A stretch of 64,000 nt of DNA from an uncultured Opitutaceae bacterium. GTDB lineage: Bacteria > Verrucomicrobiota > Verrucomicrobiia > Opitutales > Opitutaceae. Both the position numbers and the translations under genes were made by a program. The notes beneath the pieces are model-generated. The model was given only the letters and a program-made list of their open reading frames with translations, ran no database searches and had not been told where the DNA came from. Location: contig CAIYUN010000065.1 of the NCBI GenBank assembly GCA_903929355.1, positions 1 to 64,000 of the forward strand, written 5' to 3'. Shown here piece after piece: positions 1 to 64,000 of this stretch. Position 1 is the stretch's first letter. Each line of letters starts with the position of its first letter.

Positions 1-361
1 CGCGGAGCACACGGAGGAGCAGAGTGAGAGAAGACCAAGGCCCAGAGACTGGTCTGGCCTGAGTTCCTGATTCGGAATTGAATATGGAAATCAGGAAATC
101 AGGGACGGAAGGAACGGAGTGTTGTAACCACGGATGGACACGGATGGGATTGAATCGGAGTGGGGACACGGAGGACGGAGTTTTTAACCACGGATCGTCA
201 CGGATGGGATGGTGTCGGAGCAGAAGTTGTAACACGGAGGACGCGGAGCACACGGAGGAGGAGAGTGAGAGAAGACCAAGGCCCAGAGAGTGGTCTGGCC
301 TGAGTTCCTGAGTTCCTGATTCGGAATTGAATGGGGAAATCAGGAAATCAGGGACGGAGGG
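1..361. repeat. Imperfect direct repeat of about 110 bp, two copies
   Basis: The stretch at 1-109 recurs at about 242-358 with few changes. Both copies share CACACGGAGGAG, GAGAGAAGACCAAGGCCCAGAG, GAGTTCCTGATTCGGAATTG and AATCAGGAAATCAGGGACGG blocks, each read continuously. The second copy carries an extra GAGTTCCT unit. Between them are degenerate ACCACGGAT and ACACGGA words seen in other gene-free parts of the window. The first copy starts at the window edge, so the true left end is unseen. I see no convincing gene in 1-501. Confidence 0.75.
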
Positions 362-501
362 GATAGTGTTTTAACCACGGATAACACGGATAGACACGGA
401 TACAGTATGACTCGAAAACCGCTCCGTCCCTGGCGTTCTTCGGGTAAATTCCGTCTGCCATCTGGGTTGCCGCGGGGTGCAGGGCTGGTTCAATCAAGGC
501 T

Positions 502-1173
502 GTGGGCACATCCTGGACCGAACAGCTTATTCACTTTGTCGACTTCGAAGGCAGCCTCACCTCGGGGGTGCTCGAATACGGCATGGTGACGGTGCGGGGC
601 GGGGCCATCACCGCGATCCACACCCGCCTGTGTCGGCCGCGCGGCGCAATCCGCGCTGCGGACACGGCGATCCACGGGCTGAGCAGCGGCGCGCTGGCGG
701 AGTGCGCGCCGCTGGCCGATGACTGGGAGTTTTTCGCCGGGTGGCGCGAGACGGGACCGCTGGCCGCCCATTTCGCCGGCGTGGAGAACGCGCTGATTAA
801 ATCGGTGTGGCCCTACCCGCGTCCATCGCCCGACTTCGCCCGGCCCGGCGCGACCGTGGCGGAGTGGGGGCCGTGGATCGACACGGGGAGGCTGTATCCC
901 CAGCTCCGGCCGATGGCGGCCGCAGCCGGACTGGCGGAACTCGTCGCCGCCCACGGCTTGCAGGACGAGCTCGACCAACTGGCCGCCTCACACTGCCCGC
1001 CGGAGCGCCGGCGGTATCACGCCGCGCCCTACGACGCGCTCGCGGGCGCGCTGCTGCTGGCGGCGCTGGCGCGCGAGCCGCGGTCCGCCGCCCTCTCCAC
1101 GCCCCAGCTTCTCACCCTCAGCACGCTCGATGGCGCCAGGCGCGACGCGATCTCGCAGGACGTGATGTTTTGA
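502..1173 (+). CDS. DnaQ-like 3'-5' exonuclease (DEDDh family)
   Basis: A 223-residue protein of the DEDD exonuclease superfamily. The first acidic motif is FVDFEG at residues 12-17 (Asp14, Glu16). Near the C-terminus YHAAPYDALA has the His-x4-Asp spacing of the DEDDh exonuclease III motif. There is no polymerase or UvrC-like domain, so this is a stand-alone exonuclease of the epsilon-subunit type. Its substrate cannot be told from the sequence; proofreading, RNase T-like or repair roles are all possible. It starts with GTG, chosen because the first catalytic motif lies only about a dozen residues downstream. It is not obviously in an operon. Confidence 0.75.
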   Translation: MGTSWTEQLIHFVDFEGSLTSGVLEYGMVTVRGGAITAIHTRLCRPRGAIRAADTAIHGLSSGALAECAPLADDWEFFAGWRETGPLAAHFAGVENALIKSVWPYPRPSPDFARPGATVAEWGPWIDTGRLYPQLRPMAAAAGLAELVAAHGLQDELDQLAASHCPPERRRYHAAPYDALAGALLLAALAREPRSAALSTPQLLTLSTLDGARRDAISQDVMF

Positions 1174-1224
1174 GCGGGCGCCGGCTGCGACTCACGTCCC
1201 TGCCCACGGCATCTCCTGGAGCTG

Positions 1225-1249
1225 AGGGACAGATTGTCCCTGCGGTTTT
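1225..1249 (+). terminator. Possible intrinsic terminator after the exonuclease gene
   Basis: AGGGACA and TGTCCCT pair perfectly across a GAT loop and are followed by GCGGTTTT. It lies about 50 bp past the exonuclease stop. The stem is short and the T-run is only four bases, so it could also be a palindromic protein-binding site. Apart from it, 1174-1397 shows no gene. Confidence 0.35.
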
Positions 1250-1397
1250 GGCTCCTGAGGGTAAAGCTCTTACGAGCAATGTCAGATGTTGCCTGACAAT
1301 CGAATTAGGTGCCATCACCCCCGGCGCCTGGTTGCCAAGGTGGGGTGGATTACCCACTATTACCACCGACCCCAGTAAAGGTGTCTACCCCCACCCC

Positions 1398-2555
1398 ATG
1401 AAATTATATACTGCTACTTACTGTATATTAACGATATGCCTGCCTTTGACCATGCCGGCGGGGACTCCGCAGGCAGGACCGGCCGGACCGGCCGTCGTGG
1501 CGGCGTTACAGACGGCCGCCGACCAAGGATGGGACAAGCTGCTCAGTCTCGCCGCCAGCCACCCGGCGCCCCTGATGCCGTCGTCCTGGCATGTGGCCAA
1601 CGTGACCGCCGACGCCCGGCGCCCGGACGAGGCCGCCGCCGCCGCGCTCGGCCGGACCCTCGCGCAACAGCTGGCCACCCTGGCCCCAAGCTTTCAGACC
1701 CTGCCAGCCGGCGACGAGCTGCGGCGGCAAACCGCCGGCCTGTGCGACGTGGCTGACTGGTGCGAGAAGGCCCCCGGCTACGGCAACGTATTGCTGGCCC
1801 AACGCGCGCGTGACCTCGCGGCGGTGGGGGTGGCGCGGCTCGCGGCCAATCTGGATTATCCCCTGGAAAAAATTTCCCCGCTGGCGGCGCGGCTGCATCC
1901 CACCGGACCGGGCGTGGCGGAACGGCAGCGGCTGCTCAACGCGGAGGCGGGCGCGGAAGTTTTCCGGGCGGCCGACCAAGGCGACCTGGAGGCGACCTGG
2001 GCCGCGGGCGCGCGGCTGGTGGCGCAAAGTCGGCAGCCTGCCCCGCCGCGCGGCGGCGGAGCGCGGGGTGCCCAACTGGCCCTGTTGAAGGCGCACCTGA
2101 CTTTTTTCCAGGACGACCCGCCGGCCATGGGCGTGCCTGCGACCCTTGCCGCCACGTGGGACTGCAAATGGCACAAGCAGGTGGTGGACGGACTCGAGTC
2201 GCGCGCCGCCGCCCTGGCGGTGGCGTTGGTGGAGTTTCGCCGCGTGACGGGTCGGTTTCCGGTGCAGCCGATGTTGGACTCGGCCGAAGCGACGGCCGCC
2301 GTCGGCCGCAGCACGGCGGCGACCATGGCGGTGCCGTCGGGATTTCAGCTGGTGCTGCCGGCTCGGACCTCGCCACTCGGCCAGCGGGCCTTTGTGCAGG
2401 CCTGGCAGGAATCCCCGGGTTCGGTGCCCATCGCCCACCCCACGCAGGATCCCCGCCGGTCCCATGTGCCCATCCTCGCTTGGACGGCCTTCGAGGCCGT
2501 GCGGCAGGGGGAGTTTCTCGACCACGATACGGCCAGCGACCGCTACCGGAAATAA
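1398..2555 (+). CDS. Secreted protein of unknown function
   Basis: A 385-residue protein with a hydrophobic N-terminus ([19 protein letters not shown]) followed by small residues, consistent with a Sec signal peptide, although the n-region carries only one Lys. The rest is alanine-rich and mostly helical in character, with no motif I recognise. A conserved-looking C-terminal part ([20 protein letters not shown] onward) may be a separate small domain. The ATG at 1398 is the only start that places a signal-like segment at the front. Upstream 1250-1397 is AT-richer than its surroundings and could hold the promoter. Product unknown. Confidence 0.55.
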
Positions 2556-2656
2556 CCGGGGCGCGGGACCGGGACGCGGTGTCGCCGCCCGCCCGCCAAA
2601 ATTTTGAGTTGGCGTTGACCGGGTCCGCCCGCATGGTCGCGGCCCTCCCTTTCACC

Positions 2657-4159
2657 ATGCCCAAATCCCATTCCGACATCGGACTCATCGGCCTCGCCGT
2701 CATGGGTCAGAACCTGGCCCTCAACATCGCCGACCACGGCTTTAAAATCTCGGTCTACAACCGCACCACGGAAAAGACGGAAAAGTTCGTCGCCGAAAAT
2801 CCGCTCACGCCCGGGGGGGTGGTCGGCACGTCCACCCTGGAGGAGTTCGTCGCCTCGCTGGCCAAGCCGCGCAAGATGATCATCCTGGTGCAGGCCGGCA
2901 AGGGCACCGACGCCGTGATTGATGGTCTCGTGCCGCTGCTCAGCGCCGGCGACATCGTCATTGACGGCGGCAACGCGCTCTGGACCGACACCATCCGCCG
3001 CGAAAAGGCCCTCAAGGAAAAAGGCCTGCGCTTCGTGGGCAGCGGCGTCTCCGGCGGGGAGGAGGGCGCGCGTTTCGGTCCGTCGCTCATGCCGGGCGGC
3101 GACTTTGCCGCGTGGCAGGAAATCAAGCCCATCTGGGAGGCCATCGCCGCGAAGGTGGACGCGAAGACCGGCAAGCCCCTCACCGGCGCGACTCCCGGCC
3201 ACCCGGTCAGCGGCGGCGTGCCCTGCACGACCTACATTGGCGAAAACGGCGCCGGCCACTACGTCAAAATGGTCCACAATGGCATCGAGTATGGCGACAT
3301 GCAGATGATCTGCGAGGCCTATGCCCTGATGCGCGGCCTGCTCGGCCTCAAGCCCGCCGAGATGGGCGCGATTTTCTCCGAGTGGAACACCGGCAAGCTC
3401 GACAGCTTCCTCATCGAGATCACCGCCGACATTTTGAAGCAGAATGATCCGGTGACGAAGAAACCCTTCGTGGACATCGTGCTCGACACCGCCGGCCAGA
3501 AGGGGACCGGCAAATGGACCTCGGTCAATGCGCTCGACATGGGCGTCGCCGCGCCGACGGTCGCCGAGTCGGTTTTTGCCCGCTGCCTCTCCGCGATCAA
3601 GGAGGAGCGCGTGGCCGCCTCGAAAATCCTGAAGGGTCCGTCGAAAAAATACCGCGGTTCGAAAAAGGCGCTCCTCGCCGCCATCCACGACGCGCTCTAC
3701 TGCTCGAAAATCTGCTCCTACGCGCAGGGCTTCCAGCTCATGCGCGAGGCGCAGAAGGAATACAAATGGAAGCTGAACTTCGGCGAGATCGCGCAGATCT
3801 TCCGCGGCGGCTGCATCATCCGGGCGGCGTTCCTGCAAAAGATCACGGAGGCCTACGCGCGCCAGCCGGACCTGGCCAACCTCCTGCTCGACCCGTATTT
3901 CAACAAGACGGTGCAGAAAGCGCAGGCCAACTGGCGCAAGGTGGTGGCCCTCGCCGCCGAGTGCGGCGTGCCGGTGCCGACCTTTGGCAGCGCGCTCAGC
4001 TACTACGATGGCTATCGCTCGGCCCGCCTCCCGGCCAATTTGCTGCAAGGCCAGCGCGACTACTTCGGCGCCCACACCTACGAACGCGTGGACCAGCCGC
4101 GCGGGAAGTTTTTCCACATTGACTGGCCCGAGGCAAAACGGCCGCAGTTGGCCCTGTGA
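2657..4159 (+). CDS. gnd: 6-phosphogluconate dehydrogenase, decarboxylating
   Basis: Oxidises 6-phosphogluconate to ribulose 5-phosphate with CO2 release, giving NADPH in the oxidative pentose phosphate pathway; cytosolic. The 500-residue protein has the N-terminal Rossmann motif [15 protein letters not shown], the substrate-binding [12 protein letters not shown], and the catalytic-helix signature [15 protein letters not shown], all in family order. The all-alpha C-terminal domain follows through [13 protein letters not shown]. The ATG at 2657 puts the dinucleotide fold about ten residues in; an in-frame ATG at 2633 would add eight residues. Length is slightly above the usual 470-490. It is monocistronic, with a REP-like palindrome just after the stop. 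Confidence 0.97.
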
Positions 4160-4166
4160 GGTGGGC

Positions 4167-4218
4167 CGGGGAAGGCTCGCCGAGCCTTCGGCGGACGCCT
4201 GGGAGAGGCGTCCCTACC
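4167..4218. repeat. REP/BIME-like palindrome (GTAG family, copy 1)
   Basis: Two adjacent hairpins, the second ending in GTCCCTACC. Read from its outer end on the minus strand, the right half is GTAGGGACGCCTCTCCCAGG followed by CGTC. This is the half-unit seen in several other gaps of the window. It lies between gnd and the DUF1801 gene. Confidence 0.7.
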
Positions 4219-4261
4219 CTTGGCTTGATTCCAATTTCATTCCAATTTGACCTAAATCGGA

Positions 4262-4870
4262 ATGAAGCCCACCCCCAACCGCCGGGTTGACGCCTATATT
4301 GAGAATGCGGCCGAGTTTGCCCGGCCGATGCTGCAGCATTGGCGCAAGCTGGTGCACCAAGCGTGTCCGGAAGCGGTGGAGGACATCAAATGGGGCATGC
4401 CGTTCTTCATCCACCACGGCAACCTCTGCCACATGGCGGCGTTCAAGGCGCATTGCGCGTTTGGCTTCTGGCATCACGGGATGAAGGCCGTCCTCAACCC
4501 CGACTCCGTGAAGGCGAAGGAAGCCATGGGCAGTTTTGGCCGAGTCACCCGGCGCACCGACCTGCCGACTGACCGGACACTGCTGCGGCTGTTCAAAACG
4601 GCCGCCAAACTCAATGAATCCGGCCAGCCCGCGCGCGCGGCCACAAAGCCCAGGCCCGCACCAAAGACGCCCCGCGACCTTGCCACCGCACTGGGGAGGA
4701 ATCTCGCGGCCGCGGAAGCGTTCAATCGGTTCAGTCCCAGCCACCGCCGCGAATACATCGAATGGATCACGGAGGCGAAGCGCCCGGAGACCCGCGCGAA
4801 GCGCGTGGCGGGCGCGATCACCCAGATGACCGAGGGCAAATCACGACATTGGAAACACCAAGGGGGTTGA
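4262..4870 (+). CDS. DUF1801 / OmdA-type (YdeI-like) protein
   Basis: A 202-residue protein with two recognisable parts. Residues 1 to about 115 resemble the DUF1801 fold (VEDIKWGMPFF, then HCAFGFWH), a small alpha/beta domain found in iron-chaperone-like and SRPBCC-adjacent proteins. Residues about 135-195 have the OmdA/YdeI signature AFNRFSPSHRREYIEWI plus AKRPETRAKR, linked in some species to protection against cationic peptides or bacteriocins. A Pro/Ala-rich linker joins them. The two-domain order matches the YdeI family. Biochemical role unknown. Transcribed alone; convergent with the next gene. Confidence 0.75.
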   Translation: MKPTPNRRVDAYIENAAEFARPMLQHWRKLVHQACPEAVEDIKWGMPFFIHHGNLCHMAAFKAHCAFGFWHHGMKAVLNPDSVKAKEAMGSFGRVTRRTDLPTDRTLLRLFKTAAKLNESGQPARAATKPRPAPKTPRDLATALGRNLAAAEAFNRFSPSHRREYIEWITEAKRPETRAKRVAGAITQMTEGKSRHWKHQGG

Positions 4871-4918
4871 GTGGCTCAAGGGGCGGGAGCGCTCGAACAA
4901 GCGCGGCGACCCTCTAAC

Positions 4919-4940
4919 GGCGCGTTGGGGACAACGCGCC
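4919..4940. terminator. Hairpin between convergent genes
   Basis: GGCGCGTTG pairs with CAACGCGCC around a GGGA loop, a perfect 9-bp stem midway between the converging DUF1801 and PEP-CTERM genes. There is no T-run on either side, so it may be a bidirectional transcript end or another intergenic palindrome. Confidence 0.4.
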
Positions 4941-4960
4941 CCACCCTCAGACGGCCTGAG

Positions 4961-5563
4961 TCAAGCCGGGGAAGATTTTCGCCGCCGCCAGGCGGCGAGG
5001 CCAAGCGTGGCGAGGCCGAGCATGGCGGCATAAGTCTGCGGCTCGGGAATGCCGCCGGTGCCGGCAAACTGGACCTCGTCCGCAAAGGCATATTCGTTGC
5101 CGACGTCGGTCAGGCTGACCGTGACGGTGTTGCCGGTCCACGGGCCGTTAAAATCGAGGAAACCGCGGGTGTCGTTGGCGATCGCTCCCGCCCCCACCGG
5201 AAAAATTGTGCCGTTGATGGTGACGGCGGCGGGCAGGAAGATGTTGACCTCCTCCGCCCGGTTGAAACCCACCTGCACTTGATTGATGGTCGGACTGCCG
5301 GCGAAGGTGAAAACCAAAGTCGGATTTGACCCGTTGTCCCAGCCGACCCATTCGGCCGCAGGACCGTGGCCCAGATCGGCCTGCCAGCTGTTGGCACCCA
5401 ACACCCCGTCGGTCAGCTTCGAAGGGGGGGTGGTGTCAAAGTAGGTGTATAACCCCCTGCCGCCGGGATCCGTCTCGGTGTAGGAAACCGCCATGACGAA
5501 CTGCGCGCGGGCGGCCAGAAGCCCCGCGAACCAAATGGCCAGAAGATAGACGATGCGACGCAC
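4961..5563 (-). CDS. PEP-CTERM sorting-domain protein
   Basis: An exported protein of about 200 residues. From the GTG start it opens with MRRIVYLLAIWFAGLLAARA, a good signal peptide. The middle is a beta-rich discoidin-like segment (WQADLGHGP, VQVGFNRAEEVNIFLPAAV). The C-terminus is a textbook PEP-CTERM signal: PEPQTY, a hydrophobic helix (AAMLGLATLGLAAW) and RRRK. Such proteins are cleaved by exosortase and anchored or released at the cell surface. A TTG at 5599 would add 12 residues before the signal peptide; I prefer the GTG because it gives a normal n-region. No exosortase gene is in this window. Confidence 0.85.
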   Translation of the reverse strand: MRRIVYLLAIWFAGLLAARAQFVMAVSYTETDPGGRGLYTYFDTTPPSKLTDGVLGANSWQADLGHGPAAEWVGWDNGSNPTLVFTFAGSPTINQVQVGFNRAEEVNIFLPAAVTINGTIFPVGAGAIANDTRGFLDFNGPWTGNTVTVSLTDVGNEYAFADEVQFAGTGGIPEPQTYAAMLGLATLGLAAWRRRKSSPA

Positions 5564-5676
5564 GGCGGTGGGTGTGGGTTTAGCGCGAGGGTCGGTCAAT
5601 CAAAATCCGCCCTGCTTGCGCCGGCAAACCCGGGGTTGGCATTTGTCGGCAGATGTGAAAGCGTGCCCGCCCGACA

Positions 5677-6465
5677 ATGAAATCCGTCCTCGAGTTCAAG
5701 GCCCGCAAGGCGACCGGCCCAAAGATCAGCATGGTCTCGGCCTATACGCACTGGGAGGCGCGTTTCCTGGCGGCAGCGCCCGTGGACTGCATCCTGGTGG
5801 GCGACAGCCTCACGGTCGTGCTCGATGGCGAGGCGCAAACCTTTGCCGCGACACCGGAGATCATGGCCCGCCACACCCGCGCGGTCGCGCGCGGCGCCGG
5901 CGGCAAGCTCGTCATCGCGGACTTCCCCTTCCTCGCCGCCCGGAAGGGAATCGCCGCAGCGGTGGACTGCGCCGCCGAACTGCTACGGGCGGGCGCGCAC
6001 GCCGTGAAAATCGAGGGCGTGGACGGCCACGAGGACGTGCTCCGGCATTTGGTCCAGTCCGGCGTGCCGGTGCTCGGCCACCTGGGTCTCACGCCGCAGT
6101 CCATCCATGCCTTCGGCGGCCACAAGGTGCAGGGCAAAGGCGCGACCGCCGCGGCGGACCTCGTCCGCCAGGCGGTGGCAATCGAGGACGCAGGTTGTTT
6201 CGGCGTGGTGCTTGAATGTATTCCCGCCGGCGTTGCGATGGAAATCACCGCCGCGCTGGGTATCCCGACCATCGGGATCGGCGCGGGCCCGGACACCGAC
6301 GGGCAGGTGCTGGTGTTTCACGACCTGCTCGGACTGAACCCGGGGTTCAACGCGCGCTATGTGCGGCATTTCGCCGACGGGGGAGCCTTGGTCGCCGACG
6401 GGCTGGCCGCGTTTGCGCAGGCCGTCGCCAAGGGGGATTATCCGGCCAAAGGGGAAAGTTACTGA
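5677..6465 (+). CDS. panB: 3-methyl-2-oxobutanoate hydroxymethyltransferase (ketopantoate synthase)
   Basis: Transfers a hydroxymethyl group from methylene-tetrahydrofolate to 2-oxoisovalerate, the first committed pantothenate step. At 262 residues it has full family length. Seen motifs include MVSAYTHWEA and ILVGDSLTVVLDG near the N-terminus, VKIEGVDGHED in the middle, LGHLGLTPQSIHAFGGHKVQ, and the catalytic-region VLECIPAG followed by GIPTIGIGAGPDTDGQVLV. It heads a same-strand group with coaC, coaB and panD, so the cell appears to make coenzyme A intermediates from a local gene set (panC is not in the window). Confidence 0.96.
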   Translation: MKSVLEFKARKATGPKISMVSAYTHWEARFLAAAPVDCILVGDSLTVVLDGEAQTFAATPEIMARHTRAVARGAGGKLVIADFPFLAARKGIAAAVDCAAELLRAGAHAVKIEGVDGHEDVLRHLVQSGVPVLGHLGLTPQSIHAFGGHKVQGKGATAAADLVRQAVAIEDAGCFGVVLECIPAGVAMEITAALGIPTIGIGAGPDTDGQVLVFHDLLGLNPGFNARYVRHFADGGALVADGLAAFAQAVAKGDYPAKGESY

Positions 6466-6613
6466 GCCCAGGAACCCAAATCCAGAAGGTGACACAGAGC
6501 ACACTGAGGCCCAATCCGAGTTCACAGAGCCAATCCTCCAAACCTATTTCTTTTCCTCCGTGACCTCGGTGCCGCCTCCCTCCGTCGCTGGGTCCCAGAT
6601 TGAAACTTAAACC

Positions 6614-7177
6614 ATGGCTGCCGTCCACAAACCCCGGGTGTTGTTCCTCCTCAGCGGCTCCATCGCCTGCTACAAGGCGTGCCAGGTCGTGTCGCGGCTG
6701 GTGCAGGCGGGGATCGAGGTTCGCACCGCCGCGACGCCGGCCGCGCTGCGGTTTGTCGGCGCGGCCACGCTGGAGGGCCTGACGGGCACGCCGGTGTTCA
6801 GCGACGTGTGGACCGAGGGGCGCGCGATGGACCATATCACCCTCGCCCGCTGGGCGGACCTCGCGCTGGTCTGCCCGGCGACGGCCAACACCCTCAACCG
6901 CCTCGCCGCCGGGCTGGCCGACGACCCGGTGGGCGCGCTGTTCCTGGCGTGGGAAATCCAGAAGAAGCCCTGGTGGGTCGCACCCGCGATGAACCACGCG
7001 ATGCTCGCGCACCCGGCAACCCAGGCGTCGCTCACCCGGCTGGCGGCCATGGGCGTGCGCGTGCTCGAGCCCGGCCGGGGCGCGCTGGCGTGCGGCGAGG
7101 AGGGCGAGGGGCGGTTGATCGAGCCCGAGCCGCTCGTGCTGCAGGTACTGGCGGAGCTGGGGCCGAAACTGGCGTGA
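6614..7177 (+). CDS. coaC: Phosphopantothenoylcysteine decarboxylase (stand-alone CoaC)
   Basis: An FMN enzyme that decarboxylates 4'-phosphopantothenoylcysteine to 4'-phosphopantetheine. The 187-residue protein is a single flavoprotein domain with LLSGSIACYKA (flavin phosphate site), the active His in MDHITLARWADLALVCPATANT, the PAMNHAM substrate-clamp motif, and the catalytic-Cys segment ACGEEGEGRL. In most bacteria CoaB and CoaC are one fused protein; here the domains are separate genes 63 bp apart in the order coaC then coaB. The 148-bp gap after panB contains degenerate ACAGAG-type repeat sequence. Confidence 0.93.
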   Translation: MAAVHKPRVLFLLSGSIACYKACQVVSRLVQAGIEVRTAATPAALRFVGAATLEGLTGTPVFSDVWTEGRAMDHITLARWADLALVCPATANTLNRLAAGLADDPVGALFLAWEIQKKPWWVAPAMNHAMLAHPATQASLTRLAAMGVRVLEPGRGALACGEEGEGRLIEPEPLVLQVLAELGPKLA

Positions 7178-7240
7178 GGTGGGGTCCGGCCCGCAATCCC
7201 CTGACGAACGATTAAGAGAAAGCGGATTGATCCCACCGTC

Positions 7241-7885
7241 ATGAAAATACTTATCACGTCCGGGGCCACGCGCGAGCCGGTGGATGATGTGCGCTTTATC
7301 TCCAACCTCAGCACCGGGGCGACCGGAGCGGCGCTGGCGGACGCCCTCGCGACCCGAGGGCATGAAGTCACGCTGCTGCACGGCACCAGCGCGGTGTTGC
7401 CGCAGCAGGTTCGCGATCTTCAGGCCTTTTCATCCGCAAAAGACCTCCATGAAAAACTCAAGGGATTGCTCCCTGGTGGGGGTTACGGAGCGGTCATTCA
7501 ATGTGCGGCGGTGGCCGACTACACGCCCGCGCGGGTTCCGCACGGCAAGATCTCGTCCCAACGGAAAGCGCTCACGCTCCGGCTGGTGCCGGTGCCTAAA
7601 ATCCTGCCGCAGATCAAAGCCTTCGGACGGGGAGGGGCGGAGCCGCTGGTCGTCGGCTTCAAGCTCACCGCGGGGGCGGACCGGCCGAGGCGGGAGGCTG
7701 AGGTGGCACGCCTGTGGGTGGCGGGCACGGTGGACGCGGTCATTCACAACGATCTGGACAACCTCGCGGACAACCGCACGCGGCCGTTTCGCGCGTATGT
7801 CGCGGGTCGGGCGCGGCCGCAGCTGCTCGCGGGCGTGGAGGCGCTGGCCGAATGGCTGCATGAATTTGTGTCGCGGGTGGGGTAA
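7241..7885 (+). CDS. coaB: Phosphopantothenate-cysteine ligase (stand-alone CoaB)
   Basis: Joins 4'-phosphopantothenate to cysteine, supplying the substrate of CoaC. The 214-residue protein begins directly with SGATREPVDDVRFISNLSTG, the nucleotide-binding start of the CoaB domain. AAVADYTP and the Lys-containing HGKISS follow, then the dimer-side HNDLDN segment (NDLDNLADNRT). The usual CoaB Asn in this last part is present. No CoaC domain is attached. It lies between coaC and panD in one direction, probably co-transcribed. The nucleotide used (ATP or CTP) cannot be told from the sequence. Confidence 0.92.
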   Translation: MKILITSGATREPVDDVRFISNLSTGATGAALADALATRGHEVTLLHGTSAVLPQQVRDLQAFSSAKDLHEKLKGLLPGGGYGAVIQCAAVADYTPARVPHGKISSQRKALTLRLVPVPKILPQIKAFGRGGAEPLVVGFKLTAGADRPRREAEVARLWVAGTVDAVIHNDLDNLADNRTRPFRAYVAGRARPQLLAGVEALAEWLHEFVSRVG

Positions 7886-7935
7886 GGCGCTTGCGCCCGG
7901 GCACCGACCCCGCCAGCCTCGCCGCCTTTTCCACT

Positions 7936-8307
7936 GTGTTCCGCACCTTTCTCAAAAGCAAAATCCACCGCGCCGTCATCACGGCGGCGGCGCCCGACTA
8001 CGAGGGCTCCATCACCATCGACCGCGCGGTCTGCCGTGCGGCCGGTTTGCTCGCATTTGAGCAGGTGGATGTCTATGACATCACCAATGGCGCGCGCTTC
8101 ACGACGTATGTCATCTATGGCGCGACGGGCGAGTTTCAGGTGAACGGCGCGGCCGCGCGGCTGGTGGCGCCCGGCGACCTCATCATCGTGGCCGGCTACT
8201 GCCGCCTCGCGGAAAACGAGATCCCCGCCCACCGCGCCCGCGTCGTGCTCATGGGGCCCGGCAACACGATCAACGGCACCCAGGATCACGCCGTCACGCC
8301 GCCGTGA
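7936..8307 (+). CDS. panD: Aspartate 1-decarboxylase
   Basis: Makes beta-alanine from aspartate for pantothenate synthesis; a pyruvoyl enzyme that cleaves itself. The GTG at 7936 gives FRTFLKSKIHRAVITAA at the N-terminus, matching the family start, and places the self-cleavage pair at Gly24-Ser25 (YEGSITID), exactly where it lies in other PanD proteins. A TTG at 7891 would add 15 unrelated residues and is less likely. Tyr and Asn residues of the active site (VDVYDITNGARF, VNGAAARLVAPGD) are present. Length 123 residues is normal. Its last 50 bp are repeated, diverged, at 8900-8954. Confidence 0.93.
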   Translation: MFRTFLKSKIHRAVITAAAPDYEGSITIDRAVCRAAGLLAFEQVDVYDITNGARFTTYVIYGATGEFQVNGAAARLVAPGDLIIVAGYCRLAENEIPAHRARVVLMGPGNTINGTQDHAVTPP

Positions 8308-8320
8308 GCCAGGATGGAAC

Positions 8321-8617
8321 TCAATCCTTCCGGAGCGCACGCTCCGTGCGCTGCGGATCCTGACGACAGTCCAAAACGCGGAAAACCACCGCTTCGCCCT
8401 TCACCACCTTGTAATAGATGGCATAGGGAAACTTCTTCGAAAGCAGTCGGTGGAAACCCTGAATTTGGCGGTGAATGCCGCCATGCACCGCGAGCGTATC
8501 TATTTCGCAAAACAAGCTCTCGAAGAAATAGTCGCCCAACCCCGCGCCCTGACGGTCATAAAACCGCCGACCGTCGGCCAAATCCAGCAAGGCGGAGCGG
8601 AGCGCGCGAACCTTCAT
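8321..8617 (-). CDS. RelE/ParE-family toxin
   Basis: A 98-residue basic protein of the RelE/ParE superfamily: an N-terminal helix (ALRSALLDLADGRRFYDRQ) followed by a beta-sheet core with FPYAIYYKVVKGEAVVFRVLDCRQDP, the usual C-terminal strand pair. Members either cleave mRNA in the ribosome or inhibit gyrase; which applies here is unknown. Its ATG overlaps the stop of the upstream antitoxin gene as ATGA, so the two are translationally coupled. The pair sits between panD and a duplicated panD tail, which suggests insertion as a unit. Confidence 0.85.
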   Translation of the reverse strand: MKVRALRSALLDLADGRRFYDRQGAGLGDYFFESLFCEIDTLAVHGGIHRQIQGFHRLLSKKFPYAIYYKVVKGEAVVFRVLDCRQDPQRTERALRKD

Positions 8618-8829
8618 TCAGCCACCCGCCGCAATTCATCCTTGGCTGTAGTCCAGTCCACCACCTCCTCCTGTCCGGCGGCGAATCGCTGCTCGGTTTT
8701 CCGCAGTTCATCCAAGTGCCAGGGGGGTGAGATTTCAGGGCCGTCGTCCCGGGTCAAATCCACCCAGAGAACTTCCATGAGCCGCACCTTCTCGGCACGG
8801 GGAAGACCGATAATTTCGGCAATGCTCAT
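8614..8829 (-). CDS. Antitoxin of the TIGR02574-type addiction module
   Basis: A 71-residue acidic protein starting MSIAEIIGLPRAEKVRLMEV, a pattern typical of antitoxins that partner RelE/ParE toxins (addiction-module component family), with a C-terminal helical toxin-wrapping part (LDELRKTEQRFAAGQEEVVDW). I chose the ATG at 8829 because the MSIAEI start is family-like; an upstream ATG would add eight residues. It overlaps the toxin by four bases and is expected to be co-transcribed from a promoter in 8830-8890. The antitoxin-first order is the usual one. Confidence 0.8.
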   Translation of the reverse strand: MSIAEIIGLPRAEKVRLMEVLWVDLTRDDGPEISPPWHLDELRKTEQRFAAGQEEVVDWTTAKDELRRVAE

Positions 8830-8891
8830 GCAGCCCACGATGGCCGGAAACACGGACTAGGCAAACTTTTAAGCGTGCCCCTTCCCTTGTC

Positions 8892-8954
8892 GTGCCCAAG
8901 GTTCCGGGCAACACGATCACGGGAACCCAGGATCACGCGGTGACGCCGCCGTGA
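8892..8954 (+). pseudogene. Second copy of the panD 3' end
   Basis: In one frame this reads PGNTITGTQDHAVTPP then stop, against PGNTINGTQDHAVTPP then stop in panD. Nucleotide differences are few and several are silent. The similarity continues more weakly upstream (VV-P in both) and stops near 8870. It lies just beyond the toxin-antitoxin pair, so the pair is bracketed by two panD tails in the same orientation. It is a remnant and not a gene. Confidence 0.8.
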
Positions 8955-8957
8955 GGC

Positions 8958-9302
8958 TCAACCTCCGAACACCTCATTGGGTTGGTTGACGATCGGAAGA
9001 AACAATGCGACCACGCCGGTGGCGCTAAAGATGGCAAGCGCGATAATAAACACCTGGATTGGCACGCGCCATTTCCAACGTTCATTGGCCAAAACCAGCA
9101 ACGCCAGGCCGACGAAGATCAGCAACCAGCCCCAAGGGGTGGGTACCAGCAACAGCTGCGTCAAAGTGGGAAGCGGCTTGTCCTTGAGCATCGCGTGAAA
9201 GATCGCCTGAAACTTGGAGATAACCCTTAGCGCGCCCACGCCGACGACGAGGCAGATTCCCGCCACCACATACGCTTCGGTGGTTTCGGATTTTGTTTTC
9301 AT
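8958..9302 (-). CDS. Small three-helix membrane protein with a T2SSF-like motif
   Basis: A 114-residue protein with three predicted membrane segments (AYVVAGICLVVGVGALRVI, WGWLLIFVGLALLVLA, VFIIALAIFSATGVVALFL). Between the first and second lies ISKFQAIFHAMLKDKPLPTL, which resembles the P-K-F--IF----LP--T pattern of type II secretion F / PilC proteins. It is much shorter than those proteins. The next gene upstream is a clear paralogue. Function unknown. Confidence 0.65.
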   Translation of the reverse strand: MKTKSETTEAYVVAGICLVVGVGALRVISKFQAIFHAMLKDKPLPTLTQLLLVPTPWGWLLIFVGLALLVLANERWKWRVPIQVFIIALAIFSATGVVALFLPIVNQPNEVFGG

Positions 9303-9314
9303 TGCTTCTCGGGA

Positions 9315-9650
9315 TCAGCTCTGGAGCATATGTCGGATCTGGATAATCGGAAGAAACAAACCGCAAACCACGAGCCAAAACCCGAGAACTAGGATCGAAA
9401 TGAAAAGCCAGTTGGGTGGCCGCCGTTTCATGCGGTCCTTGCCCAGAACCAGCAAAGCCAGGGCGATGGCTGCCAGCAACAGGCTCCACGGGGCCCCCGT
9501 AAGCACCCACTGGGTCAATTTTGGCAGCGGCTCACCTTTGAGCATGGTGTGAAAAATTCCTTGGTATTTGGGCACCACAAAAAGGGCAAGTCCACCCCAG
9601 ATGATAAGGTAGCACGCAGCCAAGACGTAGGAACCGGGGTTGGGTTTCAT
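9315..9650 (-). CDS. Paralogous small membrane protein with a T2SSF-like motif
   Basis: A 111-residue protein with the same layout as its downstream neighbour: a first membrane segment (AACYLIIWGGLALFVV), then PKYQGIFHTMLKGEPLPKLT, then two more membrane segments. The shared block is F/Y-Q-x-IF-H-x-ML-K-x-x-PLP-x-LTQ, so the two genes are a tandem duplication. They are 12 bp apart and surely co-transcribed. The proline-lysine-aromatic start of the block matches the type II secretion F-domain consensus more closely here (VVPKY). Function unknown. Confidence 0.65.
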   Translation of the reverse strand: MKPNPGSYVLAACYLIIWGGLALFVVPKYQGIFHTMLKGEPLPKLTQWVLTGAPWSLLLAAIALALLVLGKDRMKRRPPNWLFISILVLGFWLVVCGLFLPIIQIRHMLQS

Positions 9651-9723
9651 CTTCGACGAAGGGTGCGTCGATTCACCTCAAAGACAAGTCGCAAGGGCGA
9701 GCAACCAGACCAGCGAGGTAGCG

Positions 9724-9776
9724 GGTAGGGGCGCCTCTCTGAGGCGTCCGCGGATGGCGCGGAGAGCCATCCCGAC
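9724..9776. repeat. REP/BIME-like palindrome (copy 2)
   Basis: Opens with GTAGGGGCGCCTCTCTGAGG and ends with GAGAGCCATCCCGACC. Each half is a GTAG- or GTCG-headed hairpin, the halves face each other, and GCGTCCGCG is in the centre. Located in the gap between two minus-strand membrane-protein genes. Confidence 0.8.
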
Positions 9777-9796
9777 CAAAAGGCCACCGCCACCCG

Positions 9797-10687
9797 TCAC
9801 TCGTACCGCGCGCTGCGGCCGAGGTATTGCAGGAGCCAATATTCCTTCCAAACGCGGTAGCGACCGGCCTGGGTGATCTTGCCGTGCTCCTCGCGCTGGC
9901 CCGGTGGGAACAGGAAGCCGAGCTCCGTGTTGACCTGCTCCAGCTCCCGTTGCTGGGCGTTGAGGTCGGTGAGCGGATCGTCGGTCCAGGGCACCGGGGT
10001 CTCGTCGGCCCGGGCGAGACGGGCGCGGTGGCGGGCGAGCAGGCGGGGCAGCGCGCGGCGCCAGGGGTCGCGCTCCACCAGCCAGTGGTCGGGGTAGAAT
10101 CCCCCAAAGGGCAGACAGAGATTGTCGGTCAGATACCGGCGGCCGGAGGCGGTCTGCGTGGTGAGCGCGTGGCAGACCGTGAGGGTGCCGCCGGGCTGGG
10201 GCAGAAACAGGATTTGGAGACGAATCGTACCCGTGGCGTCCTGATAAAACGAGCCGCGCAGCTTGAGATCCGGCCGCACCTCGGCCTGGAGGGCCTGCAC
10301 CGACCGGAAGCCCTGGGACCGCAGCCAGTCGCGCAGCCGAAGAAAGCGCGGATGCGTGGGCCATTCCTCCCCGGAGGCGTTGACCGAAAAACGGGGAAAC
10401 AGGGGCTCGGCGCTGAGGCTGAGCGCCGAGATCGCGAGCCAGTTGTAAAGGGTCTCGGCCAGCAGCCAGAGCAGAAAAAACGCCGGCACGAGCGCCCAAT
10501 AGGGCCGGTCAATCAGACCCAGATCGCGGCTGAGCGCGGCGGCGGAAAAGGTGAAGACCAGCCAGCGCAGCCAGCGGCCGAAGATCGAGCGCACTGGCGA
10601 GGAAAACGGTTGCGCGCGGTCGAGCAACACGAAGGCGAGCGCGCAGACCGTCAGCGCTCCCAGCAGGAGATAGGCGAAGTCAGGCAC
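9797..10687 (-). CDS. Membrane protein of unknown function
   Basis: A 296-residue protein. The first third is hydrophobic with about three membrane segments (YLLLGALTVCALAFVLL, WLVFTFSAAAL, WALVPAFFLLWLLAETLYNWL). The rest is a soluble domain containing WPTHPRFLRLRDWLRSQGF, a beta-rich section (LQILFLPQPGGTLTVCHALT) and a Gln/Glu-rich coiled region (LNAQQRELEQVNTELGFLF). A GKITQAGRYRVWKEYWLLQY tail is conserved in appearance. I do not recognise a family. It lies downstream of dnaN on the same strand with a 57-bp gap, so it may be read through from dnaN. Confidence 0.65.
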   Translation of the reverse strand: MPDFAYLLLGALTVCALAFVLLDRAQPFSSPVRSIFGRWLRWLVFTFSAAALSRDLGLIDRPYWALVPAFFLLWLLAETLYNWLAISALSLSAEPLFPRFSVNASGEEWPTHPRFLRLRDWLRSQGFRSVQALQAEVRPDLKLRGSFYQDATGTIRLQILFLPQPGGTLTVCHALTTQTASGRRYLTDNLCLPFGGFYPDHWLVERDPWRRALPRLLARHRARLARADETPVPWTDDPLTDLNAQQRELEQVNTELGFLFPPGQREEHGKITQAGRYRVWKEYWLLQYLGRSARYE

Positions 10688-10744
10688 GGACGAAAGGACT
10701 GCACATGGCCAAACCGGGGCGGCGGTGAAGCCGTGCCCCTCAGC

Positions 10745-11869
10745 TCAGGTGAGGCGGACAGGCATGATGACACAGACAAAATTTTCCAAGGTCTTGAACA
10801 CCCCGGGGCTGACCTCGTCCTTGAACTCAAAGAAAATCTCGTCCTTGGTCAGCGCGTCGAGCGGGTCGAGCATGAAGGCCGGGTTGAAGGCGACCTGCAT
10901 CTCCGCCCCACTGTAGGCGACCGCGAGCGACTCGTGGGCTTCCCCGAAATCCGGACTCTGCGCGGTGATTTCCAGCAGATTGGTGGAGAGCTTGATCTTG
11001 ATCGAGTTGGCCTTCTCCGAGCAGACGAGCGCCGCGCGATGCACACACTGTTTGAAGAGCTCCCGCTCCAGCTTGATGCGCTGGTGGGTCTCCTTGGGAA
11101 TAACCTGTTGATAATTCGGATAGTTCCCCTCGACGACTTTGGAATAGAGGTAGATGGAATCAACGAGGCCCCCGGTGTCCTTGTCCGTGGCGATCTGGAA
11201 GGAGGCGCGGCGTTCGTTGAAAGAAATCTTGAGCTTGTCCCCCTTGCCGAGCATGCGGAGGAGCTCGGCCACCGTTTTGGCGGGCAGGATGATGCTGCCG
11301 GCATTGGCGGCCGGCACGGGCAGCTCCCGGGAAACCAGGGCCAACCGGCGGCCATCCGTGGCCACCAACGTGAGCTTGTCATCCTTGAAGTTGAAATAGA
11401 CCCCGTTGAGAATGTAGCGGGTTTCGTCGGTGGACTGGGCGTAGGAGACGCTTTGCAGCATCGTGATGAGGTCGGCCTGCGCGAGGGCAAAGACTTTCTC
11501 GTCGCCAAATTCCGGGAGTGGCGGAAACTCCTCCTTGCCGATGCCCATGATGCGGAAAGTGGATCCACCGGACGAAATTTTCACGTTGTGGTTGGCCGCC
11601 GCGTCCACGGCCACATCCAGATTGGGCAGCTCCCGCACGATGGTCGCGAGGCGCTTCACGGGGAGCGTGACGGCGCCCGCCTCCTTGATCTCGGCCTTGA
11701 TTTGCACGCGAATGCCCAGATCGAGATTGGTGGTGGTCAACGAGACGTGGTCTTTTTCCGCCTGAATCAGCACATTGCTCAGGATGGGCATCGTGGCCTT
11801 GGAGCCCACGACGTTGAGGACCTGGGCCAGGCCGTTGGCGAAGTGGTCGCGGTTGATCTTGAATTTCAT
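10745..11869 (-). CDS. dnaN: DNA polymerase III beta subunit (sliding clamp)
   Basis: Forms the ring dimer that tethers the replicative polymerase to DNA. The 374-residue protein starts [21 protein letters not shown] and runs through three clamp folds; seen landmarks are [40 protein letters not shown], and a C-terminal [11 protein letters not shown] that matches the conserved P-M-R clamp end. An upstream in-frame start would add 12 residues without family support. dnaA and an origin are not adjacent, unlike the classical dnaA-dnaN order. A good sigma70-type promoter lies 66 bp upstream. Confidence 0.97.
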
Positions 11870-11934
11870 CGGCGGAGTTTGCGGGAAAAGGGAAGAAACT
11901 GACAAGGGAGAAATCAGACTCTGATTACTTAAGG

Positions 11935-11963
11935 ATTATATCACTATCCCTATGTGAGGCCAA
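11935..11963 (-). promoter_or_regulatory. Sigma70-type promoter of dnaN
   Basis: On the minus strand TTGGCC (-35, four of six consensus bases) is followed after exactly 17 bp by TATAAT (-10, perfect). The predicted start of transcription is about 60 bp upstream of the dnaN ATG. Confidence 0.65.
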
Positions 11964-12014
11964 CAAGTGGGATAACCGGGGCGTCCGCCCCTGACAACCG
12001 GCCGGTCCGGGGCT

Positions 12015-12060
12015 GCGAACAACCCGGCTGGGGCCTGCCGGTAACCGGCGGGTTGTTCGC
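12015..12060. terminator. Strong hairpin after pssA
   Basis: GCGAACAACCCG pairs perfectly with CGGGTTGTTCGC (12-bp stem), and a nested GCCGGTAACCGGC palindrome lies on the 3' side of the loop. A further GGCCAA/TTGGCC hairpin follows at 12064-12078. It lies about 60 bp after the pssA stop and upstream of the dnaN promoter. There is no clear T-run, so an intrinsic terminator is only one option. Confidence 0.45.
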
Positions 12061-12121
12061 AACGGCCAAGTTGTTGGCCGGATGCCGGGTGGTTACACGC
12101 AGGGAAATCGGCATGGGATTT

Positions 12122-13012
12122 TCAGGCTTTGGCTGGGGCCGGGGTGGCCGACCGCGGTCGGCGCCAATGCCGGATCAGGCCGAAAAATATATAGCCCAGA
12201 CAGATCAGCAACAGGCCCACTTGCGGAATCCAGACCAGCGGAGCCCCGATGATCGCCAGCCAAAGCACGAGGTGTTGCGCCCGGGTTTTGGTCTGCAGAT
12301 CGATATGTTTGCCGCTCGGATACCGCACGGTGCTCATCATAAGGAGGGCGATCAGCAGCATCAGGAACGGCAGGGCCAGCGCCCACCGGCTGGGGGTGCG
12401 GTTTTGCGCGTCGAGGTAAAGGAGGAATAACACCAGCGCCGCCACCGTACCGGCCGCCGCCGGCACCGGCAGGCCGACGAAATCGCGGTTCGACTCCTTG
12501 GCGCCGCGGTGCAGCAGGGGATTGGTGATCACATTGAACCGCGCGAGCCGCATGGCGGCGCACAAGAGAAAGACGAAACCGACAAACCAGCCGATGTTGC
12601 GGAATCCTTCGATGCCCTGCGTGGGCGCGAGAATGAAGAAAAACATCATCAGGGCCGGGGCGAGGCCAAAGGAGACCACGTCGGCGAGGGAGTCAAACTC
12701 GGCCCCGAACAGCGACTCGCGGCCGCCGAGCCGGGCCAGCCGCCCGTCCAGCGCGTCAAAGGCCGCGGCACCGAAGATCAGATAGACGGCATAGCGGTAA
12801 TGATCCGCCCGGGTGGCGCCCAGGTAGGAGCCATCATCGGCCGTCTCCGCCAGCCGGGCTTGGATACAGTTGATGATCGCGAGAAAGCCGCAGAAGAGGT
12901 TGCCCGCCGTCATCAGGTTCGGCAGAAAATAGATCCGGCTGGCCTGCGCCACATGATAGGGGTTGTCGCGATCATCCTCGCGCAGGTTCGGGGGCAGCGG
13001 CTGGGCGGCCAT
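12122..13012 (-). CDS. pssA: CDP-diacylglycerol--serine O-phosphatidyltransferase
   Basis: Makes phosphatidylserine, the precursor of phosphatidylethanolamine, at the inner membrane. The CDP-alcohol phosphatidyltransferase signature is complete: D-x2-D-G-x2-A-R-x8-G-x3-D-x3-D, read as FDALDGRLARLGG then FGAEFDSLAD. About 296 residues with seven or eight hydrophobic segments, including FLPNLMTAGNLFCGFLAII before the motif and WALALPFLMLLIALLMM after it. The ATG at 13012 gives MAAQPLPPNLREDD; an earlier ATG would add 17 residues. A phosphatidylserine decarboxylase gene is not in the window. Confidence 0.92.
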   Translation of the reverse strand: MAAQPLPPNLREDDRDNPYHVAQASRIYFLPNLMTAGNLFCGFLAIINCIQARLAETADDGSYLGATRADHYRYAVYLIFGAAAFDALDGRLARLGGRESLFGAEFDSLADVVSFGLAPALMMFFFILAPTQGIEGFRNIGWFVGFVFLLCAAMRLARFNVITNPLLHRGAKESNRDFVGLPVPAAAGTVAALVLFLLYLDAQNRTPSRWALALPFLMLLIALLMMSTVRYPSGKHIDLQTKTRAQHLVLWLAIIGAPLVWIPQVGLLLICLGYIFFGLIRHWRRPRSATPAPAKA

Positions 13013-13059
13013 GGTGGAAAGGTTTTTTGGGGAGAGGGTGTTGCCGGGGGGGCACGGCG

Positions 13060-13419
13060 TCATTTCAACTTGGCCAGGGATTCCAGGTATTTCCAGAATT
13101 TCGAATGCTGCTCGGCGAGCTGATGCTCGGACACCGGCAGCTTATTCCGGAGCAGGAAGTCCTCCAGCGAGTTTTGGTGCAGGATGTAGAGGACATGCAG
13201 GGTGGTCTCCTCCCGCAGCTCGAAATAAAAGCGATGGCCGCCGCTCCGGAGACGGTAGAGCGCCTTGCCGGCGCGGGTGAACAGACCCAGTGGCTCGCGG
13301 GGATGCGCGAGATCGGCGGCCGTCAGCCGGCTGATCGGCCCGACGGCCTCCATCTGCGCGAGCGTCTCGAGCTGGTTCAGCTCGTGGATGCTCTGCTCGG
13401 AAAAAGTGACCTGGTACAT
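13060..13419 (-). CDS. RelE-like protein without a visible antitoxin
   Basis: A 119-residue protein starting MYQVTFSEQSIHELNQLETL, with a central LTAADLAHPREPLGLFTRAG and a sheet segment ALYRLRSGGHRFYFELREETTLHVLYILH, written here in pieces, that follows the RelE/ParE C-terminal fold (L-R-x-G-x-x-R-x-x-F--....--V-x-x-I). No antitoxin-like gene is next to it. It precedes pssA by 47 bp on the same strand. Either it is an orphan or domesticated toxin fold, or the partner is encoded elsewhere. The start at 13419 is chosen over one 16 codons upstream because the family begins near a Y/F-x-V strand. Confidence 0.6.
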   Translation of the reverse strand: MYQVTFSEQSIHELNQLETLAQMEAVGPISRLTAADLAHPREPLGLFTRAGKALYRLRSGGHRFYFELREETTLHVLYILHQNSLEDFLLRNKLPVSEHQLAEQHSKFWKYLESLAKLK

Positions 13420-13527
13420 AAGGTGGACAGGGAGGGCCACACTGCCCCACCCCATGCCTGGCGGCAACGCTAAACAAAACCACCTGCGTCAGGGCTTTGG
13501 CGCGACCAGGTTTGGGGCCTGCCAGGC

Positions 13528-14532
13528 TCAGCACCCGTAGTAACTCCGGAACCACTCCACAAACCCCCGTAATCCGTCCTCCAGCGCCACGCGGGGAGCA
13601 TAGCCCACGGCCGCCTGCACCCGGGTGAGGTCGGCGCACGTCTCCACCAGATCGCCCGGCTGGGGCGGGAGCAGCTCAAGCTGCGCCTGCTTGCCCAGCA
13701 GGGTCGCCAACATCTCGACGAACAAGCGCATTTCGACGGGGCGGTGGTGGCCCAGGTTGAAAATCCTGCAAGGAGCAGGGGCCGGAGCAGCCTCGGAGGG
13801 TAAACCCGACGGGCCTGCCGCCGGCGGATAAAGGAGTATTTTCAGCAGACCGTCCACGATGTCATCCACATGGGTGAAATCGCGCAGATTTTTGCCGGCG
13901 TTGAACAACTGGACCGGCCGGCCTTCACAGAGGGCCTTGGAAAAAATCACCGGGGTCATGTCGGGGCGCCCCCAAGGGCCATAGACGGTGAAAAAGCGCA
14001 CCCCGGTGGTGTTCAGTCCGTGCAGATGAGAGTAGCTGTGCGCCATGAGCTCGTTGGCGCGCTTGGTCGCGCCGTAAAACGACACGGGCCGGTCCGCCGC
14101 CTGGTCCTCGGAGAACGGCACGCGCGCCCCCGCGCCATAGACGCTGCTCGATGAGGCGAACACCAGGTGTTTCGGCGGGCGGGCCCGGCAGGCCTCCAGC
14201 ACGCTCAGGAAGCCGGTGATGTTGCTGTGGACGTAGGCGGCGGGGTTTTCCGCGCTGTAGCGCACCCCGGCCTGGGCGCCGAGGTGGACAACGTAGTCGG
14301 GGGCGAAGCCGGCGTGCAGCTGGCGGAAATTCTCGGCGTCGGCGAAGTCCGCCTGGACAAGGCGAAATTTTTCCAGCGGGGCGAGCTCCGCGAGCCGGGC
14401 GCGTTTGAGCGCGACCGGGTAGTAGTCGCTGAGATTGTCCACGCCGAGCACGTCGCAGTGCCGCGTGGCCGCCAGCCGGCGGCAAAGATGGAAACCGATG
14501 AAGCCGGCGGCGCCGGTGACGAGCACTTTCAT
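13528..14532 (-). CDS. NAD-dependent epimerase, UDP-glucuronate 4-epimerase type
   Basis: A 334-residue extended short-chain dehydrogenase. It has the NAD motif TGAAGFIGFHLCRRL, the catalytic Ser region VFASSSSVYG, and the Y-x3-K pair in FYGATKRANELMAHSYSHL. The phrases VDNLSDYYPVALKRARL and RFFTVYGPWGRPDM are typical of UDP-glucuronate 4-epimerases, which make UDP-galacturonate for surface polysaccharide. Exact substrate is inferred from these phrases only. It is the first of its strand here, divergent from the glutaredoxin-like gene. Confidence 0.87.
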   Translation of the reverse strand: MKVLVTGAAGFIGFHLCRRLAATRHCDVLGVDNLSDYYPVALKRARLAELAPLEKFRLVQADFADAENFRQLHAGFAPDYVVHLGAQAGVRYSAENPAAYVHSNITGFLSVLEACRARPPKHLVFASSSSVYGAGARVPFSEDQAADRPVSFYGATKRANELMAHSYSHLHGLNTTGVRFFTVYGPWGRPDMTPVIFSKALCEGRPVQLFNAGKNLRDFTHVDDIVDGLLKILLYPPAAGPSGLPSEAAPAPAPCRIFNLGHHRPVEMRLFVEMLATLLGKQAQLELLPPQPGDLVETCADLTRVQAAVGYAPRVALEDGLRGFVEWFRSYYGC

Positions 14533-14734
14533 TGGAGCGGTGGCCTAACGGGGGCCGGGCGGCTGGGCCAGAGGAAAAATTTCGGCAGAACGCGACGAGG
14601 GCGTCCGCCCCCCCCGGGGGGCGGACGCCGGCCCGGTCCGTCCCCCACGCAAAAAAATGCAAACTTCCGCTTGAATGCGCGCGAATCCTGCTACAGAAGT
14701 TTGCGTCACTGCATTTTCCGCCCAGTTTCCAAGC

Positions 14735-15070
14735 ATGAAAATCAAAGCCTATCTCAAGCCCTCCTGCGGGTGGTCCAACGGCGTCCGCGCCGTCCTCCGC
14801 AAGCACGGCCTCGCGTTTGAGGACATCGACATCATCAACCAACGGGCGAACTACGCCGAGATGGTGCAGAAGTCCGGCCAGCCGTTGTCGCCGTGCGTGG
14901 AGGTCGACGGCGTGATGCTGGCCGATGTGTCCGGCGAGGAGGTCGAGAACTACCTGCTGGCGAACGAGCTGGTGCAGCCCGCCGGCCAGGACGCGGGCGT
15001 CCCGCTCAACGCGGGCTGCTCCGACGCGGAGCACGCCCAGATGGCCACCAAAACGGTCCGCTTCTTCTGA
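14735..15070 (+). CDS. Glutaredoxin-like protein (CxxS active site)
   Basis: A 111-residue thioredoxin-fold protein beginning MKIKAYLKPSCGWSNGVRAVL. The active site reads Cys-Gly-Trp-Ser, so it has one of the two usual cysteines and resembles monothiol glutaredoxins. The cis-proline region is QPLSPCVEVDGVMLADVSGE, with a Cys after the proline. A C-terminal tail of about 30 residues (NAGCSDAEHAQMATKTVRFF) extends past the fold and holds another Cys. Likely a thiol-disulfide or Fe-S related role. The ATG at 14735 is chosen because the fold starts immediately. gltB follows 165 bp later. Confidence 0.8.
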   Translation: MKIKAYLKPSCGWSNGVRAVLRKHGLAFEDIDIINQRANYAEMVQKSGQPLSPCVEVDGVMLADVSGEEVENYLLANELVQPAGQDAGVPLNAGCSDAEHAQMATKTVRFF

Positions 15071-15235
15071 CGCGGCCGCCTGAACCGATGCGCATCCTCA
15101 GGCCGGCCCTCGCACGCGAGCGACCGGCTTTTTTTTGCCCACCGCCCGCCACCGGGCCCAGCCCCCACCCTCACCCAATCCGCCTGTTTTCACATTGACG
15201 CCGGGGTCCGCCCCGCCCGGCATCGCCCTTCAAAA

Positions 15236-18200
15236 ATGTCCCGCTCGCCCTCCGCCCCCACCCTTCCCGCCCGCCGTCCCGGCCAGCCGCCGAAGCAGGG
15301 TCTCTACGACCCGTGGTTCGAGCATGACGCCTGCGGGCTCGGCTTCGTGGTGGACATGAAGGGCCGGAAGTCGCACCGGATTTTGGAGCAGGGGCTGGAG
15401 ATCTTGAAAAACCTGGACCACCGCGGCGCGGCGGGCAGCGAGGCCAACACCGGCGACGGTGCCGGGGTGTTGCTCCAGATGCCCCACACCTTCCTCGCCA
15501 AGGTCTGCCAGGAGGCCGGCCTCACGCTCCCCCCGGCCGGCGAATACGGCTGCGGCATCATCTTCCTTCCCCGCAACGCGGCGCGGCGGCGCAAGCTGGA
15601 GCAGAAGCTCGAGCAGATCGTGCAGGCCGAGGGCCAGCTTTTCCTCGGCTGGCGGACCGTGCCGGTGAACAACCAGCCCTTGGGCGACACCGCCAAGACG
15701 AGCGAGCCCCTGATGCGGCAGGTCTTCATCGGCCGCGCGGAGGGGCTGTCGCCGGCTGATTTCGAGCGCAAGCTCTACGTCATTCGCAAGCGGGCCTACA
15801 CCGACATCCGCGTCTCGACCATCGACGGGGCGGAGGACTGGTATGTCTGCAGCCTGTCCGCCCACACGATCGTGTACAAGGGCATGCTGCTGACCGAGCA
15901 GCTCCCGCAATACTTTGCCGATCTGCGCGACCCGACGATGGAGACGGCGCTCGCGCTGGTCCACTCGCGCTTTTCGACCAACACGTTCCCGAGCTGGGAC
16001 CGGGCGCACCCCTACCGCTGCATCGCGCACAACGGCGAGATCAACACCCTGCGCGGCAACATCAACTGGATGCACGCGCGGCAGGCGCTGTTTGCCTCCG
16101 AGGTGTTTGGCGACGACATCCGGAAGATACTGCCGGTGATCAATCCGCACGGCAGCGACTCGGCGATGTTTGACAACACCCTCGAGTTGCTGGTGCTGGC
16201 GGGTCGCCCGCTGGCGCACGCGGTGATGATGATGATCCCCGAGCCGTGGTCCAACCATGAGAGCATGGATGACGCGCGGCGTGCGTTCTACGAGTATCAC
16301 GCCTGCCTGATGGAGCCGTGGGACGGCCCGGCGGACATCGCCTTCACCGACGGCCGCCAGATTGGCGCGGTGCTCGACCGCAACGGCCTGCGCCCCGCGC
16401 GTTATTATGTCACCAAGGACGGGCTGGTCATCCTCGCCTCGGAGGCGGGGGTGCTGGATCTGCCGCCTGAGACGATTGTACAAAAAGGCCGACTGCAACC
16501 CGGCCGCATGTTCCTGGTGGACACCGAGCAGGGCCGGATCATCGAGGACGAGGAGATCAAGACGCAGTTTGCCGCCGCGCATCCCTACCGGGAATGGCTC
16601 AACGAGCATCTGCTGCATCTCAAGCAACTGCCGGCCGGCCCGGTCCGGCCCGCGCCGGACCGCGGCACCCTCCTGCACCGCCAGCTCGCGTTCGGCTACA
16701 CCAACGAGGACGAGCGCATCCTCCTCACCCCGATGGCGAAGGACGGGGTCGAGGCTACGGGCTCGATGGGCAACGACGCCCCGTTTGCCGTGCTCTCCAA
16801 CCGGCCGCGCCTGCTCTACGATTATTTCAAACAGCTGTTCGCCCAGGTGACCAACCCGCCGATCGACTGCATCCGCGAGGAGATTGTCACCTCGGTCGAG
16901 ACCCGGCTGGGTCCCGAGGGCAATCTGCTCCAGCCCGTCCCCGGCGACTGCCGGCGGCTGGAGCTGACGTGGCCGGTCCTGACCAACGAGGAGCTGGCAC
17001 AGATCCGCGTGCTGGACCGGCCGGGCCTCAAGGTTGGCGAGCTGCCCATCCTCTTTCCGGTCGCCGACGGCGAGCCCGGCCTGGTGACCGCGCTGGACCA
17101 GTTGTTTGCGGGCGCGCGCCGGCTCATCACCGAGGAGGGCGTGGGGATCTTGATCCTGAGCGACCGCGGCGTCAGCCGTGAGCTGGCACCCCTGCCGGCC
17201 CTGCTGGCCGTCGCCGGGCTGCATCATTTTCTGATCCGCGAGGGGCTGCGCATGAAGGCGAGCCTGGTGCTGGAGACCGGGGAGGCGCGCGAGGTGCACC
17301 ACTTCTCGCTGCTCATCGGCTACGGCTGCAGCGCCATCAACCCCTGGCTCGCGTTCGAGACCATCGACGACATGATCCACGAAGGGCTGTTGCCCGGCCT
17401 GGACCACAAGGCCGCCTGCAAGAACCTGGTGAAGGCCGCCTCCAAGGGCGTGGTGAAGGTCGCCTCCAAAATGGGCATCTCGGCCGTGCAGAGCTATTGC
17501 GGCGCGCAGGTGTTCGAGGCGGTCGGCATCCGGCAGGACGTGATTGACCGGTATTTCACCTGGACGCCGTCGCGCATCGGCGGCATCGGGCTCGATGTGA
17601 TCGCGCACGAGGTGCTCGCGCGCCATCATGCGGCGTTTCCGGACCGCCCGGTCACCCATGTGCTGCCCGCAGGCGGGGAATACAAGTGGCGCGACGACGG
17701 CGAGTTCCATTTATTCAACCCCGAGTCCATCCACCGTCTGCAGAAGGCGGTCCGCACGGGCAGTTACGCGACCTTCAAGGAGTTCTCGCGGCTGGTCAAC
17801 GACCAGGGCAAAAACTACTGCACGCTGCGGAGTCTGCTGGACTTCAAGCCTGCCACGGCCATCCCGCTCGACCAGGTCGAGCCGGTCGAGGCGATTGTGA
17901 AGCGGTTCAAGACCGGCGCGATGTCCTACGGCTCCATCTCGAAGGAGGCGCACGAGACGCTGGCGATCGCCATGAACCGCCTCGGCGGCAAGTCGAACAC
18001 CGGCGAGGGCGGCGAGGATCCCGAGCGCTACCTTCGTGAGCCGAACGGCGACTCCAAGAACTCGGCGATCAAGCAGGTTGCCTCGGGCCGCTTCGGCGTG
18101 ACGAGCGAATATCTCGTCAACGCCCGCGAGCTGCAGATCAAGATGGCCCAGGGCGCGAAGCCCGGCGAGGGCGGCCAGCTGCCCGGCACCAAGGTGTACC

Positions 18201-19861
18201 CGTGGGTGGCCAAGACCCGGCACTCCACCCCGGGCGTCGGCCTCATCTCGCCCCCGCCGCACCATGACATCTACTCCATCGAGGACCTGGCCGAGCTGAT
18301 CCACGACCTCAAGAACGGCAACCGTGACGCCCGGATCAGCGTGAAGCTGGTCGCCGAGGTCGGCGTGGGCACGATCGCGGCCGGCGTCGCCAAGGCGCAC
18401 GCCGATGTCGTCCTCATCGCCGGCTTTGACGGTGGCACCGGCGCCTCGCCGCAGACCTCGATCAAGCACGCCGGACTGCCCTGGGAGCTGGGGCTCGCCG
18501 AGACCCACCAGACGCTGGTCCTCAACAATCTGCGCAGCCGCATCGCCGTCGAGACCGACGGCCAGCTCAAGACCGGCCGTGATGTCGTCATGGCGGCGTT
18601 GCTGGGCGCGGAGGAGTTTGGCTTCGCCACCGCGCCGCTGGTCGCCACCGGCTGCATCATGATGCGCGTCTGCCATCTCAACACCTGCCCGGTCGGCGTG
18701 GCCACGCAGGATCCGCGGCTGCGCGCCAAGTACGCCGGCAAGCCCGAGCATGTCATCAACTTCATGCGCTTCATCGCCGAGGAGATGCGCGAGCTGATGG
18801 CCATGCTGGGTTTCCGGACCGTCGAGGAGATGGTCGGACGGGTGGACCGGCTCGAGCCGCGCAAGGCCGTCGAGCATTGGAAGGCCAAGGGTCTCGATTT
18901 TTCCAACATCCTCTACCAGCCGGACGCCGGCGCCGAGGTCGGCCGGTTCTGCTCCAAGCCGCAGGACCACGGTCTCGACAAGTCGCTTGACGTCACGACG
19001 CTGCTGGAAATCTGCCGGCCGGCGATTGAGCGCGGCGAGAAAGTCGTCGCGGAGATGCCCATCCGGAACGTCAACCGCGTGGTCGGCACCATCACGAGCG
19101 GCGAGATCACGAAAAAGTGGGGGGCCCAGGGGCTGCCCGCCGACACGATCCGCCTCCATTTCAAGGGCTCGGCCGGCCAGAGTTTTGGCGCGTTCATGAC
19201 GCACGGGATGACGTTGTCGCTGGAAGGCGACGCCAACGATTACTTCGGCAAGGGCCTGTCCGGCGGCAAGCTGGTCATCCATCCGTCCCCGGCGGCGATG
19301 TTTCCGGCGGAGGACAACATCATCATTGGCAATGTCGCGCTCTACGGCGCGACCGCCGGCGAGGTGTATGTGCGCGGCATGGCGGGCGAGCGTTTCGCCG
19401 TGCGCAACAGCGGCGTCAACGCCGTGGTCGAGGGGGTCGGGGACAACGGGTGCGAATACATGACCGGCGGCCGGGTGGTCGTGCTGGGCCGCGCGGGGCG
19501 CAATTTCGGCGCGGGCATGTCCGGCGGCACCGCCTACGTGCTCGACGCGGCCGGGGACTTCACCCAGCGGGTCAACAAGCAGATGGTCGGCCTGAGCCGG
19601 CTCACCGCGCCCGCCGAGATCGCCGAGGTGCGGGCCATGATCGAGCGTCACCTTGACTGGACCAAGAGCGCGCGGGCGCGCCAGGTGCTCGACCAGTGGG
19701 ACCAGATGCTGCCGAAGTTCGTCAAGGTTCTCCCCAAGGACTACGAGCGGATGCTCGCCTGCATCGCGCGCGCGGAGTCACAGGGCCTCACCGGTGACGA
19801 GGCCATCATGGCCGCCTTTGAGGAAAATGCCCGCGACACCTCGCGCGTCGGCGGCAATTGA
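15236..19861 (+). CDS. gltB: Glutamate synthase (NADPH) large subunit
   Basis: Makes two glutamates from glutamine and 2-oxoglutarate together with GltD. The 1541-residue protein has the four family regions in order. The N-terminal glutaminase has nucleophile Cys33 in [11 protein letters not shown], so a 32-residue propeptide should be removed. It includes [16 protein letters not shown] and the HNGEINT motif. The FMN/2-oxoglutarate domain has [20 protein letters not shown], and the 3Fe-4S cluster has the C-x5-C-x4-C pattern in [15 protein letters not shown]. The C-terminal GXGXG beta-helix has [10 protein letters not shown]. gltD follows after 136 bp. Confidence 0.98.
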
Positions 19862-19997
19862 AACCCGGACCGAAGCGAAATCACGCATGCTCCCCAACGA
19901 AAACCACCCCTCTCCTGGACCGGCTCCGATCCTCCGGCATCAGTGTCCCTTAGTGTTCATCAGTGGTTAACTCCGACTCCGACCCTCTTCCTAACCC

Positions 19998-21482
19998 ATG
20001 GGCAAACCCACCGGCTTCTTCGAATATCCGCGCGAACTTCCCGCCGACCGCTCGCCCGTCGCGCGCACGGGCGACTGGCACGAATTTCACGACCACCTGG
20101 CGGAGCCCAAGCTCCGCGAGCAGGGCGCGCGCTGCATGGATTGCGGCGTCCCCTTCTGCCACGCGGGCAAGCTGATCAGCGGCATGGCGGCGGGCTGCCC
20201 GATCCACAACCTGATCCCGGAGTGGAACGACCTTGTCTATCGCGGTCTCTGGCGCGAGGCGCTGGAGCGGTTGCACCAGACCAACAATTTCCCCGAGTTC
20301 ACCGGCCGCGTCTGCCCCGCGCCGTGCGAGGGTTCGTGCGTGCTCGGCATCACCAGCCCGGCCGTCACGATCAAGAGCATCGAGTGCGCGATTGTGGACA
20401 AGGGCTTTGCCGAGGGTTGGATCACCCCGGCGACCCCGGAGAAGCGCACCGGCCGGAAGGTCGCCGTGATCGGTTCCGGGCCGGCCGGCCTCGCCGCCGC
20501 CGCGCAGCTCAACTCCGCGGGCCATAGCGTCACGGTGTTTGAGCGCGCCGACCGCCCCGGCGGGCTGCTGATGTATGGCATCCCCAACATGAAATTGGAC
20601 AAGAAGGAGGTCGTGCTCCGCCGCCTGGGCCTCCTGGAGCAGGAGGGCGTGAAGTTTGTCTGCAACACCACCGTGGGCGGCAATCTTCCGGCCCAGCAGC
20701 TGCTGGGGGATTTTGACGCCACGGTCATCTGCACCGGCGCGACGCTGCCGCGCGACCTCCCGATCGAGGGCCGCAGCCTCCAGGGCGTCCACTTCGCGAT
20801 GGAGTTTCTCACCGCCAACACCAAGGCCCTCCTCAACGGCGGGGCGGAGCACGCGCCCATCCACGCGGGCGGCAAGGATGTGGTGGTCATCGGCGGCGGT
20901 GACACCGGCACGGACTGCGTCGGCACCTCGATGCGCCATGGCTGCAAGAGCCTCCTGCAGATCGAGATTCTGCCGCAGCCCCCGCTCGACCGCGCGGCCG
21001 ACAACCCCTGGCCAGAGTGGCCCAAGACCTACAAGATGGACTACGGTCAAGAGGAGGCCGCCGCCAAGTTTGGCGCCGACCCGCGCATCTATTTGACGAC
21101 CGTCAAGAAGTTCATCGGTGACGCCCAGGGCAACCTGCAGTCGCTGGTGACCGTCGAGATCAAGTGGGAGAAAAACGAAAAAGGGCAGTTCATCCCCAAG
21201 GAACAGCCCGGCACGGAACGGACTCGCCCCGCGCAGCTGGTGCTGCTGGCCATGGGCTTCCTCGGGCCGGAGCAACCCCTGTTGAAGTCGCTGGGCCTGG
21301 AGACCGACCCGCGCAGCAACATCAAGGCCGAGTTCGAGAAATACACGACCAGCCTCAAGGGGGTCTTCGCCGCGGGCGACTGCCGCCGCGGCCAGAGCCT
21401 TGTCGTGTGGGCCATCAACGAGGGCCGCGGAGCGGCCCGGGAGTGCGACCGCTACCTGATGGAGGGGACGGATTTGCCTTGA
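19998..21482 (+). CDS. gltD: Glutamate synthase small subunit
   Basis: The electron-input subunit of glutamate synthase: takes electrons from NADPH through FAD and 4Fe-4S clusters to GltB. The 494-residue protein has the N-terminal cluster-binding cysteines ([36 protein letters not shown]), the FAD motif [15 protein letters not shown], the NADPH motif [16 protein letters not shown], and the C-terminal FAD contact [19 protein letters not shown]. Normal length. It is the last gene of the gltBD operon and is followed by a 197-bp dispersed repeat. Confidence 0.98.
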
Positions 21483-21562
21483 GGTAGGGCGCACCGTTCC
21501 CGTTTGGACACTCCGGCCGATGGATACTCCGGTTGGACTGCGGCGACCTCGCCGCAGTTCAG

Positions 21563-21759
21563 CCCAGATTCAGCAATTGGTCAGAGAGGCCACAGAGGGA
21601 AGACCTGAGGTCACAGAGCAATGCATCGAAGGTGAGAAAGTTTTGATGTCACTCACCGGGTGCGATGCTTGCCGTCACGCTGGATTATTTAAGTGGTTTG
21701 CTCCGTGAATTCTATGGCTTGGCTCGGTGTTCTCTCTGCAACCCTTCTGCGCTTTTAGG
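21563..21759 (-). repeat. ACAGAG-rich 200-bp dispersed repeat, copy A (inverted)
   Basis: The minus strand of this segment aligns end to end with 34970-35174 and 51763-51960. All begin with a CCTAAAA-GCGCAG-like start and share GAGAACAC, AGCCCAGCCA-like, TTCACGGAGCAAACCACTT, AATCCAGCGTGACGGCAAGC and CCTTCGATG-type blocks, ending with a CTGTGACC...CAATTG stretch. Copies A and C are closest to each other. The arms are rich in ACAGAG on one side and CTCTGTG on the other, so the element can fold on itself. No transposase or open frame in it. It fills most of the gap after gltD. Confidence 0.8.
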
Positions 21760-21930
21760 TTCAGATGGATCGCGACCTCCGAGCGCGTTTTCCGGCAAAC
21801 AATGGACGGAAAACTGTTTTGGGACGCGATGGGCCCAAAACCGTTTGCGCGCCGGTTGCAGCCGGGGTCGCTGACCCGGTCCAAACCAGAAAAATTGACA
21901 GCGCGGAAATCGCGTCCTTAACCTGTGCTG

Positions 21931-22140
21931 ATGAATCCTCCTCCCGCGAATATGTCCCGTTGGATCATGCTTCTCGCCGGGCTCGGTCTGGCCTCACTCT
22001 TGGGCGGCTGTTCCTATTTTTCGGGTCCCAATGTCATTCATGTGGGGTCCGGCCTGCAATCGGAGGCGTACCCCTTGGGCCTGCCCGGCGCCATCGGCCA
22101 GACGAATCTGGCGGCCGGCGATCAGGGGCAGGGCGGCTGA
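21931..22140 (+). CDS. Small lipoprotein
   Basis: A 69-residue protein with a classic lipoprotein signal: MSRWIMLLAGLGLASLLGGC, lipobox LGGC with Cys27 when counted from the ATG at 21931. The mature part is only about 43 residues (SYFSGPNVIHVG..., then Gly/Gln-rich) and has no known domain. An ATG at 21952 is an equally good start. A TTGACA at 21895-21900 could be the -35 box, but no good -10 follows. Likely anchored to the outer or inner membrane; role unknown. Confidence 0.6.
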   Translation: MNPPPANMSRWIMLLAGLGLASLLGGCSYFSGPNVIHVGSGLQSEAYPLGLPGAIGQTNLAAGDQGQGG

Positions 22141-22199
22141 CGTGCTGAACGCGACGGGGGGGCGCGTCGTGTCTCCGTTTCTGCTCTGGCGAGGGCGGC

Positions 22200-23192
22200 T
22201 CAGGAGGCCTTGGGCAGCAGCTCGGCCACCATCGCGCGCTCTTCGGTTAGCTCCCGATTGGTCGCGGCGATTTTGGTCTGGGCAAACTCGTCCATCGCCT
22301 GACCGGTGATGACCGCGTAGCTGCCGGGCGTGGTCGTTCGGACCGGCATGCCGGCCCAGACGTTGGCGTCAAAACCGTAGGCCCCGTTTGACTTCACCGC
22401 GACCGAGTGAATCGCCCCGGGCGTGACCAGGGAGCGGACGTGGTCCACCAGGGCGTTGGCGGCCGAGGCGGCCGAGGACGCGCCGCGGGCGGCGATGATC
22501 GCGGCGCCGCGCTTGCCCACCGTCTCGCAAAACGCACCCTGCAACCAGGCGTCGTCGTTGATCACGGCCATGGCCGGCCGACCATTGATCGTCGCGTGGG
22601 CAAAGGCGGGGAACATCGTCGGGCTGTGGTTGCCGTAGATAAAGATGTTTTCGACGGCGGTGAGCGGGACGCCGGCTTTCTTCGCGAGCTGGGACTGCGC
22701 GCGGTTCTGGTCGAGGCGGACCATCGCGGTGAAGCGTTCGGGCGGGAGGCGCTTCGCCTGGCTGGCCGCGATCATGCAATTGGTGTTGGCGGGGTTGCCG
22801 ACCACGGCCACGCGGGCGTCGGCCGCGGCGACTTGGTCGATGATCTGGCCCTGCCCGATGAAAATGCGCCCATTGTCCTTGAGCAGGTCCGCGCGCTCCA
22901 TGCCGGGGCCGCGCGGTTTTGCGCCCACGAGCAGGCACCAGTTGGCGTCCTTGAACCCGACCGCGGGGTCGGACGTCTGCACGATGCCGTGGAGCAGCGG
23001 GAAGGCGCAGTCATCGAGCTCCATCGCGACGCCCTCCAGGGCCTTGAGCGCCTTCTCGATGGGGGCCTCGATGAGTTGGAGAATGACCGGCTGCCCGGGG
23101 CCGAACATCGCGCCGGAGGCGATGCGGAAAAGCAGGGAGTAACCAATCTGGCCGGCGGCGCCGGTGACTGCGACACGGATGGGGGAGTTCAT
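22200..23192 (-). CDS. mdh: Malate dehydrogenase
   Basis: Interconverts malate and oxaloacetate with NAD(H) in the citric acid cycle. The 330-residue protein is of the cytosolic-type subfamily also common in bacteria. It has the dinucleotide motif [17 protein letters not shown], the substrate arginines in [15 protein letters not shown] and [17 protein letters not shown], and the catalytic His in [12 protein letters not shown]. The ATG at 23192 starts [17 protein letters not shown]; upstream extension is unsupported. Monocistronic, 76 bp downstream of the DAHP synthase gene on the same strand. Confidence 0.96.
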
Positions 23193-23268
23193 GGGTGAAA
23201 AAATGGTTAACCACGAAACCCGCGAAACACACGAAAGAATTTTTTGCGGGGGCGCTTTTTTCGCGGTT

Positions 23269-24333
23269 TCAAACCGGGCTGGCAAACCGGGGGGTGAGCG
23301 CGGTGTGGATCTCGCGCACCAGCGCCTCGGTCGTCGGCCAGTCGATGCAGGCGTCGGTGATGCTCACGCCATAGCGGAGTTTTTCGCGCGGCTGCGGGAA
23401 GGGCTGGCTGCCGGCGTGGAGATTGCTCTCGAGCATCGCCCCCATGATCGAGGGGTCGCCGGCGGCAATCTGGGCGAGCAGACCGCGCATCACCTCGGGC
23501 TGGCGCTCGGGTTGCTTGGCGGAGTTGCCGTGGGAGCAATCCACGAGAATGGCGCGCGGCAGTCCGGCCTTGGCCAGAAGCGCCCCGGTCTGGGCCAGGT
23601 GCGCGGGCGAGCAGTTCGCGCCGGCCGAGCCGCCGCGGAGGACGACATGGCCGTCGGGGTTGCCCTGGGTGACAATGGCGGCGGCGGCACCATCGAGGTC
23701 GATGCCGAGGAAAGTCTGCGGCTGCGCGGCGGCGAGGATGGCGTTGACCGCGGTCTGGACGGAGCCGTCGGTGCCGTTCTTGAAGCCCACCGGCATGGAG
23801 AGGCCCGACGCCATCTGGCGGTGCGTCTGCGACTCCACGGTGCGTGCGCCGATGGCCGACCAGCAGATGAGGTCGGCGATGTATTGCGGGGTGATGGGGT
23901 CGAGAAACTCCGTGGCCGTCGGCAGCCCGAGGTCGAGCACGTCCCGCAAAAACGCCCGGGCGAGCCGCAGTCCGGTGGCGATGTCGTGCGTGCCGTCGAG
24001 GTGCGGATCCATGATGAGGCCCTTCCATCCGACCGTGGTCCGGGGTTTCTCAAAATAGACCCGCATCACGATCAGCACGCGGTCGGCGACGTCGTGGGCC
24101 AGGGCGGCCAGCCGCTGCGCATATTCGCGGCCGGCGGCCACATCATGGATGGAGCATGGGCCGACGATCAGCAGCAGCCGGCGATCGCCGGTGAACATGA
24201 GCCGGTGAATCTCCGCGCGGGCGCGGGCGATAAAATCCGCCTGCGCCTCGGAGGTGGGCGCCCCGGCGAGGAGCTGCCGGGGTGACGGCAGGGCGCGCGT
24301 CTCGACGACATGGAGGTCGGAGGTTTTCTGCAT
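23269..24333 (-). CDS. aroG: 3-deoxy-7-phosphoheptulonate (DAHP) synthase, class I alpha
   Basis: Condenses phosphoenolpyruvate and erythrose 4-phosphate, the first step of aromatic amino acid synthesis. The 354-residue protein is of the AroF/G/H type: [70 protein letters not shown], and the metal-ligand His/Glu region [12 protein letters not shown]. The paralogue (AroF, G or H) cannot be told, nor which amino acid inhibits it. A promoter-like sequence and a two-hairpin structured element lie upstream at 24402-24536, so expression may be controlled by early termination. Confidence 0.94.
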
Positions 24334-24401
24334 AAACCGGCGAGACTGTCAGGTTTGATCGCTGAGGGGCAAGCCTCGGTGCACGCCGACCCTTGGCATT
24401 T

Positions 24402-24502
24402 GGGCAAAAAGTTGCCCGGTCGCCTACCCCTAAGCGACCGGGCATTTGCTTTCTTAGTTACCCCAAAACTCCCGCTAAGCGGGAGAAGCGAGGAAATTTG
24501 AT
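24402..24502 (-). ncRNA. Structured leader or small RNA, copy A (upstream of aroG)
   Basis: Read on the minus strand, in order: CATCA close to the expected transcript start; hairpin CTCCCGC-TTA-GCGGGAG (24485-24469); the single-stranded TTTTGGGGTAACTAAG; then a perfect 10-bp stem GCCCGGTCGC/GCGACCGGGC with loop TTAGGGGTAG (24443-24414), followed by AACTTTTT. The last stem plus T-run looks like an intrinsic terminator. Its 3' arm also overlaps a second possible hairpin, GGGCAA/TTGCCC (24417-24402). A related element is at 27941-28055, with different stem bases but the same loop and linker words. I do not recognise a named RNA family. Confidence 0.65.
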
Positions 24503-24508
24503 GGCTAA

Positions 24509-24536
24509 GAACTATCCTTGTTCCTAACTTCGTCAA
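24509..24536 (-). promoter_or_regulatory. Promoter-like sequence ahead of RNA element A
   Basis: On the minus strand TTGACG (five of six -35 bases) and TAGTTC (weak -10) are 16 bp apart and stand just upstream of the structured element. In copy B a better promoter sits at the same relative place, which is the main support for this one. Confidence 0.35.
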
Positions 24537-24580
24537 GTGGAAGTCAGTCAATTAGTCCTAAGCAACTGTGATTCAATGAA

Positions 24581-25525
24581 ATGAAACCTAAGTTTTTCCC
24601 GCTCCCCCAGGGCCCCTGGTGGCATGGCTGGGCTCCGGCCGCCGTGCTGAAGGTCGTCGGCGAGGATGCGCTGCGTTTCCTCCAAGGCCAGTTTTCCCAA
24701 GACCTGTTGGTCCCGGCCGGGCCAGATCGGGTGGCTTATGGCTTGTGGCTCAACCACAAAGGTCGGGTTCTGGCGGATAGTTTTGCCCTGGTCCATGGGC
24801 CGACCGAGGTGTGGCTGGTCAGTTATTTCTCGGTGGGGGCCGAAATCAAGGATCACTTGGAAAAGCATGTTATCGCCGACGACGTGACGATCGAGGATTT
24901 GACGGCGGATTGGAGCGGTCTCACCCTCGGCGGCCCGGTGAGAATGTCAGGGATGGAACCGAATGGTGAGGAAAGACTTGATGCGCCTGTGCCACCCGCA
25001 CAATTTGGCCGAAGAGGCCCGGGTTGGATGTTCCGCGGGCGCCGGGACGCGGGAGAATGCTGGGAATGGCTGGCCCCTCGCGGAACCTTGCCGCCCATCC
25101 AGGACGAACGGGTTGAGCTATCATCCAAAACCTTGGAATCCATACGGATGGAGGCCGGAGTCCCTGCCGTACCCGTTGACCTTGGCCCGGGTGACCTGCC
25201 GCACGAGGGCGGGCTCGACCAAGTGGCGGTTTCTTATAGCAAGGGATGTTATCTTGGCCAGGAGGTCATGGCCCGGCTGCGCACGGGGAAGATCCGACGC
25301 CGTCTGTTCCGCGTGGCGGGTGCCGGTCTGCCGCCGGAGGGGCGCCCCACCCCGCTCTTTCAAGCCGGTCGGCGGTGCGGGGAGCTGCGGTCGGCGGTGC
25401 CCGATGCGACCGGCGGATGGCTGGGCCTGGCCATGCTCACCCTGCTGGGCTTGGACGGGACCGCACCGCTGACGGCCATCCCCGAGCCCGACGCGCCGGC
25501 GATACGTTTGCTTGACGTGCCGTGA
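24581..25525 (+). CDS. ygfZ: YgfZ/GcvT-like folate-binding protein
   Basis: A folate-dependent protein that supports assembly or repair of certain Fe-S enzymes, including the MiaB tRNA-modifying enzyme in E. coli. The 314-residue protein has the GcvT-like start LKVVGEDALRFLQGQFSQDL, a middle GLWLNHKGRVLADSFAL, and the YgfZ signature K-G-C-Y-x-G-Q-E in YSKGCYLGQEVMARLRTG, whose Cys is the hallmark residue. Cytoplasmic. Divergent from aroG across the structured element; galK follows after 25 bp, so the two may be co-transcribed. Confidence 0.9.
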   Translation: MKPKFFPLPQGPWWHGWAPAAVLKVVGEDALRFLQGQFSQDLLVPAGPDRVAYGLWLNHKGRVLADSFALVHGPTEVWLVSYFSVGAEIKDHLEKHVIADDVTIEDLTADWSGLTLGGPVRMSGMEPNGEERLDAPVPPAQFGRRGPGWMFRGRRDAGECWEWLAPRGTLPPIQDERVELSSKTLESIRMEAGVPAVPVDLGPGDLPHEGGLDQVAVSYSKGCYLGQEVMARLRTGKIRRRLFRVAGAGLPPEGRPTPLFQAGRRCGELRSAVPDATGGWLGLAMLTLLGLDGTAPLTAIPEPDAPAIRLLDVP

Positions 25526-25550
25526 GGCGTGGCGCGGATTAGGGACAGAC

Positions 25551-26693
25551 ATGCGGCAAAAACTCCTCGCCCTGTTTCAGGAAAGCCATGGCCGCCTGCC
25601 GGAGGTCATCGCGCGGGCGCCCGGACGGATCGAATTCATCGGCAACCACACCGACTACAACGGCGGCACCGTACTCGGGGCATCCATTGATCGCGGCGTC
25701 TGGGTCGCGCTCGCGGCGCGCCCGGACGGACGGCGGAATTTTGTCAGCGACCTGACCGGCCGCCTGGTGACGCTAGCGGCGGACACGCCGGTGCGGCAGG
25801 AAGGTGCGGCGGCCTGGGTGAACTATCCGCTCGGCGTGCTGGCGGCGTTGCCGGCCTTCGGCCTGCCCGTGCCGGAGGGTTTTGACTTTGCGGTCGTTTC
25901 CAACCTGCCGCCGGGCGCGGGCCTGAGCAGCAGCGCGGCGCTCGAGCTGGCGTCGGCGCTGGCTTTTCTGGCCGCCACGGGCCGGCGCGACGTGCCGCCG
26001 GCGACGCTGGCGCAGATTGGCCGGCAGGCGGAGAACAATTTTGTCGGCGTGCCCTGCGGCATCCTCGATCAGGGCGTGTCGGCGTTCGGCCGGAAAAACC
26101 ACCTCGTGTACATCGACTGCCGCGGACCCCGCTTCGAGGCGGTGCCGCTGCCGCCGGACGCGCACTTCTGGATTTTCAACACCCACACCCAACACGCGCT
26201 GGTGGACGGCCTCTACACCGCACGGCACCGGGAGTGCCTGGCGGCGGCGGCGGCGCTCGGCGTGGCGCTGCTCGCGGACGTCACCCCCGCCCGGCTGGCG
26301 GCGGAGCTGGCCTCGCTGCCCTCCATTGAGGGCCGACGCGCGCAGCATGTCGTCGGGGAGATCGCCCGCGTGGACCAGACGGTCGCGGCGCTGCGGCGCG
26401 GCGACCTGGCGGAGGCGGGCCGGCTGCTCACCGCCTCGCACCGCAGCTCGCAGACCCTGTTTGAGAACAGCACGCCCGCGCTGGATTTACTCGTGGACGC
26501 GCTCACCGGACGACCGGAGGTTTTTGGCGCGCGGCTGACCGGCGGCGGCTTTGGGGGCGCGGTGATGGCGCTGACCAGCCCTCGGTTCGACGCGGCCGCA
26601 GCATCGGCGGTGGCCGCCGCCTATGCGGAAAAGTTTGGTACCGCGCCGGAGGTCCTTCACTTGCGGACCGGCGACGGGGCTGCGGTCCTATGA
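25551..26693 (+). CDS. galK: Galactokinase
   Basis: Phosphorylates galactose (GHMP kinase family). The 380-residue protein has all three family motifs: GRIEFIGNHTDYNGGTVLG near the N-terminus, the ATP loop LPPGAGLSSSAALELAS, and the C-terminal GARLTGGGFGGAVMAL. The catalytic Asp is in the FVGVPCGILDQGVSAFG stretch. An AGGGA Shine-Dalgarno-like sequence 8 bp before the ATG at 25551 supports this start over an in-frame one 13 codons upstream. No galT, galE or galM is adjacent; nearby GH2 and GH20 enzymes could supply galactose-type sugars, but that is inference. Confidence 0.95.
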   Translation: MRQKLLALFQESHGRLPEVIARAPGRIEFIGNHTDYNGGTVLGASIDRGVWVALAARPDGRRNFVSDLTGRLVTLAADTPVRQEGAAAWVNYPLGVLAALPAFGLPVPEGFDFAVVSNLPPGAGLSSSAALELASALAFLAATGRRDVPPATLAQIGRQAENNFVGVPCGILDQGVSAFGRKNHLVYIDCRGPRFEAVPLPPDAHFWIFNTHTQHALVDGLYTARHRECLAAAAALGVALLADVTPARLAAELASLPSIEGRRAQHVVGEIARVDQTVAALRRGDLAEAGRLLTASHRSSQTLFENSTPALDLLVDALTGRPEVFGARLTGGGFGGAVMALTSPRFDAAAASAVAAAYAEKFGTAPEVLHLRTGDGAAVL

Positions 26694-26800
26694 CTGAAAA
26701 AGGGGATTTGAACTGAAGGTAACGAAGGGAACAAAGCGACCGGGGTGGTTGGGGAACTCAGGAAGGTGCGGGAACCAATGAAATCCCATGAAGCTGTGGG

Positions 26801-26819
26801 AAAACCGTAGCGCGGCTAC
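26801..26819 (-). terminator. Possible terminator of the prepilin peptidase gene
   Basis: On the minus strand GTAGC-CGC-GCTAC overlaps the stop codon and is followed by GGTTTTCCC. Short stem and short T-run; weak support. The 122-bp gap to galK on the left holds nothing else I can name. Confidence 0.35.
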
Positions 26820-27739
26820 ATCGGGCCGCGCAGCAGCACGGTGATCTGCTCCACCTTCCAGGCGGTCCAGTGGTGGAACCAGAGGAAATGCGCGAGGCCG
26901 GCGATGGCGAGCATCGGGCCAAAGGGCACCTGCGCGCCAAAGCCGAGCTCCGCCGGCTGGCCCTCGGCGGTTTCAGTGGGCGGGGCGACGGCGGTTTTTT
27001 TCCCGGAAATCTTCTGGAGCAGGAACGCCAGGGCCACCCAGACCGTGCCGACGACCGCGCCGCCGAAGACGGCGAACACCGCACCCTGCCACCCGGTGAA
27101 GGCGCCGATCGCTCCGACCAGCTTCACATCGCCAAAACCCATCGCCTCCTTTTTCAGCGCGGCCTCGCCGAGCACCGCGATCCAGACCACCAGGCCGGCA
27201 CCGATCAGCATGCCCAGGACCGCGTCGCCGCCGGAGCGAACCATGGCAAAAAACGGCAGGCCGGAGGCCTCGCCGTGCAGGGCCGGCACGAAGAGGGACA
27301 GCGCGACCCCGGCCAGCCCGAGCCCGATGGTGAAACGGTCGGGGATGATGAAGTGGTCAAGATCAATGAAGGTCGCCGCCACCAGCGCGCTGACAAGCAC
27401 CCAGCCGCACACCGCCACGGACGGGGGGTAAAGCCACCAGCAGGCGAGGAACAGCAGGCCGGTGAGCAGCTCGACAAAAACATACCGGAACGAGTAGGGC
27501 CGGCCGCAGCAACGGGCCCGGCCGCGGAGGATGAACCAGCTCAGGATCGGGAGGTTGTCGAACCACGCGATGGGCTTCCCGCAGGCGCAACGGGAGCCGG
27601 GTGTGACAATGGATTTTTCCGCCGGGATGCGGTAGATGCAGACATTGAGAAAGCTGCCGATAATCGCGCCAAGCAGGAACGCGAGAGTGGTAAAAAACCA
27701 TGGCAGGTCGGCATTGGCTTCGGCGAGGCGGGTGAACAT
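26816..27739 (-). CDS. Prepilin peptidase / leader peptidase (A24 family)
   Basis: A polytopic membrane protease that cuts and N-methylates type IV pilin-like precursors. The 307-residue protein has the family start GAIIGSFLNVCIYRIP, a cytoplasmic zinc-type cysteine set (CACGKPIAWFDNLPILSW and RCCGRPYSFRY), and the two catalytic aspartates in FIDLDHFIIPD and GFGDVKLVGAIGA. About eight membrane segments. No pilin, PilB or PilC gene is adjacent, so its substrates are encoded elsewhere. Transcription may start at a promoter about 330 bp upstream and pass through RNA element B. Confidence 0.93.
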   Translation of the reverse strand: MFTRLAEANADLPWFFTTLAFLLGAIIGSFLNVCIYRIPAEKSIVTPGSRCACGKPIAWFDNLPILSWFILRGRARCCGRPYSFRYVFVELLTGLLFLACWWLYPPSVAVCGWVLVSALVAATFIDLDHFIIPDRFTIGLGLAGVALSLFVPALHGEASGLPFFAMVRSGGDAVLGMLIGAGLVVWIAVLGEAALKKEAMGFGDVKLVGAIGAFTGWQGAVFAVFGGAVVGTVWVALAFLLQKISGKKTAVAPPTETAEGQPAELGFGAQVPFGPMLAIAGLAHFLWFHHWTAWKVEQITVLLRGPM

Positions 27740-27807
27740 GGCGCGGGGCCATTCCGCCGCCCGGGAGCGGAAAAGTCAACGCAGGCGCAGTGTGGTGGGA
27801 GACTTTG

Positions 27808-27893
27808 GTAGGGATGGCTCTCCGAGCCATTCGCGGACGCCTCGGAGAGGCGCCCCCACCCGCCAAGGCCCGAGATAAACTGATCCACTACCT
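27808..27893. repeat. REP/BIME-like palindrome with outer flank (copy 3)
   Basis: The core 27808-27860 opens GTAGGGATGGCTCTCCGAGC and ends GGAGAGGCGCCCCCACC. The two halves are inverted GTAG-headed hairpins joined by TTCGCGGACGC. An outer arm AAACTGATCCACTACC follows at about 27878-27893, similar to the outer arms of the copies at 36042 and 54179. Confidence 0.8.
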
Positions 27894-27940
27894 CGCGGCC
27901 CGAAAGCGGGGAGGCACGCCACGGGGGGACTTGCGGCGGA

Positions 27941-28057
27941 AAAAGAAAGGGCCCGCCGATTACCCCTAAACGGCGGGCCCACTATTTTCTTGTCCGGCGT
28001 CGCCGCCGGGCATCCATGTTACCCCAAGATCTCCCCCATCGCTGGTGGAGAACCCTG
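27941..28057 (-). ncRNA. Structured leader or small RNA, copy B (upstream of prepilin peptidase)
   Basis: Read on the minus strand: TGCATCAGGGTTCTCC; a hairpin CTCCACCA-GCGA-TGGGGGAG with a GNRA loop (28050-28031); TTGGGGTAAC; an extra hairpin CCGGCG-GCGA-CGCCGG, again GNRA; AAGAAAATAGT; then a perfect 10-bp stem GGGCCCGCCG/CGGCGGGCCC with TTTAGGGGTAAT in the loop (27980-27949) and TTTCTTTTT after it. The last part is a typical intrinsic terminator. The words CATCA, TTGGGGTAAC, AAGAAA and TTAGGGGTA are shared with copy A in the same order, while the stems differ by compensating changes. The target gene would be the prepilin peptidase 209 bp further on. Confidence 0.65.
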
Positions 28058-28062
28058 ATGCA

Positions 28063-28091
28063 GTTATTCCTTAGAGCAGCACGCGTGCCAA
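28063..28091 (-). promoter_or_regulatory. Sigma70-type promoter of RNA element B
   Basis: On the minus strand TTGGCA (five of six) and AATAAC (four of six) are separated by 17 bp. The predicted start falls at the 5' edge of the conserved element. The rest of 27740-28245 holds a REP-like palindrome and no gene. Confidence 0.5.
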
Positions 28092-28245
28092 CGAGCGCGC
28101 AGTTTGGCGGGCTTGGGAAAATATTTTCAGGTCGGTTTTACCACCTCCATCCGCCCCGCCAAAGACGCCCGCTTTCGTCAGAGGTTGGCCTGACCAACCG
28201 GAAAAGACGGTTGTGGGTCGGGAGGCCCCACCCCACCCTGCCGCC

Positions 28246-29031
28246 ATGCCACTGCCGCCCATGCTCCTGGAGGACGACACCCTCGTCGCATTCGACAAGC
28301 CCGCCGGCCTGCTCGTTGCGCCCGACCGTTGGGACAAGGCGCGCACCAACCTCATGCAGCTCGTCCATGATCAGCTTGGCCGGGACATTGCCACGGTCCA
28401 CCGGCTCGACGCGGCCACCAGCGGGGTGGTGTTGTGCGCGAAGACGAAGCTGGCGCTGGATTTTCTCAGTGGCCAGTTCCAGAGCAAGACGGCCGCGCTG
28501 GTCTGCCATGCGCTGGTGGCCGTCCTGCCGCCGGAAGAGGCGATGAAAGTGGTCGCGCCGGTGCGCACCGAGGGCGGCGCGCTGCCGGAAACCTTTGCGG
28601 TGGAGCTGGCGTTGGGCGAGGACGAGCGGGAACCGGGGCGGATGCGGGTGTTCCGGGGCCGTGACGGCAAGCCCGCCGCGACGGAGTTCCGCGTGTTGGA
28701 GCGATTCGGGCGCTTCGCTTATGTCGAATGCCGGCCGCTCACCGGCCGCCGGCACCAAGTGCGGCTGCACCTCGCCGCCATCGGCGCGCCGGTACTCAAC
28801 GACCCGCTTTACGGGGTGCCCGAGATCGAGCTGCGATTGTCGGACCTGAAGCCCCGCTACAAAGGCCGCGCGGACGAGAAGCCGCTGATCCGCCAGCTGG
28901 CCCTGCACGCGAGCACGCTGACGGTGCGGCATCCGACCACGGGCGAGCCGGTGACCATCACCTCCCCCCTGCCGAATGAGTTTGAGGTCGCGCTGAAATA
29001 CCTGCGGAAGTTCGGCAGTGGCCGGAGGTAG
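28246..29031 (+). CDS. RluA-family pseudouridine synthase
   Basis: Isomerises uridine to pseudouridine in rRNA or tRNA. The protein of about 261 residues starts with the LLEDDTLVAFDKPAGLLVAP segment and has the catalytic Asp in VHRLDAATSGVVL. Later come RLLTGRRHQVRLHL-type sequence (CRPLTGRRHQVRLHLAAIG) and LNDPLYG, all as in RluA/RluC/RluD. There is no S4 domain, so it is closer to the RluA/TruC branch. Which site it modifies is unknown. Several in-frame starts exist; 28246 is chosen because it puts the family start about eight residues in. Confidence 0.88.
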   Translation: MPLPPMLLEDDTLVAFDKPAGLLVAPDRWDKARTNLMQLVHDQLGRDIATVHRLDAATSGVVLCAKTKLALDFLSGQFQSKTAALVCHALVAVLPPEEAMKVVAPVRTEGGALPETFAVELALGEDEREPGRMRVFRGRDGKPAATEFRVLERFGRFAYVECRPLTGRRHQVRLHLAAIGAPVLNDPLYGVPEIELRLSDLKPRYKGRADEKPLIRQLALHASTLTVRHPTTGEPVTITSPLPNEFEVALKYLRKFGSGRR

Positions 29032-29155
29032 GGACGGACCTCCGGGTCCGTCCGTTTCACCACCCCCGTTGGTTGGAATGGAGCCCCGACGGCGCGCCCA
29101 TCCGCCTTCGCCGAGCCTCCGGCGCGACTAGGCGGTCGCGCCCTACCCCCAGACC
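29027..29155. repeat. Split palindromic repeat between convergent genes
   Basis: The left end GTAGGGACGGACCTCCGGGT is followed by its own complement GTCCGTCC, and the right end reads GACTAGGCGGTCGCGCCCTACC. The outer ends GTAGGG and CCCTAC match the GTAG palindrome family, but about 70 bp of other sequence separates the halves. Overlaps the end of the GH20 gene. Confidence 0.5.
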
Positions 29156-31080
29156 AAGGCGTGCTCGCCCGTGTTCTGTTCCAGCGAGAACTCCGGCCAG
29201 CCGTGCTTGGGTGCACGGCGGCCGATAATGATCCGCCGCCGGCCCGGAGTCGGCCGGCGGATCTCCACCCCGTCGGTCAACGTGATGTTCCCGACCGCCA
29301 CCTGGCCAAGGCCGCGCACGGCGATGCGCAGCGGCCGGTCGGAGTCGTCGACGGGCACGGAGAACGGCTGGCGCAGCCGGGCGCGCGGGCGCGCCGCGGC
29401 CGCGCGGAACTCGATGGTAAAGCGGCCGACCAGCGCGCGCCAGCTGCCGTCCGGATCCTGCTGCTCGACGACGACCTTTTGCAGCGCGGGGGCGAAGTTG
29501 CGCACATCAAAGCTCAGCTGCCAGCGGCCGCAGCAGGGCGAGGCCGAGGCGGCGGCGGTGGTCCGGCGGGCGACGCGTGCGAGCCACTGCCGCCACGCCC
29601 GCAGGCGCGCGGCGTCCTGCGCGAGGAGGGTTTCATTGGGGGAGATCGCGCGTGGGTCGCGCGTCCGCCGCCACATCACCCGGGCGGCGGCGCAGCCGCG
29701 GCGGATTTCCGCCGCAAACTCCGCGGCCCCGGCCCGGCACCGTGTCACGTAATACGTGACAAGGTGGTTTTGAGCCGCGGTCGAGCCGGCGGCCTTGGCC
29801 AGCAGGCGGCGGAGCTTGAGGACGGCGCGGGCGTTGGTGCGGATAAAGACATCGCGGGTGGCGAGGTAGCGCAGGAGGCCGGCGCTTGCCGTGAAGGGCA
29901 CCGGGAGCGGCTGGCGGGCGAGGCGGGTGTAGAAGCGCGCGCTCCGGGCGTAGCGGGCCACGCTGTCGTCGGGGGCGGCGCCGCCATCCCAGCGCTCGTT
30001 GGCCTCCCAGCGGGTGTAGCCGGTGAAAGCGTGCTCGTCGCACTGGAGCGCGGCCCGGGCCGCCGCTTGCGCGCCCGCCGCGCCCAGACCGAACACACGG
30101 GCGAAGCCGTGCGCGAGCAGGGCGGTGGCGTCGTCGGCTTCCGGGTTCAGCCAAAGGCTGGCGGCGGCGGCGTCCACCACGGTGGTCATCTCCAAGGCGA
30201 GGCGGTTCGGCTCCCAGGAAGTGACGAGAAAGCCGGCGGCCGCAGTGCGACGGCAGCGCTCCCACCAGGAGCGGAGGTTGGCGATGCGCTCGCCAAAGAC
30301 CGGCAGCGGCTCGTGGCGAAACGCGCCGTTCATCGGGCAGCCCCAGTAATCGATCCCGCGGGCGCGCAGCGCCGGGGCGAGGTCGCACGGGGCGAAGTTG
30401 AACAGCTCGACCCGGGGGTGGCGGGCGAAGGGATAATAGTACCAGTCGCAGGCGCTGAGGCCGGGCGGGAGCAGCGGGATGGCTTCCGGGACCAACGCGA
30501 GCATGTCGGCCCACAGGGCCATCCGCAGGCCGAGGCGAGAAGTGAGCGCGTGCAGGCGGGTGACGTGGCCCGCAAAATGCCCGCCGATCCCGATCGCGGC
30601 GGCCTCGGCGCGGCAGCGCGGGCAGCGGGCGAGATGAAACGACTCGTCGAGCCCCACATGGACCTTGCCCGCAGTGCAGAACGGAGCCAGGTCGTGCAGG
30701 AGCTTTTCGGCCACCACCAGCGTGCGCGGATGCAGCGGGCAGAGCTGGCCGCGCGGGAGCGGCGAGCCGTCGGTCGCGCGGAGCTCGTTCAGGTCGCGGA
30801 GCGCGGGCGTTTTGATCAGGTATTGCGTGTGCCCGAGGAGATTGGCGATGGGCACGACCTTGATTCCGGCCCGCGTGGCGGCGCCGACGAGCTTTTCAAA
30901 ATCCCGGTATCCATAGGCATCGGCGCGCGCGACGCCGGGGAGGCTGGGGTACTCGACCGCGTCCTCGAGGTGGAGATAGAGCTCGTCGTAGCCCCAGGCC
31001 GCGTAGCGCGGGAGCTGCGCGACCAGCCAGTCGAGGCGTTCGACCTGGCGCGCAAGATCCCATTGGAAGGCGCGAATCAT
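29143..31080 (-). CDS. Glycoside hydrolase family 20-type protein (beta-N-acetylhexosaminidase-like)
   Basis: A 645-residue protein. The N-terminal two-thirds is a TIM barrel of the GH20 type: it begins FQWDLARQVERLDWLVAQLP, has DELYLHLEDAVEYPS, and the catalytic Asp-Glu pair in HVGLDESF (about residue 165 onward). The C-terminal 100 residues form a beta-rich domain (LSFDVRNFAPALQKVVVEQ). There is no signal peptide, so it should act in the cytoplasm, unlike most GH20 chitin- or glycan-degrading enzymes. The start at 31080 begins the barrel directly. Substrate unknown; hexosaminide hydrolysis is inferred from family. Confidence 0.75.
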   Translation of the reverse strand: MIRAFQWDLARQVERLDWLVAQLPRYAAWGYDELYLHLEDAVEYPSLPGVARADAYGYRDFEKLVGAATRAGIKVVPIANLLGHTQYLIKTPALRDLNELRATDGSPLPRGQLCPLHPRTLVVAEKLLHDLAPFCTAGKVHVGLDESFHLARCPRCRAEAAAIGIGGHFAGHVTRLHALTSRLGLRMALWADMLALVPEAIPLLPPGLSACDWYYYPFARHPRVELFNFAPCDLAPALRARGIDYWGCPMNGAFRHEPLPVFGERIANLRSWWERCRRTAAAGFLVTSWEPNRLALEMTTVVDAAAASLWLNPEADDATALLAHGFARVFGLGAAGAQAAARAALQCDEHAFTGYTRWEANERWDGGAAPDDSVARYARSARFYTRLARQPLPVPFTASAGLLRYLATRDVFIRTNARAVLKLRRLLAKAAGSTAAQNHLVTYYVTRCRAGAAEFAAEIRRGCAAARVMWRRTRDPRAISPNETLLAQDAARLRAWRQWLARVARRTTAAASASPCCGRWQLSFDVRNFAPALQKVVVEQQDPDGSWRALVGRFTIEFRAAAARPRARLRQPFSVPVDDSDRPLRIAVRGLGQVAVGNITLTDGVEIRRPTPGRRRIIIGRRAPKHGWPEFSLEQNTGEHALVWG

Positions 31081-31185
31081 GGGTAGGAGTTGGCTAGGCG
31101 GTCGGGGTCCCTTCCAACACCGGGTTCCATACCGACCTAATTGGACCAGCAACCATCCGCAGGTGCGAATTGGGTACGGGTATGC

Positions 31186-31413
31186 TCACCGGAGCATGAT
31201 GATTGTTCCTTTTTTGACCACGATGGGAGGCGCAATCGCCATGACCCATTTCCGAGTGCCGTCGGGAAAAACTTCGTAGATAGCGCCGTTGTCGGACTCC
31301 AGCACGCTCTGGCCGGAGGCGAGGGTGCGGGCACGAGCAGCCGCAAAGACAGCCCCAGCCATGGCCGGAATTTGCTCGTCAAGCTCAAGGATGATTTGCT
31401 CTTCTTCTGACAT
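31186..31413 (-). CDS. Small acidic protein of unknown function
   Basis: A 75-residue protein: an N-terminal acidic helix (MSEEEQIILELDEQIPAM), then ASGQSVLESDNGAIYEVFPD, then GTRKWVMAIAPPIVVKKGTI. The VLESDNG-IYEVFPDGTRK pattern is seen in small conserved proteins of uncertain role, some beside toxin-like genes; no partner is visible here. It stands alone between the GH20 and GH2 genes. A real gene is likely from its codon pattern and clear end, but no function is proposed. Confidence 0.5.
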   Translation of the reverse strand: MSEEEQIILELDEQIPAMAGAVFAAARARTLASGQSVLESDNGAIYEVFPDGTRKWVMAIAPPIVVKKGTIIMLR

Positions 31414-31558
31414 CAGGAAGTGTGGCCGACACCATGGAGTTCAGGGAGGCCAACGCAATCCAATCCTCCGGATGGCGCGGGGGCGTCCATCCGCCCAAGC
31501 AATGATTGGCAAGGCGCCGGATTTCCGGCTAGGCTCCCGCTTCAACCCCCACCCTTTT

Positions 31559-34500
31559 ATGCCCCGTCCGAAGCTTTCCCCCTGCTGGCTGTTCGTGGCC
31601 GCCCTCGTCGGATTATCGACCCTGCGCGCGGCCGTGCCACCACCTGCGCCCCTGTCGGTGGTCACTTCGCCCTCCCGGACCACGCTCGACCTAGCCGGCG
31701 AATGGCGCTTCGCGCTCGACCCCGCCGCTGAGCAACGCACCGGTGGCGCGACCGGACCGACCGATGCGAAACCGCTGCCGCCCGGCGATGGCATCGCGCA
31801 GGAGTGGTTCAAGCGCGACCTGTCCGACAAGATCAGGCTGCCAGGAATTCTCCAGGCGCAGGGCTACGGCAACGACATCGCCACCGACACCCCCTGGGTG
31901 CTCACCCTCGGCGATGCGTGGTGGAAACTCCAGCCGACCGCGCTGCGCGAACATTTTTCGCAGCCCGGCCACGTCGAGGTGCCGTTCCTGGCCCAGCCAC
32001 CGAAGCACTATCTGGGGGTCGCATGGTACCAGCGTGATATCGACATCACCGCGGACCAGCAGGGTCGGCATTTTATCCTCTTTCTGGAACGGGCGCACTG
32101 GCAGACGACGGTCTGGCTCGATGACCGGGCGTTTCCGGCCGACGACAGCCTTGTCGCCCCGCATGTCACCGACCTCGGTTTGGTGGCACCCGGCAAACAC
32201 CGGCTCACCATCCGGGTGGACAACCGCACGCAACTGGCTGCGGCCGGTCATCTGGTGGACGGCCACGCCGTCTCCGACGGCCTCGGCGCGGCGTGGAACG
32301 GCATCGTCGGCCGCATTGAGCTACAGTCCACGCCCCCGGTGTGGATCGAAGACGTGCAGGCGTTCCCCAACGTCGCCAAAGGCACGGTGCTCCTGAAGGT
32401 GAAGATCGGCAATGCCAGCGGCCAGCCCGGCGAGGGGATTCTGCGCCCCCGGCCGCTTGCCAGCTCACCCGGCGTTGTCACCAGCGGGGGCTTTACCGTT
32501 GGCGAAGCGCAAGTGAAGTGGACCGCTGAAGGTGGCACAGCCGAGGTGGAAGTCGGCCAAGCAGCACCTGAGAGGGTTGGGCTCAGAATTTACAGCATCC
32601 AGTCCAATTGGGATGAATTTAATCCGACAATCAACAAGCTCAGCCTTGGCCTGTTCGATTCACGTCTTCATCTCCACGCCAAACCTTCTGGCAGCTATCC
32701 GGAAACACCACTCGATCTCTCCGGCAATAATTCGTCCTTACGGGCTTCGGTGACTCGGGCCAATCCAGCAACGTCGGCTGCAACTAGCGCCGACGATTTG
32801 CTGGACGCCTGCGATGTATCCTTCGGCTTCCGCGAGGTCACCGCCAGCGGCAAGGACCTCCTGGTCAACGGCCGGCCGGTCAATCTGCGGCTGACCCATT
32901 TTGGGGGAGACTTCCCACTCACCGGCTATCCGGCGATGGATGTGCCGTCGTGGGAAAAAATCATCGCGGCCTGCAAGGACCATGGATTGAACGGCATCCG
33001 TTTCCATTCCTGGTGTCCGCCCGAGGCGGCGTTCACCGCGGCCGACCGGCTGGGTTTTTATCTCCAGCCCGAGTGCGGCATGTGGAACACCCTGAGCCCC
33101 GGCACTCCGATGGCCCGGCGGCTCGACGAGGAGACCGCGCGGCTGGTGCAGGCGTATGGCAACCACCCGTCGTTCCTCCTGCTGGCGCCGAGCAACGAGC
33201 CGAGCGGCCGCTACCAGCAGGTCTTGCCCCAATGGGCCACGGCCTGGTATGCCAAGGACAACCGCCGGCTCTACTCCGCCGGCACGGGTTGGGCCGACCC
33301 GGCGCAGGTCACCGGCGGAGCGCAGTTCGCCACGCTGGTGCGCTACGGCAACGGCCAGTTGCGCAACACCACCGGGTGGTTCGGAAAAGATTTCGGCGCC
33401 GCACTCACCAACGTGAACATTCCGGTGCTCGCGCACGAGGTCGGGCAATGGTGCGCGTATCCGGATTTTGACGTCATGAAGAAATTCACCGGCTACCTGC
33501 AGCCGGGCAACTACGATATCTTCAAATACATCGCGGACCAGAACGGCGTGCTCGACGAGAACCATGCGCTGGCCAATGCCTCGGGCAAGTTCCAGCTCGC
33601 CTGTTACAAGGAAGAGATCGAGGCGAATCTCCGCACGCCCGGCCTCGCGGGCTTTCAGTTGCTGGACCTCCACGACTATCTCGGCCAGGGCACGGCGCTC
33701 ATCGGCGTGCTCGACGCGTTCTGGGAGTCCAAGGGCTATGTCACCCCTACGGAGTTCCGTCGTTTCGCCGGCCCGACTGTGCCGCTTGCGCGCCTCGCGA
33801 AGCGGACGTTCACGACCGCCGAAATCCTGGAGTGCCCGGTCGAGCTCTACAATTTTGGGGACAGACCGCTCCAGGCAGCCGCTTCGGATTGGAAAATCAT
33901 CGACGCCGCGGGTCGCACCGTGGCAGGAGGGCAATGGGATCCGCGTGACCTCCCCCGCGGGAAAAACATCCCGCTCGGGCAGGTTTCCGCCAGCCTCGCT
34001 GCGTTGCCGGCCCCGGGGGCCTACAAGTTGGTGGTCGGTGTGAGCGGGCCCGACGGGGAATCCATCCGCAGCCGGGGGCTTCGCGGCTCAAACGAGCCGT
34101 TCTTCGCTTTCGTGAATACCTGGAATTTCTGGCTCTACCCCGCCCCGGCTGCAGGCGCGGTCGCGTCCGCCGATGTGCTGGTGACCTCCGCGTGGGCGGA
34201 GGCCGACACGCGGCTCGCGGCCGGCGGCAAGGTGCTGTTCAGCCCGCCCGCCGCCGACCTTGACGCGGCCAAGAGCCCGCCGATGAAGGATGTGCCGGTG
34301 TTCTGGAACATCCAGATGACCGTGCGCCCGCCGAACAATCCCGCGCCCAAGTTTGACGCGATGCTCGGCCTGCTCTGCGACGCCACCCACCCTGCCCTCG
34401 CGGAGTTCCCCACGGCGGCCAACTGCGACTGGCAGTGGACGCCCCTGGTCAACAATGTCCGCTCGGTCAATCTCACCGGTGCGCCGCGCGAACTGCGGCC

Positions 34501-34819
34501 CATCGTGGCGGCGATCGACGATTGGAACCGCAACTGGCGGCTGGGCGTGATCTTCGAGTGCCGGGTTGGCCCCGGGAGGCTGCTGGTCTCGGCGATCAAC
34601 CTGGACAACGCGCGCGGCGGCGCTGGCCTGGTGCAACTGCGGCGCTCGCTGCTCGACTACATGGGGGGCGAAAAGTTTCAGCCCGCGGCCACGCTCACGA
34701 CCGAACAGGTCCGCGCACTCTGGACCGCGGGCGCCGCGACCACCCCGGCGGCGGCGCGGGCGTTTGATCCGGATTTGAACGACGGCACCGTCCCGGTGCC
34801 GCCCGCCGGTGCCAAGTAG
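31559..34819 (+). CDS. Secreted glycoside hydrolase family 2 protein
   Basis: A 1086-residue exported enzyme. The ATG at 31559 gives MPRPKLSPCWLFVAALVGLS, a good signal peptide. The sugar-binding and immunoglobulin-like domains of GH2 follow (DLAGEWRFALDP, then KHYLGVAWYQRDIDI and RAHWQTTVWLDD). The TIM barrel carries the acid/base Glu in LLAPSNEPSG and the probable nucleophile Glu in NIPVLAHEVGQW. The barrel is followed by about 350 residues of beta-rich sequence. Substrate could be beta-galactoside, mannoside or glucuronide; the sequence does not decide. The extension upstream of 31559 is not coding-like. Confidence 0.85.
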   Translation: MPRPKLSPCWLFVAALVGLSTLRAAVPPPAPLSVVTSPSRTTLDLAGEWRFALDPAAEQRTGGATGPTDAKPLPPGDGIAQEWFKRDLSDKIRLPGILQAQGYGNDIATDTPWVLTLGDAWWKLQPTALREHFSQPGHVEVPFLAQPPKHYLGVAWYQRDIDITADQQGRHFILFLERAHWQTTVWLDDRAFPADDSLVAPHVTDLGLVAPGKHRLTIRVDNRTQLAAAGHLVDGHAVSDGLGAAWNGIVGRIELQSTPPVWIEDVQAFPNVAKGTVLLKVKIGNASGQPGEGILRPRPLASSPGVVTSGGFTVGEAQVKWTAEGGTAEVEVGQAAPERVGLRIYSIQSNWDEFNPTINKLSLGLFDSRLHLHAKPSGSYPETPLDLSGNNSSLRASVTRANPATSAATSADDLLDACDVSFGFREVTASGKDLLVNGRPVNLRLTHFGGDFPLTGYPAMDVPSWEKIIAACKDHGLNGIRFHSWCPPEAAFTAADRLGFYLQPECGMWNTLSPGTPMARRLDEETARLVQAYGNHPSFLLLAPSNEPSGRYQQVLPQWATAWYAKDNRRLYSAGTGWADPAQVTGGAQFATLVRYGNGQLRNTTGWFGKDFGAALTNVNIPVLAHEVGQWCAYPDFDVMKKFTGYLQPGNYDIFKYIADQNGVLDENHALANASGKFQLACYKEEIEANLRTPGLAGFQLLDLHDYLGQGTALIGVLDAFWESKGYVTPTEFRRFAGPTVPLARLAKRTFTTAEILECPVELYNFGDRPLQAAASDWKIIDAAGRTVAGGQWDPRDLPRGKNIPLGQVSASLAALPAPGAYKLVVGVSGPDGESIRSRGLRGSNEPFFAFVNTWNFWLYPAPAAGAVASADVLVTSAWAEADTRLAAGGKVLFSPPAADLDAAKSPPMKDVPVFWNIQMTVRPPNNPAPKFDAMLGLLCDATHPALAEFPTAANCDWQWTPLVNNVRSVNLTGAPRELRPIVAAIDDWNRNWRLGVIFECRVGPGRLLVSAINLDNARGGAGLVQLRRSLLDYMGGEKFQPAATLTTEQVRALWTAGAATTPAAARAFDPDLNDGTVPVPPAGAK

Positions 34820-34969
34820 GAGGCAGGACGTGACCGCCGGGCGCGCCGTCCGGAAATCTGGAGGACACGAGATGCACCCGGCCACGGGTTGAAGCCTGCG
34901 GCTGGGATTGCTCTGCCCCACGCAGCCCAACTGCCGCGCGTAATTTTTACCGCGGATAACACAGATCAG

Positions 34970-35174
34970 CCCAAAAAGCGCAGATTGGTTACACGGAGAA
35001 CACAGAGCCCAGCCACAGAGTTCACAGAGCAATGCACTTAAATGATCCAGGGTGGCTGCAACCCTCGCACCTGGTGGATGACTCCCAGCCCTTCCCGCCG
35101 TTCGATGCCTTTCTCTGTGTCCTCGTATTTTATCTCTGTGTGCTCTGTGACCAACTGCCGAATTTAGATTCAGT
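34970..35174 (+). repeat. ACAGAG-rich 200-bp dispersed repeat, copy B
   Basis: Aligns with copy C (51763-51960) and inverted copy A. Start CCCAAAAAGCGCAGATTGG; interior GAGAACACAGAGCCCAGCCA, AATGCACTT, ATCCAGGGTGGCTGCAACCC; end TTATCTCTGTGTGCTCTGTG then ACCAACTG. It is the most diverged copy. Its right edge runs into the 3' end of the vapC-like gene. The remaining part of the gap 34820-34969 holds no gene. Confidence 0.75.
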
Positions 35175-35721
35175 TTTTAGGGAGAAAGCCTTCCGCCAAA
35201 GTCATTGACCAGCGGGTGTCGTCCGTATCCCAATATAGACTACGCCCGGATCTTTTCGGGGACCGTCCTCTCGCGCCCTGCAGGCAGAGCCCGATGCCCG
35301 TGATCCCGGCCGCCCGGATCAAATCCGCATCAAGCGTGGAGAGCGGCAGGTGACGGCGGAGCGCGAGCTCGAGGTAAGCGGCATCGTAGGTGGAGAGTTG
35401 ATACAACAGGGCGAGGTCGAGGGTCTTGGCCCAGGCATGGGCCACGCTTTGGTCGTCAACGTCGATGGCGTAGACCTTAAGCTTGGCGAGAAACGCCTCC
35501 ACCCCGGCCTGATCAATTCGTTTCCGCCGTTGCGCGCCCAGCAAAACATTGCCCAGCTCAAAGGGCCAAAGTGCCGGCACCCATGCCTGGGCTCCTGAGG
35601 ACAGATCGTCCAGCAGCCGATCGCTGGCCGGGGTGACCTCGTCGGCAAAAATCCATGGGAGGGTCGCGGAGCAGTCTAGGAAGAAGGCCGGGTCACGCGC
35701 GCCCCTCCTCCCGCAGCGCAC
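35170..35721 (-). CDS. PIN-domain toxin (VapC-like)
   Basis: A ribonuclease-fold toxin of about 183 residues. The PIN acidic residues are visible in order: Asp in FFLDCSATLPW, Glu in FELGNVLL, Asp in TYDAAYLELAL, Asp in STLDADLIRAAG. After the PIN core an atypical tail of about 40 residues (SPKRSGRSLYWDTDDTRW onward) ends in the edge of dispersed repeat copy B, so the natural C-terminus may have been altered. No ATG is available; the GTG at 35721 is the nearest plausible start and overlaps the antitoxin gene by 29 bp. Confidence 0.75.
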   Translation of the reverse strand: MRCGRRGARDPAFFLDCSATLPWIFADEVTPASDRLLDDLSSGAQAWVPALWPFELGNVLLGAQRRKRIDQAGVEAFLAKLKVYAIDVDDQSVAHAWAKTLDLALLYQLSTYDAAYLELALRRHLPLSTLDADLIRAAGITGIGLCLQGARGRSPKRSGRSLYWDTDDTRWSMTLAEGFLPKN

Positions 35722-35944
35722 GGACGTCGAGACCACCCAGGGTGCAACGGGTGCGCAAGGCACGCAGCTCCGTGGTCGCGGCGGCGCGTTGGGTGGCGCG
35801 ATCACTGGAAAAGCCAATTAACCGCGCCACCGGTTGGTCATGTTTGGTGATGGTGAAGGCGGCGTCTTGGCGTACGCGCTCCAGCAATTCACTCAGCTTG
35901 GTTTTGGCCTCAAAGGCTCCGACGGTGTCGGTGGGAGATTTCAT
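35693..35944 (-). CDS. Phd/YefM-family antitoxin
   Basis: An 83-residue protein starting MKSPTDTVGAFEAKTKLSEL, then ITKHDQPVARLIGF, which is the characteristic Phd/YefM layout (a small DNA-binding fold that represses its own promoter and a C-terminal tail that binds the toxin). Paired with the overlapping PIN-domain gene downstream, as in many VapBC modules. The ATG at 35944 begins the fold directly. A promoter is expected in 35945-36040. Confidence 0.85.
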   Translation of the reverse strand: MKSPTDTVGAFEAKTKLSELLERVRQDAAFTITKHDQPVARLIGFSSDRATQRAAATTELRALRTRCTLGGLDVRALREEGRA

Positions 35945-36041
35945 AAAAAAACAGTAGAAACAGCGGTTATTGTTAATTGAAAACTATGCAGGTGGAGAAA
36001 ACCTTAAAGATCGCCCAAAATCTTTGTGGCGGGTCATTTAG

Positions 36042-36094
36042 GTAAGGATGGCTCTCCGAGCCATCCGCGGACGCCTCGGAGAGGCGCCCCTACC
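36042..36094. repeat. REP/BIME-like palindrome (copy 4)
   Basis: Opens GTAAGGATGGCTCTCCGAGC and ends GAGAGGCGCCCCTACC. Outer flanks GGGTCATTTAG on the left and ACAATGACCCAGTAC on the right are themselves complementary, so the element is a nested palindrome of about 100 bp. Located before mnmG. Confidence 0.85.
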
Positions 36095-36191
36095 TGCCGA
36101 GGCCTGAATACAATGACCCAGTACTCAAATCCTTCCTCGCTTGCCTATCCGTGGGCATTCGTGTTATACGTGGTTAAACCATCAGGCTAGA

Positions 36192-38171
36192 ATGACTTAT
36201 AACGACAAGCATTTCGACGTGATCGTCTGTGGCGCCGGCCATGCGGGGGTCGAGGCGGCGCTGGCGGCCTCGCGCATGGGGGCTGCCACCCTGCTCCTGA
36301 CCGGTAATCTCGATACCGTAGCGCAAATGAGCTGCAATCCGGCCATCGGTGGCCAGGCGAAGGGCCAGATCGTCCGCGAGATCGATGCCCTGGGCGGTGA
36401 GATGGCCATCAATACGGACGTCACCGGCATCCAGTTCCGGCTACTCAATGAATCCAAGGGTCCGGCGGTCCAGTCACCCCGGGCCCAGTGCGACAAAAAG
36501 GCTTACCAGTTCCGCCTGAAACATACCCTTGAGCTCCAAACCAACCTCCAGATTTTCCAGGCCACAGTCACCGGACTCATCTTTGAAGGCGACCGGGTCA
36601 TCGGCTGTCGAACCAATCTGGATATTGATTTCATGGGGCAAACGGTGGTGGTAACCACCGGCACATTCCTGCGGGGATTGATGCACATCGGACAGAACAA
36701 AAATGAAGGTGGGCGCCTAGGTGACTTCTCATCCAAAACTCTATCAGATAGTTTCTTACAATCTGGCATCGAGCTCAAGCGACTCAAGACCGGCACGCCC
36801 CCTCGCCTGCTCGGTAGGAGCATCGACTTCAGCAAGATGCAGGAGCAAAAAGGCGATGACCGCCCTACCCTTTTCGCTTATCACGACACCCGCGATGCAG
36901 AGGATTTGTTCCACGTGGAACGCACTGGCGAATCCCGCTTGGGATGGGCACCCGGGACAAACGCCATCTCCTGCTGGCTCACCTACTCCACCGCCGAGAC
37001 CGCCCAGATCGTCCGGGACAATCTCCACTTGTCCGCCATGTATTCCGGCCAGATCGAGGGTGTGGGTCCACGGTATTGTCCGAGTTTTGAGGACAAGATC
37101 GTGCGTTTCGCCGACAAGACCCGGCACTTGCTTTTCCTGGAGCCCGAGGGCCGGTCCACCAATGAATACTATGTGAACGGGCTTTCGACCTCCCTGCCCT
37201 TCGAGGTTCAGCTCAAACTGGTCCACAGTATTCCCGGACTTGAGCACGCCCAGTTGCTGCGGCCGGCGTATGCGGTGGAATACGATTTTGCGCCTCCGAC
37301 CCAGCTTTGGCCTTCGCTCGAATCGCGCAAGGTCGCCAATCTCTTCTTCGCCGGCCAGATCAATGGAACCTCTGGTTATGAGGAAGCCGCTGGCCAGGGG
37401 TTGGTCGCCGGGGTCAATGCGGTCAACAAGGTTCGCAGCCGACCGCCGCTGCGGATCCAGCGGCATGAGGGCTATCTGGGGGTGCTTATAGACGATCTTG
37501 TGACCAAGGGGACCAACGAACCCTATCGGATGTTCACGAGCCGGGCCGAGCACCGGCTGCTGTTCAATCATGGCAGCGCGGAGCTGCGGCTGCAGCATCT
37601 CGCCCGCGAACATGGGTTGGTGTCGGCCAGCCGCCTGGCGCGGATCGAGGAGAAAAGCCGCCGGGTGGCCCATTGGATCTCCTTCCTGGAGAGCAACCGA
37701 ACGGCTGGAGTCACCTGGGGCGACCTCATCCGCCGCGAATCCGCCGCACCAGGTCGGCAACGCCAAAGTTCCGACAATGGGGGAGGGGACCTATCGATTC
37801 AGAATGATCCGGTAATCCAAAACCCAAATTCCAAATTCCAAAATCAAGCCGAACGGAGCGAGCTTCCCGTGCCCGATGAACTCCGCCGCGAATCGCCCCA
37901 GATCCGGGACGAGGCACTCTATCGGGTCAGCTACGCCGGTTATCTCCAGCGCGAGCAGCGGCAGATCGAAAAGTTTTCCACCATCGAAAAAATACGGATC
38001 CCGGAAAACACTAACTATATCAAGATAAGAGGCTTAAGACGAGAAAGCGCCCTCAAGCTCACGGAGTTCAAGCCCGGCACCCTAGGCCAGGCCAGCCGGA
38101 TCAGCGGGGTCAATCCATCTGACATTGGAGTGTTGATGATTTGGATCGAGTCGGGCAGGGGAGTGGGGTGA
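36192..38171 (+). CDS. mnmG: tRNA uridine-5-carboxymethylaminomethyl modification enzyme
   Basis: Works with MnmE to place the cmnm5 group on wobble uridine; FAD- and folate-dependent. The 659-residue protein has the FAD motif FDVIVCGAGHAGVEAALA, the catalytic-region CNPAIGGQAKGQIVREIDALGG-type sequence (SCNPAIGGQAKGQ), TGTFLRGLMHIG, KTGTPPRL, FAGQINGTSGYEEAAGQG, and the C-terminal GQASRISGVNPSDIGVL. It is about 30 residues longer than usual because of an insert near residues 523-560 that looks like AT-rich intergenic repeat (IQNPNSKFQNQ). The ATG at 36192 starts right before the FAD fold. Confidence 0.95.
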   Translation: MTYNDKHFDVIVCGAGHAGVEAALAASRMGAATLLLTGNLDTVAQMSCNPAIGGQAKGQIVREIDALGGEMAINTDVTGIQFRLLNESKGPAVQSPRAQCDKKAYQFRLKHTLELQTNLQIFQATVTGLIFEGDRVIGCRTNLDIDFMGQTVVVTTGTFLRGLMHIGQNKNEGGRLGDFSSKTLSDSFLQSGIELKRLKTGTPPRLLGRSIDFSKMQEQKGDDRPTLFAYHDTRDAEDLFHVERTGESRLGWAPGTNAISCWLTYSTAETAQIVRDNLHLSAMYSGQIEGVGPRYCPSFEDKIVRFADKTRHLLFLEPEGRSTNEYYVNGLSTSLPFEVQLKLVHSIPGLEHAQLLRPAYAVEYDFAPPTQLWPSLESRKVANLFFAGQINGTSGYEEAAGQGLVAGVNAVNKVRSRPPLRIQRHEGYLGVLIDDLVTKGTNEPYRMFTSRAEHRLLFNHGSAELRLQHLAREHGLVSASRLARIEEKSRRVAHWISFLESNRTAGVTWGDLIRRESAAPGRQRQSSDNGGGDLSIQNDPVIQNPNSKFQNQAERSELPVPDELRRESPQIRDEALYRVSYAGYLQREQRQIEKFSTIEKIRIPENTNYIKIRGLRRESALKLTEFKPGTLGQASRISGVNPSDIGVLMIWIESGRGVG

Positions 38172-38184
38172 GGGTGGGGGGGTG

Positions 38185-38330
38185 ATTTGTTATTGCTTAT
38201 TGGTTATGGGTCATTTGGTTATATCAAGCAATGGCAGGAAGCAGGAGCCTGCTTGCAGGCGATGTTTGATCAGCTTGGTGATTGGCCCGGAATTAGCCCA
38301 ATAAGAGATACTCAATAACCAATAAGAAAT
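38185..38330. repeat. TTATTGG palindromic repeat, copy 1
   Basis: Left arm TTATTGCTTATTGGTTATGG, right arm CTCAATAACCAATAAGAAAT; the arms are largely complementary. The middle contains a GGAGCCTGCTTGCAGGC hairpin and is unlike the middles of the other copies. Fills most of the mnmG to response-regulator gap. Confidence 0.75.
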
Positions 38331-38417
38331 GCCTCCGCCCTCCTGGTTGTAACAATTGTGCAACGGGACGGAAATTCTCTCGGACTTTTCTTACACCTTG
38401 TGCTAGATTACGCCCGC

Positions 38418-39140
38418 ATGCCGGAATCCAAACCCAAGAAGATCCTGATTGTGGACGACGAGGCGGACGTGACCGAGCTTCTGGCCTACCACCTGAAGGC
38501 GAAGGGCTATGTCGTGGAGACGCTCAACGACCCGAACAGCAGCATCAGCCTGGCGCGCAGCTTCAATCCCGACCTGATCATGTTGGACATGATGATGCCC
38601 GACTTGAACGGGATCCAGATCTGCCGGATGCTGCGCGCCGACCCCAAGCTCAAAAACGTGCCCGTGGTTTTTCTCACCGCCAAAACCGAGGAGGTTGACC
38701 GGGTGCAGGGATTTGAGACCGGGGCCGATGACTACGTTTGCAAGCCATTCAGCACAAAAGAGTTGCTGCTAAGAGTGCAGTCCATCCTGCGGCGCTCCAC
38801 CGAGCCCGCGACCGATGCCCCGAAGAAGCTGCAGGCGGGTGGGATCCTGATTGATGAGGAACGCCATGAGGTCACGATGCGGGGCCGACTCGTGGAGCTG
38901 ACCGCGACGGAGTTCAAGCTGCTGCGTTTGCTCATGTCCCGCCGCGGTCGCGTGCAGACCCGCGAGCATCTGCTGATCAACGGCTGGAATTACGAGACCG
39001 AGATCGAGACCCGCACGGTGGACACCCATGTACGCCGGCTGCGGGAAAAGCTGGGCCCCGAGGCGGGATGGATCGAGACGATCCGCGGCGTGGGCTACCG
39101 CGTCGCGCTGGAGCGGAAAGAGACCGCCGCCAGCGCCTGA
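38418..39140 (+). CDS. OmpR/PhoB-family response regulator
   Basis: A 240-residue two-domain regulator. Receiver: acidic pair Asp13-Asp14 (LIVDDEADV), phospho-acceptor Asp57 (LIMLDMMMPD), Thr87 (VFLTAK), Lys109 (YVCKPFS). The C-terminal winged helix follows (LTATEFKLLRLLMSRRGRV, VDTHVRRLREKLG, IRGVGYRV). The sequence is closest to the PhoB type, and the following histidine kinase resembles PhoR, so a phosphate-starvation role is possible but unproven; no pst genes are here. The ATG at 38418 starts immediately before the receiver. Confidence 0.93.
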   Translation: MPESKPKKILIVDDEADVTELLAYHLKAKGYVVETLNDPNSSISLARSFNPDLIMLDMMMPDLNGIQICRMLRADPKLKNVPVVFLTAKTEEVDRVQGFETGADDYVCKPFSTKELLLRVQSILRRSTEPATDAPKKLQAGGILIDEERHEVTMRGRLVELTATEFKLLRLLMSRRGRVQTREHLLINGWNYETEIETRTVDTHVRRLREKLGPEAGWIETIRGVGYRVALERKETAASA

Positions 39141-39498
39141 GCGGGCCCGGGGCGCATCGTAGATTATTGCAAAGTGGCACAGGAGATAGAAGCAACAGGA
39201 TCCGACCGAAGGTTTTACAGGAGTAAACGGAGGGAACGGAGGGATCGAACTTTAACGACTGATGGGCACTGATGAGCACTGATGGATTAAGCTGAAGGAA
39301 ACAGCCCCGGAGAGTATTTACACCAAGGTCGCGGCCGCCTTCGTTAAAACTTCGGCGCGCCAAGAAGACCGCAAAGGCGGAACCAGCGGACTGAAAGTCC
39401 ACCTGCAAGCAACAGAGATGCGCGTGCGGGCCCGCACAGGTGGCGGAGAGGATTGCGTCCATGGACGAATTCTGCGCGCATGCTTCCCCGACAACTCC
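39141..39498. other. Gene-free gap between regulator and kinase
   Basis: Contains degenerate repeats such as ACTGATGGGCACTGATGAGC and ACAGGAGTAAACGG, plus a GCGGAACCAGCGGACTG stretch with short palindromes. No frame looks coding until the kinase. The kinase may have its own promoter here, or be read from the regulator promoter. Confidence 0.5.
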
Positions 39499-40797
39499 AT
39501 GCCATTCCTTGCCATCTTCCTTTTACTTGCGCTGACCGTCTCGCTCGTCGTGGCGGTCACCCGGCTCCGGGCCCACCGGCGCGCGGTCGAGAGCCTGTAC
39601 CAGGCGGTCGAGCGGCGGCAGCGGTTGCTGCGGGAAGACCTGCCGGGCGCGCTGGGCCGGCCCTGGGACAATCTCTGCGCCACGGTTGGCGGCCTGCTCG
39701 ACGAGGTCGCGCACCTGCGCCAGCTCCGCACCGGCCAGCTCGCGCAGCTCGAGGCGACGCTCGGCAGCCTGCGCGAGGCGGTGCTGGTGATCGACGCGGG
39801 CAACCACATCGTGCTCGCCAACCCGGCGCTGCAGGCGATCTTCCCGCGGGCGACCCGCATCCTCGGGGAGCGGCTGGAGCTCGTGCTGCAAAGCGCGACG
39901 TTTCTCACCCAGGTCGAGGCGGTGCGCCGCGGGGCCGCGGCGCCGCAACAGGAGATCGAGTTTGTCGAGGGGGACCATTCCACCTGGCTCGAGGTCACCG
40001 GCACGCGCATCCCCCCGCTCGACGGCGCGCGGGGCAACTGGGCGCTCTTTGTGCTGCACGATGTGACGCGGCAGAAAAAGCTCGAGTCCGTCCGCCGGGA
40101 GTTCGTGGCCAACGTCTCGCACGAACTGCGCACGCCGCTGAGCGTCATCAAGGGCTATGTCGAGACCTTGGTGGACGGCCACCGCGAGATCCCGGTGGCG
40201 GACCGCGAGAAGTTTCTGCTCACGATCCAGCGGCACACCGAGCGGCTCAACTCGCTGCTGGAGGATCTGCTTGCGCTCTCGCGCCTCGAGTCGGTCAACC
40301 CCGGCCTGCGCCGCGAGCCGGTGGGACTGGCCACCCTGCTGACCGGCATTGTGGACGATTTCCGTGCCCGTCCGGCGACGGCGGGACACGACCTGCGCGG
40401 CGTGCTCGGGGCGGGCCTGGGCGAGCTCTCGCTCGACCCGTTGAAAATCACGCAGGCGGTTGAAAACCTCTTGGACAACGCCGTCAAATACACCCCGGTG
40501 GGCGCGCGCATCGAGGTGGCCGCGCAGCGCAATGACGGCGAGATCGTGCTGTCAGTGCGGGACAACGGCCCCGGCATCCCCGCGGCGGACCTGCCGCACC
40601 TGTTTGAGCGGTTTTACCGCGTGGACAAAGGCCGCTCGCGCGAGAAAGGCGGCACCGGGCTGGGGCTCTCGATCGTGAAGCACATCGTGCAGCTCCACGG
40701 CGGGCGGGTGTGGGTGGAGAGCACGCCGGGGCAGGGGAGCGTTTTCTACTTCAGCCTGCCCGCCGGTGGGGGAGGGATTGAGAAATTGATTGCTTAA
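39499..40797 (+). CDS. PhoR-like sensor histidine kinase
   Basis: A 432-residue membrane kinase. It has a single N-terminal membrane segment (MPFLAIFLLLALTVSLVVAV), a PAS-type domain at about 85-190 (LREAVLVIDAGNHIVLANPA), then the dimerisation box with His208 in NVSHELRTPLSVIKGYVETL. The ATPase domain has N (QAVENLLDNAVKYTP), G1 (VRDNGPGIP), F (LFERFYRVDKG) and G2 (GGTGLGLSIVK) boxes. There is no periplasmic loop, as in PhoR. Probably phosphorylates the regulator encoded just upstream. Its last codons and stop fall inside a TTATTGG repeat arm, which sets its C-terminus. Confidence 0.93.
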   Translation: MPFLAIFLLLALTVSLVVAVTRLRAHRRAVESLYQAVERRQRLLREDLPGALGRPWDNLCATVGGLLDEVAHLRQLRTGQLAQLEATLGSLREAVLVIDAGNHIVLANPALQAIFPRATRILGERLELVLQSATFLTQVEAVRRGAAAPQQEIEFVEGDHSTWLEVTGTRIPPLDGARGNWALFVLHDVTRQKKLESVRREFVANVSHELRTPLSVIKGYVETLVDGHREIPVADREKFLLTIQRHTERLNSLLEDLLALSRLESVNPGLRREPVGLATLLTGIVDDFRARPATAGHDLRGVLGAGLGELSLDPLKITQAVENLLDNAVKYTPVGARIEVAAQRNDGEIVLSVRDNGPGIPAADLPHLFERFYRVDKGRSREKGGTGLGLSIVKHIVQLHGGRVWVESTPGQGSVFYFSLPAGGGGIEKLIA

Positions 40798-40831
40798 TGG
40801 CTATTGGTTAACGCTTATTGGGCGATTGCTG
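40779..40831. repeat. TTATTGG palindromic repeat, single arm (copy 2)
   Basis: TTGATTGCTTAATGGCTATT and GGTTAACGCTTATTGGGCGA match the left arm of the copies in the atp operon. No right arm follows. The rest of 40832-41118 has no feature I can support; a short open frame there starts inside the repeat and is not gene-like. Confidence 0.7.
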
Positions 40832-41118
40832 AGACGGGAAAAGGGGAAATAGCCCGAGTGGAAATCGGCGATGATAGGATTGAAATTTGCCGCCCTTTCG
40901 GCGGCAGCGCTTGCTTGGATTTCCGTGGGCTGGTGAGTTTCGAACTCGTGGCGAGGCTCCTGCAAGCGCTTGGTTTGGAGGATGCCTGCGCTACTTTTCA
41001 GAGCCTTTCCGGGATTCATTTTTCGCCGATTCATCGCATCGGGCAACTTTCGGCGTCCGGCGTCCGGCTTCTGGCATCTGCTTCTTGCACCCGTCCACCC
41101 GCCCGCTAGTTCTCGCGC

Positions 41119-41751
41119 ATGGAGCCCACCGCCCCCGACCCGCCCGCGACGGCGCGCGCGCCCGAGCCGCCGGATCCCGCGCATCTCTCGCGGCTGGAGG
41201 CCCGCCGCGACATGCTGCGGGCGGAATTCGCGCGTATTTTCCCGGCGGGCGCGCGCTTCGTCTGGGAGATCGGTTGCGGTCATGGGCATTTTCTCACGGC
41301 CTACGCCGCCGCCCATCCGGCGGCATTGTGCGTGGGCGTGGATCAGGACAGCTTCCGCGTCCGGCGGGCGGTCAAAAAACAGGCGAGCGCCCGGCTGGCC
41401 AACCTCCATTTCCTGCGCGCCGAGGCGCGGCTGTTTCTCGCCGCGCTGCCCCCGGGGGTGGAGCTCGCGGCCGTGTTCATCCTTTTTCCGGACCCGTGGC
41501 CCAAGCGCCGGCACCACAAACACCGGCTGTTGCAGGCGGATTTCTTCCAGGCCCTGGCGGAACGGGCAGGGCAGGGGACCCCCTTCTATTTCCGCACCGA
41601 CCACGGGGACTATTTCCGCGAGGTCGAGGAGCTGCTCGCGGCGCATCCGGACTGGCGGATCGCGCCCACCGCACCGTGGCCCTTTGAGGAGCCCACCGTT
41701 TTCCAGCAAAAAGCCGCCGCCCATCACTCGCTCGTGGCACTGCGGCGATAG
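41119..41751 (+). CDS. trmB: tRNA (guanine-N7-)-methyltransferase
   Basis: Methylates G46 of tRNA using S-adenosylmethionine. The 210-residue protein has the SAM-binding motif FVWEIGCGHGHFLTAYA, GVDQDSFRVRRA, and the TrmB signature FPDPWPKRRHHKHRL, with the late T-D-x-x-x-Y equivalent FRTDHGDYF and the EEPTVFQQKA end. A Pro-rich head of about 20 residues precedes the fold. It stands directly upstream of the atp operon, 161 bp away; co-transcription is uncertain. Confidence 0.94.
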   Translation: MEPTAPDPPATARAPEPPDPAHLSRLEARRDMLRAEFARIFPAGARFVWEIGCGHGHFLTAYAAAHPAALCVGVDQDSFRVRRAVKKQASARLANLHFLRAEARLFLAALPPGVELAAVFILFPDPWPKRRHHKHRLLQADFFQALAERAGQGTPFYFRTDHGDYFREVEELLAAHPDWRIAPTAPWPFEEPTVFQQKAAAHHSLVALRR

Positions 41752-41912
41752 GGTGCTCGGATGGCCCCTCCTCGCCCCATAAGCCCGCCGGGCAGCCCTG
41801 GCGGGCGGGTCTAATGCTTGGGCGGGCGGCTGGCGGGGGGGCAATTTCAGAGATTGACGCCCCCGGCGCGGTTTGCCTTCGTCAACCTTTCTCCCGCCAT
41901 TCCCATCCAGCC

Positions 41913-42812
41913 GTGATCACGTCCCGTGCCGCCAAATTCTCCTTCAGCCTGCTGTCGCTGCTCGCGACCGGCCTGCCGGCGTTTGCCGCCGAGGCCGCGC
42001 CCGAGGGCGTGTCGGCCAAGGCCGGGGTGCTGTTCAATGTCGGCCCGCTCCCGGTGACCAACAGCATGGTGACGAGCTGGCTCGTCGCCGCGGTTGTGCT
42101 CATTGTCCTCCGACTCCTGGTCAGCAAACCGAAGCTGGTGCCGTCGGCCGCCCAGACGGTGATTGAGACGGTGCTGGAGGGCATCATGGATCTGGTCGGC
42201 CCCATTGTCGGACCCAAGGCCATCGGGGCGGCGTTTCCCCTCCTCATCAGCTTCTTCATTTTCATCCTCGTGCAGAACTGGAGCGGGCTCATCCCCGGCG
42301 TCGGCACGCTCAAGGTCATGCGGGGCGGAGAATGGGAGGAGATCTTCCGGCCCGGCAATGCCGACATGAACGGCACCGTCGCGCTCTCGCTGGTCTCGTT
42401 TATCGCCTGGGGCTACCTCATCCTGCGCTATGCCGGCCCCAAGGCGGTGTTTCTCGATCTGTTTGGCAACAAGGCCGACAAGCGCGATGTGCCGGCGGCG
42501 ATCTTTTACCCGCTGTATGTGATCTTCTTTCTCGTCGGCCTGCTGGAGATCGTCTCCATCATCTTCCGGCCGGTCTCCCTCTCCTTTCGTCTATTCGGCA
42601 ACATTTTTGGCGGCGAGAACCTGCTGCATTCCATGTCGGCGATCTGCCAGTGGATTCTGCCGGTGCCGTTCTACTTCATGGAGCTGCTGGTTGGTTTCGT
42701 TCAGGCGTTTGTCTTCACCCTGCTGGTGGCGGTCTACGTCGGCCTGATCTTCAACCACGGCGACGACCACGGGAATGATGACCATGCGGCCCACCCGCCC
42801 GCCGCCCACTGA
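41913..42812 (+). CDS. atpB: ATP synthase F0 subunit a
   Basis: The membrane stator subunit that forms the proton half-channels. It is about 299 residues from a GTG at 41913, which gives a signal-like AKFSFSLLSLLATGLPAFAA before the mature part. Five membrane segments; the essential Arg lies in SLSFRLFGNIFGGE. A His/Asp-rich tail (HGDDHGNDDHAAHPPAAH) closes the protein. There is no ATG near the front, so the start is uncertain; an ATG at 42065 would cut the signal. First gene of atpBEFHAGDC; no atpI precedes it. Confidence 0.93.
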   Translation: MITSRAAKFSFSLLSLLATGLPAFAAEAAPEGVSAKAGVLFNVGPLPVTNSMVTSWLVAAVVLIVLRLLVSKPKLVPSAAQTVIETVLEGIMDLVGPIVGPKAIGAAFPLLISFFIFILVQNWSGLIPGVGTLKVMRGGEWEEIFRPGNADMNGTVALSLVSFIAWGYLILRYAGPKAVFLDLFGNKADKRDVPAAIFYPLYVIFFLVGLLEIVSIIFRPVSLSFRLFGNIFGGENLLHSMSAICQWILPVPFYFMELLVGFVQAFVFTLLVAVYVGLIFNHGDDHGNDDHAAHPPAAH

Positions 42813-42880
42813 CCCTTTCCCGTCGGGACCATGCTTCGCGCGTGGACGACGGACCTGCAACCAACCCAACCCACCACCAC

Positions 42881-43090
42881 ATGATCCACATCCTCGCTGA
42901 AATGACCGGTAGCATCCAGGGCGGCCTCGGCTGTCTCGGCGCCGCCATCGGCGTCGGTTTCGTCGGCACCAAGGCCGCCGAGGCCGTCGGCCGCAATCCC
43001 GCCGCGTTCGGCAAAATCCTCGTCATCGGCATCCTCGGGATGGCCTTCGCCGAGGCCGTTGCCTTCTACTCGCTGTTCCTGGGCAAGTAA
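42881..43090 (+). CDS. atpE: ATP synthase F0 subunit c
   Basis: The 69-residue rotor-ring hairpin: first helix GGLGCLGAAIGVGFVGTKAA, polar loop AVGRNPAA, second helix with the ion-binding Glu in LGMAFAEAVAFYSLFLG. The Gln and Ser/Thr ligands that mark sodium-type rings are not seen around this Glu, so proton coupling is likely. The ATG at 42881 is chosen because upstream His/Pro-rich codons do not resemble the family. 68 bp after atpB. Confidence 0.95.
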   Translation: MIHILAEMTGSIQGGLGCLGAAIGVGFVGTKAAEAVGRNPAAFGKILVIGILGMAFAEAVAFYSLFLGK

Positions 43091-43147
43091 CCGTCGGTTT
43101 CACCGCCGCGCCGCGATTTTTCCCGGCGCGGCCCCTTTTTCCCCGCC

Positions 43148-43714
43148 ATGCTTCCGCACCTCTTCCTCCTCGCTGCCGATGCCGCCACCCCGGTCGCGGC
43201 CGACAGTGCCATCACCAAGCTCGCCTCGGACTTCGGCGTCAACCTGCCCGGCGTCGTTGCGCAGATGCTCAGCTTCAGCATCGTCGCCTTCGTCCTCTGG
43301 CGCTTCGGCCTCAAGCCCGTGCGCGCCACCATGGAGGAGCGGACGCAGAAGATCGAATCCGGACTGAAATACGCCGAGGAGATGCAGGCCAAGCTCGCCG
43401 CCACGCAGCAGGAGACCGCCGCCATCCTCAAAAAGGCCTCGGTTGACGCCGGCCGCATCGTGGACGAGGCCCGCAAGACCGCGAAGGACTTCCTCGACAA
43501 GCAGACCCAGGAGGCCGCCGCCAAGTCCAACGAACTGCTCGTGAAGGCCCAGCAGGCCATTGAGCTCGAGCACAAGAAAATGCTCGCCGAGACCCGCACC
43601 GAGATCGCCCGCCTCGTCGTCACCACGACCGAGCGCGTCCTGGCCAAGCGCCTCACCGACGCCGACCGCGCCGCCTACAACGAGGCCGCCGCGAGGGAGC
43701 TGACGAGCGTCTGA
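43148..43714 (+). CDS. atpF: ATP synthase F0 subunit b
   Basis: The peripheral stalk subunit, 188 residues. One N-terminal membrane segment ([20 protein letters not shown]) followed by [15 protein letters not shown] and a long charged coiled coil to the end ([20 protein letters not shown] onward). A hydrophobic stretch before the membrane segment may be a short leader. Its stop is followed at once by a TTATTGG palindrome. Confidence 0.93.
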
Positions 43715-43866
43715 TTATTTCTTATTGGTTATTGCTTAACGCTTATTGAGCCATTTCCGAAACAAATTCTCGATCCACCCGCTTCTTTCAAGCCGCACGA
43801 GGCGTGCACGGCCCACCTCTGAAAATAACCAAATAAGCGATAACCATTAACCCCTAACCAATTTCC
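43715..43866. repeat. TTATTGG palindromic repeat in the atp operon (copy 3, atpF-atpH)
   Basis: Left arm ATTTCTTATTGGTTATTGCT then TAACGCTTATTGAGCCATTT; right arm AAAATAACCAAATAAGCGAT then AACCATTAACCCCTAACC. A GC-rich centre has a CACGAGGCGTGC hairpin and CGGCCCACCTCTG. It occupies the entire space between the two genes, so the operon mRNA carries it. Confidence 0.85.
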
Positions 43867-43868
43867 CC

Positions 43869-44264
43869 ATGTCCTCCGGCAGCAAGCAAAACCAGCAACT
43901 CGCCCGCCAGTTCTTCCAACTGAGCCTGGCCGGCGGCGTGGTTTCCGCCGACCGGGTGGCGGGCGTCCTGGCCTACGTTGAGAAACACCAGCCGGCCAAC
44001 GCCATCGCCGTGCTCAAGGCCTATCAGCGGCTCATCGCCGCCGAGGTTGCGCGCGGGCTGGCGGTGGTTGAGCACGCCGGGTTTGCCAACACCTCCGCGC
44101 TCGATGCGATTGCCACCGCGCTTTCCGCCAAGTACCGCCGTCCCGTCACCTGGGTGAGCAAGCCCGCCCCTGAGCTCCTCGCCGGTCTGCGCATCCGGGT
44201 CGGCGACGATGTCTATGAGACCTCCGTCGCCGGCCAGCTCGACACCCTCGCCGCCGCCGTCTGA
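43869..44264 (+). CDS. atpH: ATP synthase F1 subunit delta (short form)
   Basis: Connects F1 to the b stalk. Only 131 residues against about 175-180 in most bacteria: the N-terminal helical bundle is abbreviated ([20 protein letters not shown]). The C-terminal signature is retained: [20 protein letters not shown], then [20 protein letters not shown]. Assigned by that signature and by its place between atpF and atpA. Confidence 0.85.
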
Positions 44265-44311
44265 GCCCCAATTTCAGCCCTTCAGCCTTTCAGTCCTTCA
44301 GCCTTTTTCCC

Positions 44312-45838
<1,527 letters not shown>

Positions 45839-45991
45839 TTTCTTGATGGTTATTGCTTATTTCTCATTGGGCCAATTTTCCAAACCGAAATCCAAATCGA
45901 CCAACCTTCAGCCAGCCGCGCGCGAAGCGCCCGGCCCACCTCTGAAAATAACCCGATAAGCGATAGCTAATAAGCAATAAGCAATCTCCTC
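45839..45991. repeat. TTATTGG palindromic repeat in the atp operon (copy 4, atpA-atpG)
   Basis: Left arm TTCTTGATGGTTATTGCTTA then TTTCTCATTGGGCCAATTTT; right arm ATAACCCGATAAGCGATAGC then TAATAAGCAATAAGCAATCT. The centre GCGCGCGAAGCGCCCGGCCC forms a hairpin and shares CGGCCCACCTCTGAAAATAA with copy 3. It fills the atpA-atpG spacer. Confidence 0.85.
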
Positions 45992-45992
45992 A

Positions 45993-46871
45993 ATGGCCTC
46001 CACCCGAGACATCCGCCGGCGCATCAAGTCGGTCAAGAACACCCGCCAAATCACCAAGGCGATGGAGCTGGTCGCGGCGTCGAAGATGAAGAAGGCGCAG
46101 CAGGCCGCGCTCGCCGGCCGGCCCTATGCCGAGCTCATGGCCGACATGCTCGCCGCGCTCGCCGACCGGGTGGAGGAGAGCCAGCATCCCTTTCTGGCGC
46201 GGCGCGAGATCCGCACCCGCGGCATCATCCTGGTCACCTCCGACAAGGGCCTCTGCGGGCCGCTCAACGCCAACCTCTTCAAGCTCGCCGCCGACATCAA
46301 GACCCCCGCGAAATTCGCGGCGATCGGCCGCAAGGGCGCGCAGTTCCTGGCCCGCACCAAGCGCGACCTCCTTGCCGACTTCCAGGTGCATGACCGGGTG
46401 CCGTTCAACGAGGTCCGGCTCGCCGCCGAGTTCATGACCAAGCAGTATCTCGAGGGCGTCGTGGACACCGTTGAGATCATCTGGCCGCGCTTCAAGAACA
46501 CCCTCATCCAGGTCCCCACGGTGCTCCCGCTGCTCCCGCTGGCCAGCGTGCAGGCGGCCATCGCGGCGCTCCGCGCCGAGGCCGGCCGGCCGGTCGTGCC
46601 GGCGCGGGCCGTTGACAACCAGATGCTCTTCGAGCCGGACGCCGCGACCGTGCTGGCCTCGCTGCTGCCGCTTTACGTCAACCGCCAGGTGCACCAGCAG
46701 GTCCTCGACGCCAAGGCCAGCGAGCACAGCGCCCGCATGGTCGCCATGAAGACCGCCAAGGACAACGCGACCAAGCTGCTCGGCGACCTCACCCTCGAAT
46801 ACAACAAGGCCCGCCAGGCCGCCATCACCCAGGAGATCCTCGAGATCTCCGCCGCGGCGTTCGCGGCGTAA
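45993..46871 (+). CDS. atpG: ATP synthase F1 subunit gamma
   Basis: The rotor shaft, 292 residues. Terminal helices carry the conserved N-terminal RDIRRRIKSVKNTRQITKAM and MELVAASKMKKAQ, and the C-terminal MVAMKTAKDNATKLL followed by YNKARQAAITQEILEI. The central Rossmann-like part has ILVTSDKGLCGPLNANLF. Complete. Confidence 0.97.
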   Translation: MASTRDIRRRIKSVKNTRQITKAMELVAASKMKKAQQAALAGRPYAELMADMLAALADRVEESQHPFLARREIRTRGIILVTSDKGLCGPLNANLFKLAADIKTPAKFAAIGRKGAQFLARTKRDLLADFQVHDRVPFNEVRLAAEFMTKQYLEGVVDTVEIIWPRFKNTLIQVPTVLPLLPLASVQAAIAALRAEAGRPVVPARAVDNQMLFEPDAATVLASLLPLYVNRQVHQQVLDAKASEHSARMVAMKTAKDNATKLLGDLTLEYNKARQAAITQEILEISAAAFAA

Positions 46872-46880
46872 GGAGAATTT

Positions 46881-48418
<1,538 letters not shown>

Positions 48419-48424
48419 AAAGGA

Positions 48425-48563
48425 ATTATTTCTTAATGGTTATTGCTTAACGCTTATCGGGCCATTGCCAACCGCCGAAATCCTCCCGGAGCAGAGCAAG
48501 CGATCTGCCCGGGGACTCCGAAAATAACCCAATAAGCAATAGCCATTAACCAATAAGCAATCT
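48425..48563. repeat. TTATTGG palindromic repeat in the atp operon (copy 5, atpD-atpC)
   Basis: Left arm TTATTTCTTAATGGTTATTG then CTTAACGCTTATCGGGCCAT; right arm AATAACCCAATAAGCAATAG then CCATTAACCAATAAGCAATC. The centre has a GAGCAGAGCAAGCGATCTGC stretch. It fills the spacer completely. Confidence 0.85.
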
Positions 48564-48570
48564 CACCCCC

Positions 48571-48978
48571 ATGACTTTGACTCTTGAAATCGTCACTCCC
48601 GAGGCCCGGGTTTATTCCGACACCATCGACACCGTCGTCATCCCGACGGCCGAGGGTGAGATCGGCATCCTGCCGGGCCACATCCCCCTGCTGTCGCAGG
48701 TGGACCACGGGGAGCTGCGCGTGACCAAGGGCAACGCCACCCAGTTGCTCGCCGTGAGCGGCGGGTTTGTGCAGGTGGTGGACGACAGGGTCTCGGTGCT
48801 GGCCGAGGGTGCGATCACCGAGGAGAAGATTGACGAGCATGCCGTCGAGGCCGCGATGAAGCGCGCCGAGGACGCCCTCAAGGGCCAGGACTCGCTGGAA
48901 CCCGCCGAGATCGAGCGCCTCGAAAGCGTCGTCCGCTTCTCGGTCGCCCAGCTCGCCCTCAAACGCCGCCGCCGCTGA
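48571..48978 (+). CDS. atpC: ATP synthase F1 subunit epsilon
   Basis: Central stalk and regulatory subunit, 135 residues. The beta-barrel start LTLEIVTPEARVYSDTIDTV, PTAEGEIGILPGHIPLLSQV, and the C-terminal helical pair through LSVAQLALKRRRR-type end (FSVAQLALKRRRR). Last gene of the operon. Confidence 0.95.
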   Translation: MTLTLEIVTPEARVYSDTIDTVVIPTAEGEIGILPGHIPLLSQVDHGELRVTKGNATQLLAVSGGFVQVVDDRVSVLAEGAITEEKIDEHAVEAAMKRAEDALKGQDSLEPAEIERLESVVRFSVAQLALKRRRR

Positions 48979-49051
48979 CTTCGGCCGAGAGTTGAAGGCC
49001 GAGGAGGTCGGATTGTAAATCCGCATTCCGAAATCCGCATTCCGCACTTCC

Positions 49052-49981
49052 ATGAACTACCGCGTCCTTGGCCGCACCGGCCTGCGGGTCTCCACGCTCA
49101 GTTTTGGCGGCGCGCCGCTCGGCTCGGCCTATGGCGCGACGACCCAGGATGAAAGCACCGCCACGGTGCAGGCGGCACTCGAGGCCGGGATCAACTTTTT
49201 CGACACGTCCCCCTATTACGGCGCGACCACCGCCGAGAGCGCCCTGGGGCGCGCGTTGGAGGGCGTGCCGCGCGACCGCTACATTCTCGCCACGAAGGTG
49301 GGCCGCTACGGGCTGGATGACTTTGATTTTTCCGCCGCGCGCGTCGTCGCCAGCGTGGACGAGAGCCTCGCCCGGCTGCAATGTGACCACCTCGACCTGA
49401 TCCAGGTGCATGACCTCGAGTTCGGCCGCCTGGAGCAGGTGGTGAACGAGACGCTCCCTGCGCTCGACGGTTTGCGTGCCAGCGGCAAGGTGCGTTTTGT
49501 GGGCATCACGGGCCTGCCGCTGCGCGCCCTCACCGTGGCCCACTCCTTCTGGCCGGCCGACACGGTTCTCTCGTACTGTCACTACTGCCTGCACGACACG
49601 ACGCTGGCCGCCGCCGTCCCGGCCTGGCGCGCCCGCGACAGTGGCGTCATCAACGCCTCCGCGCTGGCGATGGGGCTGCTGTCCGATGCTGGTCCTCCCT
49701 CCTGGCACCCCGCGCCGGCCGCGTTGCGCGACGCCTGCCGGGCCGCCGCCGAGTATTGTCGGGCGCAGGGCCGGAGCCTCGCCGACCTCGCCCTCCAGTT
49801 CGCCTTCGCCAACTCTCCGGCCGACACCACCCTGGTCGGCATGCGCACGGTGGCGGAGGTGCACCTCAATGTCGCCGCCGTCGCCGCGGCGCCGGATTTG
49901 GAGTTCATCGCCAAATTGCAGCAGCGGTTCGCCCCGGTCCGCAACCTCACCTGGCCCAGCGGCCGCCCGGAAAACAACTGA
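49052..49981 (+). CDS. Aldo/keto reductase, L-fucose/L-galactose dehydrogenase type
   Basis: A 309-residue aldo/keto reductase with the catalytic tetrad Asp51, Tyr56 (FFDTSPYYGATTAES), Lys82 (ILATKVGRYG) and His120 (DLIQVHDLEFG). The phrase order and LGRTGLRVSTLSFGGAPLG fit the aldose 1-dehydrogenase / L-galactose dehydrogenase branch, which oxidises sugars such as L-fucose or L-galactose to lactones. An SDR dehydrogenase about 1 kb downstream could act later in the same route. Substrate is inferred from family resemblance only. Confidence 0.87.
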   Translation: MNYRVLGRTGLRVSTLSFGGAPLGSAYGATTQDESTATVQAALEAGINFFDTSPYYGATTAESALGRALEGVPRDRYILATKVGRYGLDDFDFSAARVVASVDESLARLQCDHLDLIQVHDLEFGRLEQVVNETLPALDGLRASGKVRFVGITGLPLRALTVAHSFWPADTVLSYCHYCLHDTTLAAAVPAWRARDSGVINASALAMGLLSDAGPPSWHPAPAALRDACRAAAEYCRAQGRSLADLALQFAFANSPADTTLVGMRTVAEVHLNVAAVAAAPDLEFIAKLQQRFAPVRNLTWPSGRPENN

Positions 49982-50537
49982 AAACGGAGTTCGGCAATCG
50001 GATTTAACCACGGATTGTCAAACTGTCGCTTCGCTCGGTACACGGATCAACACGGATGCAGACACGATCCGATCGAATCCTCCTTTTCCAATCCGTTCCG
50101 GCACATCCGGGATGATCCGTGTGATCGGTGATTAAAAACGCCGTCCTCCGTGCCCTCGGCTCGGTTCTCTGTGCTCTCCGTGTCCAAATTCCGATTCCGA
50201 CCCATTCGCATCGACCGTGTCATCCGTAGCCTTGGCGAGGGAGGATCCGCGTTACCGTGTCCTGCGAAGCCTCGGCGTAGTAGGATCCGCAGGAAATCCG
50301 CGATTGGTTTTGGGTGCTTTGGGCCTTTTGTGGCCAATCCCTCTGCCCCATCCGTGTCCATCCGTGCAATCCGTGGTTAAAAAATCCAAGGTCGGGTTTT
50401 CATAATTCATCCTTAGTAAATCCAGTGGCGAAAAGGTGGCCTGCGTCGCGCCCAGAGGCGCGCGGGAGAAGATCACCCGAGCCAGCGCGGTGGGGAATAG
50501 CGTTGCCCTCCGCACCCTCTGCGCCATGGTGATGGCC
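49982..50537. other. Gene-free region rich in short degenerate repeats
   Basis: Holds many ACCACGGAT, ACACGGAT, GTGTCC and CATCCGTG words in both orientations and a run CTCGGCTCGGTTCTCTGTGC. The words recur at 1-400. No frame has a coding pattern. An inserted repeat cluster separates the aldo/keto reductase from the HicBA pair. Confidence 0.6.
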
Positions 50538-50741
50538 ATGAACGAACTCATTTTTGAGGTCAGCCAGGAGGCGGATGGCGGCTTTGTCGCCGAGGCACTT
50601 GGTGAAAGCATCTTCACCCAGGCCGACAGTTGGGACGAGTTGCGCGCCCAAGTGCGCGAGGCGGTGACCGCGTTTTACTTTGACCGGCCCGCGCCGGCTC
50701 GCGTGCGGCTGCACCTCGTACGGGACGAAGTCCTCGCCTGA
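50538..50741 (+). CDS. HicB-like antitoxin
   Basis: A 67-residue protein beginning MNELIFEVSQEADGGFVAEA, followed by LGESIFTQADSWDELRAQVR: the short RNase H-like fold of HicB/DUF1902 antitoxins. It ends four bases before the HicA-like start. Several in-frame ATGs lie just upstream; the last one is used since the fold starts there. Order antitoxin then toxin is the less common of the two HicAB orders but well known. Confidence 0.75.
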   Translation: MNELIFEVSQEADGGFVAEALGESIFTQADSWDELRAQVREAVTAFYFDRPAPARVRLHLVRDEVLA

Positions 50742-50745
50742 AACT

Positions 50746-50985
50746 GTGCACATCCCCCGTGACCTTGACGGCCGCGACCTGGCTGCGGCGCTCTGCCGGC
50801 AGTGGGGCTACACGAAGGTGAACCAGGTTGGCAGCCACATCATATTGCAGACGCAGACGCCGGAGCCCCACCGCCTGTCCGTGCCCGCCCACAAGCCGCT
50901 GCGGCTCGGCACACTCAACGCCATTCTGCGGACGGTGGCTGCGGTCAAGCACGTCACCCGCGAGGACATTGTTGCCTCGCTGTAA
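50746..50985 (+). CDS. HicA-like mRNA interferase toxin
   Basis: A 79-residue protein with the HicA/YcfA double-stranded-RNA-binding fold: RDLDGRDLAAALCRQWGYTK, then the catalytic-His region NQVGSHIILQTQ, then HRLSVPAHKPLRLGTLNAIL and a DIVASL end. Members cleave mRNA. It starts with GTG and is preceded directly by the HicB-like gene, so translation is probably coupled. 20 bp before the SDR gene. Confidence 0.82.
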   Translation: MHIPRDLDGRDLAAALCRQWGYTKVNQVGSHIILQTQTPEPHRLSVPAHKPLRLGTLNAILRTVAAVKHVTREDIVASL

Positions 50986-51005
50986 ACCGGAAATCCGGCC
51001 CCCCC

Positions 51006-51761
51006 ATGTTCTCCCTCGCCCAAAAAACCGCCCTCGTCACCGGCGCCGGCTCCGGCATCGGCCGGGCCGTCGCCCAGCTCTTCGCGCGGGCCGGCGCGAC
51101 TGTGTGGGTGGTGGACCGTGACGCCGCGGCCGGCGAGGGCACCGTTGCCGCCATCCGGGCCGCTGGCGGTGCGGCGGAGTTTGCCGCGCTCGACGTCTCC
51201 AACGAGGCCGATGCGCTTGCCCTGTCTGCGCGGCTGCCCGCTCTCGATATCCTCGTGAACAACGCCGGTATCGGCCATGTGGGCAGCCTGCCCAACACCG
51301 CCGCCGCCGACCTCGACCGGCTCTATGCGGTCAACGTGCGCGGCGCCTTCAACCTCTGCCGGGCCTTTGTGCCGGCGATGCTGGCGCGCGGGCGCGGCAG
51401 CGTCATCAACCTCGCGTCGGTGGCCGGGGTGGTGGCGGTGCGGGAGCGGCTCGCCTACACCACGACCAAGTTTGCGCTGGTCGGCCTGACGAAGGCGCTG
51501 GCGCTCGACCACTCGCACACGGGGGTGCGCTTCAACGCGGTCTGCCCCGGCCGGGTGGAGACGCCCTTTGTGCAGGCCCGGCTGGCCGAGTCGCCCGACC
51601 CGGCCGCGGCCCGCCGCGAGATGGCCTCCACCCAACTTGCCGGCCGCATGGCGCAGCCGGAGGAAATCGCCGCCGCAGCCCTCTACCTCGCCGCCGACGA
51701 GTCCGCCATGGTCACCGGCAGCACCCTGATGATCGACAGCGGCTGGACGGCGGGGAAATAA
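51006..51761 (+). CDS. Short-chain dehydrogenase/reductase (classical SDR)
   Basis: A 251-residue NAD(P)-dependent oxidoreductase. Cofactor motif TGAGSGIG at residues 12-19; Asp37 after the second strand favours NAD over NADP. NNAG at 85-88, catalytic Ser138, Tyr151 and Lys155 (YTTTK). The C-terminal VTGSTLMIDSGWTAGK is usual for sugar- or keto-acid-acting SDRs. With the aldo/keto reductase upstream it could belong to oxidative L-fucose or L-galactose breakdown (as a keto-deoxy-acid dehydrogenase), but this is context inference. Confidence 0.9.
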   Translation: MFSLAQKTALVTGAGSGIGRAVAQLFARAGATVWVVDRDAAAGEGTVAAIRAAGGAAEFAALDVSNEADALALSARLPALDILVNNAGIGHVGSLPNTAAADLDRLYAVNVRGAFNLCRAFVPAMLARGRGSVINLASVAGVVAVRERLAYTTTKFALVGLTKALALDHSHTGVRFNAVCPGRVETPFVQARLAESPDPAAARREMASTQLAGRMAQPEEIAAAALYLAADESAMVTGSTLMIDSGWTAGK

Positions 51762-51762
51762 A

Positions 51763-51960
51763 CCTAAAAAGCGCAGAAGGGTTGCACCGAGAACACCGAG
51801 CCCAGCCATGGAGTTCACGGAGCAAACCACTTGAATAATCCAGCGTGACGGCAAGCATCGCACCCGGTGAGTGACCTCAAAACTTTCTCACCTTCCGATG
51901 GATTTCTCTGTGACCTCTGGTCTTCCCTCTGTGGCCTGTGATCAATTGTTGAATCCAGGT
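51763..51960 (+). repeat. ACAGAG-rich 200-bp dispersed repeat, copy C
   Basis: Starts one base after the SDR stop with CCTAAAAAGCGCAGAAGGGT; interior GAGAACACCGAGCCCAGCCA, TTCACGGAGCAAACCACTTG, AATCCAGCGTGACGGCAAGC; ends CTGTGATCAATTGTTGAATC. Nearly identical over long runs to inverted copy A at 21563-21759. Confidence 0.85.
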
Positions 51961-52017
51961 TGATTGATTATCCGTGTCCCTCCGTGTCCCTCCGGGGTTC
52001 AACTGGGTCTTTTAGGA

Positions 52018-53832
52018 TCAGTTGAGCCGGGCCTTGATCAAGGCCTCCTCCCTGGTCGATTGCAGGCCGGCATTCAAGGAGGCCAGCACCTTGCGGGCCT
52101 CGGCCTTTTGTCCGGTGCCCGCCAAAGCCAGACCGTAGGCAAAGGCGACAGGCGGGGTTTGCGGCCATTTGTCCGCCACGGGCTTGAGCAGCGCCAGGGC
52201 CTCGTTGGCCCGATTTTCCTCGCACAGCCAGAAGGCATAAGTCGAAAGATAGGCCAGATTGGCCGGGTCTCGCGCATGGTTATCGCGGGCGATTTTTCCC
52301 ACCGACAGCGGCTTGTTGCCAGTGAGAATGGCAAAATAGGCGTAATTGTTGGCGATCGCCGGGTCTTGCATGCGCAGTGTGTGCAGGCGGGAGTAGGCCC
52401 GGTATTGCCCATCGGCGTCGCGTTGCACCTGATAGTGGCGGACGAGGGTGCCGAGCGCGAGCACCGCGGTGTCGGGTGCGTCCGCCGCGGTCCAGAGCAG
52501 GGTGACCGCGTCGTCCAGCCAGCCCCAGGCATAGATCAGGTCCGCGGCAAAGAGGGCCTGACCCCCATGGCCGCGGGTCCGCTTTTGCAGGGTTTGCCAC
52601 AATTCGTCCGCGGCGGCGGTTTGTTTGAGCGCCCGCGCCGCCGCCAGCGCGTAAACCGTCCCGAGGAACTCGCGCTCCCCGCTCCAGTCACCGGCCGCGA
52701 CCCAGGTGCGCAGTTCCTCCCAGGCCGAGACCTGGCGCAACGCCTCGGCGCCTGCGACCAGGGCGGGCGCCTGTCGGGTCAACGACGGGGGGAGCGAACG
52801 AAACCACTGGACCGCCTCGTCCTGCCGACCGAGCTGTTCCAGCCAGCCCAGCATGAGACCGATGGCGGTGGGATTCCCGGCATGGTCCTGCTCCATGAAG
52901 CGCAGCACGGCAGAGCAGTGCGCCGGGTCGGCCCGGGACAGTGCCAGCAGGCAGGCGGGGATGTCGCCCACGGTGCAGCGGGGATGGGATCGCAAGGCGT
53001 CGGCCAGCTCGAGCATGGCCGGGTGGTCGTCCCGCTGCACGGCATCGTCCAGCAGGGTGCGCAACGCCGTCGCCCCCCAGACGGGATCCTTGGTCCACCG
53101 GGTCAGCAGGCTGAGACCGCGGTCGCGCTCCGCCTGGGCGCGGGCGTGGAGCAGAACCGTGCCCAGCGGCACCTCGTCGATCGCGGCCGGACCGTCGAGG
53201 TTGAGCGCGGCCTCAAAGTGGTCGCGCGCGGCGGTGAGCTGGAATTGGCGCCGGGCGATTTCCCCGGCGATGCGATGGGCCGGGGCCGAGCTGGCGAGGA
53301 CCTCGGGGGGCAGCGTGGCCAGAGCCTGCTGGGCCATGTCGAAATGGCTGGCCAGCAGTTCGTCGGTCGCCCACTCCAGCACCAGGGTGGTGTTCGTCGG
53401 CGCGAGTTTAGCCGCGTTGCTGGAGTAGATGAGCGCCTGGGACGGGTTCTTGAGCCGGCGTGAGACCTCCGCCGCCAGCTGCCAGGACTCGGCCCGGTCG
53501 GGCGCGGCCGCGAGCGCGACCTTCGCGGCTTCCGCGGCGTAGTCCATCCGGCCCGCGTCGATCCACCCGCGCGCGATCGTCAGGGCGTTGCGCCGGGTGA
53601 GCCACGGGTCGAGGCCGAGCCACCACGTGGCGCCCAGCGCCACCACCGCCAACGTGACGTAGGTCAAGCGGCGCAGCCCGCGTTGGGTCTCCCACTGGTC
53701 GAGCAGCCACCACCAGCATTCGCGCGGGCTGAAGCCCGCAAGGCCGGCCCGCCAGCGCCGGCACCGCTGGCGCCAGGATTCACCGGCACCCGGCTGGGGT
53801 GGGGGTGGGTCACGGTGAGCGGGAGGAGGCAT
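52018..53832 (-). CDS. TPR-repeat protein with one membrane anchor
   Basis: A 604-residue protein. A Pro/Arg-rich cytoplasmic head of about 55 residues precedes one membrane segment (LTYVTLAVVALGATWWLGL). The remainder is alpha-helical repeats of tetratricopeptide character, for example AARDHFEAALNLDGPAAIDE and RANEALALLKPVADKWPQTP. Such proteins commonly act as scaffolds at the envelope, for example in exopolysaccharide or protein export. No catalytic motif. No operon partner on its strand. Confidence 0.8.
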   Translation of the reverse strand: MPPPAHRDPPPPQPGAGESWRQRCRRWRAGLAGFSPRECWWWLLDQWETQRGLRRLTYVTLAVVALGATWWLGLDPWLTRRNALTIARGWIDAGRMDYAAEAAKVALAAAPDRAESWQLAAEVSRRLKNPSQALIYSSNAAKLAPTNTTLVLEWATDELLASHFDMAQQALATLPPEVLASSAPAHRIAGEIARRQFQLTAARDHFEAALNLDGPAAIDEVPLGTVLLHARAQAERDRGLSLLTRWTKDPVWGATALRTLLDDAVQRDDHPAMLELADALRSHPRCTVGDIPACLLALSRADPAHCSAVLRFMEQDHAGNPTAIGLMLGWLEQLGRQDEAVQWFRSLPPSLTRQAPALVAGAEALRQVSAWEELRTWVAAGDWSGEREFLGTVYALAAARALKQTAAADELWQTLQKRTRGHGGQALFAADLIYAWGWLDDAVTLLWTAADAPDTAVLALGTLVRHYQVQRDADGQYRAYSRLHTLRMQDPAIANNYAYFAILTGNKPLSVGKIARDNHARDPANLAYLSTYAFWLCEENRANEALALLKPVADKWPQTPPVAFAYGLALAGTGQKAEARKVLASLNAGLQSTREEALIKARLN

Positions 53833-54049
53833 GGGCGCGCGGCGGAAGTCAGGAAAAACTGCGCGTGATTGGGGTCAATCTCAAGTCGGATCGGGCTTGG
53901 GCGCGGTCCAGCCAGGGGGCCACGGAGAGATTGCATGGGAGGCAACCCAAGAAGCGGATTTACGCGAAGACGCTGAGGCGCAGTGCCCAACATGCCCGTC
54001 CACGCGATGGCGTTGATGGACAAGTTGGCGGGATTTAATTGGCTCGAAG

Positions 54050-54153
54050 GTGACGCATTTTTCCGTTGATGGGTGGGGACGCCACTCCGAGGAGATGGCG
54101 GACGGAGCGGAGAGCCGCCACCACGGTTGTGGTGGCATTGCAAAATGCGCCAT
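54050..54153. repeat. Nested palindrome of REP type with GCATTTT outer arms (copy 5)
   Basis: Outer arms GGTGACGCATTTTTCC and GCAAAATGCGCCATC pair. The core GGGTGGGGACGCCACTCCGA and GAGCGGAGAGCCGCCACCA resembles the GTAG hairpin pair but has lost the GTAG heads. A GGTTGTGGTGGC follows. Same architecture as the neighbour at 54179 with different outer arms. Confidence 0.6.
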
Positions 54154-54178
54154 CTTTGCGCACGGGTTGCAACCTGTG

Positions 54179-54287
54179 GTAGTGGGTCAGTTTGCCTTGT
54201 TTGGGTAGGGACGTCACTCCGTGGCGTCCGCGGACGGCTCGGAGAGCCGCCCCTACCGTTGAGGTGTCATAGCCAAACTGACCCACC
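54179..54287. repeat. Nested palindrome, REP core with GTAGTGGGTCAG outer arms (copy 6)
   Basis: Outer arms GTAGTGGGTCAGTTTG and CAAACTGACCCACC are complementary. The core starts GTAGGGACGTCACTCCGTGG and ends GGAGAGCCGCCCCTACC. This is the most complete copy of the family in the window. Confidence 0.85.
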
Positions 54288-54290
54288 GCC

Positions 54291-54560
54291 CAATCTGCAC
54301 CGATCGGAAGTTGTTTAACACCACAATCAACAAAACCCGGCCTGACTCCCTTGGCTAGTTTCCCCTTGGCTAGTTCCAGGATATTCGAGTCTCACTTGCG
54401 TGCCATCCTCCCAGCTTTCGATTGACCGCGCGCTCGTCAATGTTAATTATTAAAACCTGACCCCGTTGATTGGTCTTGCCCACGGGTTGCAACCTGTACC
54501 GATCGGAAGTTATTTTACGCCACAATCAACAAAATCCGGCCTGACCCCTTGGCTAGTCCC
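54291..54560. repeat. Direct repeat, two 70-bp copies about 200 bp apart
   Basis: 54291-54363 and 54494-54560 share CACCGATCGGAAGTT-type starts, CACAATCAACAAAA, CCGGCCTGAC and CTTGGCTAGT. The words CACGGGTTGCAACCTGT occur at 54160 and again at 54481. The intervening 130 bp is AT-richer. With the two nested palindromes this accounts for most of the 732-bp gap 53833-54564; no gene is seen in it. Confidence 0.75.
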
Positions 54561-54564
54561 ATTT

Positions 54565-55113
54565 TCATGGCACCGGCTTTTTGCGTCCTGCCAGCCTTCT
54601 GAGAACCTTGCCGAGAATGATGTGGGCGTGCGCGTAACGGGGATCCGCCATGAGTTCCTCGATGTCCTCGATCATGCTTTTGTCGCCGACCACTGTGAGC
54701 GCGTTTGCCAGGACCCAGCGCACATCTTCCGGATTTTCCTCAGGTGGCCTTTTCAGCTCAGCCAAGATCAAGTGTCCGCCAATGCCGCGGGCCTCTTTCA
54801 CTGTCAGAGCACGTGTGATTACCATGCGCAGCACAGGATGACGCGCACGTTGAAGATGCTGGCACAGGACAGGGATCGCCTCGGGATAGCTCGCACTCGT
54901 GTTCACCAAGTCCTCCACCGAAGTGACCGGCCACCCAACCGCCGCGAGGTCGGCCAGCAAAGCATCATGTTCCGGTTTGATCTCCGCCTGTAGCTTGGCA
55001 ACCGAGGCCTGGTGCTTGGCCGCGCGTTCCGCAGCTTGATGAACCCATTCGGGGTCGCTTTGGAGAATGGCATCGGCCTCCGCATTAGTCATTCGCTTCC
55101 ATGTTCTCTTCAT
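54565..55113 (-). CDS. Probable immunity protein (helical repeat) of the toxin operon
   Basis: A 182-residue soluble protein without signal peptide. The first 70 residues are charged helices (MTNAEADAILQSDPEWVHQA and beyond). The rest is HEAT-like: YPEAIPVLCQHLQRARHPVL, RMVITRALTVKEARG, VRWVLANALTVVGDKSMIED, written as consecutive helix pairs. Its ATG overlaps the stop of the toxin gene (ATGA), which fixes the start and ties it to the toxin. Position right after a nuclease-type polymorphic toxin is the usual place for the immunity gene. Immunity function is inferred from context; the sequence alone does not show it. Confidence 0.7.
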   Translation of the reverse strand: MKRTWKRMTNAEADAILQSDPEWVHQAAERAAKHQASVAKLQAEIKPEHDALLADLAAVGWPVTSVEDLVNTSASYPEAIPVLCQHLQRARHPVLRMVITRALTVKEARGIGGHLILAELKRPPEENPEDVRWVLANALTVVGDKSMIEDIEELMADPRYAHAHIILGKVLRRLAGRKKPVP

Positions 55114-57185
55114 GGCAATGGGGGAATATCTTTGATGATGATAAGGCCAGCATTTTTTGCCTCCAACAACGGCCCGGACAACTCCGTCCCCTGCTTCAGC
55201 CACAGGGTGAATGTGTAACCTTTCGCCTGACAAAAGGTCACATAATCCCGAAGTTGCTGGGTATAGTTCATCACACCGCTGACGTTTTTCACCTCCCACA
55301 ATGTTTTGGTGGTATCTATGACCTGATCTGGAAACCGAGTCTGCCCGGAGCCGGGGATGGTGATGGCCTTCTTTGGGCCGATGATCCCGACCGCCTTCTC
55401 ACCTTCGTTCCCAAGCTCGCGGGCGAGGGCCGTGCCGCCTTTGCGCTCGGCGATGGCCAGTTTTCCCGCCTTGAGCAGCCCGCCTGCATCCATCAAGTTG
55501 AGCACCACGCCGGCGGCGGCCATATACTGGCTGACCGGCTCGTTGGTGATGTAATCCCGGCCTGAAATCAATTCGGTCCACGATTGGAGCTCCGAAGCCA
55601 CCGGCACAAATCCGACGGCGACTGAAGATCCGGTTTGCAGCCAGTTTGGGTCGCCGTCACCAGCAGGATTGGTATCCACCACCAGCACCGAAGGCACCAG
55701 CAGCACCGGCTGGGTGACCTGATATGCTGCCGGGATGTCCGAGCCGTCCGGATTCTTGACCTGGGTGGCGTAGGCCAGAATGGTGCCGGAATTGTTGATG
55801 TCCACCGTCACGCTGATGCGCCAGCAGTCGCGCGGGGCCAGCCGGGTGTTGAGGTCGTAGATGCGCTCGTTCCGGACGAGCCGGTTGTCGCCGAGGATGA
55901 TCTCAAGCTGGTTGTTGGACCGCACAAAGGTCGGGGGGGCGATCCGATCGGAAATGATTTGATTGTGAGCCACATCCCACAGTTCCACCGGTCCCGCCTC
56001 GGACCAGCCCTGGGTTTCACCTCCAGGGCCGCCCGGCCAACCATGCGCCAACCAAAGCTCATTTGGAGCGCTGTAGTCTGGCGTGGCCAGAGCGAGCACG
56101 ACCGGCTGGGTCAGGGTCACCGGGTTGGAGCCGCCCCCCTCTGTATAGACTAGGGCGTCATCGCCGGAAAGTGTGACCCCGTTGGTCAGGGACTGAAACG
56201 ACAGCCCTGGATCGCCGTTGCTCGGGCGTATTTGGCCGAGGTTATATTCGTCCGTGCTATCGACCACCATCAGGTGGGCGGAATCAGGACCATTGATGGA
56301 CTTGATCATCACGGACACACCGCCATCGTTGAGGGAGGCCGGGAAGTAATAGGGGCCCACGGTGGCATCGGCGTCGGAACCGAGCAGGCCAGTGGATGAA
56401 CCCACCGGGTCGTAGATGGTCCCGCCCAAGCTGTCGGCCAGATTGCCGTTGCCGTCCAACCCGTGGTGCCATTCCCAGCCCAAGGTCTGGCCGCTGGCGT
56501 TGACCACCGAGGCGACCGACCTCCCAAAGTTGGAGGAACCGACGGGCTGGCTGGCGTCCTCCAAAACACTCAACAACGGGGAGAGGCTGGTCGTCAGCCC
56601 GGTGGCGGACGACCACACGGCCGCCACCCCGCCCGGCTCGTTGCGGTGGCCGACCTTGAAAATGCCGCCAGCGACCTTCCCGTCGCTGCTCAACGGACGC
56701 AACTTGGGGGGCAGCACGATCGTGGCCGAGGGCGTGAGCGGCAACCAGGTGGGATCTAGCGGCACTGACACATACGAGGGGGCCACCGTGCCCGATCCTG
56801 GTTTCCAGAGAAACAGCTGGTAACCACTGGCACTTTGCGCCAGCACGTCGCCCAAATCGTCGAGCGCCAGCGCACTGGAGTTGTTGGGCCAGTTATGGCC
56901 GATCAGGGGCACGACCGCATAGCGCACATCCGGCAGCGGGGGAAGCATGTTCCATCCGGCCTCTGCGGCCTCCGGCCAACCGTACCGCACGGGCACCGGC
57001 GGCTGGATCGTGGTGGGGGCGGGGGCGTTGGGGTCGTCGGTGCGGGGCAGGCTCCCGGGAGCGGGCGACCCATTGTGCAGGGCAGCAGGATCATCCCCGA
57101 CGCTGGCCGCCCGGCCCTGCGCCTGGGCAAACCCCGCAATTAGGGCTACCGTTACCAACAATTTGAAGAGGCAGGGTGTTTTCAT
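55110..57185 (-). CDS. Secreted polymorphic toxin with C-terminal Tox-REase-7-like nuclease domain
   Basis: A 691-residue exported protein. MKTPCLFKLLVTVALIAGFAQA is a signal peptide. Residues about 60-570 are beta-rich, with Ser/Gly/Asp-containing repeats such as ALDDLGDVLAQSASGYQLFL, resembling a propeller-like exported scaffold. The last 100 residues (592-691) match the restriction-endonuclease-fold toxin family 7: FPDQVIDTTKTLWEVKNVSG with catalytic-type Asp620, Glu631, Lys633, then NYTQQLRDYVTFCQAKGY and TELSGPLLEAKNAG. No pretoxin, RHS or VgrG part is seen. The ATG overlaps the stop of the PA14 gene. DNA cleavage is inferred from the family. Confidence 0.8.
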   Translation of the reverse strand: MKTPCLFKLLVTVALIAGFAQAQGRAASVGDDPAALHNGSPAPGSLPRTDDPNAPAPTTIQPPVPVRYGWPEAAEAGWNMLPPLPDVRYAVVPLIGHNWPNNSSALALDDLGDVLAQSASGYQLFLWKPGSGTVAPSYVSVPLDPTWLPLTPSATIVLPPKLRPLSSDGKVAGGIFKVGHRNEPGGVAAVWSSATGLTTSLSPLLSVLEDASQPVGSSNFGRSVASVVNASGQTLGWEWHHGLDGNGNLADSLGGTIYDPVGSSTGLLGSDADATVGPYYFPASLNDGGVSVMIKSINGPDSAHLMVVDSTDEYNLGQIRPSNGDPGLSFQSLTNGVTLSGDDALVYTEGGGSNPVTLTQPVVLALATPDYSAPNELWLAHGWPGGPGGETQGWSEAGPVELWDVAHNQIISDRIAPPTFVRSNNQLEIILGDNRLVRNERIYDLNTRLAPRDCWRISVTVDINNSGTILAYATQVKNPDGSDIPAAYQVTQPVLLVPSVLVVDTNPAGDGDPNWLQTGSSVAVGFVPVASELQSWTELISGRDYITNEPVSQYMAAAGVVLNLMDAGGLLKAGKLAIAERKGGTALARELGNEGEKAVGIIGPKKAITIPGSGQTRFPDQVIDTTKTLWEVKNVSGVMNYTQQLRDYVTFCQAKGYTFTLWLKQGTELSGPLLEAKNAGLIIIKDIPPLP

Positions 57186-59140
57186 TGTTGGACGTAGACC
57201 CAAGCCAACCCATGTTCGTCGGTCCGCACCGTGATCTTCCTCACCAAAGGAGACGAGTCATCTCCGGTTGTCGAAAAATAGCCCGGTTCGTCATCGTTGA
57301 ACCAAAAGGTCACCGGCGCGTTGACGAAAAAGTGGCCATGGGCATCGGTGACCTTCACCGTCCATGGATACTCAAGAAAAGCGCCCCGAGGACCGGTCTG
57401 ATTACTTCCCTCGATGGTGGTGAAGAAGTGCGGCTGACCATTAAAATAATCATGGGGGTCGGTGCCGTTCAGGAACTCCTGATGATCGCTCACCCCGTCG
57501 CCATCGCTGTCGAGGCTTAGGTCGGCCCCCAGGTCGTAGCCGTGATCATACATCCACTGGTCCGGTACGCCGTCGCCGCGACTTGAGTGGCTTAGGTCGG
57601 CGTCCAAGTCCAGGCCATTATGCGCGAGCCAGAGTAGGTTTGTGCCATCGCTCCGGCTAACGTTCAGGTTGGCATTTGGTTTCAGCCCATTGCGCGCCAG
57701 CCAGATGAGATTCACACTGTCGCTCCGGAAACCGTATATGTCGTTCAACAAGTTATAGCCGTTTTGGAGCAGCCAGCTTTCCGATTGTCCATAGCCCAAC
57801 ACGTAGCCCAGGTCGGTCGATAAGTCGTAACCGTGGTCATACCGCCACTGGTCGCTCACGCCATCACCCCGGGAACTGCTCGGATGGTACGACCAATTCT
57901 CCGGCACAGAGTAGCTAAACAGGTAGCCCAGGTCGGTCGACAGGTCGTAACCGTGAGCGTACCGCCACTGGTCGCTCACGCCATCACCCCGGGTGGAATG
58001 GCTCAGGTCGGCGTCGAGATTCAGGCCATTGCGGGCGAGCCACACATAGGTCACGCCGTCGTCACGCGTGGCATTGCCCAAATAGCGCCAAGCTGACAGC
58101 CCGTTGTCCGCCCGCCATTGGGCCGTGGTGCCATCGCCCCAGGGGTCGGGATCGTTCGGGTCGGAGCCGATAATGTATTCCTGCAGTAGCGTCATGCCGA
58201 TCCCGTCGACATCGCTGTTCAGGTTCATGTCGACGGTGAAGTTGAACATCGTCAGGAGATCGGCCACGTTGATCATCGGCGGGTGGTCGTACAGCACGTC
58301 CAAGGGAAAATCGGTGTCGCCAAACACGGCGAGACGGGCGCGGAAAAGCCCCGCGAGACCCAGCAGGTCGCCGTAGGTTGCGGGCGCGTTCCCGGTGTCG
58401 CCGGCTTCGGAGGCGTCCGACGATCCGTACTGGTCCGACGAATCCAAGGACCAGTGAACCTCGCTGGGACTGCCGTCAAACTGGCTGAAATCAATGCCGA
58501 CGGAGTGGAGGCCAGCCGAAAGCCAGATCGTGTTCGATTGCGACTCGCCATGCTCGTATTGGACGACATACGCCCCGTCCACAAAAATGAAAAGCCCACC
58601 GGAAGACATGCTGTTCAGGACATAATAGCCATCGGCCGGCACCTCAAAGGATCCCGACCAGTTCGCGGAAAAGTTGCCCGGATCCATCAGCGTGGAATCA
58701 GGCGAGCTCTCACCCCAGTAAAGGTCGACCACTTCGTCGGTCTCCATCACCGGATCACCCTCCTCACTGAGATTGTTATAATACTCACCGTGCAGGGTGG
58801 GAGTGATGGAGCCCGAGAATGGGTTGGCCGGCCAGTTGCTCTGCCAGGTGGCCAGGGCGGAGTAGATGTCCCCGGCTCCACCCACCGGCGCCAGATCGAT
58901 ATCCAGCTCCGAGGCCGCCGCCATGGCGGCCCCCAACAACTGGGACTTGGTGACCGGGGCGTTGACGTTGGGCGTCAGGTCGCCGAGCAAACCCTGCGTA
59001 ACCCACCAGTCAGGCCCCGTGCCTGCGGTGGCCCACCAGTTGTCGGACGAGTCCTGCGCCCGCAGCGCTGACGGCACGCCCGCGAGTCCGGCGAGAAGAG
59101 CCAAGAACACAGGCAGGACAAGACGGCGCGGGAGCTTCAT
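57182..59140 (-). CDS. Secreted PA14-domain protein with GDGVSDQW repeats
   Basis: A 652-residue exported protein. The signal peptide is MKLPRRLVLPVFLALLAGLA. Residues about 115-235 form a PA14-type carbohydrate-binding domain (GEYYNNLSEEG, FEVPADGYYVLNSMSSGGLF, FVDGAYVV). Residues about 380-560 hold repeats of the form R-G-D-G-V-S-D-Q-W-R-Y-x-H-G-Y-D-L, with calcium-type Asp spacing and a last SDGDGVSDHQEFLNGTDPHD. Residues 570-652 are an immunoglobulin-like end (TVKVTDAHGHFFVNAPVTF). It leads the three-gene operon, so it probably helps present or deliver the toxin. An ATG three codons earlier is also possible. Confidence 0.8.
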   Translation of the reverse strand: MKLPRRLVLPVFLALLAGLAGVPSALRAQDSSDNWWATAGTGPDWWVTQGLLGDLTPNVNAPVTKSQLLGAAMAAASELDIDLAPVGGAGDIYSALATWQSNWPANPFSGSITPTLHGEYYNNLSEEGDPVMETDEVVDLYWGESSPDSTLMDPGNFSANWSGSFEVPADGYYVLNSMSSGGLFIFVDGAYVVQYEHGESQSNTIWLSAGLHSVGIDFSQFDGSPSEVHWSLDSSDQYGSSDASEAGDTGNAPATYGDLLGLAGLFRARLAVFGDTDFPLDVLYDHPPMINVADLLTMFNFTVDMNLNSDVDGIGMTLLQEYIIGSDPNDPDPWGDGTTAQWRADNGLSAWRYLGNATRDDGVTYVWLARNGLNLDADLSHSTRGDGVSDQWRYAHGYDLSTDLGYLFSYSVPENWSYHPSSSRGDGVSDQWRYDHGYDLSTDLGYVLGYGQSESWLLQNGYNLLNDIYGFRSDSVNLIWLARNGLKPNANLNVSRSDGTNLLWLAHNGLDLDADLSHSSRGDGVPDQWMYDHGYDLGADLSLDSDGDGVSDHQEFLNGTDPHDYFNGQPHFFTTIEGSNQTGPRGAFLEYPWTVKVTDAHGHFFVNAPVTFWFNDDEPGYFSTTGDDSSPLVRKITVRTDEHGLAWVYVQQ

Positions 59141-59316
59141 AGGGGGCAAGTGGTGAGGGGCGTCACCCTCCTAAGTGATCGGTGGACGGGAGGTTGGCGA
59201 GGGAATTCGGCAATTGACGGCCTTTTGTTTGCCGCGCGGGAGCCTGACCTGCGGTCCAAAGCCACGGCGAAGGATCGGTGAAGGCGGGAGGCCCGGCTCC
59301 CTCCCTCATCATTTCC

Positions 59317-60780
59317 TCACACCGGCATCCGCCGGCCTTGCCAGGCCCGATGCTCCCGCCCCGGGAGGGTGATGGGCTCGAACCCGCCGCTCCCGCGGTC
59401 CACCTCGCCTGCCGCCTCCAACGCGAGCGCGAGCGCCGTGCAGCGGTCGCTGTGCCCCTCCCGCGTGCGGGGCGCCCAGTAGTTGAACTGCCCGTTGTTC
59501 ACCACTTGCTGCATCGCGTGCAGATCCTCGCGCACGGCGGTCGCGACCGGCACCCGCAGCCGCACCGGCGCCTCAAACGTCCGTCGCAGCCGGCCAAAAA
59601 TCCTCCGTTTGAATTCCGGCGTGAAGGTGCACAGCTCGATCTTCCCAAACTGGTGCGCGGCCGGTTTCCACTCCGCGAACCCCGAGCCCGGCCGCACCAG
59701 GTAGTCGCCCAGCCCGACGCCCGCCCCGGTGTGGTCGAAACACACGCGCGCCGCCCGGGTGAGGCGCAGTTGCAAAATCCGCTCCTGCTCGGGCGTCGCC
59801 ATGCCCTGCAACACCAGCACCTCGCGCGTCCACAGCACATCGCCCACCCGCTCCAGCGCCCAGCACACCGTCGGGTCAGTGGTGCGCCCAAAGTCGATGC
59901 CCAGATAGACCGCCCCGCCGCCGCGCGCCGCCCACCAGGCCGGATCCCGCTGTTCGGTCGCCTCCGCGCTTTCCGCCCCGGCAATCAGCTCATAGGGCAG
60001 CAGCACGTTGGACGTGTCGATGAACTCGCACTCAAACTCCTGCGCCCAGCCTTCCGGGTCGTCGAGCCCGGCCTTGAGCTCTGCGATGAACTCCTCCCCG
60101 GATTTCCCGGCCTTCGCCGCCAGCCCGCCCGCGACCGCATCGTGGATTGTCGTCCGGTGCTTGGCGTAGCCGTTGGGCTTGGCCCACAGGTCGTGAAACC
60201 GGTTGCTCCGCCCGTTGGCGGTGCTGGCGATCCGCAGCTTGAACTCCCCTTTGAGCGGGTTCGCGATCGACGGGTAGATCCCGCGCCAGATCGCGTCCGG
60301 GTCGTCGTGAAACGCAAACTCGTCGAGGATGAGGTTGGCCGCGTAGCCCCGCGCCGTGCTCGCGTTGGCGGGCAGCGCGATCATGCGCGACCCGTTCTGC
60401 CACCGGATTTCCGCCGCCTTGATCAACGCCCCGCGGTGGGCGCGATCCTCCAGCATTTCCGCTTCCTCCAGCTCACAGGCCGCCGCCCACTGCCGCGCCT
60501 TCTCCATGAACTCCAGCGCCTGCCGTTCGCCCGCCGACAACACCACCCACAGGTCGCCGGGGTGCGCCGCGCAGGCGCCCACGGCTTCCGCCGCCATGGC
60601 CATGGATTTACCCACCTGCCGTGAGGCGAGCCAAAGCTTGAACCGCGCTGCGTCGTCCACGAACGCGCGTTGATACGGCAGCAAGATCTCGTACAGCCCC
60701 CTCCGGTTGGCTTTTCCCTTGGTGGGGGGCGTCGCCCGCCGTCCCGCCCCGCCCCGTGGCCCCTGCCGCGCCGGTTTCAT
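59317..60780 (-). CDS. Phage terminase large subunit, Mu gp28-like
   Basis: Packaging motor: ATPase plus nuclease. The 487-residue protein has Walker A in WLASRQVGKSMAMAAEAV, Walker B in ANLILDEFAFHDDPD, and the nuclease-domain start YLGIDFGRTTDPTVCWAL with its acidic residue. The stretch VLWTREVLVLQGMATPEQE follows the Mu gp28 pattern. The gene is complete. In Mu the next gene is the portal; here the strand continues with the PA14/toxin operon after 176 bp that holds no obvious gene. Confidence 0.85.
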   Translation of the reverse strand: MKPARQGPRGGAGRRATPPTKGKANRRGLYEILLPYQRAFVDDAARFKLWLASRQVGKSMAMAAEAVGACAAHPGDLWVVLSAGERQALEFMEKARQWAAACELEEAEMLEDRAHRGALIKAAEIRWQNGSRMIALPANASTARGYAANLILDEFAFHDDPDAIWRGIYPSIANPLKGEFKLRIASTANGRSNRFHDLWAKPNGYAKHRTTIHDAVAGGLAAKAGKSGEEFIAELKAGLDDPEGWAQEFECEFIDTSNVLLPYELIAGAESAEATEQRDPAWWAARGGGAVYLGIDFGRTTDPTVCWALERVGDVLWTREVLVLQGMATPEQERILQLRLTRAARVCFDHTGAGVGLGDYLVRPGSGFAEWKPAAHQFGKIELCTFTPEFKRRIFGRLRRTFEAPVRLRVPVATAVREDLHAMQQVVNNGQFNYWAPRTREGHSDRCTALALALEAAGEVDRGSGGFEPITLPGREHRAWQGRRMPV

Positions 60781-61394
60781 TTGATCCCGAAGATGTCCTT
60801 GATCTTCCGTTCGCGTTCCTCCGGCGTGAGTTTCGTTTTCGGCGCCGGCGCCGCCTTCTTTTCGGCCAAATCCAGCCTGCGTCGCGCCAGTTCAATCTTG
60901 TGCTTTTCCCAGGTTTCCCGGCGCAACGTGGCTTGTTCCACCAGCCGCAATTCGCGGAGCTTGATGAAATCCTCGGTGCGCTGATCGGTTGATGCCTTGT
61001 GCTCAAAAAAGATCTGGGCGATTTCCGCCGCGAGCGCGGCGTCTTCCCGCAGCCGGGGGCTTTTCCGGAGGGCCTCCTTGATCAGGTCAGCCTCAAATTG
61101 CACGTCCTCCAGGGTGTGGCTCACGCGAAACCAACGGAAGAACCTGATCAGAGTCGCCCGGCCGGTGTTCACCTGGTGCGTTTCCCATAGCCATTTGAGC
61201 CCCGCTTTGGCCTCCTTGCGGTGGAAATCAAGGTAGAGCTCCTCCTGCACCGCTTCGGGGAGACTCATGAGAATTGCATTATAACGTATGAGCCTCGGCC
61301 GCTTGAGCGCATGCTTGAGTTTGCCCGGGGCGGCGCCAGCGGGTCTCGAGTCAGGGCCCGGCGGCTCCGACGAGCTGGTGATTTGATCGTCCAT
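60777..61394 (-). CDS. Mu gp27-like protein (probable terminase small subunit)
   Basis: A 205-residue helical protein with LPEAVQEELYLDFHRKEAKA, WLWETHQVNTGRATLIRFF (helix-turn-helix-like) and a basic, Lys/Arg-rich C-terminus (ARRRLDLAEKKAAPAPKTK). It overlaps the terminase by ATGA and stands where Mu gene 27 stands. Similarity to the DUF3486 family is by position and general pattern; the match is weak in places. Confidence 0.6.
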   Translation of the reverse strand: MDDQITSSSEPPGPDSRPAGAAPGKLKHALKRPRLIRYNAILMSLPEAVQEELYLDFHRKEAKAGLKWLWETHQVNTGRATLIRFFRWFRVSHTLEDVQFEADLIKEALRKSPRLREDAALAAEIAQIFFEHKASTDQRTEDFIKLRELRLVEQATLRRETWEKHKIELARRRLDLAEKKAAPAPKTKLTPEERERKIKDIFGIK

Positions 61395-61457
61395 GGGAGG
61401 GTCCCTTCTGCCCGTTGGTCACGCCGTGGCGGAGCGAGGGCGGATCAGCCGGCGGTC

Positions 61458-61721
61458 TCATCCGTGCTGCGCCAGCCAGTGCCGGCCCGCATCGGTGAGC
61501 GACCATTTGCGCCCGCGCTCCGCGGGCAGGGCGGTGGCGAGCCGGTCGGCCTCGATCCCCCGCAGCACCGCCGCCATTTCCGTGCGGGTCGGTTCGAGAT
61601 AGTCGGCCTTGTGGCCGATGGAATCCAGCAGCGCGTCCTCCGGGCAGAGGTACGGCCCGCAGTCGTCGAGTGAGCGCAGCGCCGCGCGCCGCAGCCGGTG
61701 TTTTCGTTCGGTTTGGTTCAT
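61458..61721 (-). CDS. Small phage protein, winged-helix-like
   Basis: An 87-residue protein: MNQTERKHRLRRAALRSLDD, then YLCPEDALLDSIGH, then a winged-helix end (LATALPAERGRKWSLTDAGR). It has the position of Mu gp26, between gp25-like and gp27-like genes. DNA binding is likely, role unknown. Confidence 0.6.
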   Translation of the reverse strand: MNQTERKHRLRRAALRSLDDCGPYLCPEDALLDSIGHKADYLEPTRTEMAAVLRGIEADRLATALPAERGRKWSLTDAGRHWLAQHG

Positions 61722-61867
61722 GGGTGGTTGGTTGCCCTCCGTCGCTGAAGCTTTGGAGGGTGCGGCCGATGCGGCCGCAGTTCCTGGTTCTGGGTTCTTA
61801 GTGCTTTGTGCTTGGTTCTTGGTGAAGGATCGGACGGATCAAGTGGATCGGTCGAATTGGGCGCTGG

Positions 61868-62326
61868 TTACTTCAGCCTTTCCCCCCGCACCCGCCCGGT
61901 CAGCTCGCGGAGCGCACCGAACACGTCGGTCACGCGGTGGTGGATCTTGTCGGTGTCGGTCTTCAGCTCGGCGCGGAGCGCGTCGGTCCGGGTTTGGAGG
62001 TCCCCGTGGAGCTTTTCCAAGGAAGTCGTCCGTTTCAAATCGAGCGCCGCGAACCCGCGATCGATCTTCGCGGTGAGCGTCGCGACGGTCCGCTTGACCT
62101 CCTCGAGCTCGGCCCGCGTGGCGAACTGGGTCGCGGCGGTCACCACGAGCGGCGAGGGGACGATGCGTCGCTCCCCGTCGCGCCCGGTCAGGTAATACCA
62201 GGCGGCGACGAGGGCGGCGGTCCCGCCCGCGAGGTAAAACAGCACCTCCAGCCAGGAGGCGAGCACGGCAGGCGGCGGCGAGGTTTGGGCCAGCAGGGCG
62301 GAAGGAAGAGGCCAGAGGTCAGACAT
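61868..62326 (-). CDS. Membrane-anchored coiled-coil phage protein (Mu gp25/DUF2730-like)
   Basis: A 152-residue protein with one membrane segment (WLEVLFYLAGGTAALVAAWY) and a long coiled coil (ATRAELEEVKRTVATLTAKI and onward). Layout and gene order fit Mu gp25 (DUF2730). Function of that family is unknown. Confidence 0.6.
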   Translation of the reverse strand: MSDLWPLPSALLAQTSPPPAVLASWLEVLFYLAGGTAALVAAWYYLTGRDGERRIVPSPLVVTAATQFATRAELEEVKRTVATLTAKIDRGFAALDLKRTTSLEKLHGDLQTRTDALRAELKTDTDKIHHRVTDVFGALRELTGRVRGERLK

Positions 62327-62426
62327 GAGAGGTCAGCGGGCGGAGTTCAGGGAAAGACGCTTTATGGGTCGGCGATCGATGTCTGACATCTGTTTTCTGA
62401 CGTCTGAGGTCAGACCTCTGACGGCT

Positions 62427-62606
62427 TCAGTTTTTCTCCTTCGCCACGGCCGCGGTGACATGCGCCTTAAGCCGGTTTTCGAGGGAGGTGAGATCGGTGG
62501 TGACGGCGGTTTCGAGACGGCCGAGAGCGTGGCCGCAATGGTGCAGGCCGGCGTAGAGGCCGGCGGCAAAGCCGGCGAGGAAGGCAAGGATGAGGGGGAG
62601 GTTCAT
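62427..62606 (-). CDS. Tiny membrane protein in the phage segment
   Basis: A 59-residue frame starting MNLPLILAFLAGFAAGLYAG, one membrane helix, then a charged helix LETAVTTDLTSLENRLKAHV. It has a clean ATG and stop and lies in order with the other phage genes; a spanin- or holin-like lysis accessory would fit, but this is a guess. Confidence 0.5.
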   Translation of the reverse strand: MNLPLILAFLAGFAAGLYAGLHHCGHALGRLETAVTTDLTSLENRLKAHVTAAVAKEKN

Positions 62607-62763
62607 GGTGTTAGGGTGGTTGCTATCGGTTGAGGGGATGAAGGGTTGAGTGGTTGAGATCGCGGAGTGCGGAGTGCGGAATTATGATCGTTGGGCGTTA
62701 GGTTCGTTGTGATTGGTTCAGCCTTCAGTCTTTCAGCCTTCCGCCTTTGGCCATTGTCACCTG

Positions 62764-63264
62764 TTACTTGTTACTTGTCGCTGCGGGCGCGGCGGGGGGT
62801 TTGCCGGGTGCGAATTTTTCCATCTGGCGCGAGCCAAACCACCAGGCGATCGAGGTGGTGCCGGCCATGACATAGGCCTCGGTGATGTGCTGCTGCATGT
62901 CGGCCCCGACCCGCGGGAACATCCACAGCGAGTAGGCGACCAGCCCGGCGGTGAGGCCCGGTCGCCAGAGCGCGAGCAGTCCCGCCACCGCCGCCGGGAC
63001 ATTGTTGATGTTGGCCGCAGCCTGGCTCGCGACAAACGCGGCGTTGGCCCCCTGCTCGACCGTGACCTTGAGCTGGTCGGCCGAGAGCCTGGCCTGCGCG
63101 TCGCTCTGGGCGGCGAGGCGCTGCAGCTCGAGCGCGCCCATCGCCTCGTCATGGGCGAACTGGGCCTTCTGCTGGAAGATCGAGACGATGCCGGTGCCGA
63201 GACTGCCCAGGCAGCCGAGAATGCCGCCACTGGCGGCGTTGCCGAGGAGGGAGACGAGGTCCAT
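62764..63264 (-). CDS. Holin-like membrane protein (3TM type)
   Basis: A 166-residue protein. A helical N-terminal part (LGTGIVSIFQQKAQFAHDEA) is followed by membrane segments after LLALWRPGLTAGLVAYSLWM and around YVMAGTTSIAWWFGSRQMEK. The W-R-P-x-L and WWFGSR words resemble the three-helix holins of phages and gene transfer agents. A lysis role is inferred; no endolysin gene is found next to it. Confidence 0.6.
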   Translation of the reverse strand: MDLVSLLGNAASGGILGCLGSLGTGIVSIFQQKAQFAHDEAMGALELQRLAAQSDAQARLSADQLKVTVEQGANAAFVASQAAANINNVPAAVAGLLALWRPGLTAGLVAYSLWMFPRVGADMQQHITEAYVMAGTTSIAWWFGSRQMEKFAPGKPPAAPAATSNK

Positions 63265-63327
63265 GGGGGAAGGTTGGCGGAAGGGTTAGAGGTTGAGTGG
63301 TTGAAGGGTTCCGGAGGTTCGAACCGT

Positions 63328-63624
63328 TCAACTTTTCAACGGTTCAACCGGTTTTAACGCGCCAGCAGGCGCGCCCGCCTGCGCCGCCTCGATGCGCTTG
63401 TTGAAATGCAGGAGGGCGAGGAGCGGCGCGTTCGCCGCGCTGACAAACCCGGTCACGCTGCCGGGGAACTCCAGCAACGCGCGGGCGCGGAGGGAGAGTG
63501 CGGCCCACACGAGGAGAGGGGTGAGAATCGCGGCCGGCACGACGGCGACGGCGAGGAGCCGGGCCGACGACGGGTTTTCGCCGTCGCCCATCGCGCGCCC
63601 GAGAAAGGAGAAAAATGGATTCAT
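63328..63624 (-). CDS. Small membrane protein at the start of the phage segment
   Basis: A 98-residue protein starting MNPFFSFLGRAMGDGENPSS, then two membrane segments (LLAVAVVPAAILTPLLVWAA and SVTGFVSAANAPLLALL) and an Ala/Lys-rich tail. The ATG at 63624 is used because the upstream frame is unsupported. Probably part of the same segment; function unknown. Confidence 0.55.
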   Translation of the reverse strand: MNPFFSFLGRAMGDGENPSSARLLAVAVVPAAILTPLLVWAALSLRARALLEFPGSVTGFVSAANAPLLALLHFNKRIEAAQAGAPAGALKPVEPLKS

Positions 63625-63908
63625 GGGAATTGCGGAATGCGGATTGTGGAATGCGGATTGGTTGGGAGACGGGACGAGTGGGCTTTGGGCTTGGCTGGGC
63701 CTGCCCCCCACCATAACCCATGCGCGGCGCGGGCGTGAGCGTCCGATTCCGCCGGTTCCCTGCATTCCGGCAATTTTTCAGAAAAAGGCGCATTCCGCCC
63801 CCGCCCGCAGTCATTCCCGCCCATTCTGCGGCGGCGGCGGCGCGGGCGGGCCTCTCCGCCGGCGTTGACTCCGCGGGCCTCGTCCTTCGCTCTGGAGCCC
63901 CTCTCCCC

Positions 63909-64000
63909 ATGAAGATCTTCCTCACCGGCGCGTCCGGGCTCGTTGGCAGTGCGTTCGCGGAGGCCGCGCACCGGCGCGGCCACCACGTGATCGGCGTCGT
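63909..64000 (+). CDS. NAD-dependent epimerase/reductase, 5' end only
   Basis: Starts MKIFLTGASGLVGSAFAEAA, a Rossmann dinucleotide motif G-x-x-G-x-x-G of extended SDRs such as dTDP-4-dehydrorhamnose reductase or an epimerase. The gene runs off the window after about 30 codons, so the exact family cannot be told. Confidence 0.75.
   Translation, partial: MKIFLTGASGLVGSAFAEAAHRRGHHVIGV

Follow-up and report, generated by a model that had tools for sequence, protein, structure and literature searches.

A new, apparently unnamed family of predicted multicopy small-RNA genes across the Opitutales

Several described systems bear on the locus considered here. The Qrr small RNAs of Vibrio are paralogous, are read from sigma-54 promoters and work with Hfq; RybB and MicA, envelope-stress small RNAs under sigma-E, use Hfq as well; CsrB sequesters CsrA from mRNAs; and in RepG of Helicobacter a C/U-rich terminator loop meets a G-tract. 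The nearest working parallel is FopS, a set of paralogous small RNAs of Bacteroides, for which 14 copies in one strain (9/14 intergenic), bands of ~65 and 70 nt, canonical sigma-ABfr promoters, and pairing with susC mRNAs through a 5′ seed are reported (PMC11697453).

The window, by which we mean the whole stretch of 64,000 nucleotides analysed from an uncultured Opitutaceae bacterium, contains two members of what is, judging from its sequence features, a new and apparently unnamed multicopy small-RNA gene family distributed over an order of bacteria from soil and water; the name Opitutales (phylum Verrucomicrobiota) used for this order is our reading of the titles of named matches. The family resembles Qrr in comprising predicted paralogous small RNAs with sigma-54 promoter motifs, but these motifs mark one branch here (10/77 copies) and no Hfq was found. 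It resembles RybB and MicA in that some of its members would stand under an ECF sigma factor; those two belong to other families, however, whereas the ECF branch here is a paralogue of the sigma-70 and sigma-54 branches. A short motif repeated in loops recalls CsrB/RsmY, although the motif is GGGG rather than GGA and CsrA is missing in 69/84 carriers, and the terminator loop as a candidate recognition site recalls RepG, the loop here being G-rich instead. We have not seen a doubled GGGGUA recognition unit described for any small RNA. With FopS the family shares multicopy paralogous small RNAs, a common exposed segment and a lineage with RRM-1 proteins (PMC11697453), and several paralogues per genome with their own likely promoters are found here too, to judge from motifs in 59/77 copies. 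Compared by description, the Opitutales RNA differs from FopS in its copy number (1 to ~7), in its three kinds of promoter and in carrying GGGGUA at two sites, of which one is in the terminator loop.

An earlier note on this DNA, made from the letters of the window, had placed two copies of a two-hairpin element between divergent gene pairs, and both places hold it on the minus strand (Table 1). The series of words by which the note defined it stands for the most part: hairpin 1, UUGGGGUAAC, an AAGAAA-type linker, a GC stem with UUAGGGGUA in its loop and a U-run are present in both copies, while the CATCA word placed at the head of the series is frequent on the 5′ side (19/77 copies vs 1/77 in an upstream control stretch) and not defining. 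The limits given for copy A, 24402-24536, need to be narrowed, the RNA probably running from ~24502 to 24406 and positions 24503-24536 being promoter, not RNA. Read on the minus strand, copy A consists of a 17-nt hairpin followed by UUUUGGGGUAAC, UAAGAAAGCAAA, the stem with the UUAGGGGUA loop and the U-run; in its minimum-energy fold the GGGG of GGGGUAAC is weakly paired with CCUC. Copy B has the same order of parts and represents a long subtype with an additional hairpin in the linker, between GGGGUAACAUGG and AGAAAA. By eye, this extra hairpin recurs with differing stem letters in 7/7 aligned long copies, and further long copies are also among the matches found by the covariance model. Distant copies at L255 and L257 have, by eye, a different extra hairpin-like stretch in the A-rich linker, which seems to be unrelated in origin to copy B's long subtype.

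Table 1. Coordinates in the window of the two RNA copies, their predicted parts and the flanking genes
Feature	Position	Strand	Basis or remark
Copy A, predicted small RNA, ~97 nt	24406..24502	-	ends predicted from promoter and terminator; fold z -6.3
Copy A, -35-like TTGACG	24531..24536	-	read from sequence; TTGAC class
Copy A, -10-like TAGTTC, weak	24509..24514	-	TATCTC or TATCAC in several relatives
Copy A, hairpin 1, CTCCCGC UUA GCGGGAG	24469..24485	-	fold; 5/5 modelled pairs two-sided across 74 copies
Copy A, GGGGUAAC, candidate recognition motif 1	24457..24464	-	first GGGGUA in 40/46 distinct distant copies
Copy A, A-rich linker UAAGAAAGCAAA	24445..24456	-	alignment A1
Copy A, terminator hairpin	24413..24444	-	13 modelled pairs, two-sided changes in 10
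Copy A, terminator-loop GGGG within UUAGGGGUA, candidate recognition motif 2	24427..24430	-	3′-end GGGGUA in 46/46 distant copies
Copy A, U-run, predicted 3′ end	24406..24410	-	sequence
aroG, DAHP synthase, downstream of copy A	23269..24333	-	PF00793 2.4e-79; own promoter-like CTTGC at -40
ygfZ/GCV_T-like gene, divergent from copy A	24581..25525	+	PF01571 6.1e-13
Copy B, predicted small RNA, long subtype, ~125 nt	27940..28064	-	predicted ends; fold z -4.4
Copy B, sigma-54-type promoter motif, TGGCACGCGTGCTGC	28076..28090	-	TGGCA-N7-TGC; rpoN domain in same genome
Copy B, GGGGUAAC	28018..28025	-	sequence and pattern
Copy B, extra hairpin of long subtype, approximate limits	27992..28011	-	fold of copy B
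Copy B, terminator hairpin, GGGG loop 27963-27966	27949..27980	-	sequence and fold
Copy B, U-run, predicted 3′ end	27940..27944	-	sequence
Prepilin peptidase, downstream of copy B	26816..27739	-	PF06750 and PF01478
Pseudouridine synthase, divergent from copy B	28213..29031	+	PF00849 3.5e-27

Copies A and B are each more stable than 200/200 dinucleotide shuffles (z in Table 1), and a form of the pattern whose gap of 15-45 accommodates copy A had 0 matches in 100 shuffles of the window. Both 10-bp terminator stems pair in full, as had been claimed; that they differ at most positions is true end to end (7/10 of the 5′ arm) but not in the TTAGGGGTA register, where only 4/10 differ. Divergence of the stems is overstated by these two copies alone, and a larger alignment settles the point. 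In 74 distinct complete copies the RNAalifold structure has 18 pairs, of which 15 show two-sided changes, bearing out the view that the structure is kept and the stem sequence is not. Pairing amounts to 97.5% of cells, with 164 two-sided cells, a level reached in 0/500 shuffles on any measure, and it falls to 32-52% when the partners are slid by 1-3 columns; the covariation counts are inflated by kinship of the sequences, the effect size and the slid controls still being clear. All 74 copies end in a GC stem and then a U-rich stretch. The terminator loop is likewise GGGG in 74/74, the set having been selected by a pattern that imposes the invariance of GGGGTA and TTAGGGGTA, and the free test of these parts is provided by the model search, which yielded 46 distinct copies in other families of the order once one own-family copy and two duplicates were dropped. 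Among these, GGGGUA lies close to the 3′ end in 46, UAGGGGUA is present in 41 and the first GGGGUA in 40, its exact form being missing in 6/46. At L245 and L248 the fold places the first GGGGUA within a hairpin loop as well, so that both units are looped; the persistence of GGGGUA while its setting changes, there as elsewhere, weighs for a short recognition unit.

The own genome has three places with the pattern GGGGTA-N22-52-TTAGGGGTA, the third of which (copy C, locus L001) is G000:C36:37529-37626; a tRNA gene occupies positions 28-99 of that locus, ~1.4 kb from the copy. The pattern is present in 56/61 genomes of the family (46/49 by genus) as against 5/61 for a reversed control pattern. 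The covariance-model search that had been suggested as a check did uncover more copies in relatives: model R1, which gives copy A 104.4 bits and copy B 62.5 bits (both are in its training set and match by construction), has matches in 84/132 genomes of the order (50/69 by genus) and none in the other 48/132. In a phylum sample, searched with strict filters through which weak relatives may be lost, 42/288 genomes were positive, all 42 of them within the same order. In a named collection, pattern matches are mostly chance among the 80 listed of 118: eight of the 80 pass above 60 bits, the best of the other 72 reaches 18.9 bits, and the eight passing titles among the matches listed are all Verrucomicrobi- or Opitut-, including Verrucomicrobia bacterium IMCC26134. 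For closer comparison, 78 copies were assembled from 72 loci, 32 returned by the search and 40 hand-picked for second copies and long forms, and owing to the latter the class proportions given below describe the selected set. Tandem copies ~200-410 bases apart are seen at L022, L027, L043, L061, L068, L254 and L257, with three in a row at L061 and L257.

As the earlier note had suspected, the element matches no family in Rfam 15, which at the gathering cut-off has 0 matches in the window, and a search of 18 copy-bearing loci against Rfam returned the neighbouring tRNA only. ArcZ, P11 and other weak matches from a permissive Rfam search scored far under their gathering scores and on both strands, and were taken as chance. 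In the small-RNA literature on Opitutaceae, Opitutales and Verrucomicrobia, the family was not found by title or abstract start among the open-licence papers listed.

Promoter motifs were scanned in the 77 copies with enough upstream DNA, where they stand at near-fixed distance. TTGAC occurs at -110 to -45 of GGGGTA in 35/77 copies (7% of shuffles) and in the stricter form TTGAC-N17-TA in 21/77 (0.35%); the sigma-54 motif TGGCA-N7-TGC is found in 10/77 (0.06%), including 7/7 pattern-found long copies; the ECF-type [TG]GAA[AT]C-N16-CGTC is found in 11/77 (0.01%) and a GGAAC form in 5/77 (0.03%). These shuffle rates are flattering, since the motifs were picked after viewing the sequences and orthologous copies are non-independent. 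With class labels that follow what we take to be the sigma-54 and ECF consensus forms, the copies fall by motif into three promoter classes, sigma-70-like, sigma-54 and ECF-type, TTGAC and the sigma-54 motif occurring together in two copies. Within the own genome, a sigma-70-like motif precedes copy A and the sigma-54 motif copy B, the third copy having both; the sigma-54 DNA-binding domain (rpoN) is found in this genome and in 118/132 genomes of the order.

The promoter motifs, the terminator, the tandem copies and the synteny together make it very probable that the copies are independently transcribed small-RNA genes, in line with the small-RNA alternative of the earlier note; tandem copies and differing neighbours fit separate genes. 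Each gene would stand on its own, closed by an intrinsic terminator and mostly preceded by a recognisable promoter, and the family would be one of small regulatory RNA genes of ~95-125 nt, in our sample confined to Opitutales. A small coding RNA was considered because of an AUGG after GGGGUAAC in the long copies, and was rejected as the frame is not kept among 7 long copies inspected by eye.

Two rather different accounts would take the element away from regulation in trans, and gene context bears on both. Context was determined by tblastn with the proteins of the window, over loci extending ~1.5 kb to each side. Copy A, with a terminator at its end, precedes aroG on the same strand, and a downstream aroG in that orientation is found in 22/72 loci, which suits the riboswitch-type attenuator of aroG that the earlier note had put forward. 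Against this, no aroG was found by tblastn within the ~1.5 kb flanks in 50/72 loci, those of copies B and C included. Where the start of aroG could be placed (15 of 26 loci tried, one spurious value and ten not found being dropped), the distance between loop and ATG varies between 57 and 267 nt, a CTTGC element stands at -39/-40 from the ATG in 9/15 loci, and some -35-like match lies at -52 to -27 in 13/15, one of them inside the terminator itself. With CTTGC at about -40, the aroG mRNA may start a few bases before its ATG and be near leaderless, and the promoter-like element of its own together with the variable gap makes a separate start of aroG most likely, so that the RNA would not be its leader. 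A terminator stem that is 99.5% paired over 74 copies also argues against attenuation, and we regard a cis-acting attenuator or riboswitch of aroG as very improbable; the regulatory targets of the RNA are probably genes other than the adjoining one. In the window the promoter-like CTTGC region of aroG is at 24333-24375 (minus strand); the 15 loci over which the element was counted are class-A loci. An equally slight chance attaches to a dispersed repeat, that is, a mobile element or terminator repeat without regulatory role. Such a repeat would agree with 1 to ~7 copies per genome, tandem ones included, and with the 18/77 copies that have none of the promoter motifs, but it would hardly be expected to show stems that covary around loops that stay fixed, or a promoter motif in 59/77 copies. 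In 22/72 loci a divergent ygfZ/GCV_T-like gene is situated upstream, and the place between it and aroG is kept in the 17/72 loci that have both genes, which is also against a mobile repeat, as is the lack of a match of copy A to phage and plasmid collections at E 0.01. Open-frame clustering revealed another divergent gene common to 12/72 loci, mostly of the ECF class, and a PIN-domain gene downstream in 11 of 72.

For the function of these genes, our preferred reading, to which we assign a probability of roughly 0.55, is that they form a trans-acting small-RNA family whose GGGGUA segments base-pair with translation starts that are C-rich and poor in Shine-Dalgarno signals, blocking them. The family, its structure and covariation, the terminator, the distribution, the promoter motifs and the lack of a detectable Hfq are read from sequence; transcription, action in trans, pairing with mRNA, repression and the link to RRM proteins are inferred. 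In genome G051, GGAG precedes 23/511 of the predicted starts, which lack a Shine-Dalgarno signal, and G makes up 12-16% of positions -13 to -4 in its 341 ATG genes, while its 16S 3′ end is intact (GGATCACCTCCTTTCT); a search of the own genome with one 16S-end pattern gave no match. Over the first 800 kb of G051:C1, upstream G is depleted, with C at 48% at -1 and A at 36% at -3. IMCC26134 is listed among Shine-Dalgarno-scarce organisms in PMC10783764. The idea of an anti-Shine-Dalgarno mimic was set aside by inspection, GGGGU pairing with the 16S tail over only about five bases, a wobble among them.

Targets were scanned in 2.0 Mb of G051, at the predicted starts of 1,365 genes from an ad hoc gene finder. 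With the linker seed, 6 translation starts reach -20 kcal/mol or better. That level is attained on average 1.5 times with 60 dinucleotide-shuffled seeds, once on the antisense strand and 0.5 times in random genome windows; shuffles reached the hybrid of rank 1 in 8/60, those of ranks 3 and 5 in 0/60, that of rank 8 in 1/60 and that of rank 10 in 22/60. The terminator-loop seed gave no excess of strong hybrids at these starts, and TACCCC at starts numbers 13 vs 14.5 expected from a dinucleotide model of starts, being 3.6 times its genome-wide rate. Two candidate conserved targets were rejected. For a flavoprotein (PF00667), 17 of 30 fetched loci were inspected and the site exists in G051 alone, without being kept even inside its genus; for holA (PF06144) it exists in G051, G002 and G436, all of the same genus, and is absent in 16 others of the 19 inspected of 30 fetched, and since a different recurring string lies upstream of holA in other genera, the holA match may descend from it and be fortuitous. 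The linker after GGGGUAAC changes beyond close relatives, which rules out extended pairing as what is conserved. The evidence for mRNA pairing is thin, and we treat it as a lead rather than a demonstration.

Which protein might assist the RNA is best considered together with the other reading that takes the GGGGUA segments as recognition sites, namely a decoy whose two GGGGUA sites bind an RNA-binding protein, for instance an RRM protein, and titrate it from mRNAs. Hfq (PF17209) was detected in 0/132 genomes of the order, with 5/14 control genomes positive, and a highly diverged Hfq could escape this search; if none is there, any helper would be another protein, and RRM proteins are the leading candidate. 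RRM_1 has matches in 104/132 genomes of the order, with two matches in the own genome (G000:C58:67041-67250 and G000:C8:15386-15595, candidate partner proteins of the RNA), and an RRM is found in 77/84 RNA-bearing vs 27/48 other genomes (Fisher p 4e-6, uncorrected for ancestry and genome size), an association that is confounded by ancestry and small genomes. The frequency of RRM proteins in this order would suit a decoy, as would the weakly supported mRNA pairing and a short motif that occurs twice and is kept in varied surroundings, near the 3′ end of 46/46 distinct distant copies and with both units in hairpin loops at L245 and L248. It would have to function with just two sites per RNA, however, seven RNA-bearing genomes are without a detected RRM, and no GGGGUA-binding protein is known to us. 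A decoy for CsrA in particular was rejected: the loop is GGGG, not GGA, and CsrA, found in 27/132 genomes of the order, occurs in only 15/84 RNA-bearing ones and is absent from 69/84. On balance we find a protein decoy doubtful, though well within consideration, and keep to trans-acting pairing as the favoured reading.

Since the paralogues have in common the predicted sites of recognition, namely GGGGUAAC and UUAGGGGUA of the terminator loop, but differ in promoter motifs, several signals would raise the same effector RNA. One may go further and imagine an order-wide hub without Hfq, in which housekeeping, sigma-54 and ECF-stress paralogues present the doubled GGGGUA either to an RRM protein or, through it, to C-rich starts in these Shine-Dalgarno-poor bacteria; this wider scenario is speculative, and we consider it unlikely as it stands.

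Were it true, the hub would be a convergent counterpart of the RbpB-FopS network of Bacteroides. The family itself raises the testable question of how small RNAs act where no Hfq is detected and Shine-Dalgarno signals are scarce, as in Bacteroides. Nature would here offer a clean example of signals being integrated at the level of RNA, with one RNA distributed among three kinds of promoter. A review (PMC9029176) counts only 8 distinct annotated small RNAs in the Planctomycetes-Verrucomicrobia-Chlamydiae group as a whole. Verrucomicrobiota would now gain a conserved, readily recognised family of predicted small RNAs, with a covariance model and clear predictions.
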